The position numbers and the translations under genes were made by a program. From contig JAAFKJ010000073.1 in the NCBI GenBank assembly GCA_021399395.1, positions 1-36,806 of the forward strand: 36,806 nucleotides of DNA, given 5' to 3'. Source of the DNA: Candidatus Heimdallarchaeota archaeon (GTDB taxonomy: Archaea > Asgardarchaeota > Heimdallarchaeia > Heimdallarchaeales > Heimdallarchaeaceae). The notes under the pieces were generated by a model, which was not told where the DNA came from, did not search any database, and saw only the letters and a list, made by a program, of their open reading frames with translations. The stretch's first letter is position 1. Every line of letters starts with the position of its first letter. This document shows, one piece after another, positions 1-36,806 of this stretch.

Positions 1-16
1 AAATAACAATTTTATT

Positions 17-1918
17 ATGTATATTTTTATTTTGTTACTTTTAGTAAGTATTTCATCAAATTATAGGATAAATTCAGTTTTGAGTTCGGACGAAAATTCC
101 AATCTTTTTTCACCAACTCTCAATGTTGAAGATGCTGAATGGTCTCTGACAGAAGCAGTGAAATTGGGTACAGCCTCAGGTGATGCATTTGTTTACTCAT
201 TTGAGACTGATATTTCAGGTAATCTACATATATTCTGGAGTGTTCATGATGATGAAATATACTACAAAGTTAAATTTGCAGAGAATCTCTCTTGGTCTCT
301 TGATGAGATTGTAATATCAGAAAAGTACATAGATTATTCTATGACACTAGATTCAAATAACTCTATACATTTCGCATGGATAAATTCGTCTTTCGATATA
401 AATTATATGTATAGAAATTCCACTTCTGGGTCATGGTCTTCTCCTGTATTAGTAGATTTAGCGACAGTAGTGCATAGTTTAGAGATTGCAGTAGATATTT
501 ATGGAAACGTTCACTTCCTATGGGAAGAAATTGTTGAATATACTCCGGATGTTGAATATGGTAATTTTCTTAGATATCGAAAAAAGAATAATGATGACAC
601 TTGGACTTCTCCTTATGATTTTAGCGCAGTAATAGGCTATCCGGATAATAGTTCTCGTTATCAACTTGACATAATAACAGATAGTGAGGCTAATGTTCAT
701 ATTATATGCTCTGGTTTAAGCAATATTCTTATGCGAAGTTGGTACTATGAAACTTCAACATGGGGCGATTATAAAATTGTGAATGAAATAGATGGTAATT
801 ATGGTGGTGGATACAATCCAAAGATTGCAGTAGATATTTATGGAAGCGTTCATTGTATCTGGGATGATGTAGTGAATAATTACATGGGTTCTGGAGCTGA
901 TACAGACATCTTTCACAGGTATTGGAACATGACCTCTCAGAATTGGTCATCAATATTTATAGTTTCAACTGAAAGTTCTAGCTTATCTCAAAAAGCTTCA
1001 CTAGCTGTTGATGATTATGGTAATTTGTATACTGTTTGGGAAGAATATTGTGATCCGTACACAGAAATCTTCTTTAAAATTTGGTTGAATCATACCCAAA
1101 CTTGGACATCAGTTGAATTAGTTTCCTCTGAAAGTTCTGGAGAATCACTTCAACCTTTAATTGAAGTTGATAAATTCAGTAATGTTCATTGTGTGTGGAA
1201 CGATAACAGTCTATATGATGGAGGATCTGGATATTTCAATGTCTTTTATAAGTTTAAGGTAAATATTCCGAAACAACCAATCTTGACATGTATTCTTCCT
1301 AATCCTAGTAATAGTGGAATTATAAATTTAGATTGGTCTGATGTTGACAGTATTTTATATTATAACATTTATAGGTCAACATCGTTCATTTGGGAAATTG
1401 ACTCCCTTACACCTATTGGTACGAGTACGGCTAGTGAGTACATAGATGTTATAACATTGGATGGGAGTTATTATTATGTCATAGAAGCATACAGTCCTTT
1501 ATCTTCAGCTGTATCTCAATGCGTTTATGTTGAAGTAATCTTTCCACCTCTTGCTGCACCTGTATTAGAACCTATAATGCCCAATCCCTCAAATAACAAT
1601 TCTGTAACTTTGAACTGGAACGATATTCCTGATGCCATCGAATACATGGTTTATCGCTCAACAAGTTTCATCTCTGATATTAATGGACTCACAGTATTAG
1701 ATACTACTGAAGCAAATACATATACAGATACTTTAACATCAACTGGGATGTATTATTATGTTATTGTTGCATATGATGGTTCAGAATATAGCACAATTTC
1801 TAATTGTCATTATGTTTACTACGAACAACCTGAAGAAACAAGTTTAGGTGTAAGTCTGATAGCTATATTGGGAATAATGGGATTACTTTCAATATATAGA
1901 TTGGAAAAGAAAGGATGA
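17..1918 (+). CDS. Secreted, membrane-anchored beta-propeller / FN3-like surface protein
   Basis: Residues 1-23 form a signal peptide. About residues 60-415 hold seven repeats with a core like VDIYGNVHFLWEE (near residues 64, 111, 158, 222, 273, 333 and 388), which suggests a seven-bladed sialidase/BNR-like propeller. Two FN3-like repeats follow (about 418-508 and 512-604); each has PNPSN near its start and YRSTSFI in the middle. A membrane helix near 610-629 ends in RLEKKG, so the protein should be anchored with its body outside the cell. No enzyme residues were recognised; adhesion or glycan binding is only a guess. No in-frame stop lies between the window start and base 17, but the signal peptide beginning at ATG 17 argues that this is the true start. 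A T-rich terminator follows. Confidence 0.8.
   Translation: MYIFILLLLVSISSNYRINSVLSSDENSNLFSPTLNVEDAEWSLTEAVKLGTASGDAFVYSFETDISGNLHIFWSVHDDEIYYKVKFAENLSWSLDEIVISEKYIDYSMTLDSNNSIHFAWINSSFDINYMYRNSTSGSWSSPVLVDLATVVHSLEIAVDIYGNVHFLWEEIVEYTPDVEYGNFLRYRKKNNDDTWTSPYDFSAVIGYPDNSSRYQLDIITDSEANVHIICSGLSNILMRSWYYETSTWGDYKIVNEIDGNYGGGYNPKIAVDIYGSVHCIWDDVVNNYMGSGADTDIFHRYWNMTSQNWSSIFIVSTESSSLSQKASLAVDDYGNLYTVWEEYCDPYTEIFFKIWLNHTQTWTSVELVSSESSGESLQPLIEVDKFSNVHCVWNDNSLYDGGSGYFNVFYKFKVNIPKQPILTCILPNPSNSGIINLDWSDVDSILYYNIYRSTSFIWEIDSLTPIGTSTASEYIDVITLDGSYYYVIEAYSPLSSAVSQCVYVEVIFPPLAAPVLEPIMPNPSNNNSVTLNWNDIPDAIEYMVYRSTSFISDINGLTVLDTTEANTYTDTLTSTGMYYYVIVAYDGSEYSTISNCHYVYYEQPEETSLGVSLIAILGIMGLLSIYRLEKKG
483..852 (+). 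repeat. Near-identical DNA repeat between two propeller blades
   Basis: Bases 483-513 and 822-852 match at 30 of 31 positions (single difference at 507/846). Both encode the blade core around AVDIYG. This points to recent blade duplication or conversion within the gene. Confidence 0.7.
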
Positions 1919-1921
1919 TGT

Positions 1922-1946
1922 AACCTTTTTCCTTTCATTTTTTTCT
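1922..1946 (+). terminator. T-rich archaeal terminator
   Basis: Just after the stop codon of the propeller gene, runs of five T (1926-1930) and seven T (1938-1944) lie on the + strand. Archaeal RNA polymerase stops at such oligo-T tracts. No hairpin is needed or seen directly before it. Confidence 0.5.
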
Positions 1947-1993
1947 GCCTTACATCTTTCTAATCTACCTTATTGTAAACCTCCTTTTCAGAT

Positions 1994-2018
1994 GGGGTTC
2001 TTAGTAAGAAGGGTCCCC
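1994..2018. other. Bulged hairpin in the convergent intergenic region
   Basis: GGGG (1994-1997) pairs with CCCC (2015-2018), and TTCTT (1998-2002) pairs with AAGAA (2006-2010) around an AGT loop, leaving a four-base bulge. It lies between two converging genes, so it may help end transcription or protect the 3' end. Role inferred only. Confidence 0.35.
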
Positions 2019-2072
2019 CTAAATTTCGAGTGGAAGAAAATAATTAGTAAAAACAATCTATCTAGAAATTAA

Positions 2073-3116
2073 TCAATCTGTTTCAAAAACTGGAACAGAT
2101 ACCGTTATTCTTGTACCAACCACATCACCGAGTCTTTTTACATATTCGATTTTAAGTCTCATTTCGTATCTATCTAACATGTTCTGTGTTACTGCCACGT
2201 CAAGTTTCTTTCTATCTAGGGCTGCGATTTCAAGAATTTCTGTTTTAGCATCTGTTGAAAGAACAACTCCTTCAAAGTGCATCTTGATATTCACTTTGTA
2301 ACTCTGAGGTTTTGTCACATAAATTTCAACTTTGATTTTCTCATCAGTATACTCTAGCATACGAACTATAAGATTTACAAAAACCCTGTACATGTATTCA
2401 TCACCGAGTACAATCAAATCTTCAAGATGTGTGATTTCAGCTGTTATTTGTTTAGAGAAGAAGTTGGTAAGGTACCTTATGCTATGCGCCAGGATATCTG
2501 ACACTTTTTGTTTAGATAAAGGTCTTTCTTCTTGAATTAGTAAGTTGATATTTGCATTTTGAACAAGATAAATCGAACGTACCATCATTTCGCGCATTTT
2601 TTCTAACAGTTGTTCAGCTGTTTCTCCTTTCCACTCTTCCTGTTTGTATAATCGTTTAAAGAAATCTAGATAACCTATCTCTGCATGAAGGTTATTGAGA
2701 AGATCATGTTGGAAGAGTTCAAAAAAGAATCTTCTTTGGGCAGTTACTTCGATCATATCTTTTATGTCTCGACATAGAAAAACTAAGTAACTAGAATTCT
2801 CAGTTTTAATTAGTGTGGCTGAGACATGGAAAGGAATTTCTTTTTTATCCTTTGTAATAAAAGTGAACTGATCCATTTTAGATCCTTCTAAAATCGTTGA
2901 ATCAAGAAATTCTTTGAATGCTCTAGATTCTTTTACGAATTTCCTCAGTTTATGCTTCTGAAGATTCTTCAAAGTTGTTCCTAAATATCTAAGAGATTGG
3001 ATATTAGAATCAAGTATTGTTCCATCAGTATCGACTACAAAAATCATATCCATACTATTTTGAAATATGATATCAAATGTTTCTTGGAACAATATTGCTT
3101 CGTCTTCCGGATTCAT
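2073..3116 (-). CDS. PAS-domain sensor with degenerate histidine-kinase domain
   Basis: Residues about 10-125 are a PAS fold (MIFVVDTDGTILDSN; then ITKDKKEIPFHVSATL). An H-box-like helix follows with H137 in LFQHDLLNNL, as in HisKA dimerisation helices. Residue N248 in VFVNLIVRMLEYTD matches the N box of the HATPase fold, and GTRITVSVP near the end matches its last strand. The DxGxG nucleotide-lid motif expected near residues 280-295 is missing (FEGVVLSTDAKT). It is soluble, with no membrane helix. I infer an intracellular sensor whose ATPase part may not catalyse phosphorylation. No response regulator lies nearby. It lies downstream of carS on the same strand, with an 80-base gap. Its Shine-Dalgarno sits in a small hairpin. 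Confidence 0.75.
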   Translation of the reverse strand: MNPEDEAILFQETFDIIFQNSMDMIFVVDTDGTILDSNIQSLRYLGTTLKNLQKHKLRKFVKESRAFKEFLDSTILEGSKMDQFTFITKDKKEIPFHVSATLIKTENSSYLVFLCRDIKDMIEVTAQRRFFFELFQHDLLNNLHAEIGYLDFFKRLYKQEEWKGETAEQLLEKMREMMVRSIYLVQNANINLLIQEERPLSKQKVSDILAHSIRYLTNFFSKQITAEITHLEDLIVLGDEYMYRVFVNLIVRMLEYTDEKIKVEIYVTKPQSYKVNIKMHFEGVVLSTDAKTEILEIAALDRKKLDVAVTQNMLDRYEMRLKIEYVKRLGDVVGTRITVSVPVFETD

Positions 3117-3129
3117 GGAGTAAAACTCC
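3117..3129 (-). promoter_or_regulatory. Hairpin covering the Shine-Dalgarno of the PAS-kinase gene
   Basis: On the minus strand GGAGT, TTT, ACTCC forms a perfect 5-bp stem with a 3-base loop directly before the ATG at 3116. The GGAG half is also the only plausible ribosome-binding site, so pairing would hide it. Confidence 0.45.
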
Positions 3130-3196
3130 TAGCAAATATTTACTTCAAATGTAAACACATATTTTATTATTCTTCATATATAAAAAAGTTGGCAAA

Positions 3197-3796
3197 CTAA
3201 TACCAAACATCTTTAAGTTTTAACCAATATGCAGCGATGTTAACAATGAAATGTATCACTGGTGTTATTATAATCAGGGTTACAATATAGAACCATAAGT
3301 AATATGCACCCCAAGTAAAGGGTAGTGCTAGTAATATTCCTGTGACTACCCATGACCCTTGATCATATAACGGTAGTGCTCCACCTGATGGTATATTCAT
3401 TCTACGTTTAATGAACGAACCGGCTAAGTCTGCTGCGTGATCCCCTATGCTCATGAAGAAACCTACATACCAGGGATAGACTGGATAGCCTGTTGTTGAA
3501 GTCCCTAATGAGAGAAACTTATCATCAATTTCAAGTAAGTTGTATTTGAAGAAACAGAAATACCATATTAATACTCCAGTTACAGTACCTGCAATGATAC
3601 CAAAGATTATTCCTCTCCAAGTTTTGTGATCTCCAAAAACTCTCCTACCATCCTTCCAGTTTTTATTGAAATCTACAGGAGAACCTAAAAATGGTATGAA
3701 TTTACTCAAGTTAGCAAATGAGTTACACATATAGATTGGTAAACCATATAGAAGGGCATAGCCAACAAATAGGAAAAAGGAAAAAGTTTGCGCCAT
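3197..3796 (-). CDS. carS: CDP-archaeol synthase (CarS, DUF46 family)
   Basis: The family transfers CMP from CTP to the unsaturated archaetidic acid precursor, giving CDP-archaeol, the activated lipid for archaeal polar head-group attachment. It is an integral membrane enzyme. Visible here: 199 residues with about five membrane helices, D49 followed by FGDHKTWRG (54-62), and the cytosolic signature SIGDHAADLAGS with D119 and D123, KRR (130-132) and LYDQGSW (D145), all typical of the metal/CTP site. The length is normal for the family. A TATA-like TTTAAATTTA (3817-3826, minus strand) lies about 26 bases before the ATG, which suggests a leaderless message. This gene is the firmest single marker that the window is archaeal. 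Confidence 0.93.
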   Translation of the reverse strand: MAQTFSFFLFVGYALLYGLPIYMCNSFANLSKFIPFLGSPVDFNKNWKDGRRVFGDHKTWRGIIFGIIAGTVTGVLIWYFCFFKYNLLEIDDKFLSLGTSTTGYPVYPWYVGFFMSIGDHAADLAGSFIKRRMNIPSGGALPLYDQGSWVVTGILLALPFTWGAYYLWFYIVTLIIITPVIHFIVNIAAYWLKLKDVWY

Positions 3797-3937
3797 GAAA
3801 GTTGCATTATTTGAATAAATTTAAAGATTTTGTATAATTTATCTGTGAATTTCATGTTTTTTGCGGATAATAGTAAGAAAAGATTAATATTTGCCAAACA
3901 TTTTAGACTACCATAAACACATCTGAGGTCTTATTTA
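3797..3937. promoter_or_regulatory. Divergent promoter region between carS and the 301-residue gene
   Basis: Holds a minus-strand TATA-like box at 3817-3826 for carS. For the + strand gene there is AT-rich DNA near 3879-3890 and a GAGGTC ribosome-binding site at 3925-3930 before a GTG start. Confidence 0.45.
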
Positions 3938-4843
3938 GTGAGTAATAAATCTGGCAGAAGGAAAATCGATTATGAATGTAATCTTTGTAAGAAAACAAGG
4001 ATACTTTTTGTTCTGCCATCTTTGCATCACAGTGTTGATGAGAGAGGTTATGTCGAATATGTTGATATTCATCCCTGTTCTGATGATAAGCTAAATGCCA
4101 ATATTCTATATGTTGACAGAAATATGGTTGTACGATCTCAAGTTCCAGTTCGTGTTGGTGATAATGTTTCAAAGCAAGACATCACTGCCATGCAAATACC
4201 AGTACCTAAAAAAGTAGACTTCAAAGCAGTAAAAATAATTTTAGAGAAAGATTTCAAAGGTAAAAATATCAAAGAAGTAACGATAATTGATAGACTGAGA
4301 CAGACTCACTTCCAAACATCAAAAAAAGTAGATAAATTTACAATAGAAATTTCTTCAGAACTTCAGTTTATTGACATTAAAGCAAAACTAAGTAGAGGGG
4401 TTGATTTAGATATTGCTGAAGATTGGTTAAAGCAAGTTGCTTCAATACTTGAGTCCGTTGTACTTCTTGATGAAGAGATGTTATCTTACATGATTTCCTA
4501 TCTCGATCCAAAAATACCAACAGGTCCTACTGGTGAGACTATTATCGAATTAGACATGATACTACATGCTAAGAGTTCCTTCCCCCTAGCATCTTTAAAA
4601 TCTTATGCGACATTTAGAAGACAATGGCCTTCAATTAGAGGTGATCTTTCAGGAAAAGATTTCTTCACCTATGAAAAGTTGCTAACATATTGTATAGGTA
4701 ATCAATACAAGACACTTCTTGATATCTACTTCAAGGCTGAACAATCTATGAATTTTCTAACTTTCATTGATAGAGTTGAAGATCTTTCAATGCTAGGATT
4801 GATTAATATTAAGAAAACTGAATTTTATACAGCTGATGATTAA
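3938..4843 (+). CDS. Unknown protein with N-terminal Cys/His putative metal site
   Basis: I do not recognise a named family. The start is GTG, chosen because GAGGTC lies 7 bases upstream. The N-terminus has C14-x2-C17 and H45-x-C47, a possible zinc site, followed by a compact domain around NANILYVDRNMVVRSQVP. The middle (about 90-170) is lysine-rich with regular beta-like spacing, and the C-terminal part (about 180-300) is helical and acidic. There is no signal peptide or membrane helix, so it is likely cytosolic. The aminotransferase begins just after it on the same strand (overlapping by 8 bases if its upstream ATG is used, or after 46 bases), so they are probably cotranscribed. Function unknown. 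Confidence 0.7.
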   Translation: MSNKSGRRKIDYECNLCKKTRILFVLPSLHHSVDERGYVEYVDIHPCSDDKLNANILYVDRNMVVRSQVPVRVGDNVSKQDITAMQIPVPKKVDFKAVKIILEKDFKGKNIKEVTIIDRLRQTHFQTSKKVDKFTIEISSELQFIDIKAKLSRGVDLDIAEDWLKQVASILESVVLLDEEMLSYMISYLDPKIPTGPTGETIIELDMILHAKSSFPLASLKSYATFRRQWPSIRGDLSGKDFFTYEKLLTYCIGNQYKTLLDIYFKAEQSMNFLTFIDRVEDLSMLGLINIKKTEFYTADD

Positions 4844-4889
4844 TTTTTTTCTAGAAAGAGATATTAACCATTGTTTTTCATTACAGTTG

Positions 4890-6059
4890 ATGAATCCTCT
4901 TGCAGCTCATTTATCCAATTTTCAAGAATCAGTAATCCGTGAAATGACAAGAAAAGCCATTGAACATAACGCAGTTAATTTATCTCAAGGGATGCCAGAT
5001 TATGCACCTCCAGCTATATTGTTAGAAGGAATAGATGAAGCTCTTAAGGAAAATGACCACCAATATTCTATTACATATGGACGAAAAGATCTAAGAGAAA
5101 AAATTTCTGACAAACTAGAAAACTACAATGACGTTCTCTATGATTCAGAAAATGAAATCACAATTACTTGTGGTGCAAGTGAAGCAATCGCAAGCAGTAT
5201 GTTAGCTATTCTAAATCCCTCTGATGAAGTGCTCATTCTAGAACCTCATTATGAGAATTATGTTCCTTTGACCTATCTGAGTGGGGCCAAACCTCGATTT
5301 GTTAAACTTGGACAGAATGACTTTAAATTGGATGAGGAAGCCTTTAAAGAAAGCATCAATGACAAAACCAAAGCTATTTTCATCAACACTCCTCATAATC
5401 CAACAGGAAGAGTTTTCTCAAAAGATGAACTCTTGTTTCTCTCTGATTTCTGTAATGATAATGATCTGATAGCTGTCACTGATGAAATTTATGAGTACAT
5501 AATTTATGATGGTTTAAAACACATAAGTCCTGCAAGTATTGATGAAATGTTTGATAGAACAATAACAATTTCTGGGTTCAGTAAAACTTTTTCAATTACA
5601 GGATGGAGATTAGGGTATGTCGCTGCTGAGAAACAGCTGATGAGTGGTATAAGAAAAGTACATGATTATCTAACAATTTGTGCACCATCATTGCTTCAGA
5701 CAGCTGTTCTGAAATCTTTTGATTTGGGGAAAGAATATTACACTAAATTAAGAAAGAGATATCAGATAAACAGAGATTATTTATTTGATAATTTATCAGA
5801 ATTGGGGATGTATCCTATCAATCCTAAAGGTGCTTATTATCTTCTAGCAAATGTATCAGAATTTAGCCATAGTGATATTGAATTTGCTGATTTCTTAGTA
5901 CGAGATCAAGGAGTTGCTACTGTTCCAGGATCAAGTTTTTATCAGAAAAACAGTTCAAATACTGATACTCAAAAATATGTAAGATTCTCTTTTTCACACA
6001 AACTAGAAACTTTACAAGAAGCAGTTACAAGAATTGAACAGAAATTAAAAGAAAAATAA
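4890..6059 (+). CDS. PLP-dependent aminotransferase, class I/II
   Basis: It transfers amino groups between an amino acid and a 2-oxo acid using PLP. Visible: an N-terminal substrate segment NLSQGMPDYAPP, the cofactor region CGASEAIASSML, NTPHNPTGRVF, DEIYEYIIYDG, and the PLP-lysine motif SGFSKTFSITGWRLGY (Lys about 232). A late Arg in KYVRFSFSH is the usual carboxylate-binding arginine. Closest known groups are aspartate, kynurenine or glutamine transaminase-like enzymes; the substrate cannot be told. A longer frame opens at ATG 4836, adding 18 residues and overlapping the previous gene, but the family normally begins near MNPLAAHLSNF, so 4890 is preferred. At about 389 residues the length is normal. 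Confidence 0.9.
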   Translation: MNPLAAHLSNFQESVIREMTRKAIEHNAVNLSQGMPDYAPPAILLEGIDEALKENDHQYSITYGRKDLREKISDKLENYNDVLYDSENEITITCGASEAIASSMLAILNPSDEVLILEPHYENYVPLTYLSGAKPRFVKLGQNDFKLDEEAFKESINDKTKAIFINTPHNPTGRVFSKDELLFLSDFCNDNDLIAVTDEIYEYIIYDGLKHISPASIDEMFDRTITISGFSKTFSITGWRLGYVAAEKQLMSGIRKVHDYLTICAPSLLQTAVLKSFDLGKEYYTKLRKRYQINRDYLFDNLSELGMYPINPKGAYYLLANVSEFSHSDIEFADFLVRDQGVATVPGSSFYQKNSSNTDTQKYVRFSFSHKLETLQEAVTRIEQKLKEK

Positions 6060-6071
6060 AAAAAGAAGAGA

Positions 6072-7415
6072 TTATCTCTTTCTTCTTCTGATTATTGGTA
6101 TAGCAATAATTGCAGATAGCATAAGATAGAACCAGTTGAAACCAGGTAAAGTTCGAGTTTCATTTGTATCTGTTATGACAGAACCATCGATATTCAAAGT
6201 AGAATTATCTGGAGCGAATTCCATTACGAAATCAACCATTCCTGGGATGTTGACATCTAAAGTTGAAACGATTCCTGAATCAGTATTTATATCAAAAGCT
6301 ACGTCCCAATCATCTCCTTCTCCTGTTGCTAATTCAAATTCCAGATGCATATTTGTACCTAAAGTACTAATAACTGTAGATGAAACATCTGGATCATTGA
6401 TTTCACGAAGTTGATGAATATCTTCCATTGGGACAAGAGTTCCGTTGTATAGAGAAGCTGATAGTGGATTGATCATTGTTAACCAAATAATTGATTGAGC
6501 TCTGTTTTCAGAAGATGAAGGTACGTCTTCTTCTTCGTAGAATACATCAAAGAAACTTGGATCTGGCCCATAATATCCAGTTGGATCAGTTGGTATAGCA
6601 GCAAGATATTCGAATGTGATAATACCGCCTACTGTTGCATTTTGAGTTTCAGTAATTGGCATAAAACCATCACCAGAAACATCAAATGCTAGATCTGTAA
6701 ATTCCCAAGCGAGAACTGTTCCAGCGCCTAGATTTGCATGCCAATCAAGTGTATTATCAATTGTTACACCAGAGTCATCTATATCAGATTCCCATATATC
6801 TAATTGGCAAAACATTTCACCAAAATCATCCTCTATAAAGAAATCAGCAGCAATTCCTGTTTGATTGTTATATGTTATCACAAAGGAATCTAGAAAATCA
6901 TTGAATATAGCAACTCTAACATAATTGGCACCTACCATATTATAACTGATTGAGGTTACATTAGGATCTAAAGATGCTCTATGTTCTAAGAGCTGAGTAA
7001 TATTGAGTGTATTACCTGAAGCTGCTTCGTTGAAGAGGTAAGGAATAACCATATATTGCAATGCAAAGGAAGGTTCATCTTCAGTGAAATCGAAAAATGA
7101 AACTTCTTGGTAATTTACGATTAACTTAAGGAAGGTTGGTGGCATATCAGTTCCATAAACATCATCATAGAGAGTGGGCAAGGTATCGTTTATTTCAAAT
7201 GCCATAACACTACCAAGGACAAGATCTACACCTGCTAGTGATGGTGGTTGTAAAGAATCAAAAAGATATTGATCTACTATTCTCCAAGCAATCACCTGAT
7301 CATCCAAACTAGAATGCCATACAACAGTATCGGCTAGTGCTTGTGTCTGCAATGGGATCATTGAACCCATTAAAATCATTGTAACTAATAAGGAGTAAAT
7401 TGTTTTTTTATTCAT
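6072..7415 (-). CDS. Secreted surface protein with internal duplication and LPGF-type C-terminal anchor
   Basis: A signal peptide (1-28) is followed by two related halves. VVWHSSLDDQVIAWRI (about 31) matches DWHANLGAGTVLAWEF in the second half (about 222), and the LGSVMAFEIN and VGGIITFEY segments correspond, as do LDPNVTSISYN and NDPDVSSTVIS. This shows an ancient tandem duplication. The C-terminus reads TRTLPGFNWFYLMLSAII followed by a helix end and RRRKR, the tripartite pattern (short motif, helix, basic tail) of archaeal surface-sorting signals. Several NxS/T sequons are present. GGGGG lies 8 bases before the ATG as ribosome-binding site. It ends 12 bases from the converging aminotransferase. 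Function unknown; the divergent ABC exporter starts 129 bases away. Confidence 0.75.
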   Translation of the reverse strand: MNKKTIYSLLVTMILMGSMIPLQTQALADTVVWHSSLDDQVIAWRIVDQYLFDSLQPPSLAGVDLVLGSVMAFEINDTLPTLYDDVYGTDMPPTFLKLIVNYQEVSFFDFTEDEPSFALQYMVIPYLFNEAASGNTLNITQLLEHRASLDPNVTSISYNMVGANYVRVAIFNDFLDSFVITYNNQTGIAADFFIEDDFGEMFCQLDIWESDIDDSGVTIDNTLDWHANLGAGTVLAWEFTDLAFDVSGDGFMPITETQNATVGGIITFEYLAAIPTDPTGYYGPDPSFFDVFYEEEDVPSSSENRAQSIIWLTMINPLSASLYNGTLVPMEDIHQLREINDPDVSSTVISTLGTNMHLEFELATGEGDDWDVAFDINTDSGIVSTLDVNIPGMVDFVMEFAPDNSTLNIDGSVITDTNETRTLPGFNWFYLMLSAIIAIPIIRRRKR

Positions 7416-7507
7416 AATATGTGAACCCCCATAGTTCAGAAGAAAATTACTACATTTTATCTAATAAAGCTATGGTTTAAAGCAAGATATGCTGTGATAA
7501 ATACAAT

Positions 7508-7515
7508 TTTATAAA
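7508..7515 (+). promoter_or_regulatory. TATA box of the ABC exporter operon
   Basis: TTTATAAA centred about 33 bases before the ATG at 7545; no Shine-Dalgarno lies between, so the transcript should have no leader or a very short one. Confidence 0.5.
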
Positions 7516-7544
7516 TGTCTATTGTCAGACTGATTTGAACACAG

Positions 7545-8474
7545 ATGTCATCAGATGTAATTCTTCAAGTCTCTAACCTAACAAAGATCTATGGTAGAGA
7601 AGTAAACCTGAAAATCAAGAAACTTGGTAGAAAAGTCACTGGTGCTGAAGATGTTTCCTTTACAGTAAATAAAGGAGAAATTTTCGGATTTCTCGGTCCA
7701 AACGGTTCTGGAAAGACTACAACTATGCGTTCTATCCTTGATTATTTAAATATTCAAGATGGTGAAATTACTGTCTTTGGACTTGACCATCATAAAGATT
7801 CTTTAGCTATTAGAAAGAGAATAGGATATGTTCCCGGTGATATGGCACTTTATGATAATTTTACTGGAAATGAACTCATCAATTATTATGGATACTTTAG
7901 ACCGAATAATGCAAAATTTCTAAAGAAATTAAAGAAGAATTTCAAAGTTGATTTGAGTTTAAAAATTCGAGCTCTTTCTTCTGGTAATAGGCAACAGGTT
8001 GGAATAATTGCAGCATTAGCTTCAAAACCAGATCTGTTAATTTTGGACGAACCAACATCTGGCTTGGACCCTTTGATGACTTCGAAATTTCATCATATTC
8101 TAAAGCAGTTGAGAAAGGAAGAAGTAACAATTTTTCTAAGTTCTCATGATCTAGCAGAAGTTCAGTCTATTTGCGATAGAGTTGCTATAATTAAAGAAGG
8201 AAAAATTGTTCTCGTAGAAAAGATTATTGATTTAAAAAGCAAATTTCTACAAAACATCAATATAAATTTCTCAAAAGATTCAGTTCCTGATGAATCATTC
8301 TTCGAAGATTTATCTTATATAACAAATATTGAAAAAATAAATGATACCTCATTCAAGCTACAGCTCAAAGAAAACATAAACGAGCTACTGAAAACACTTT
8401 CAAAATATAAAATTATTCGCTTGACTATAGAAGATGCTAATCTTGAGGAGATTTTTCTACATTATTATCAATAG
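7545..8474 (+). CDS. ABC transporter ATP-binding subunit (ABC-2 exporter type)
   Basis: The subunit hydrolyses ATP to drive the permease encoded next. Walker A GPNGSGKT starts near residue 51, the signature loop is LSSGNRQQVG (about 143-152), Walker B is LLILDEPTSGLDP (about 163-175), and the switch histidine lies in SSHDL (about 199). The Q-loop region reads IGYVPGDMALYDN, a variant common in exporters of the Ccm/Nod/drug class. After residue 220 there is a poorly conserved C-terminal regulatory domain. The length (309) fits the family. The permease starts 9 bases later with its own GGTGG ribosome site, so the two are an operon. The substrate is unknown. Confidence 0.93.
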   Translation: MSSDVILQVSNLTKIYGREVNLKIKKLGRKVTGAEDVSFTVNKGEIFGFLGPNGSGKTTTMRSILDYLNIQDGEITVFGLDHHKDSLAIRKRIGYVPGDMALYDNFTGNELINYYGYFRPNNAKFLKKLKKNFKVDLSLKIRALSSGNRQQVGIIAALASKPDLLILDEPTSGLDPLMTSKFHHILKQLRKEEVTIFLSSHDLAEVQSICDRVAIIKEGKIVLVEKIIDLKSKFLQNININFSKDSVPDESFFEDLSYITNIEKINDTSFKLQLKENINELLKTLSKYKIIRLTIEDANLEEIFLHYYQ

Positions 8475-8483
8475 GTGGTTTGA

Positions 8484-9377
8484 ATGTTAAGAGTATTTGT
8501 TAAAAATTTTAAGAAGAATTGGAAAAGTGGTTTAATCCCTCCACTAATTGTGGCAATTATGATCCCACTCATTGCTTCTATCTGGCCCCAATTAGAAGTA
8601 GCTTCTGAGGTTTTCAAAACAATTTTGTCAAATCCAGCGTACAAAGCATTTCTTGGGTCTCTAGGTTTTGTAGATATTAGTAAATGGGAAGGAATGTTTT
8701 ACATGTACCTCTTTATCTGGATGGAGATGATTATGTTGTTCATTGTCATATTCTTTCCATCTAGAATGATTACTACTGAAGTTGATAAGAAGACCCTAGA
8801 TATGTCATTAAGTTTACCTATACCTAGATGGAAATATCTACTTGAGAAATTTATGGTATATCTAACTTACAATCTACTTTATCCACTATTTATTCTATTA
8901 TCAGCTTACCTCTCTACAGTTTCTCTTGTAGGTTCGGGGAATAGTGCAGGCCTAAATTATATTACACTCACTTATTCCGTCATAGGTGTATGGATGTGGT
9001 ATTTTGCTCTTGGTGCAATATCTCTTCTGTGCGGAGCTATATTTCTAGAATCAAGAAAAGCAAATTCAGCAGCAGCACTGATAGTTGGAGGAATGTACAT
9101 AATAGTCAGAATAGGAGGAATGGTTGATAGTCTATCGTGGTTACAATATTTCTCAGTATTCCATTATATGTCCGCAGGAAGCATATTTCAATTAGATCCC
9201 ACGCTCTTTGCAGCAAGTGATTTTGTGTCAGCTTTTCCGCACATTCCAGCTGCGAGTACGCATCAATTACACTTAGTAACTTTTCCTGTAGGTGATTTCT
9301 TTATACTATTAGGTATCGGACTAGCTGCTCTTATTGGAGCGTTAATAGTCTTTCAAAAAAGAGAGCTAACCTATTAA
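8484..9377 (+). CDS. ABC-2 type permease subunit
   Basis: 297 residues with about six membrane helices: 16-34, 70-92, 135-160, 168-188, 195-212 and 270-290. Between helices 2 and 3 lies the cytosolic segment RMITTEVDKKTLDMSLSLP, typical of ABC-2 permeases where the ATPase docks. The segment about 225-265 is an extracytoplasmic loop. Two copies or a second permease would be needed for a full exporter; none other is nearby, so homodimerisation is likely. GGTGG sits 7 bases before the ATG. The cargo is not evident; an antibiotic, lipid or peptide is usual for this class. Confidence 0.88.
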   Translation: MLRVFVKNFKKNWKSGLIPPLIVAIMIPLIASIWPQLEVASEVFKTILSNPAYKAFLGSLGFVDISKWEGMFYMYLFIWMEMIMLFIVIFFPSRMITTEVDKKTLDMSLSLPIPRWKYLLEKFMVYLTYNLLYPLFILLSAYLSTVSLVGSGNSAGLNYITLTYSVIGVWMWYFALGAISLLCGAIFLESRKANSAAALIVGGMYIIVRIGGMVDSLSWLQYFSVFHYMSAGSIFQLDPTLFAASDFVSAFPHIPAASTHQLHLVTFPVGDFFILLGIGLAALIGALIVFQKRELTY

Positions 9378-9420
9378 CTCGAAGAATTGAGAGGACTCCA
9401 TAAGAATAAATAATAATAGT

Positions 9421-9428
9421 CTTATATA
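9421..9428 (+). promoter_or_regulatory. TATA box of ASST-like gene 1
   Basis: CTTATATA is centred 25-26 bases before ATG 9450, the expected TATA-to-start distance for an archaeal leaderless message. Confidence 0.5.
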
Positions 9429-9449
9429 GAGTTTCAATTTATACTTTCA

Positions 9450-11051
9450 ATGAATAGTAAAGTAGCAATGAAGATATCTACGTTAATAATTTCTTCTTTG
9501 TTGATTCTTCAATCATCAATTGGTCTTAGTTATTTACAAATTGAAGGGTTTTGTTATCAAGATTTGTCAAAGGAAGTAGAGTATGATCAGATTAATTCAG
9601 GAAGATTCGAAGGATATAATCTATATACAGTTCAAAGGTATGATAGTGATACTTGGAAACAAATTAATAGAACGTTGGTTATCTCGGATTTAAGCGGAAA
9701 TATCTATTTCTCTAAAGAAATTCCTGTAAATTCAGCAGGACTCAATAATGCAGAATTCATCAATTCTACAACAATCTTGTACGGGGATAAAAACGGTGCT
9801 TATCTCTGGAATTTCGAAACAGATGTATCAAATGATCTTAATTTCAATGGACATCATGAATATGAGAGAAATTATGCTAATAACACTTATTTCTCATTGT
9901 CTGTTGAGCCAATTGAAATAGATGGTGCATCATATCTATTTGATAGAATAATTGAGTATGATGAAGATGGAGAGGAGGTTTGGTCTGTTAGTACTTCGAG
10001 TTTTGTGAGTCATACTCATTGGTGCCCATACGAAGATATGTCAGGATCTAATAGAGATTTAACTCACTCAAATACTGTTTTCTATGACGATGCAGAAGAT
10101 GTGATTTACATAAATGTAAGAAATACAAATACATTCTATAAAATAGACCACAAGACTGGAGAACCAATCTGGGGTTTAGGAGAATTTGGAAATTTCACTT
10201 TGTTTGATATAAATGGTAATGAAAGAGACATACTTTTCTATCATACTCATGGACTCGAAAAGATATCAGCTAATAAATTCTCGGTGTTTGATAATGATGA
10301 ACACAACCAAACAGATGGTACCAATCATCGCTCTAGATTATTAGAAATAACCATAGATGAAGACAAGATGTATGCAAATGTTTCTTGGGAGTGGATATCT
10401 CCTGTAGATTATTATAGTGGTTGGTTTGGTGATTGTGATTTACTACCAAATAACAACTATCTTGGTGTTTTTGGTGCTCAAACTCGCCCAGATACAACTT
10501 ATGGTGCAAGATTAGTTGAAGTAAACACGGAAGGGGAAATCGTTTGGGAATATTCCTACGAAAGAGCTGGATCAGATACTTTTGGGATTTATAGAGTGGA
10601 AAGATTCAGATTTGAACCTATAGTTTCAGAACCAACATATTACAGTTTGGGTGAGAATGATAGTTATTTAGAATGGGATGTGCGGTACAATTTTAGAGCT
10701 AAAACAGAATTCGAAGGTCAATATTTCATCTCATTAGATAATTCTCTCGTTGAGAATGGAACAATTGAGTTACCACGATTTTGGAAGAGTACAAAAGTAA
10801 GACATAATATTTCACCCACAGACTATGCAGAACACAAGGTTTCTTTAGTTATCTCTGACGAAGCGGGTCACCTCTCAAATGAGACAGATAGATATGAACC
10901 TATAGGAACTATATCACATGAAAGTGTAGGAAGAATTGGATTAGTACTTGGTCTCTCTTTAGGATTGGGTATACCTTCATTATCTGGAATAATCGCAGTC
11001 ATTTGGAAAAGACTTTCACCACATAAATCGTTTTTCAAAAAAAAGGAATAA
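9450..11051 (+). CDS. ASST-like membrane-anchored beta-propeller, copy 1
   Basis: Resembles the arylsulfotransferase (ASST/Arylsulfotran_2) family, beta-propeller enzymes that move sulfate between phenolic compounds. Order: signal peptide (about 1-27), propeller (about 45-385), an Ig-like sandwich (about 400-490, LEWDVRYNFRAKTEF to VSLVISDEAGHLSN), membrane helix (about 497-518), basic tail FFKKKE. Propeller histidines sit in THSNTVFYD (about 206), FYHTHGLE (about 263) and FDNDEHNQT (about 280), like the family's HxN, QHDA and FDNG motifs. Two cysteines, HWCPYED and GDCDLLPN, recur in all six copies. NxS/T sequons are frequent. It is separated from copies 2-6 by two minus-strand genes. Sulfotransfer is inferred; the proteins could instead have a binding role. 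Confidence 0.75.
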   Translation: MNSKVAMKISTLIISSLLILQSSIGLSYLQIEGFCYQDLSKEVEYDQINSGRFEGYNLYTVQRYDSDTWKQINRTLVISDLSGNIYFSKEIPVNSAGLNNAEFINSTTILYGDKNGAYLWNFETDVSNDLNFNGHHEYERNYANNTYFSLSVEPIEIDGASYLFDRIIEYDEDGEEVWSVSTSSFVSHTHWCPYEDMSGSNRDLTHSNTVFYDDAEDVIYINVRNTNTFYKIDHKTGEPIWGLGEFGNFTLFDINGNERDILFYHTHGLEKISANKFSVFDNDEHNQTDGTNHRSRLLEITIDEDKMYANVSWEWISPVDYYSGWFGDCDLLPNNNYLGVFGAQTRPDTTYGARLVEVNTEGEIVWEYSYERAGSDTFGIYRVERFRFEPIVSEPTYYSLGENDSYLEWDVRYNFRAKTEFEGQYFISLDNSLVENGTIELPRFWKSTKVRHNISPTDYAEHKVSLVISDEAGHLSNETDRYEPIGTISHESVGRIGLVLGLSLGLGIPSLSGIIAVIWKRLSPHKSFFKKKE

Positions 11052-11072
11052 TATATTAGTTTCTTATTTTCT

Positions 11073-11873
11073 TTACTTAATGTATTGCTTTTCTAGTTTT
11101 TCAATAAGATTAATAGTTTCTTCTGAAAAAGATGGGATTTCTACTCTATCTTTCAACACTGCTTTATTATACAATCTGAAGAAACTGAAAGGATTACCAA
11201 TATCTCTTAGCATTTCATCAAGAAGTGAATTTTTGATTATTATATTTGCCATATAGTATCCTAGAGGATTTCCATAAGGAGGAACAAATTCTCTCAACTC
11301 TTCTCCTAACTTTTCGTGTTGTGATGCTTCTTGAGAAATCTTAACTAAAATATCGTTGAGATTTGTTATTACTTTGGGAATATTCCGTAAAGTTGCTTTA
11401 AATTCAGTGATATATCCATCGTTGGAGAAAGAGTGATTGTCTTCATGTAGAAAATAATCTATATCAATGTGGTCACCTATTCCCTCTATGTTTATTGTTT
11501 CCATTGTTCTAATAATATCCATATCTTCTTCTGCAATAGCATCGATATCATATTTACGTAATTCTAAGCATAACATACTATGTACTCTATGTGAAACTTT
11601 CGAAACAAAAGCTTCTGTTTGGGTTGTGAATATAGGATCTATAGCGATTGATCCTTCTGTTTCTTTTTCCTCAATAAGGGAACGTATTGATACAGTAATC
11701 TCAGCAGTAAATTCTCTGAAAGGCAATAATGAGGAAGCTCTTGTTATAATAGCATCTTCGATTCTTTTCCAATCTTTCTTGAGGGATTTTACACCTTCTA
11801 GATATTTCTCGTTAATGTTCATGTTTTCTTCAATAGATTCATCAAATCTCGAGGTATCAAGTATAATCTTCAT
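11073..11873 (-). CDS. DUF5700-like protein, probably a degenerate zinc peptidase
   Basis: The C-terminal segment GYYMANIIIKNSL...IGNPFSFFRLYNKA resembles the conserved end of putative zinc-dependent peptidases of the DUF5700 kind. In that alignment the usual HExxH helix would correspond to VSHRVHSM (His95, Arg96, His98), so the catalytic Glu and one His are missing, while NIEGIGDH (about 128-135) matches the third-ligand EG(I/L)A segment. An unrelated-looking HEDNH occurs at 143-147. There is no signal peptide, so it is cytosolic. It follows the YyaL gene by 23 bases on the same strand and is likely cotranscribed. The assignment is by eye and tentative; a non-catalytic role is inferred. Confidence 0.5.
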   Translation of the reverse strand: MKIILDTSRFDESIEENMNINEKYLEGVKSLKKDWKRIEDAIITRASSLLPFREFTAEITVSIRSLIEEKETEGSIAIDPIFTTQTEAFVSKVSHRVHSMLCLELRKYDIDAIAEEDMDIIRTMETINIEGIGDHIDIDYFLHEDNHSFSNDGYITEFKATLRNIPKVITNLNDILVKISQEASQHEKLGEELREFVPPYGNPLGYYMANIIIKNSLLDEMLRDIGNPFSFFRLYNKAVLKDRVEIPSFSEETINLIEKLEKQYIK

Positions 11874-11896
11874 TGTATCATTCCTACTAATTATTT

Positions 11897-13975
11897 CTAT
11901 TCTCCCAAACCTAATTGTTCTTTCATCAAACTAAATTCAGTTGTAGGTCGTTTGCATGAAAATTGCTCACAAACATAAGCTGTAGTCTTGTTTTTCTGCG
12001 TTTTGAAATCTTTGAGATGAGCTAGTGTTTGCTCAATTTCATTCTCTTTTTCAGTATTCTTGAAGAGAACTACCTTGTTTGGTAAAAAGTTTTGATAAAG
12101 AACATCAAGCATTTCTTTATAATTGTTATCAGTCTCTTTGCCAACCAAAACTATCTCATAAGCAGGACCTATGGCATAGTCCAAACTAGAGATCAAGAAT
12201 GTAAATGCTGATGGTACTTTAGAAACTTGCTTAGCAAAAACAGCCATCAAGTGAGCAGCTGTCTCCTCAAAATCGGGCTTAGAATATATTCTGCTTAGTT
12301 TTAATAGATTTAGCATCATTACGGAATTACCTGAAGGTATAGCTCCATCGTAAATTAGTTTCTCTCTTACAAGCAGTTTTTCTCCATCATCAGGTGAGAA
12401 ATAGAAACCACCAGTTTCATTATCCAGAAAATGTTTCATTACAATGGAATTCAATTGTGTTGCTTTTTCTAAAAATTCAATTTTGAAGCTGGTTTCATAT
12501 AACTCTAGCAATCCCCAAATTAGAAAAGCATAATCATCTAGATTAGATGTTAGAGCTGCTTCTCCATCACGATATCTGTGAATCAATCGACCCTCACTGG
12601 TAATTAGTTTAGAGAAGATGAAATTAACAGCTTTTTCAGCTGCATCTTGATACTTCTGTTCTCCAAAAACCCTTGATGCTTTAGCTAGTGCAGAGATCAT
12701 CAAGCCGTTCCAATCTGTAAGAATTTTATCATCTTTTAAAGGATGAATTCTTTTTTCTCTTACTTCAAATATTTTTATTCTAATTAGTTCTAATTTCTTC
12801 TTTTCTTCAACTGAAGGAAAACCTTTGAGATGGAGAATATTATCACCGGTTTTCTCTTTAGTAGTTTCTTCAAGATAATTCCCTTCTTCTTCCATTCTAT
12901 AAAATTTGGAGAAGAACTTCATTTCTTCTTCAGTCAAAATTCCCTTCACTTCTTTCAATGTCCAAACGTAGAATTTTCCTTCGACTCCTTCACTATCTGC
13001 ATCTTCAGCAGAATAAAAACCACCCTCTGGAGAAGTCATATCTCTTAGAACATATTCAAGGATAGCTTTGGCTGTTTCACTATAGGTTTCCTTCTTGGTT
13101 ATCTGGAATGTTTCAGTATAAGCTATAGTTAACATTGCTTGATCATAAAGCATTTTTTCAAAGTGAGGTACCAACCACTCTCTATCCGTTGAATAACGAT
13201 GAAAACCAAATCCTATGTGATCAAATATTCCCCCCAAATGCATTTTCTGCAAAGTTGTTTCTACCATAGATAGAGCTCGTTTGTCTCTAAATCTTTTCCA
13301 GTATCTTAATAGAAAAATAAGGTTATGAGGGCTAGGAAACTTAGGTGTTGTAGCAAAACCGCCTAGTTTCTCGTCAAACCTGTTGTCCAATTCATCAAGA
13401 GCACGGATTATTAGTTCATCACCATTGTATTCAGTTTGATAAGGACTAGCTGCTTTCTGTAGAACATCAGTGATTTTGACAGCTGTTTCAATAATCTCTT
13501 CCTTCTTTTCTACCCAAACAGTTGCAATTTGATCCAAAAGTTCCATCAAACCTGTGGCACCAAATCTACTGGTTTTAGGGAAATATGTACCTGCAAAGAA
13601 GGGTTGCTTATCAGGTGTCATGAAAATTGTTAATGGCCATCCACCTCTTCCTGTAGTTATTTGAGCAACACTCATGTAAATACTATCAATATCAGGTCTT
13701 TCTTCTCTGTCAACCTTGATAGCAATAAATTTTTCATTCATTTTTGCAGCTACTTCTTCATCCTCGAATGATTCATGTTCCATGACATGGCACCAGTGAC
13801 AAGTGGAATAACCTATTGAAAGGAAAATTGGCTTGTTCTCACTCTTTGCCTTTTGAAAAGCTTCCTCTCCCCATGGATACCAATTAACCGGATTGTATGC
13901 ATGTTGAAGAAGATATGGACTTTTCTCATTTATCAAATTATTTGATTTCTCTAATGGTTTGTTTGACTCATTCAT
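11897..13975 (-). CDS. YyaL/DUF255 thioredoxin-domain protein (spermatogenesis-associated protein 20 family)
   Basis: Full-length member (692 residues) of a family found in all domains of life. The N-terminal thioredoxin-like domain (about 12-170) carries [14 protein letters not shown] with C59-H60-W61-C62 as the redox pair, then [10 protein letters not shown] and [12 protein letters not shown]. The rest (about 190-690) is an alpha/alpha-barrel like six-hairpin glycosidases or epimerases, including [46 protein letters not shown] and [14 protein letters not shown]. The biochemical role of the family is not settled; a redox-linked sugar or protein function is usually suggested. It lacks a signal peptide. 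An ATTTAAAAAG box lies about 35 bases upstream of the ATG. Confidence 0.93.
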
Positions 13976-14067
13976 CGCTGAACAGACAAAGGTAGTGATT
14001 CTTTTTAAATTCTATCCATCACACATTATTTCAAATCATAGCTGATATTTGATTTAGAACATACAAA

Positions 14068-14077
14068 ATATTAAAAG
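14068..14077 (+). promoter_or_regulatory. TATA-like box of ASST-like gene 2
   Basis: ATATTAAAAG is centred about 29 bases before ATG 14102; no Shine-Dalgarno is present, consistent with a leaderless or near-leaderless message. Confidence 0.45.
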
Positions 14078-14101
14078 CAAAATTTACAGATAGATGATAT
14101 A

Positions 14102-15679
14102 ATGCTTCACCAGATCTATACTCTTGGAAATAAGCATCGACAGACCATAGCATTATTTCTTATCTTAAATATCTTAATTGTAGGTTTCCAAACTGAAAAC
14201 ACATATGGCGATCCATTACATCTAAACGTTATAATTGGTGATTCTTATCTTTCACAAGAAGCGTATGAAGGGTTTAATCTCTTCTTATTAGAAAGAAGAA
14301 ATTTCATTGAGTATAAAGTTCTGAATAGAACAATATTGATTACGGATTTAGAGGGACAGATCTACCTAGAAAATGAGATAGGGATTATAAAGGACATCTG
14401 CGCAGTACCTGTTGAATTTGTTAATTCAACAACCATTCTCTATGTTGACAATAATGGAGCAAATCTGTGGAATTTAGCTGTAGGAAAATCTGTAGAACTG
14501 GGACCTGTTGGGCACCATGAAGTGGAATTCAATTATGGTAACAATTCTTATTTCACTCTCCAAGCATATCATACAGATGAAGGTGAATTAACTTCAGTAT
14601 ATGAGAGAATTGTAGAATATTCTTTTGCTGGAGAAGAAATCTGGTCGGTTGACACTCACGATTTTGTTAATATTTCTCACTGGTGCCCATATGAAGATAT
14701 GTCAGGAGATCGAAGAGATGTAACACATTCTAATACTATTTTCTACGATGAACCGAATGACATTATTTACTTAAATTGCAGAAATACTAACACGTTCTAT
14801 AAGATTGATCACAAGACGGGGGAGTTAGTTTGGAGTTTAGGTGAATTTGGTGACTTTTCACTATATGACATAGATGGTAATATGAAAGATTCGTTATTTT
14901 ACCATGCCCATGCACTTGAGATGATTGAAGAAAATAAATTCGTCATCTTCGATAATGATCTTCATAACAAAACCAATGCAAATAACTTGCGTTCACGACT
15001 CGTTGAGATAACTGTTGATTATGATAAGATGATAGCAAACATTTCACGAGAATGGATATCTCCTACAGATTATTATAGTGGGATCTGGGGAGATTGCGAT
15101 CTTCTCCCAAATGGCAATTTTCTAGGAGTATTTGGAACACTAAGTCATCCTGATTCAGAATATGGAGCCAGATTAGTAGAAGTAAATAAAGATAACGACA
15201 TTGTGTGGGAACATTCTTTTCCACAACAAGGTCAAGAATCTTATGCAGTTTATAGAATGGAACGTTTTCGATTTTCCCCTTATGTATCTGAACCTATTCT
15301 TTTGGATTTAGGAGTAAATGGGAGCTTTCTAGAATGGAATGTGTGGTATAATTTCAGATCAAAAACAGAATTTACGGGAAAGTACTATATTTCTATTGAT
15401 GATGAAATTGTTGAAAATAACACCATAGTTTTTCCGAGATTATGGAAGCCAACAACTATCTCTTTGAATGTCACAAACTATATTATTGGTGATCATGAAT
15501 TCTCTTTAGCTGTTGCAGATGAAAGCAATCATTTCTCAAATGACACTGAAGTCTATAAATCTTTCAGCAATATCTCTGTAACAATTTTTAATGAGTCAGG
15601 TTTTGATATTAAACAACTAATTACATATCCAGTAATTGCTGTTTTCCTCATGTTGATAATTAGGAAACGAAGACTTTGA
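14102..15679 (+). CDS. ASST-like membrane-anchored beta-propeller, copy 2
   Basis: Same architecture as copy 1: signal segment with helix ALFLILNILIVGF (about 18-30), propeller, Ig-like domain around EWNVWYNFRSKTEF, then a membrane helix and RKRRL tail. Histidine motifs are THSNTIFYDE, FYHAHALE and FDNDLHNKT. The conserved cysteines are in HWCPYEDM and WGDCDLLPN; extra cysteines occur in KDICAVP and LNCRNTN. It is the most diverged in its C-terminus, where VADESNHFSND replaces the DEAGHLSN motif and the tail is shorter. A 56-base stretch is identical to copy 3. It starts 126 bases from the divergent YyaL gene, sharing that intergenic promoter region. Confidence 0.75.
   Translation: MLHQIYTLGNKHRQTIALFLILNILIVGFQTENTYGDPLHLNVIIGDSYLSQEAYEGFNLFLLERRNFIEYKVLNRTILITDLEGQIYLENEIGIIKDICAVPVEFVNSTTILYVDNNGANLWNLAVGKSVELGPVGHHEVEFNYGNNSYFTLQAYHTDEGELTSVYERIVEYSFAGEEIWSVDTHDFVNISHWCPYEDMSGDRRDVTHSNTIFYDEPNDIIYLNCRNTNTFYKIDHKTGELVWSLGEFGDFSLYDIDGNMKDSLFYHAHALEMIEENKFVIFDNDLHNKTNANNLRSRLVEITVDYDKMIANISREWISPTDYYSGIWGDCDLLPNGNFLGVFGTLSHPDSEYGARLVEVNKDNDIVWEHSFPQQGQESYAVYRMERFRFSPYVSEPILLDLGVNGSFLEWNVWYNFRSKTEFTGKYYISIDDEIVENNTIVFPRLWKPTTISLNVTNYIIGDHEFSLAVADESNHFSNDTEVYKSFSNISVTIFNESGFDIKQLITYPVIAVFLMLIIRKRRL
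15071..15126 (+). repeat. 56-base perfect repeat, partner at 16706-16761
   Basis: Bases 15071-15126 (copy 2) are identical to 16706-16761 (copy 3), while the DNA on both sides differs at many third codon positions. It encodes the YYSGIWGDCDLLPNGNFLG segment. Gene conversion is the likely cause. Confidence 0.8.
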
Positions 15680-15707
15680 TCAGAACTTTACGAGGTTAAA
15701 TAATAAA

Positions 15708-15717
15708 AAATTTATAT
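15708..15717 (+). promoter_or_regulatory. TATA box of ASST-like gene 3
   Basis: AAATTTATAT overlaps the first possible ATG (15716) and lies about 26 bases before ATG 15740. This makes 15740 the better start, since transcription would begin near it. Confidence 0.5.
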
Positions 15718-15739
15718 GCATCAAATACTACTCTTTCCA

Positions 15740-17344
15740 ATGAGCTTCCTTTCAACCAAAAAACTGTTTACGATTGTTTTGATTTCCTTTCTTACAATAC
15801 AAGCTACAACAGTTCAGAGCTTTAACCTTAATAATAATATCAAATATGATTACTTCTTTGAGGTCGTGAAATTTGATGTAACTGCCAGTTCTGATAGGTT
15901 TGAAGGTTACAATCTTTTTGTTGTAGAAAGGCATGACGGTGTTACATGGGCAGCATTTAATAGAACGCTAGTAATTGCAGATTTGGATGGAAATATTTAC
16001 TTCACTAAGGAACTATATACTGAAGGAGCTTTAGCAGATTACGCAACAGAATTTGTTAACTCTACAACCATACTTTATGGAGATGAGGATGGCTCTTATC
16101 TATGGAATCTGGAAACAGATATCACCCAATATCTGAATTTTAGTGGGCATCATGATTATGAACGAAATTATGCAAATGACACATATTTTGCACTACAAGG
16201 AGAGATTGTAAAAGAAGAGTACAACTCGTATTTATTCGATAGGATTATCGAATATGATTCAACTGGTGCAGAAATTTGGCACGTCAACACATCTAATTTT
16301 GTTGATTTTACTCAGTGGTGTCCATATGAAGATATGTCAGGATCTCATAGAGATTTAACGCATTCAAATACAGTTTTTTATGATGAAAAAGAGGATGTGA
16401 TATATCTTAATTCTAGAAACCTAAACACCTTCTATAAAATTGATCATAAGACTGGAGATGTCATTTGGGCATTGGGAGAGTATGGTAATTTCACTCTATT
16501 CGATATTAGTGGAAATGAGAAGGATATCTTATTCTTCCATACTCACGCTTTAGAGAAAATCGATTATAATAAATTCATAATGTTTGATAACGATGAACAC
16601 AATCAAACTAATATTACAAATTTTCAATCTAGACTTTTAGAGATCACTATTGATGAAGATAAAATGTATGCAAATGTCTCGTGGGAATGGATTTCTCCTC
16701 GGGAATATTATAGTGGGATCTGGGGAGATTGCGATCTTCTCCCAAATGGCAATTTTCTAGGTGTATTCGGAGTTACAGGACATCCTAATACTGAATATGG
16801 AGCTAGATTAGTTGAAGTTAACATTACAGGTGATATCGTTTGGGAATATTCTTTTGCTAAAGCAGGTTCGGATGTTTTTGGAGTTTATAGAATAGAAAGA
16901 TTCAGATTTGCACCTATAGTTTCAACACCAACATTCCACAATTTAGGAGTAAATGATAGTTATTTAGAATGGGATGTGTGGTATAACTTCAGATCTAAAA
17001 CATTTTTCGAAGGAGAGTTCTACATATCAAAGGATGATGAACTAGTTGAAAGTGGAGCAATAGAATTTCCAAGATACTGGCAGAATACAACAGTAAGATA
17101 TAACATTTCTGAAACAGAATTAGGAGAACATGAAGTCTCTCTTGTGGTTTCAGATGAAGCAGGGCATCTTTCAAATGATACGGATAGATATAGTTCCACA
17201 GGTTCGATCTCTTATAGAACCCTTAGAAAAACCGGATTAGTAATAGGTCTTTCTGTTGGATTAGGAGTATCAATTCTTGCTGGAGTAATTGTACTTGTCT
17301 GGTTTAAATTTGTAAAGAAGAAATCCATTTTCAAGAGAAAGTAA
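15740..17344 (+). CDS. ASST-like membrane-anchored beta-propeller, copy 3
   Basis: A frame opens at ATG 15716, but that codon lies inside the TATA box, so ATG 15740 (MSFLSTKKLF, giving 534 residues) is chosen. The signal helix is KLFTIVLISFLTIQA. Propeller motifs are QWCPYEDMSG, THSNTVFYDE, FFHTHALEK, FDNDEHNQT and WGDCDLLPNGN. The Ig-like domain (EWDVWYNFRSKTFF to VSLVVSDEAGHLSND) is followed by a membrane helix LVIGLSVGLGVSILAGVIVLV and the tail KKKSIFKRK. It is closest to copy 1 overall by eye, yet shares a 56-base identical patch with copy 2. Sequons such as NRT, NST and NDT are plentiful, as expected outside the cell. Confidence 0.75.
   Translation: MSFLSTKKLFTIVLISFLTIQATTVQSFNLNNNIKYDYFFEVVKFDVTASSDRFEGYNLFVVERHDGVTWAAFNRTLVIADLDGNIYFTKELYTEGALADYATEFVNSTTILYGDEDGSYLWNLETDITQYLNFSGHHDYERNYANDTYFALQGEIVKEEYNSYLFDRIIEYDSTGAEIWHVNTSNFVDFTQWCPYEDMSGSHRDLTHSNTVFYDEKEDVIYLNSRNLNTFYKIDHKTGDVIWALGEYGNFTLFDISGNEKDILFFHTHALEKIDYNKFIMFDNDEHNQTNITNFQSRLLEITIDEDKMYANVSWEWISPREYYSGIWGDCDLLPNGNFLGVFGVTGHPNTEYGARLVEVNITGDIVWEYSFAKAGSDVFGVYRIERFRFAPIVSTPTFHNLGVNDSYLEWDVWYNFRSKTFFEGEFYISKDDELVESGAIEFPRYWQNTTVRYNISETELGEHEVSLVVSDEAGHLSNDTDRYSSTGSISYRTLRKTGLVIGLSVGLGVSILAGVIVLVWFKFVKKKSIFKRK
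16706..16761 (+). repeat. 56-base perfect repeat, partner at 15071-15126
   Basis: Partner of the identical stretch in copy 2; flanks diverge immediately on both sides. Confidence 0.8.
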
Positions 17345-17374
17345 TTTTATTAGTTCCACAGAAATCAGGAGAAA

Positions 17375-17384
17375 GAATAATAAA
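17375..17384 (+). promoter_or_regulatory. TATA-like box of ASST-like gene 4
   Basis: AATAATAAAC is centred about 27 bases before ATG 17407, favouring that ATG over the GTG at 17404. Confidence 0.4.
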
Positions 17385-17406
17385 CACTAGTTGAAAGATT
17401 AACGTG

Positions 17407-19023
17407 ATGGTCTTATTTCTTAGTTTAAATAAATCTAAATTTACAAAAAGAAAAGTTTTCTCACTTATCATCTTTATTCTTATTTTTTCTAGTTCGAATC
17501 CAAATTTATCAGTTTCTGCAGGAACTGTGAAGACTTATGAAACTACCATAAAGAATGTGCTAACAGAAGAAGCTTTTGAAGGATATAATCTATTTGTTCT
17601 TGAAAGAAGTAGTGTTCAAGGATTGATCCCGATAAATAGAACATTATTAATTACAGACTTGGAAGGGAATATTTACTTGAGCAAAGAATTTGGAGGACAA
17701 GCAAATCTAGATTTCTTTGGAGTGGAATTCATAAATTCAACAACGCTACTTTATGGAGACCAAACTGGTGCTAAACTCTGGAATATAGAAACAAATGTCA
17801 CTAAGAATCTATACATCTATGGCCATCACGATTATGAACGAAACTATGCAAATGACACTTACTTTGCTATAAGTAAATACATAGCCAATATAGAGGGTGT
17901 TGATTACCTCTTTGATATTGTCAAAGAATACTTAGATGACGGCTCTCTGGTTTGGCAATTAGACACTAGAGATTTCACTACCCATGAACAATGGTGCCCT
18001 TATGAAGACATGGTAGAGACTTCTAGAGACATCACACATACGAATACTGTTTTTTATGACGAAGATGAAGATGCAATTTACATCAACTGTAGAACGATTA
18101 ATACAATCTATAAAATCGATCATAAAACAAAAGACATAATTTGGTCTTTGGGAGAATACGGTAATTTCACTCTTTTTGACATCTATGGAAATGAGATTGA
18201 CATAATGTTTTATCATGCACATGCTCTCGAGAAAATTGATGATAACACATTCATTATTTTCGACAATGATGAACATAATCAAACTGATAATTCTAATAAA
18301 CAATCAAGAATGCTCGAGTTCAAAATAGATACAAATCGAATGTATGCCAACACAACATGGGAGTGGATAGCTCCAGAAACGTATTTTACTGGGTGGTGGG
18401 GGGATTGCGATGTTCTACCGAATAATAATAGGTTGGGGGTATTTGGCACCCATTGGCATCCTAGTACAAGTATTGGAGCTAGGTTAGTAGAAGTTGATTT
18501 TCATGGTGATATAGTCTGGGAGATGAATTTTGATAAAGATGGACAGGATTGCTTTGGTGTATACAAAATGGAACGATTTCACTTTGCACCAATTGTCTCT
18601 AATCCTGAGTTACATGATCTTGGAGACAATGGGAGTCTAGTTGAATGGGATGTGTGGTACAATTTTAGAGCTAAAACTGAATTCCAAGGAGAATATTTCA
18701 TCTCTATTGATGATGAGGTAGTGGAAACAGGGATTTTAGACTTCCCCAAATATTGGCTACCAACCCAAATCAGTTACTATCTAAATGAGTCTTTTTCAGG
18801 TGACCATGAAATTACTCTTGTTGTATCTGATGAGGGGGGTCACTTGTCGAATGAAACAGATAGATATAGTTCAACAGGTAAGCTGACATTTACTACATCT
18901 CCTCACCTTGCTCTAATCTTAGGCCTTTCAATAGGATTGGGTGTCCCAACTTTAATTGGGATAATGATGATTATAAGGATAAGATTCTTTCCGGATAAGT
19001 CGCTTTTCAAAAAGAAGAAATGA
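17407..19023 (+). CDS. ASST-like membrane-anchored beta-propeller, copy 4
   Basis: A GTG at 17404 directly precedes the ATG at 17407; the ATG is chosen from the TATA spacing, giving 538 residues. The signal helix is FSLIIFILIFSSS. Motifs are QWCPYEDMVE, THTNTVFYDE, FYHAHALEK, FDNDEHNQT and WWGDCDVLPNNNRLG. The last shares a long near-identical DNA segment with copy 5 around AATAATAATAGGTTGGGG. The Ig-like domain ends VVSDEGGHLSNETDRY; the membrane helix is LALILGLSIGLGVPTLIGIM, with tail FPDKSLFKKKK. An additional cysteine occurs in GQDCFGVY. Sulfotransferase activity is inferred from family resemblance only. Confidence 0.75.
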   Translation: MVLFLSLNKSKFTKRKVFSLIIFILIFSSSNPNLSVSAGTVKTYETTIKNVLTEEAFEGYNLFVLERSSVQGLIPINRTLLITDLEGNIYLSKEFGGQANLDFFGVEFINSTTLLYGDQTGAKLWNIETNVTKNLYIYGHHDYERNYANDTYFAISKYIANIEGVDYLFDIVKEYLDDGSLVWQLDTRDFTTHEQWCPYEDMVETSRDITHTNTVFYDEDEDAIYINCRTINTIYKIDHKTKDIIWSLGEYGNFTLFDIYGNEIDIMFYHAHALEKIDDNTFIIFDNDEHNQTDNSNKQSRMLEFKIDTNRMYANTTWEWIAPETYFTGWWGDCDVLPNNNRLGVFGTHWHPSTSIGARLVEVDFHGDIVWEMNFDKDGQDCFGVYKMERFHFAPIVSNPELHDLGDNGSLVEWDVWYNFRAKTEFQGEYFISIDDEVVETGILDFPKYWLPTQISYYLNESFSGDHEITLVVSDEGGHLSNETDRYSSTGKLTFTTSPHLALILGLSIGLGVPTLIGIMMIIRIRFFPDKSLFKKKK

Positions 19024-19029
19024 AACATA

Positions 19030-19043
19030 AAAAATAAAAATAT
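19030..19043 (+). promoter_or_regulatory. TATA-like box of ASST-like gene 5
   Basis: AAAAATAAAAATAT is centred about 26 bases before ATG 19063, with no Shine-Dalgarno at the start codon. Confidence 0.45.
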
Positions 19044-19062
19044 GCTCTGAGATGAACAGTTA

Positions 19063-20655
19063 ATGTCGTGTGTATCTATCAATTTACTACTCAAATCGAA
19101 GAAAGTGATTATACTTATTTTTGTTCTTCTAAACTCTGTAATCCTCTCTTCTAATCTATCAATCACAGCTGATATAGATGATTATCTGTTTGAAGCTAAT
19201 CTAGAGTATAATGACGCAGATAAGAGGTTTGATGGATACAATCTATTTGTGGTTGAAAAAAGAGACAAATATGACTGGCATATTGAGAACAGAACACTCT
19301 TGATAACTGATATGGATGGAAACATCTACTTTGATAGACAATTAGGGATTACAAGTGTTTTTGTTGACTATACTGCTAAATTTATCGATTCTAAAACAGT
19401 TATGTATGGAGAAGATGATGGAATTAGGTTATGGAATATCGAAACTAACGAAACATTACAGTTGGATATTGCAGGACATCACGATTACGATAAGAATTAC
19501 AAAAGAAACTCATATTACTCAGTTTATGGCTATGCAGATGAAATCGATGAAGTGAAATATATTTTCGATTACATAAAGGAGACGAGAGCTGATGGGACAG
19601 ATATATGGTCCATTAGTACCAGAGAATTTTTGAGTTTAGATCAATGGTGTTCATATGAGGATATGTTAGGAGAATCGAGAGATATTTCTCACGTAAACAC
19701 TTTATGTTATGATGAAGATGATGATTCCCTTTATGTAAATGTCAGGAATGTAAATACGTTTTATAAAATCGACATTCAAACTAAAGAAATTGTATGGGGA
19801 TTAGGAGAATATGGAGATTTTACCTTGTATGATATTAATGGTCAACAGAAAGATGTTCTTTTCTATCACGCACATGCTATTGAAAAAAGTAGAGATAATA
19901 CTTTTGTTTTATTTGATAATGATTTTCATAATGAGACAAATGCCAACAATAGAGAGTCGAGATTGCTTGAAATCGTAATTGACGAAGATAAAATGCAAGC
20001 TAATGTAACTTGGGAGTGGAACTCGCCTATAGATTATTATAGTGACATCTGGGGAGACTGTGATGTTCTACCAAATAATAATAGGTTGGGGGTATTTGGA
20101 ACTCATACTCATCCCAGAACAGATTTGGGTGCAAGGTTAGTTGAAGTAGATTTTAATGGCGATATTGTTTGGGAAATGTCTATTCCTGAACAAAAAGGGT
20201 TCACCTATGGTGTTTACACAATTGAGAGAATACATTTTGCTCCAATAGTTTCTGAACCAGTCTTTATAGATGAAGGTGGTGGTTCAGGTTATCTTTTATG
20301 GGATGTGTGGTACAATTTTAGAGCTAAAACAGAGTTTGAGGGGATGTATTATATCAATGTTGATGGAGTAGATGTTGTAACAGATCAGATTGTTTTTCCT
20401 AAATACTGGCAAAGTGAAAAGATAAAATATTATACAGATTTAGCTAATGTTCAAAGTCAAGATATTTCTCTAATAGTTGAGGATGAAGCAGGTCATAGAT
20501 CGAATGTGAGTGAGAGCTATTCGCCTATTGGATCAATAGATATGAAAATAATAACGCAAAGACTCTCAGAATCTAATCTGATTGTTACAATTGCTCTTAT
20601 TTGTTTAATCATAAGATATAAGCTAAAGAAACCAAAAAAGAAAGTAAATTTGTGA
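19063..20655 (+). CDS. ASST-like membrane-anchored beta-propeller, copy 5
   Basis: 530 residues. The signal helix is KVIILIFVLLNSVIL. Motifs have drifted from the others: QWCSYEDMLG, SHVNTLCYDEDD (THSN becomes SHVN), FYHAHAIEK, FDNDFHNET and WGDCDVLPNNN. The segment that links bound sugar-like repeats in the other copies (GHHDYERNYANDTYF) reads GHHDYDKNYKRNSYY here. The Ig-like domain keeps LLWDVWYNFRAKTEF and VEDEAGHRSN. The C-terminal helix SNLIVTIALICLII lacks the GLSIGLG glycine pattern of copies 1, 3 and 4, and the tail is RYKLKKPKKKVNL. It ends 6 bases before copy 6, so the two are probably cotranscribed. Confidence 0.75.
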   Translation: MSCVSINLLLKSKKVIILIFVLLNSVILSSNLSITADIDDYLFEANLEYNDADKRFDGYNLFVVEKRDKYDWHIENRTLLITDMDGNIYFDRQLGITSVFVDYTAKFIDSKTVMYGEDDGIRLWNIETNETLQLDIAGHHDYDKNYKRNSYYSVYGYADEIDEVKYIFDYIKETRADGTDIWSISTREFLSLDQWCSYEDMLGESRDISHVNTLCYDEDDDSLYVNVRNVNTFYKIDIQTKEIVWGLGEYGDFTLYDINGQQKDVLFYHAHAIEKSRDNTFVLFDNDFHNETNANNRESRLLEIVIDEDKMQANVTWEWNSPIDYYSDIWGDCDVLPNNNRLGVFGTHTHPRTDLGARLVEVDFNGDIVWEMSIPEQKGFTYGVYTIERIHFAPIVSEPVFIDEGGGSGYLLWDVWYNFRAKTEFEGMYYINVDGVDVVTDQIVFPKYWQSEKIKYYTDLANVQSQDISLIVEDEAGHRSNVSESYSPIGSIDMKIITQRLSESNLIVTIALICLIIRYKLKKPKKKVNL

Positions 20656-20661
20656 TGATTT

Positions 20662-22236
20662 TTGAAGTATAAATCCTTAAAAACTAAAGTTAGCGTTTTA
20701 ATCTTTTTAATTTTGTTATGCAATTCTACTACAGATTACCACTTACTTTTTAATAGGTTATTTGTTTTTGATAGCTTTAGCTCACAAGCTAATAATGAAA
20801 GTGATACAGATTACTTCAAAGGTTACAATTTATTCGTTCTAGAAACTTGTGATCGCGATGATTGGATTTTCAATAAGTCCCTGATAATTGCTGACTTAGA
20901 AGGCAATATCTATTTTCAAAAAGTGATTGGTACAGATATGGTGGGGTTGGAAGTTTCTCCTGAATTCATCAACTCTACAACAATTCTATACTCTGATAGT
21001 AACGGAGCAAATCTGTGGAACTTCGAAACAGATGAAGTTGTGAATCTGAACATTTTTAGCCATCACGATTTAGAGAGAAACTATGCATATGATTCTTACT
21101 TCTCACTCTCTCATTACACAGTAAGCTATGAAGATGAACAATATCTCTATGATATAGTTTATGAACATTCTTCATCAAAAGAACTACTCTGGTTCTTTAG
21201 AACAGATCTTATAGTGTCCCCAGATCAATGGTGCGTATATCAAGGAATGAGTGGAGATAGACGAGATCTCACTCACACTAATACAGTGATTTACGATGAA
21301 GTAGATGACTCAATATATCTACAAATGAGACACGTGAACTCTTTCTACAAAATTGATCACAAAACTATGTCTTTGATATGGTCTTTGGGAGAATATAGCA
21401 ATTTCACTCAATACGACATAAATGGACAACTAAAGGATATACTCTTTTATCATGCACATGCTTTAGAAAAAGTTAATGATAACACCTACATTCTTTTTGA
21501 TAATGATCAACACAATCAAACAGATGCTCTAGACCAGGCATCAAGATTACTAGAGATCACTGTTGATGAAGAAAGAATGATTGCTAATGTCACTTGGGAT
21601 TGGATTGCCCCCAAAGAGTATTTCTGCAAGATTTGGGGAGATTGTGATCTTTTACCAAATGGTAACTTCCAAGGAACTTTTGGAACTCATAATCATCCTG
21701 ATACAAATTTAGGTGCAAGGTTAGTTGAAGTAAACAGAAATGGAGAAATTGTTTGGAAAATGGACTTTGCGAGAACTCCAAATGAAACCTATGGTATATA
21801 CCAAACTGATAGATTTCGATTTGCACCTATTGTTTCAGAACCAAGATTAGTCAAAGAACAGACTCATCAGTATGTTGAATGGGACGTGTGGTACAATTTT
21901 AGAGCTAAAACAGAGTTCTCTGGTAAATACTACATTACAGTCGATGGTACGCTTGTAGAAACCGATCAGATTACTTTTCCACGTTATTGGCAATCCACAA
22001 ATGTAAGGTATTATTTGAACGACACTGATGATGAAATTGAAGAAATCTCTCTCGTAGTTGAGGATGAAGCAGGACATCTATCTAATGATACAGACAAATA
22101 TAGTTCAGTTGGGACATTGAATATTAAGAAATCAAGAATTGCTTTAATTCTCGGCACGTCAATTGGAGGAGCTATTTTTCTAGGTGTACTTACTTATATA
22201 TCTATTAGATTTTTCAAAAAGAAAAAAAGAATTTGA
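20662..22236 (+). CDS. ASST-like membrane-anchored beta-propeller, copy 6
   Basis: Starts with TTG six bases after the copy 5 stop; no ATG in frame precedes the signal helix (KTKVSVLIFLILLCNS), so TTG and translational coupling are the best reading. No TATA box sits at the right distance, unlike the other copies. It has the usual motifs THTNTVIYDE, FYHAHALEK, FDNDQHNQT and WGDCDLLPNGN, but QWCVYQGMSG replaces QWCPYEDMSG, the most altered version in the array. The Ig-like domain holds EWDVWYNFRAKTEF and VEDEAGHLSNDTDKY. The membrane helix is IALILGTSIGGAIFLGVLTYI, with tail FFKKKKRI. It ends 12 bases from the converging membrane-protein gene. Confidence 0.75.
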   Translation: MKYKSLKTKVSVLIFLILLCNSTTDYHLLFNRLFVFDSFSSQANNESDTDYFKGYNLFVLETCDRDDWIFNKSLIIADLEGNIYFQKVIGTDMVGLEVSPEFINSTTILYSDSNGANLWNFETDEVVNLNIFSHHDLERNYAYDSYFSLSHYTVSYEDEQYLYDIVYEHSSSKELLWFFRTDLIVSPDQWCVYQGMSGDRRDLTHTNTVIYDEVDDSIYLQMRHVNSFYKIDHKTMSLIWSLGEYSNFTQYDINGQLKDILFYHAHALEKVNDNTYILFDNDQHNQTDALDQASRLLEITVDEERMIANVTWDWIAPKEYFCKIWGDCDLLPNGNFQGTFGTHNHPDTNLGARLVEVNRNGEIVWKMDFARTPNETYGIYQTDRFRFAPIVSEPRLVKEQTHQYVEWDVWYNFRAKTEFSGKYYITVDGTLVETDQITFPRYWQSTNVRYYLNDTDDEIEEISLVVEDEAGHLSNDTDKYSSVGTLNIKKSRIALILGTSIGGAIFLGVLTYISIRFFKKKKRI

Positions 22237-22248
22237 TATCAGATAGTA

Positions 22249-23088
22249 TTATTGATCTGTTGGAGAAGGTATATCATCAGTAACGTCTGGTTGTAGGCCA
22301 CCTAATGTTGGTCTGGGTGCTGGACCTACAGGAGCCGCAATTGTTGGAGGAGGCGGAGCATCTCTTACAATTGGAGCAATGTTTTGTATTTGTTTGTTGA
22401 ATTTTTTCAAACCAAGATAAAGTAAAGGATATCCTAAAAGAGATAGTAGTAGAAAACTTATGTCTACAAACACTAAACAGACTGCGACTATATTTATTAA
22501 TGAACTTAATCCTATGAAAAAGGCAGTATCCTTTTGTAATTGTAACCTAAGTCCGTATTTCTTCAATACTTTGTGGAAGAAGAAGAATGCAATAAATAAA
22601 GAGATGTTTGCAAATATAACAGAAATAATCCAGCCGAAACTAGGAATAATATAACTTATAGCAATAAATGAAATGTAAATAATCAAGAATCTGTAAACTT
22701 TCTTTGAAAGCTTTAGTGCAACATCAACTTTAGCTAAGGACCAGAAGTTTTTGCTCATCTCATAATATTTGTACAAAATGATTACTGTTGTTGCGATGAG
22801 AGCAAGAGAGAATATTATTGTAAATGAAGCTAACAGACTTGAAACAATGTCAGTAGGAGATAGTTGTAGCCCCAATATACTTATGAGAGTATAGATATCA
22901 GGGGTAAGAAAAATTATGTGATCAAACAGCTCTTGTCCAAAAATAACTTGACTCAACAGAGTAAATATAACCATAAGAACTGTTCCAAGGAATGCGAGTA
23001 AAGGTAATATTTTGATAATTCGATTAGAAAACTTCTCTAGATTTAATTTTATCTCGTCTAAAGCTAGTTTAGTATCAGATGTTTCCAT
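22249..23088 (-). CDS. Polytopic membrane protein with proline-rich C-terminal tail
   Basis: Not recognised. The frame can be opened at a TTG (23097), but ATG 23088 is the better start (279 residues, METSDTKLALDEIK). After an amphipathic N-terminal helix there are about six membrane helices (roughly 28-52, 65-80, 85-110, 125-145, 148-172 and 190-225). The last 45 residues are a soluble tail rich in proline (APPPPTIAAPVGPAPRPTLGG). Similar helix-plus-proline-tail proteins are common in Asgard genomes, but no function follows from that. It lies 58 bases downstream of the nitroreductase gene on the same strand; a TATA-like box between them suggests separate transcription. Confidence 0.65.
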   Translation of the reverse strand: METSDTKLALDEIKLNLEKFSNRIIKILPLLAFLGTVLMVIFTLLSQVIFGQELFDHIIFLTPDIYTLISILGLQLSPTDIVSSLLASFTIIFSLALIATTVIILYKYYEMSKNFWSLAKVDVALKLSKKVYRFLIIYISFIAISYIIPSFGWIISVIFANISLFIAFFFFHKVLKKYGLRLQLQKDTAFFIGLSSLINIVAVCLVFVDISFLLLSLLGYPLLYLGLKKFNKQIQNIAPIVRDAPPPPTIAAPVGPAPRPTLGGLQPDVTDDIPSPTDQ

Positions 23089-23114
23089 TATCTTCAAGAA
23101 AAAATGTAAAGGGG

Positions 23115-23126
23115 ATTATATAAAAA
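23115..23126 (-). promoter_or_regulatory. TATA-like box of the polytopic membrane protein gene
   Basis: On the minus strand TTTTTATATAAT lies about 30 bases before ATG 23088, so the gene may be transcribed apart from the peroxiredoxin operon. Confidence 0.4.
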
Positions 23127-23155
23127 TATTCGTAGTTTTAAAGAGTCATTTCTAA

Positions 23156-23704
23156 TCAATAACTGTCAATAGAAGCAAATTCCTCAAAACTCTTTCTTGA
23201 TGACCTTTTGTTTTCTACTTCTTTGTGTTTGTCTCCTAACTTGCTTAAATCTTCAGATTGCTTTCCTACTGCAATTAATGTTATAAGCTTCATTTCTTCA
23301 GGAATGTTAAGAATTTTCTTAGCTACTTCCTCATCGAATCCAGCCATAGCGTGCGCAATAAGACCTTTATCAACTATTGCTAGCATTAAATGAGCGGTAG
23401 CCATTCCCGTTCCAAACAGATAATATTCTCTGTCACCTATAACACAATCATACTCTTTTTGACTAAAAACAGCTATAAGCATCGATGCTTCTTTTGCCCA
23501 ATAATTTCCTCCACCAAGTGCTTCATGAAGTCGTGTAAGAGATTCTTTTTCTCTTACAAAGACAAATCTCCATGGTTGTTTGTTACCACAAGAGGCTGCT
23601 CTAGAAGCTTTGTAAGCAACATCTTGTATTAATTCGTCTGTAATTTCTACTTGTTTTAAAGCTCGAATAGCTTTTCTTTTCTCAATTACTTCTCTAAGTT
23701 CCAT
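23156..23704 (-). CDS. Nitroreductase-family FMN oxidoreductase
   Basis: 182 residues, a normal length. It begins ELREVIEKRKAIRAL, the usual phosphate-binding arginine region for FMN, followed by ASRAASCGNKQPWRFVFV (the family's N-x-QPW motif, about 36-50), a central GTGMATAHLMLAI helix and AVGKQSEDL near the end. Such enzymes use NAD(P)H to reduce nitro compounds, quinones or flavins; the real substrate is unknown. GGAGGA lies 6 bases before the ATG, and the gene follows a peroxiredoxin by 14 bases, so it is part of that operon. The context supports a role in oxidative or electrophile stress. Confidence 0.88.
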   Translation of the reverse strand: MELREVIEKRKAIRALKQVEITDELIQDVAYKASRAASCGNKQPWRFVFVREKESLTRLHEALGGGNYWAKEASMLIAVFSQKEYDCVIGDREYYLFGTGMATAHLMLAIVDKGLIAHAMAGFDEEVAKKILNIPEEMKLITLIAVGKQSEDLSKLGDKHKEVENKRSSRKSFEEFASIDSY

Positions 23705-23718
23705 ATTGAATCCTCCAA

Positions 23719-24183
23719 TTATTTTATCAATTCTTCTAATGAAATTTTGACATCTGCTGTATGTCCACTTACGTTTACTTTATTCCAAGTTTTAGCGATG
23801 TTACCCTCAGGATCTATAAGATAAGTTATTCTCTTAACAGGAGAGATCATCTTTCCAAGAAACGAGGTTGTTTTGGCTTTGTAAGCATCAATTACTTTCA
23901 ACCCAACATCACTAAGGAGTATGATTGAAAGTGCTCTTTTCTGCTTAAATTTCATATGACTCTCAGGTGAATCTGCACTCACGCCAATTACTACTGCATT
24001 AAGTTTTTCAAATGCTTTGTAATTATCAGTAAAATCACACGCTTCTTGTGTACAACCTGGAGTTTGGTCTTTAGGATAGAAGTATAGAACTATCCATTTA
24101 TCTTTAAACTGATGAAGACAAATTTCTGTATTATTCTCATCAGGTAAACAAAATTCTGGGGCTTTATCACCTACTGTTAACAT
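23719..24183 (-). CDS. bcp: Peroxiredoxin, Bcp/PrxQ type, atypical 2-Cys
   Basis: A thiol peroxidase that reduces H2O2 and organic peroxides. The catalytic motif PKDQTPGCTQEACDF holds the peroxidatic C44 and a resolving C49 five residues on, the usual PrxQ pair. Arg in VKRITYLIDPEG and the PxxxTxxC geometry are conserved. Length 154, normal. C12 and C22 are extra cysteines. AGGTGAT lies just before the ATG. Eight bases separate it from the upstream paralogue. It shares the start (GDKAPEFCLPDENN) and fold of that paralogue but not its cysteine pattern, so the two probably differ in how they are recycled. Confidence 0.92.
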   Translation of the reverse strand: MLTVGDKAPEFCLPDENNTEICLHQFKDKWIVLYFYPKDQTPGCTQEACDFTDNYKAFEKLNAVVIGVSADSPESHMKFKQKRALSIILLSDVGLKVIDAYKAKTTSFLGKMISPVKRITYLIDPEGNIAKTWNKVNVSGHTADVKISLEELIK

Positions 24184-24191
24184 AATATCAC

Positions 24192-24662
24192 CTAATCTAG
24201 TTTAAGGTCTAGTAAGAGATTTTTTACTTCTTCTACATGTCCTTTAACTTTTACTTTAGCCCAAACCTTCTCAATTATTCCTTCAGGATTGATCAAGAAA
24301 GTGCTCCTCTGTGTTCCCATGTATTCTCTTCCATACATTTTCTTTAGAACCCACGCACCATACTCTTCGATGACTTTATGGTCAGGATCACTCAACAAGA
24401 TAATTTTCAGATTATGCTTATCAATGAATTTACCAAGTTTGGCTTCAGGGTCATTACTTATTCCGAGGATTGTTGCTTGGTTCGCAGCAAAAGTATCTAT
24501 ATTTGCAGTAAAATCTATAGCTTGAGTAGTACATCCAGGAGTATCGGCTTTAGGATAGAAATAAACTACAACCCATTGATTCTTGAAATCTTTCAAACTG
24601 ATTTCTTTTCCATCCTTATCATTAAGAGTAAAGTCTGGCGCTTTGCTTCCTTCTTTCAACAT
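24192..24662 (-). CDS. bcp: Peroxiredoxin, Bcp/PrxQ type, 1-Cys variant
   Basis: PKADTPGCTTQAIDF holds the peroxidatic C44, but the position of the resolving cysteine (49) is Ile, so this copy must work as a 1-Cys enzyme or use an outside thiol. GREYMGTQRSTFLINPEG carries the catalytic Arg. No other cysteine is present. A GTG start at 24671 is possible (159 residues) and would abut the previous gene, but ATG 24662 matches the family's usual start (MLKEGSKAPDF, 156 residues). It sits in the middle of three tandem peroxiredoxin genes. Confidence 0.9.
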   Translation of the reverse strand: MLKEGSKAPDFTLNDKDGKEISLKDFKNQWVVVYFYPKADTPGCTTQAIDFTANIDTFAANQATILGISNDPEAKLGKFIDKHNLKIILLSDPDHKVIEEYGAWVLKKMYGREYMGTQRSTFLINPEGIIEKVWAKVKVKGHVEEVKNLLLDLKLD

Positions 24663-24671
24663 ATTGAACAC

Positions 24672-25145
24672 TTACACTTCTCGTTTTTTAGGTTTCTCTT
24701 TTCTTATGAAATCGGTTATTTCATCTAGATTAGGAATAGTAGACATTTCATAAATTTTCATAAACACTATCTCTTTATTCTTACCTACCAAGATATTAGC
24801 TCTTTTTGAAACTCCCTTATCTTCCAAAAAAAGGTCTAAGCTTTTTGATAAATCTCCATGAGGCCAGAAATCTGAAAGTAGTTGGACTTCTTTAACACCT
24901 ATCGATTCAGTCCAAGCTCTCTTTGAAGGAGTTGAGTCAACACTCACTCCAATAGGAATGACATCCAACCCCTCTAGTTCATCTTTGTAATCTTCTAAAG
25001 ACTGCATCTGTTTTGTACAAACACCGGTCCAAGCAAGAGGATGAAAGGATAATAAAACCATTTTATCTTCAATATCATACAATCTGAACTCTTCGTTGTT
25101 TTGATCTTTCAATGTAAAATCAGGAATAGTATCTCCTACGTTCAT
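24672..25145 (-). CDS. Peroxiredoxin, AhpC/AhpE-like
   Basis: The first gene of the operon. The motif HPLAWTGVCTKQM (P-x3-T-x2-C) has the peroxidatic C43, and no second cysteine is found elsewhere, so it is a 1-Cys type. The body includes IPIGVSVDSTPSKRAW and LLSDFWPHGDLSKSL, typical of AhpE/AhpC-like enzymes, with Arg in VSKRANILVGKN. ATG 25163 is also possible, but ATG 25145 begins at MNVGDTIPDFTLKD, the family start, so it is preferred (157 residues). An inverted-repeat element lies in the promoter. The end KEKPKKREV is lysine-rich. Confidence 0.9.
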   Translation of the reverse strand: MNVGDTIPDFTLKDQNNEEFRLYDIEDKMVLLSFHPLAWTGVCTKQMQSLEDYKDELEGLDVIPIGVSVDSTPSKRAWTESIGVKEVQLLSDFWPHGDLSKSLDLFLEDKGVSKRANILVGKNKEIVFMKIYEMSTIPNLDEITDFIRKEKPKKREV

Positions 25146-25177
25146 TATAATCACTAGATACATTTTCCCGATGTAAT

Positions 25178-25214
25178 TTAAAGACTAGTCTTCACCAAAT
25201 AGACTAGATTTAAA
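25178..25214 (-). promoter_or_regulatory. Inverted repeat in the peroxiredoxin operon promoter
   Basis: AAGACTAGTCTT (25181-25192) is a perfect 12-bp palindrome. A second AGACTAG lies at 25201-25207. With flanking TTTAAA at both outer ends the whole element reads as an inverted repeat, TTTAAA(G)ACTAGTCT on one arm and AGACTAGATTTAAA on the other. The TTTAAA sequences may also act as TATA boxes, so a regulator bound here could block transcription. Which protein binds is unknown. Confidence 0.45.
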
Positions 25215-25294
25215 AAAATATTCTAATTAGACCACTAATTAACTACCTATCACCATCTATAGTTGGATCCAAAAGAATTACAGGGAGTATCTCA

Positions 25295-25414
25295 TTGTTT
25301 CTTGCTGAACTAGATAAACTGAAGAAAAGTATTGTTACCAACTCCATGAGTATTGAAGAAACTTTTACTAACCGGGTTATTCTCATTGCAGATTCATCAA
25401 TACTAAGAAAATAA
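25295..25414 (+). CDS. Possible 39-residue small ORF (low confidence)
   Basis: In the 327-base gap between the peroxiredoxin and GTPase genes, a TTG start with GGGAG 7 bases upstream opens a 39-codon frame (MFLAELDKLKKSIVTNS to ADSSILRK). It resembles no family known to me. The frame stays open upstream to about 25214, so it could be the tail of a decayed gene rather than a real small protein. An ATG at 25346 would give 22 residues. Confidence 0.25.
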   Translation: MFLAELDKLKKSIVTNSMSIEETFTNRVILIADSSILRK

Positions 25415-25460
25415 GAGAAAAACTATATTTAATTTTAGTAAATTAGAAGTGTAATTGGGG

Positions 25461-25469
25461 TATAATATA
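25461..25469 (+). promoter_or_regulatory. TATA box of the Rab-like GTPase gene
   Basis: TATAATATA is centred 26 bases before ATG 25491. The spacing supports that start and a leaderless message over the inner ATG at 25524. Confidence 0.5.
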
Positions 25470-25490
25470 TTGAAACACAATAAACTTTAA

Positions 25491-26084
25491 ATGTTAATAT
25501 TAGTAGAATCTATTGAATCTCTAATGCCAACACAACCTGGAAGAATCTTTAAAGTCGTACTTATCGGAGACGGAGCAGTAGGAAAGACAAGTTTACGCAG
25601 AAACTATTTGGGTAAAGCATTCAGAGAAAATTACTTGATGACAATTGGGGCAGATTTTAGCGTGAAGCAAGTTCCTTATGAAGATTATATTGTAAGTCTA
25701 CAGATATGGGATCTCGCAGGACAGCCCAGGTTTTCAGAGGTAAGAGGAGCATATTATTCTAACTCTTATGGGGCAATGGTTGTTTTCGACGTTACTAGAC
25801 CTAATACATTTACTAACATCGATTATTGGATTAATGAGATGATAAAATACAATAATAATAAACTCATTCCTCTACTAATAGTTGGTAATAAAACCGATTT
25901 AAGAGGAGCTACTCCTGACGAAGTGCAAGTAGATAGAACCTCAGCCATGACATATGCTCAAGTATTGAGCGAATGGGGAGGAATAAAAGTGGATTATATA
26001 GAAACCTCTGCTAAATCGGGGCAAAATGTTAATTCTTCATTTGAGAGACTTATAGATAGAATCTATTATCAAATGGGATTGTAG
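25491..26084 (+). CDS. Small Ras/Rab-like GTPase
   Basis: All five G motifs are present: G1 GDGAVGKTS (26-34), G2 Thr in YLMTIGADF (T51), G3 WDLAGQPRF with catalytic Q78, G4 GNKTDL, and G5 ETSAKSG. The switch I sequence YLMTIGADFSVK is Rab-like, so it most resembles Rab-family proteins of eukaryotes and Asgard archaea. The protein ends YYQMGL without a CaaX or CC prenylation motif, so membrane attachment, if any, works differently. A leaderless start at 25491 gives an 11-residue extension before MPTQPGRIFK; ATG 25524 is the alternative. Neither a GEF nor a GAP candidate is next to it. Confidence 0.93.
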   Translation: MLILVESIESLMPTQPGRIFKVVLIGDGAVGKTSLRRNYLGKAFRENYLMTIGADFSVKQVPYEDYIVSLQIWDLAGQPRFSEVRGAYYSNSYGAMVVFDVTRPNTFTNIDYWINEMIKYNNNKLIPLLIVGNKTDLRGATPDEVQVDRTSAMTYAQVLSEWGGIKVDYIETSAKSGQNVNSSFERLIDRIYYQMGL

Positions 26085-26100
26085 AAAAAACAAAAAGATT

Positions 26101-28155
26101 CTATTTTTTGAATCTAATTATTCTCTTTTTAATCAAAATGTAAAAAGTTAAACCGATGACAGCAGCTGAAGCTATACTGATTCCCACGCCCATATTAATA
26201 ACATCTTCACGTGCCATAGGATGATCAGTGATTAGGAGAGGATTAGTGCCTTTACGAACCTCAAGTCCATCTGAAAAATCATCTTCGTCAGTGTCCCAAT
26301 AATTGGGGTGGGTACCATAAACAAACTCATCACTGTTTATGAGACCATCATCATCAGGGTCTAGATCAGCATCTGAAGCATCTAGAGGGTCGAGCTTGTA
26401 TTTCACTTCCCAACCGTCATCACACCCGTCTCCATCACTGTCTTTGTCAGTAGGAGAAGTGAAATATTGATAGATTTCTTTTCCATCAGAGAGATTGTCT
26501 CCGTCAGTATCTTTGATAGTTGGATTACAGCCATAATCATGAACCTCTACACCATCTAAAGCACCATCAGCATCTGTGTCATTATTTAATGGACTAGAAA
26601 AGAATGTATGAACTTCTTCACCATCAATTAGGAAATCTTCGTCAGTGTCATTGTTCAATGGCTCAGTATCTTCCGATAATTCTTCAAGATTAATCAACCC
26701 ATCCAAGTCTGGATCTTCATCTGCATTTTCGACTAGTGGATCTAAGCCATTAATGACCTCCCAGCCATCTGGCATGGTGTCTCCGTCTGTATCTCGTCTT
26801 TTTGGGTTGGTACCAAAAACAAAGATTTCTTCGCCATCCTTCAGTTCATCTGTGTCAGTGTCTTGAGTTGTGGGCCCTGTATCATAAATGAATACCTCTT
26901 CACCATCCAATAGCCCGTCGTAATCCGTGTCGATTCGGTTTGGGTCGGTACCATAAACAAAGATTTCTTCACTATCAAGGAGTAAATCACTGTCTGTGTC
27001 ATTCAAATAAGGATTCGTGAAGTAGATGAAATTTTCTTGCATGTCATCTAACCCATCTGAATCCGTGTCAATGATTGCGAAAGGATAAGGATCATAATAG
27101 AATTTACCTCCATCTATGTCATAGACTCCTGAGCCAGTATAATTTGACCAATAATTGCCCACATTTGTATTAACGTCATACCAGACACTATTTTGTCCTC
27201 TGTCTAGCGCTTGTGATGTTGGGTTAGACCAATAGCTATAACTCCATGCATTACCAACTAGAAAATTGTGATGAAAAGTATTATTTGCTGAAGGCCAATC
27301 TGTTGAATACCAGTCAACATAGAAGCCATATGAATCACATCTCATAATAATATTTCCAAATGATTCTGATTCCTGTATTGCAAAGAGTTCTATCCCTACT
27401 CCACAATCAGAAATTAAATTGTGCTTAATTGTTATGTTGCTTGAATAAGACAGGTCAATAGCTCTATTTCCACCCCAGTTGCTTCCACCAATATCATCTA
27501 TAGTGTTATTAGCAATTGTTGTTCCATTACTACCGACAACATATACCCCTACATTAGAACTGTAATCACAAGTATTGTTGAACACATACGAGTTTTTACT
27601 GTAAAAAACACCAATCGGCATATCGTTGAAACCACAATGGTTATTGCTTATAGTTGCGTTTTCACATAAGTCAACGATTATCCCTCCATAATTGTTTTCA
27701 CAAATATTATCTGAAACAGTAATATTTGGACTATACAAGGTTTGTATTCCAGTACCACCTTTGATACTCTTACATGTGTTATTATAGATAGTTGCAGTTC
27801 CAGGAGCACAATCATAGATATTAATACCTATCATGTATGCGTCAACAAGACAATTTCGGATGATAAAATGACTATTAGTTCCCTCAACATAAATACCATA
27901 ATTAGTATCTGTGTTGATTTTGAGATTTTCAATTATATAGGGGTTGGATTCTGTCCCATTCCCTGCAAAACCGTTGAGAGCAAAATGAGAATTTTGATAA
28001 ATAGCAATTGCTGGTGATACAACATAATTTATTGATAAATCTTCAACTTTCACACTGTTTGTTTGTGCTTCAATTGGTGAAAGCATGAAAGAACTACTCA
28101 AAGTGACAAATAATAGTAACACTATAATCTTATTCTGATATACGGTTTTAGTCAA
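26101..28155 (-). CDS. Surface beta-helix protein with TSP3-type calcium-binding repeats
   Basis: Starts at TTG with GGGGAT 7 bases upstream. The signal peptide is residues 1-30. Residues about 60-330 are NosD/pectate-lyase-like right-handed beta-helix repeats (ITVSDNICENNYGGI, ATISNNHCG, TTIANNTIDDIGG). Residues about 365-645 hold twelve TSP3-like repeats of the DTDGDxxxDGxE kind, twice with the inserted DGWE...LDPL...DPDLDGLIN unit; these acidic loops should bind calcium and form a stiff stalk. A membrane helix (about 655-675) and RIIRFKK end the protein. The architecture suggests a carbohydrate-binding or scaffold head held away from the membrane on a calcium-dependent stalk; this function is inferred. 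Confidence 0.88.
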   Translation of the reverse strand: MTKTVYQNKIIVLLLFVTLSSSFMLSPIEAQTNSVKVEDLSINYVVSPAIAIYQNSHFALNGFAGNGTESNPYIIENLKINTDTNYGIYVEGTNSHFIIRNCLVDAYMIGINIYDCAPGTATIYNNTCKSIKGGTGIQTLYSPNITVSDNICENNYGGIIVDLCENATISNNHCGFNDMPIGVFYSKNSYVFNNTCDYSSNVGVYVVGSNGTTIANNTIDDIGGSNWGGNRAIDLSYSSNITIKHNLISDCGVGIELFAIQESESFGNIIMRCDSYGFYVDWYSTDWPSANNTFHHNFLVGNAWSYSYWSNPTSQALDRGQNSVWYDVNTNVGNYWSNYTGSGVYDIDGGKFYYDPYPFAIIDTDSDGLDDMQENFIYFTNPYLNDTDSDLLLDSEEIFVYGTDPNRIDTDYDGLLDGEEVFIYDTGPTTQDTDTDELKDGEEIFVFGTNPKRRDTDGDTMPDGWEVINGLDPLVENADEDPDLDGLINLEELSEDTEPLNNDTDEDFLIDGEEVHTFFSSPLNNDTDADGALDGVEVHDYGCNPTIKDTDGDNLSDGKEIYQYFTSPTDKDSDGDGCDDGWEVKYKLDPLDASDADLDPDDDGLINSDEFVYGTHPNYWDTDEDDFSDGLEVRKGTNPLLITDHPMAREDVINMGVGISIASAAVIGLTFYILIKKRIIRFKK

Positions 28156-28281
28156 TTAATATCCCCTATGTCTTGCAATATATAACCTACAATTTTTAGA
28201 ACGGTTATAAGTTATACCTAAAAACTTTGAATCATATGCACTTTTAACATTTTTTGTTTAAACCTAAGTTTTAACGAGAAA

Positions 28282-28425
28282 TTATTTAGTTGATTTTGTT
28301 GTTTTTTCAACATCTGCTTCCGATGATCTCATTAATTTAAAGAACAAAACAAGCAAAGCCAACCCAACAGCTGTAGCTACTGCCACCCAAAAAACTGTAA
28401 AGAAAGGTAAAGTTAATGCAGCCAT
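28282..28425 (-). CDS. 47-residue single-helix membrane protein
   Basis: ATG 28425 follows a strong AAGGTGA ribosome site 6-7 bases upstream, so this start is preferred over an in-frame ATG at 28503. The 47 residues hold one hydrophobic helix (TLPFFTVFWVAVATAVGLALL, about 5-25, then LFFKLMRSS) and a charged tail ending EADVEKTTKSTK. Not recognised. It is likely expressed on its own: a TATA-like AATAATT-rich stretch lies near 28462-28472. It could be a small subunit or regulator of a membrane complex; its neighbour is a P-type ATPase, but no link is shown. Confidence 0.6.
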   Translation of the reverse strand: MAALTLPFFTVFWVAVATAVGLALLVLFFKLMRSSEADVEKTTKSTK

Positions 28426-28640
28426 TCTTTTCACCTTAACTAGAATAGTAGAAGAAACGGTAATTATTAAACCTATTCTAAACCCATCCGACCGTGTCGC
28501 CAAAATACTTATAAACAGAAAAGACTTAAAAAGGGCTTTTCATAGACGAACTACAGCCCATCTAATACAGTTTTACAATTTTTAATCATTACAGAAACAC
28601 CAAAAAGTTGTTTTTCTAGCTGAGTACCTATTCTATGGAT

Positions 28641-28668
28641 TAAAAAATTGGATGTACCCAAAACATCC
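28641..28668 (-). terminator. Hairpin plus T-run terminator after P-type ATPase 1
   Basis: On the minus strand GGATGT (28668-28663) pairs with ACATCC (28655-28650) around a 7-base loop, followed by six T (28647-28642). It lies 20 bases after the ATPase stop codon and looks like a bacterial-style intrinsic terminator. Archaeal termination needs mainly the T-run. Confidence 0.6.
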
Positions 28669-28688
28669 AGATTAAATTGATTTTTTCA

Positions 28689-31517
28689 CTAGCAAATGCT
28701 TGCTTCATATTCTTCTACATCAGGTAATGGATAAAGTTTGCGTACAATGAATTTTCTAAGTTCCTCAGCAAGGAAAATTGGTATGACTATAGAGAAGATA
28801 ATCCCCCAATGTTCTATGTTTAACGGTGTTGTTTTGACGAAAGTATTCATGAAAGGAACATAAACTGCAAAAAGAATAAGAGCTAATCCAAGGAAAATTG
28901 CACCAAAGAGAGATCTGTTTTTGAAAATCTTTCTCGAGAAGACTGAACCATCTAAGCTAGTTGAAATGGAGTTGAATAGCTGAAAGATTACTATGGCTAC
29001 AAAAACCATTGTTTGAGCTCGTTTCAAGGAATTGATGTAAGTTTCAGAGCCTAGAACAGCAAGATCAGCACCCCAGTTTGTTGTCCAGTAGAAGATTATC
29101 ATCGAACCTCCTGCATAGAGAATACCTGTGAAGATAATCTTGAATAACATCCGTTTGCCAATTAAAGGTTCTTTTGGATCTCTAGGAGGACGTCGCATAA
29201 CATTTGACTCAGGTGCGCTTATACCTAAAGCCAATGCAGGAAAAGTATCTGTAACGATATTGATGAACAAAAGATGGATAGCTAAAACTGCAAGTTCAAT
29301 ACGTTCTAGAAAAATTGCACTGATAACCAGACCAAGAAGTACAGTCAAAATTTCTCCAGCATTAGCTGATAGAAGATAGGAAATGAAGCGTTTAATATTA
29401 TCGTAGATAATCCTACCTTCAGAGATTGCATCAATAATATTAGCAAAATTATCATCAGTAAGAATCATGTCACTAGCTTCTTTAGCTACATCAGTTCCAG
29501 AAATACCCATTGCGACCCCTATATCACTTCTTTTCAAGGCAGGAGCGTCGTTGACCCCGTCACCTGTCATGATTGTTACCTCTCCTTGTTTCTTCAGAGC
29601 ATTGACAATCCTCAGTTTATGAGAGGGATTTACTCGAGCAAAAATCTCTGTTTCATAGACAGCTTCTTCTAATTCTTCATCGCTCATCTCATCAAGTTGC
29701 GCACCTGAAATTGGCTCCATCCCTGCGCATAAAGCAATTGATCTACCAATTGCTTTTGCAGTTTCCATATGGTCTCCCGTGATCATGATAACATTAATCC
29801 CCGCTGCACGTGCTTTGTCGATTGATGGTTTAGACTGGTCTCTTGGTGGATCTATCATTGCTACAAAACCAACAAAGGTCAAATCTTTTTCAGCTTCTCC
29901 ACTAAAACCAGTTAGGATAATTTTTGTAGCTTCCTCTTGATCCAAATGACGAAAGGCTATACCCAGTATTCTATAAGCATAATTCGCTGAGTAAGAATTG
30001 CTTACTGTCAAGACTCTTTCTTTATCTTCAGCTGTCATGGGTTGTATTCCTTCGTGTGTATATTTTGATTCACATAAATCAAGCAACAAATCTGTAGCTC
30101 CTTTGATCATCAATGCATTTTCAGCAGTTTCCTTATTCTGAACAAGCACGCTCATCATCTTTCTCTCGCTATCAAATGGAAATAGATATTGTCTTGCCCA
30201 AGAGCTAATAATCTCACCTCTAAGGTGGCTTTTCTCAGCTAAAATGAGCAAAGCTACTTCGGTGGGGTCACCAAATATATCAAAATCGGGTGTATCATCT
30301 TTAATGCTAATAGAAGCTTCATTTGCGAGAGTGCAAACTTCTAGGGTTTTAAGCAATATAGGATCATCGTTCGCATCTTTTATTTCTGCACTATCTGTAC
30401 AAATTATGTCCCCATTATCAGAATAACCTGTTCCTGTTACATCATAGGGATGATCCATCGTCCAAATAGCTTTCACTGTCATCTCATTCTTTGTTAATGT
30501 ACCTGTTTTATCTGTGCAAATTACTGTAGAAGAGCCCAATACTTCTACAGCTGGAAGGTTTCTAATCAGGGATCGCTTTTTAGCCATTCTAGTTACTCCC
30601 ACAGCCATAGTAAGAGTCAGAACTACAGGCAATCCTTCTGGAACAGCTGCAACAGCTAAACCTATCGCAAAGATTACAACATCAGATGGTTTTTCAGGGT
30701 CCATCAATAAAAATCCTAAAAGTAAAATGATTGCAGAAAGAATAACTACACCAATGGTTAGTTGTTTTGCTAATTTAGCTAGTTTCTTTTGAAGAGGAGT
30801 ATCATCTGATTTAATATCCATAAGAGACGTAGCGATTTTACCTAATTCGGTTTCAAGTCCTGTAGCAACAACTATTCCTAACCCGGATCCATTTACTACT
30901 GTTGTCCCCTTGTAAAGCATGTTGATTCTATCGGCTAAAGGAGTTTTTTCTGGTAGGATATTGGTTTGCTTCCTAACAGGTAGAGACTCTCCGGTTAAAA
31001 TTCCCTCAAGAGTTCTTACTTCATAGCTTTCAACTAATCGTATATCAGCAGCAATAGTACTCCCTGCATCAAGAGATACAGTATCACCAGGAACTACATC
31101 TTCTGAACTAATCAAAGTTTTTATCTGATCACGAACTACTACAACTTCACTGACTGATAGATTTTTCAGAGCATTCATTGCCTTTTCAGCTGTTAGTTCC
31201 TGATAAAACCCTAATCCTGCGTTAACAGCTACAACTATGAATATTGCTACTACATCAATTATCGCTTCACTATCTTTTTCTATTATCCCCAATATTCCTG
31301 TGATAAGTCCAGAAACAAGTAAAATTATGATAAGTAAATCTGTAAACTGGCTAAGTAATATCTTCCAAGGGCTTATAGAACGACCAGAAGGGATAGTATT
31401 TTTACCATATTTTTCAAGTCTTTCTTTTGCTTCTTTGGAGCTTAAACCTTCAAAACGAGAATCAAGTAAAGTGTATAAATCGTTTGGATTTTTGTCATGA
31501 CCATCCATTGGACTCAT
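28689..31517 (-). CDS. P-type ATPase, SERCA-like (type IIA), copy 1
   Basis: Pumps cations, probably Ca2+, across the membrane using ATP. Visible: actuator motif LEGILTGESLPV, M4 motif AAVPEGLPVVLTLTMAVG, phosphorylated D336 in CTDKTGTLT, hinge TGDGVNDAPALKRSDIGVAMG. Calcium-site residues of SERCA are matched: Glu in PEGLP (M4), N and E in SANAGEILTV (M5), N, T and D in INIVTDTFPALALG (M6). The length (942) and ten-helix plan are normal for the family. ATG 31517 has a TATA-like AATATTTTTAAT about 27 bases upstream, suggesting a leaderless message. It follows copy 2 by about 100 bases, after a T-run, so the two may be separate transcripts. The exact ion is inferred. Confidence 0.93.
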   Translation of the reverse strand: MSPMDGHDKNPNDLYTLLDSRFEGLSSKEAKERLEKYGKNTIPSGRSISPWKILLSQFTDLLIIILLVSGLITGILGIIEKDSEAIIDVVAIFIVVAVNAGLGFYQELTAEKAMNALKNLSVSEVVVVRDQIKTLISSEDVVPGDTVSLDAGSTIAADIRLVESYEVRTLEGILTGESLPVRKQTNILPEKTPLADRINMLYKGTTVVNGSGLGIVVATGLETELGKIATSLMDIKSDDTPLQKKLAKLAKQLTIGVVILSAIILLLGFLLMDPEKPSDVVIFAIGLAVAAVPEGLPVVLTLTMAVGVTRMAKKRSLIRNLPAVEVLGSSTVICTDKTGTLTKNEMTVKAIWTMDHPYDVTGTGYSDNGDIICTDSAEIKDANDDPILLKTLEVCTLANEASISIKDDTPDFDIFGDPTEVALLILAEKSHLRGEIISSWARQYLFPFDSERKMMSVLVQNKETAENALMIKGATDLLLDLCESKYTHEGIQPMTAEDKERVLTVSNSYSANYAYRILGIAFRHLDQEEATKIILTGFSGEAEKDLTFVGFVAMIDPPRDQSKPSIDKARAAGINVIMITGDHMETAKAIGRSIALCAGMEPISGAQLDEMSDEELEEAVYETEIFARVNPSHKLRIVNALKKQGEVTIMTGDGVNDAPALKRSDIGVAMGISGTDVAKEASDMILTDDNFANIIDAISEGRIIYDNIKRFISYLLSANAGEILTVLLGLVISAIFLERIELAVLAIHLLFINIVTDTFPALALGISAPESNVMRRPPRDPKEPLIGKRMLFKIIFTGILYAGGSMIIFYWTTNWGADLAVLGSETYINSLKRAQTMVFVAIVIFQLFNSISTSLDGSVFSRKIFKNRSLFGAIFLGLALILFAVYVPFMNTFVKTTPLNIEHWGIIFSIVIPIFLAEELRKFIVRKLYPLPDVEEYEASIC

Positions 31518-31585
31518 GATGATAAGGAATGAACATCAATTAAAAATATTGGTTGGACATGAATATCCTATTTCAAGGAAATATT

Positions 31586-31602
31586 AAAAAAAAAAAAAAA
31601 AA
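31586..31602 (-). terminator. 17-base poly-T terminator after P-type ATPase 2
   Basis: Seventeen consecutive A on the + strand (T on the minus strand) start 18 bases after the stop of ATPase copy 2, followed on the minus strand by AATATTT. A run of this length is a strong archaeal stop signal. Confidence 0.6.
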
Positions 31603-31620
31603 GAAAAGTAAAAGAGGAAT

Positions 31621-34500
31621 TTAATGCATTCCTACAAAAGTTGCAAACTTAGCCATTCTTTCAGTTCTTAGGGCGTATCTGAACATCTCGAATAAGATAC
31701 AGAGACCCAAAGTGAACCCTAGGATTATTCCCCAATCAGCCCAACCAACAAGGTAATAAGCGAAACCGTCATCAGGTTTGAATCCTGTAAATACTGCTTG
31801 GAATGGAGGAATATAAATCACACCAAGTAAGAAAATCCATGAGAGAACTACTGCTCCGATCAAGTATTTATTCTTAAATGGATGAGATTTGAGGAATGAC
31901 GTAGCATTATCGTTCCGAGCAATGAATACAAACCACAATTCAAATGATAGAGTTGCAACAAATGCTAATGTTTGAGAATAAGCAACCTTTGCATCATGGA
32001 GTTGTTCAGCATCTAAAGTTAAGCTGTTTGCAGCAGCCCAATCGGCAATAACACGATCACCAATTCCCAAGTAACCTACTAAAAAGATTCCAAGTGAAGC
32101 AATTAGAGCTATAAGTCCAGCAAATGAAGCAAAAGCGTACATATCTCTTACAAAAGATGATTTTTTACCTCGTGGTGGACGTTGCATTAAGGAAGCGTCA
32201 TAAGGATCAAAGGATAATGATAGGGCAGGTAAAGCATCTGTGAGTAAGTTGAGGAAGAGAATCTGTAACGGTAAGAAAGGTAGCTCTTGAAATGCTGCAT
32301 AAATTATTAAAACTGCAAAAATTTCATCGAAGTTACAACTCAAGAGATAACGGATGAATTTCTTCATGTTCTCAAAGATGTTACGACCTTCTTCAACAGC
32401 AGAGACAATAGTATTAAAAGCATCATCAGTAATGACCATAGCTGCAACCTCTTTAGAGACGTCGGTACCAGTGATTCCCATAGCTACACCGATATCGGCT
32501 TTCTTCAAAGCTGGGGCATCATTGACACCATCTCCGGTTACAGCAACAACATGGTCCAGTTCTTGCAATATTTCTACTACGCGATATTTGTCTTTTGGAC
32601 TCATCCTACTGTAGACTTTTATGCCTTCTATCTTCTCTTGTAATTCTTCATTTGTCATAGTAGCGAATACTTCACCACTCACAACCAAATCCTCATCTGA
32701 TTCAACAATTCCAATTTCTTTTGCTACTGCTACTGCAGTTGGTTCTTGATCCCCAGTTATCATCACAGTTGTAATTCCAGCCATTCTACATTCTTCTATA
32801 GCACCTTTTACTTCTGGCCTGGCGGGGTCAATCATTCCGGTTAACCCTAGAAATATCATATCATCTTCTATTTCATTTTCTTTTGTCTTATCGTAATCTT
32901 TCGGCAATTCCCTATAAGCAACAGCTAATACTCTTAGTGCTTTTTCCGCAAGAGCAAGATTAGATTTCATTATTTCTCCTTCTAAATCTTTAGTCATCTT
33001 TGCTTCTTTGCCTTTCTCAATTGCGTAATTACACCTTGTAATAACAACAGGAGGACTTCCTTTCATGAATGCGTATTTCTTTCCATTGTCATCATGAATT
33101 GTTGTCATCCTTTTCCTGTCTGAATCAAAGAATATTTCATGCTCCATTTTCAATAACATTTCTTTTGAAAATCCTGCTTTTTCTGCTACTACAAGTAAAG
33201 CTGCTTCTGTTGGGTCTCCTTTGATATTTATTCTATCGTCCTCTCTAAGAACAGCTGAATTATTACAGTGATAACTTGTTTGTAGCACTGATTTCAAAGA
33301 TGGTATTGTCATAGGATCGACTTTCTTTCCGTCTTTTACGAAATCTCCATCTAGTAGGTAACCTGAACCTCCGACTTGATACAGTCCATCAATTGTCCAG
33401 ATTTCTTTAACTGTCATTTCGTTTCTGGTTAATGTACCTGTTTTATCACTGCAGATATAATCTACTGAACCTAGTGTTTCTACAGCTGGTAATTTTGAGA
33501 CAATAGTCTTCTTCTTTGCCATCTTTGAAACACCAATTGCTAAAGTAATCACTATTGCAGCTGGTAATCCTTCTGGTACAGCTGAAATTGCCAAAGCAAC
33601 TGCGGTTTCAAAGCTTTCCAGAAACCTTTCACCAAGTATAGCCCAATCAATTATCATTACTATTGCACAGAGAACTAGAATTATTATCCCTAGAACTTTC
33701 CCTAATTTATCTAGAGCTTGTTGTAATGGAGTCAATTCTTCTTTGACTTGAGTAAGTTCTGCTATTCTACCCATTTCTGTGCTCATTCCTGTAGCAGCAA
33801 CAATAGCTTCTCCTCGCCCATAAACACATGTAGTTCCTGAAAATATCATATTCTTTTTATCATGAATTCTTGCTTCTTCGGGAACTAGTTCTGTATTCTT
33901 TGTGACCGAGGATGATTCTCCAGTTAGAGAAGCTTCATCCACTTTGAAATTATTTGCAATTGTTAATCTACAGTCCGCTGGAATTTTGTCTCCTACTTCT
34001 AGTCGTACAATATCCCCAGGAACAAGTTCCGCACTGTGAACAATTTTTTCTTTACCTTCTCTTAATACTACAACTTCTTGTTCAAAGTATTCTTTCAATT
34101 TTGCTAAAGCTTGATTAGATCTATAATCTTGTACGAAACCTATTATCGCATTAATTATTACAATTGTAAAAATCGCAATCGCATCAATTATTTCTGATGT
34201 GCCCCCCTCTTCTCCTGCACCCACTAACCCTATAATCAAGCTGATGGTTCCCGCAATTATCAACAGTATAACTAAGAAACTTGTAAACTGGTTAATAACC
34301 ATTTTAATAACTTTAAAACGATCACTGATTGTCAGTTTATTTGGACCATAACGCTCAAGACGTGATACTACATCATTCTCAAATAAACCTTTTTCGTCAG
34401 TTTGTAGCTCTTTGTATACTTCTTTAATCTCCATATTATGCCATGGGATTAGTTCTTCGACTTCTTGTGGTATTTCATTCTTCTTCTTTTTCTTCAACAT
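31621..34500 (-). CDS. P-type ATPase, SERCA-like (type IIA), copy 2
   Basis: 959 residues beginning with a lysine-rich segment MLKKKKKNEIPQEV. Motifs: VDEASLTGESSSV (actuator), M4 ISAVPEGLPAAIVITLAIG, D352 in CSDKTGTLTRNEM, hinge TGDGVNDAPALKKADIGVAMG. M5 keeps the SERCA N and E in SCNFDEIF, and M6 keeps N, T and D in FLNLLTDALPALSLSF. It has an extra hydrophilic insert between helices near IGDRVIADWAAANSL that copy 1 lacks, and it ends with a short tail. It is clearly a diverged paralogue, not a recent duplicate. A TATA-like box at 34519-34528 sits about 25 bases before the ATG. The two pumps may serve different ions or affinities. Confidence 0.93.
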   Translation of the reverse strand: MLKKKKKNEIPQEVEELIPWHNMEIKEVYKELQTDEKGLFENDVVSRLERYGPNKLTISDRFKVIKMVINQFTSFLVILLIIAGTISLIIGLVGAGEEGGTSEIIDAIAIFTIVIINAIIGFVQDYRSNQALAKLKEYFEQEVVVLREGKEKIVHSAELVPGDIVRLEVGDKIPADCRLTIANNFKVDEASLTGESSSVTKNTELVPEEARIHDKKNMIFSGTTCVYGRGEAIVAATGMSTEMGRIAELTQVKEELTPLQQALDKLGKVLGIIILVLCAIVMIIDWAILGERFLESFETAVALAISAVPEGLPAAIVITLAIGVSKMAKKKTIVSKLPAVETLGSVDYICSDKTGTLTRNEMTVKEIWTIDGLYQVGGSGYLLDGDFVKDGKKVDPMTIPSLKSVLQTSYHCNNSAVLREDDRINIKGDPTEAALLVVAEKAGFSKEMLLKMEHEIFFDSDRKRMTTIHDDNGKKYAFMKGSPPVVITRCNYAIEKGKEAKMTKDLEGEIMKSNLALAEKALRVLAVAYRELPKDYDKTKENEIEDDMIFLGLTGMIDPARPEVKGAIEECRMAGITTVMITGDQEPTAVAVAKEIGIVESDEDLVVSGEVFATMTNEELQEKIEGIKVYSRMSPKDKYRVVEILQELDHVVAVTGDGVNDAPALKKADIGVAMGITGTDVSKEVAAMVITDDAFNTIVSAVEEGRNIFENMKKFIRYLLSCNFDEIFAVLIIYAAFQELPFLPLQILFLNLLTDALPALSLSFDPYDASLMQRPPRGKKSSFVRDMYAFASFAGLIALIASLGIFLVGYLGIGDRVIADWAAANSLTLDAEQLHDAKVAYSQTLAFVATLSFELWFVFIARNDNATSFLKSHPFKNKYLIGAVVLSWIFLLGVIYIPPFQAVFTGFKPDDGFAYYLVGWADWGIILGFTLGLCILFEMFRYALRTERMAKFATFVGMH

Positions 34501-34615
34501 GTCGACACCATATTTTTACTTTAATTATGTTATAACTTTACAATTGCATTTCTGCGGTAGCTTTAAAAGTTTTTTTCGTGCGGACATATAATAAAATAAT
34601 AGGTTCACTATAATA

Positions 34616-34933
34616 TTAACTAAGAAATTGTTTTAATTTACGGATTAATTCATCAATATCTTCTTCTGTATTATAGAAATGAGGACTTATCCTAAGACCA
34701 CCATACCGGCTAGAGATAATGATATTCTCACTATTGAGTTTTTTAGCTAGTTCGATGTTGTTAGGGAGACGAATGTTTACGACACCTGATCTGTGTTTTT
34801 CCTCTAGAGGAGAGATGAACTCATAGTTTCCAAGATTTTGTAGCTCGTGAATTAAATAATTTGTCAGTTTCATAATTCTTTTCTCAACATTTGCTATTCC
34901 ATATTCAAGGATTTTAAGTGGTTTCTTGTACAT
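34616..34933 (-). CDS. Aminotransferase class V, C-terminal part (split gene)
   Basis: The 105-residue frame KILEYGIANVEKRIMK to IISSRYGGLRISPHFYNTEEDIDEL is the C-terminal subdomain of class V PLP aminotransferases (cysteine desulfurase-like), including the Arg-rich GLRISPHFYN substrate/cofactor segment. It cannot work alone. Its first codons (MYK) lie in the inserted segment; coding homology starts near Lys at 34924. Together with the N-terminal part it makes about 379 residues, the family's normal length, once 230 intervening bases are removed in frame. No decay (stops or shifts) is seen in it. Confidence 0.75.
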   Translation of the reverse strand: MYKKPLKILEYGIANVEKRIMKLTNYLIHELQNLGNYEFISPLEEKHRSGVVNIRLPNNIELAKKLNSENIIISSRYGGLRISPHFYNTEEDIDELIRKLKQFLS

Positions 34934-35154
34934 TTTTTGGTGTTTAAATAAGCCCGTGTAGAATATACGTCGAAGGATTGTAGCTATGCACCAACTTCAT
35001 GGTGATCCTCGGGGTTACATCCGACGAATAATAAAAAGCGACCCGTAAGCATTATTTACGAAGATGTGGGCGGTGTAGGAGGGGATGTGACGTCCCCATG
35101 ATGTGTCCTAGACACTTCTAAAGAATTTGTACAAAATTCATGTCATATCCATAC
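34925..35154 (-). other. 230-base structured insertion in the class V aminotransferase gene
   Basis: Between the two halves lies a segment with roughly half G+C in its centre, unlike its AT-rich flanks. On the gene strand it begins GTATGG and ends ACAAG, and the triplet AAG is repeated at both junctions. Stems: 35103-35115 (GTGTC/GACAC), 35081-35097 (GGGGA/TCCCC, 7-base loop), 35044-35060 (CGTAA/TTACG, 7-base loop), 34989-35004 (CACCA/TGGTG), and a bulged 11-bp stem pairing 34968-34982 with 35016-35026. TTGTACA occurs at 34926-34932 and 35127-35133, and the palindrome GAATTTGTACAAAATTC at 35123-35139. No group I, group II or known ribozyme core was recognised, and no ORF is inside. Confidence 0.7.
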
Positions 35155-35985
35155 CTTTACTAGAAAAAGAAAATCACTTGGGTTAGTATCCATGAATTTG
35201 GATACACCCTCAACATAGATCAACTCATTTACATTCCAGTATGGCTGATCATGTGAACCTGGATCAACACCATGATATCCAGCAAAAGGTGGATCAAATT
35301 CCGATATGTGGTCTTCTTTAATATAAAAATATCCAGCTTGATTAGCTCCCAGAAGCCATTTTGCCGTTCCACAAGTAAGAAAATCAACTCCCCATTCTTT
35401 GACATCATTAACTAAAGCTCCTGAAGATTGGATCGAATCAATGGCTATCAAAGCATCATTTTCATGAGCAATTTTAGCTATCTCTTTGACATCTGCTCTA
35501 CATCCAGATAACCATTGAACATGTGAGAGAAGTACAAGTTTGGTATTTTTATCTATCTTGTTTGCAAATTCTTCTGCAACTACACAGTTCTTTTGATCTG
35601 GAACAGGTCGATATTCAATATTCTTAGTTTTCTTCAGGAAAAGAGCTTGGTAGACTTGAGCAACATAATCGTTCCAATAACAGACTATGTTACTTTTATC
35701 ATCATAGTTTATCATGTTTGCAGCTAATCTGGAACCAGATGTAACATCTCGTGTAAAAACAATTTCCTCTTCTTTTGCATTTATGAGTTTTCCAAACTTT
35801 CCTCTTGCTTCCTGGAATACTTTGTTTGATTCTTCGAAATCAAATTCGCCCCAATATTCACTATATTCTTGTATTGCTTTTTGAGTTATTCCATGTAAAG
35901 GACCTCTAGAAGCATGGTTTAAGAAAATCTTCTTTTGAAGTGTTGGAGATTCTTCACGAATATTTTGGATGAAATTATCAACCAT
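35143..35985 (-). CDS. Aminotransferase class V, N-terminal part (split gene)
   Basis: Large PLP domain: FLNHASRGPLHGITQKAI near the start, FTRDVTSGSRLAANMI (cofactor phosphate), LLSHVQWLSGCRADV, AIDSIQSSGALVND and the PLP-lysine motif CGTAKWLLGANQAGYFYI. Relatives are cysteine desulfurases, selenocysteine lyases and isopenicillin N epimerase-like enzymes; the substrate is unknown. ATG 35985 is chosen over 35997 because a TATATATTT box near 36011-36020 is about 26-30 bases before it. Homology runs to PSDFLFLVK (about residue 277), then four foreign codons (VWI, stop) follow from the insertion. The frame is intact throughout, so the insertion is recent or is removed from the RNA. Confidence 0.78.
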   Translation of the reverse strand: MVDNFIQNIREESPTLQKKIFLNHASRGPLHGITQKAIQEYSEYWGEFDFEESNKVFQEARGKFGKLINAKEEEIVFTRDVTSGSRLAANMINYDDKSNIVCYWNDYVAQVYQALFLKKTKNIEYRPVPDQKNCVVAEEFANKIDKNTKLVLLSHVQWLSGCRADVKEIAKIAHENDALIAIDSIQSSGALVNDVKEWGVDFLTCGTAKWLLGANQAGYFYIKEDHISEFDPPFAGYHGVDPGSHDQPYWNVNELIYVEGVSKFMDTNPSDFLFLVKVWI

Positions 35986-36007
35986 GTTTAATAACATAGT
36001 AAAAACA

Positions 36008-36020
36008 GTCTATATATTTT
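36008..36020 (-). promoter_or_regulatory. TATA box of the class V aminotransferase gene
   Basis: AAAATATATAGAC on the minus strand is centred about 28 bases before ATG 35985, indicating its own leaderless or short-leader promoter downstream of the GTPase gene. Confidence 0.4.
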
Positions 36021-36041
36021 TCCGAAAGAAGATGGAAAGAA

Positions 36042-36593
36042 CTACTTCTTTGGAAATCTATGTTTTAAGATAGATTCCAGCAGCTGATCAATGATCAATG
36101 AAATTCCTTTCCCAGATTTAGAAGAGACTTCGAAGAAATGGTTTTCAACATTATCTTTTTGCGACGTTCTATTAAGTCTGAAAACATATTCTTTTGCATC
36201 TATGGGATTGAGAGTTCGCTGGCTAGTTGCGCGTAAATCAGTTTTGTTACCAATTAACACCACGGGAACTTTCCCAAAGCCATTGTAATTAATTAATTCT
36301 TCAATCCAAAAAGGTGCATGACGGAAACTATTGGGGCTGCAAATGTCAAAGATTACAAAAGCTCCATGAACCCCTATATAGTGTTTGGATCTATTTGCAT
36401 TGGAGAGTTCCCTGCCAGGAATATCAAAAAGATTAACGGTAATCTGTTCTCCCCCAATTTTTCTTGTAAATTCGATCAAGTCTAGCTTAATAGAAGGTTT
36501 TTTTGTTGCGCCAGGAATATTCTTTTCAAACTGCTGAAAAAAGGAACTTTTCCCAACATTGTAGTCACCTAAAACTAGAATTTTATAGATCAT
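36042..36593 (-). CDS. Small Ras/Rab-like GTPase with altered switch residues
   Basis: G1 GDYNVGKSS (9-17), G3 FDIPGRE (D57, G60), G4 GNKTDL, G5 VSSKSGKG. The glutamine that activates water in Ras (Q61) is Arg here at the same position (R61), and the switch I threonine seems to be Ser (KKPSIKLD, S34). In eukaryotic GTPases such changes slow hydrolysis, so this protein may stay in the GTP state for long or depend on another factor. There is no C-terminal prenylation motif (ends HRFPKK). It is 61 bases downstream of another GTPase gene on the same strand, so they probably form a unit. Confidence 0.88.
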   Translation of the reverse strand: MIYKILVLGDYNVGKSSFFQQFEKNIPGATKKPSIKLDLIEFTRKIGGEQITVNLFDIPGRELSNANRSKHYIGVHGAFVIFDICSPNSFRHAPFWIEELINYNGFGKVPVVLIGNKTDLRATSQRTLNPIDAKEYVFRLNRTSQKDNVENHFFEVSSKSGKGISLIIDQLLESILKHRFPKK

Positions 36594-36653
36594 TTAAACC
36601 ACTAAAGTGTAACTTTCTCTTTATTATACAAGCTAATAATCTTCCCAACACTT

Positions 36654-36806
36654 TTAAACTCTTGCTCGTATCGCATTCCCCAACATTTCAAAAGCTTGAT
36701 CGATATTTTTACCTGTTTTTGCACTTGTTTCAATAAGATGATTTGTTATATTGAAACTCGCTGTCCCTTTGTTCAAGATATCTACATACTTCTGAGCATC
36801 TTTCAG
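36654..36806 (-). CDS. Small GTPase, C-terminal end (cut by window end)
   Basis: The last 50 codons of a minus-strand gene that continues past the window edge. It reads LKDAQKYVDILNKG then HLIETSAKTGKNIDQAF, where ETSAK is the G5 motif of Ras/Rab GTPases, and ends with AIRARV and a TAA at 36654. No prenylation cysteine is seen. With the gene at 36042-36593 it makes a GTPase pair. G1-G4 are outside the window, so the class cannot be told. Confidence 0.8.
   Translation of the reverse strand: MKDAQKYVDILNKGTASFNITNHLIETSAKTGKNIDQAFEMLGNAIRARV

Follow-up and report, generated by a model that had tools for sequence, protein, structure and literature searches.

The class V aminotransferase gene in the window (the whole stretch of 36,806 nt that was analysed, contig C164 of the 2.8-Mb draft host genome, G000) is interrupted by a short mobile element, which we take, with a probability of roughly 0.7, to be a tnpB-less satellite transposon similar to the palindrome-associated transposable elements (PATEs), carrying a stand-alone omega-RNA that would use TnpB in trans. 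Judged from its sequence, the element appears to carry a TnpB guide RNA of its own and would then be a parasite of other transposons. The chances are about even for the wider proposal of a class of satellite transposons, in which a promoter is combined with a self-sufficient TnpB guide RNA, a 5' domain replaces the tnpB frame and the TnpB of other elements is hijacked. The coordinates of all features are given in Table 1.

Table 1. Features of the interrupted gene and the inserted element (positions in the window)
Feature	Position	Strand	Basis or remark
Aminotransferase pseudogene, 5' part	35147..35997	-	7-nt deletion at about 35164/35165
Aminotransferase pseudogene, 3' part	34616..34915	-	Profile and orthologue comparison
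Whole non-autonomous element	34916..35146	+ (IS/RNA orientation)	231 bp; left end AAGTGG..., right end ...GTCAT
Target/TAM position	34912..34915	+	TTTT in the window; TTAT in most copies and orthologous empty sites
TATA-box-like TTTAAATA	34942..34949	+	Archaeal type; resembles the box upstream of tnpB in TnpB elements
RNA 5' domain, stems P1 (bulged) and P2	34972..35022	+	Covariation; unmatched or deleted in alignments of tnpB loci
Omega-RNA core: AAAAGCGA-CCG..., P3, CGG, GTAGGAGG, P4	35033..35097	+	Homology to tnpB 3' end; covariation
Stem P5 (GTGTCCTAGACAC)	35103..35115	+	Covariation
Right end	35124..35146	+	Near-palindrome AATTTGTACAAAATT, then CATGTCAT; conserved in full copies
Predicted guide-encoding flank in the aminotransferase gene	35147..35166	+	Analogy with TnpB omega-RNA (PMC8612924, PMC10097598)

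Interruption of the aminotransferase gene

Two open pieces on the minus strand (35997-35143 and 34933-34616), both matched by PF00266 (Pfam), make up the class V aminotransferase. The preliminary description had already seen a gene split by a structured segment of higher G+C content, and both points were confirmed: all 20 close family orthologues are encoded by a single uninterrupted ORF (the search covered 22 relatives, 20 of which had such an ORF; the best orthologue is 82% identical). Comparison with named genomes gave one match, 83% identical, from a Candidatus Heimdallarchaeota MAG, which marks the host genome as Heimdallarchaeota-like. On these sequence comparisons, the interruption is real and, within the sampled set, private to the host genome.

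The coding parts had been described as free of decay, which proved incorrect. Seven nucleotides are missing from the left coding part, as seen from TTTCTTTATTATATATCAAGTAGAGGAATGG in orthologue L043 vs TTTCTTTTTCTAGTAAAGGTATGG in the window, and, for the bases before the element, from TTTCTTTTTCTAGTAAAGGTATGGAT in the window vs TTTCTTTATTATATATCAAGTAGAGGAATGGAATTAATT in the same orthologue. With two lesions, the aminotransferase gene is a pseudogene. The deletion lies approximately 18 nt past the right end of the element, and since the TnpB of ISDra2 cuts 15-21 bp from the TAM (PMC8612924), it is conceivable that the deletion is a scar of TnpB cutting; it is a single case within an A/T-rich run, for which slippage is the alternative.

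Boundaries, copies and target site of the element

The boundaries of the element were set by comparing 43 copies together with one exact empty site, where the orthologous locus reads AAATTAT/GAGCCAATG in genome G022 vs AAATTAT/element/AAACCAATG in genome G016. The insertion thus lies 3' of TTAT, and no target bases were duplicated. The copies and empty sites shift the unit of exactly 230 bases originally proposed (34925-35154) to one of 231 nt. The empty site also ruled out a TA target duplication of the Tc1/mariner-like kind, which had been suspected from the TA at both ends. Of the two explanations offered at first, the small non-autonomous element is sustained by the existence of a dispersed repeat family, and the 3-base target duplication that was part of it is not, as the element makes none. 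AAG, which recurs at the joints, and the TGTACA-type ends are not target duplications; TGTACA belongs to internal, subterminal palindromes located 10-20 nt from both ends, and the ends themselves (AAGTGG and GTCAT) are not inverted repeats. The element therefore has neither the terminal inverted repeats nor the target duplication of a classical MITE (DDE transposon). The T completing TTAT/AA is found in 28 of 34 copies with the left end TATAA, and the orthologues mostly read ATAATC on the gene strand (complement of GATTAT) at the target position. By sequence, the TTTT at the target in the window is probably the result of one later substitution.

The members of the family are 225-240 bp long and dispersed; the element itself contains no transposase or other protein gene. 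A search of the family genomes, proposed as a check in the preliminary description, did find copies at other sites, with matches in 16 of the 23 genomes. In the host genome there were eight DNA matches, among them two other full-length copies (94% and 91%) and several located at contig ends, where a repeat that interrupts assembly would be expected. The other copies are mostly intergenic and occur in both orientations, and one copy in G016 interrupts a gene resembling a metallo-beta-lactamase-fold hydrolase (judged by sequence, without a family search). Full copies recognised by the covariance model of the element (R1) are limited to the host genus and one sister genus; among 36 further genomes of the class, the model gave a single weak match, and phage records and IMG/VR contained no match to the element. 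The copies range down to relics consisting only of the right end. An autonomous partner with identical ends was considered as well, and the end-only matches examined proved to be truncated relics. Turnover of the family is visible in a copy whose two parts lie about 300 bp apart, separated by other sequence (L038, G004:C81) and in another with its left end deleted (L089, G009:C43). The host genome also contains halves of a further subfamily at contig borders, right-end halves in C92 and C149 and left-end halves in C175 and C20, in which the reading frame of the tnpB end is still open (KSDPKALSLNKVNGVGGDVTSP, then a stop); identical copies of this subfamily probably broke the assembly.

Promoter and covarying RNA structure

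On its plus strand, antisense to the aminotransferase gene, the element encodes a predicted RNA of 147 nt with a covarying structure. The structure was drawn by hand from the same sequences in which it was then assessed (37 pairs in six helices), using an alignment of 34 distinct copies from the start of P1 to P5 and 500 shuffles as the control. Across the 34 copies, 95% of the cells were paired and two-sided changes occurred at 17 of the 37 pairs; none of the 500 shuffles, which ignore relatedness, reached any of the measures, and slid versions of the structure paired at 33-51%. Two-sided changes affect at least one pair in each helix, and several of them involve different lineages. The large excess of G.U over A.C (74 vs 16 cells, the outermost pair of helix 3 excluded) assigns the RNA to the plus strand of the window. 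Some of this covariation may go back to an ancestral RNA linked to tnpB and not be maintained in the element. In 29 of 31 copies, 32 nt separate the start of the TATA box from the GGATT of P1. This is about the usual archaeal distance between a TATA box and the start site, so transcription probably begins at P1.

The strand of the RNA also bears on the other explanation offered at first, namely an intron-like RNA that would be spliced out of the message of the aminotransferase to restore a protein of 379 residues. Computed removal of 230 or 233 nt does leave an open frame, and to this extent the reported restoration is correct, but removal of the 231 nt backed by the empty site results in a frameshift and an early stop because of the 7-nt deletion in the gene. 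The apparently exact fit of 230 bases is a coincidence. The corresponding join gives FLFLVKKPLKILEYG, without the Gly-Met found there in all eight orthologues checked as DNA. Clean excision of 233 bp (giving VWKILEYG) was likewise rejected, as the relatives need more bases and carry Gly-Met at this position. The Rfam search of the segment gave no intron family, either at gathering thresholds or at E values up to 1, and the structure, lying on the strand antisense to the aminotransferase, cannot therefore belong to an intron of its message. Together with the mostly intergenic location of the other copies in either orientation, this makes splicing scarcely credible.

Kinship with TnpB elements

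The centre of the element aligns with the 3' coding end of tnpB (NILLKSDPQALPKR.VGGVGGYVMYP; KSDPKAL...VNGVGGYVMYP), and the protein with the matching 3' end is a TnpB of roughly 420 aa (Pfam OrfB_IS605 and Cas12f1-like_TNB). Model R1 matched tnpB 3' ends with E values from 1e-9 to 1e-13; these matches extend from AAAAGCGA to the P4 hairpin, in the 3' half of the RNA, with P1/P2 unmatched. Within P4, the GTGAY-type loop is kept, and the bases of the stem differ between the element and the tnpB loci. Read by eye, the tnpB elements show TTTAT as the target on the left and TCAT as the right end, with a TATA box shortly before tnpB; the TCAT right end and the TTAT target are common to both kinds of element. 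Published TnpB systems have a guide RNA that overlaps both the 3' end of tnpB and the right end, with the flanking DNA serving as the guide (PMC8612924, PMC10097598). Homologues of TnpB were found in 20 of the 23 genomes, with 24 matches in the host genome and 40 in G022, and the RuvC-like D/E/D motifs are kept in most of the host-genome TnpBs that were read.

The P1/P2 domain was not found in the tnpB elements examined, and its absence from tnpB loci excludes a simple internal deletion of a tnpB element as the whole story. No tnpB lies within the element, and none was observed in direct linkage with a correctly oriented full copy. The right-end sequence of the element did not turn up in any tnpB element, so homology of the core may not mean binding.

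The same observations can be set against the view that the element is a passive PATE or MITE, i.e., a TnpB element that has lost internal sequence and is moved in trans, its stems being no more than hairpins bound by a recombinase or remnants of the omega-RNA, without present guide activity. PATEs derived from IS605-type elements are known in Haloquadratum (PMC3119063), and the series of copies down to right-end-only relics fits such an origin. However, covarying stems lie deep within the element in 34 copies, the predominance of G.U over A.C points to RNA and not to single-stranded DNA, the promoter and its distance from P1 are conserved, and a 5' domain absent from tnpB elements exceeds what simple deletion would give. 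We therefore regard passive spread as unlikely, at about one chance in four. Very improbable is a host-domesticated regulatory RNA spread by transposition, whose flanking guide and a nuclease-dead TnpB would regulate genes, an arrangement comparable to TldR. Conservation of the promoter and the structure would agree with it, but the copies are scattered, vary between species and can interrupt genes, and most of the TnpBs read in the host genome keep their RuvC-like motifs.

Proposed origin and maintenance

According to the preferred reading, that of a satellite transposon with its own omega-RNA, the element inserted 3' of TTAT, antisense to the aminotransferase gene, would be one of the TnpB kind (IS200/IS605-IS1341). 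A compact RNA domain without coding function would have taken the place of its tnpB frame, with the left-end promoter and the omega-RNA core retained. Transcription from this promoter would run through the right end, whereby the flanking DNA would become the guide, and the RNA would be bound by an unlinked TnpB. After excision, the joined site of TTAT plus flank, corresponding to the guide, may be cut by TnpB, and repair from a remaining copy would then restore the element, whereas its movement would depend on a recombinase acting in trans. Retention by cutting of empty sites is the published model for TnpB transposons (PMC8612924), and it is applied here in trans.

Comparison with known elements

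The closest known kind of element is the PATE of Haloquadratum walsbyi. Like PATEs, and HqIRS71 in particular, which is derived from IS605-type elements and retains part of a C-terminal coding region (PMC3119063), the element is short, lacks a transposase gene, is present in many copies at a fixed target and has subterminal palindromes with neither a terminal inverted repeat nor a target duplication. Unlike PATEs, it belongs to a lineage of Heimdallarchaeota and has a promoter and a covarying RNA built of a TnpB omega-RNA core with an extra 5' domain; the promoter, the covarying guide-RNA scaffold and the separate 5' domain are what it adds to the known type. With the IS200/IS605 (IS1341-type) TnpB elements it has in common the T-rich target/TAM, insertion 3' of the target without duplication, an omega-RNA core overlapping the tnpB 3' end and an RNA ending at the right end (PMC8612924, PMC10097598). 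It differs from them in having no tnpB and a scaffold whose 5' half is a separate non-coding domain, and Y1 TnpA gave no match in the genus. IS607-type TnpB elements with reRNA are likewise RNA-guided (PMC11061315), and an IS607-type TnpA with a larger TnpB occurs in these genomes. That TnpB, however, differs from the roughly 420-aa protein matching the element. IStrons carry group I introns, and the idea of a transposon removed from RNA recalls them; unlike IStrons, the element gave no group I intron match and the frame is not restored. Omega-RNA-only elements of Asgard archaea were described in none of the open-licence papers searched.

Cas12 is considered to descend from TnpB, whose guide RNA is ordinarily bound to the tnpB gene. 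If the proposed reading is true, the scaffold and the nuclease would be separating in nature, resembling the separation of guide arrays from Cas12, and the family would provide a direct test of the idea that selfish DNA is maintained in trans by RNA-guided cleavage of empty sites. Belonging to an Asgard lineage close to where eukaryotes arose, it offers dozens of natural scaffolds whose flanking guides and targets are known.

Candidate mobilising enzymes and other genes in the window

A Y1 TnpA (PF01797) gave no match in the host and the other 20 genomes of the genus (21 in total, with incomplete assemblies and a divergent enzyme possible), and it is present in two sister genera. The roughly 420-aa TnpB family is strongly expanded in the host genome and its relatives despite the lack of such a match in the 21 genomes of the genus. 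In Haloquadratum, TnpB-type elements have been noted to transpose where TnpA is broken (PMC3119063). Serine recombinases of the IS607 type, accompanied by the different, larger TnpB, are found in several genomes. These IS607-type elements (L172-L178, e.g., L177 on host contig C195) encode a MerR-HTH/serine-recombinase TnpA of about 200 aa, mostly beside a second, larger TnpB-like protein starting with MRSYQVV. The 2-bp AT core common to the target and the ends would be compatible with a serine recombinase; by eye, the regions upstream of the IS607 TnpA genes had no obvious match to the left end of the element.

Elsewhere in the window, five consecutive arylsulfotransferase genes (PF05935; 524-542 aa) form a tandem array of paralogues on the plus strand (14102-22236), two adjacent P-type cation-transporting ATPases of 942 and 959 aa are encoded on the minus strand (28689-34500), and a Ras-family small GTPase gene is located beyond the aminotransferase (36042-36593).
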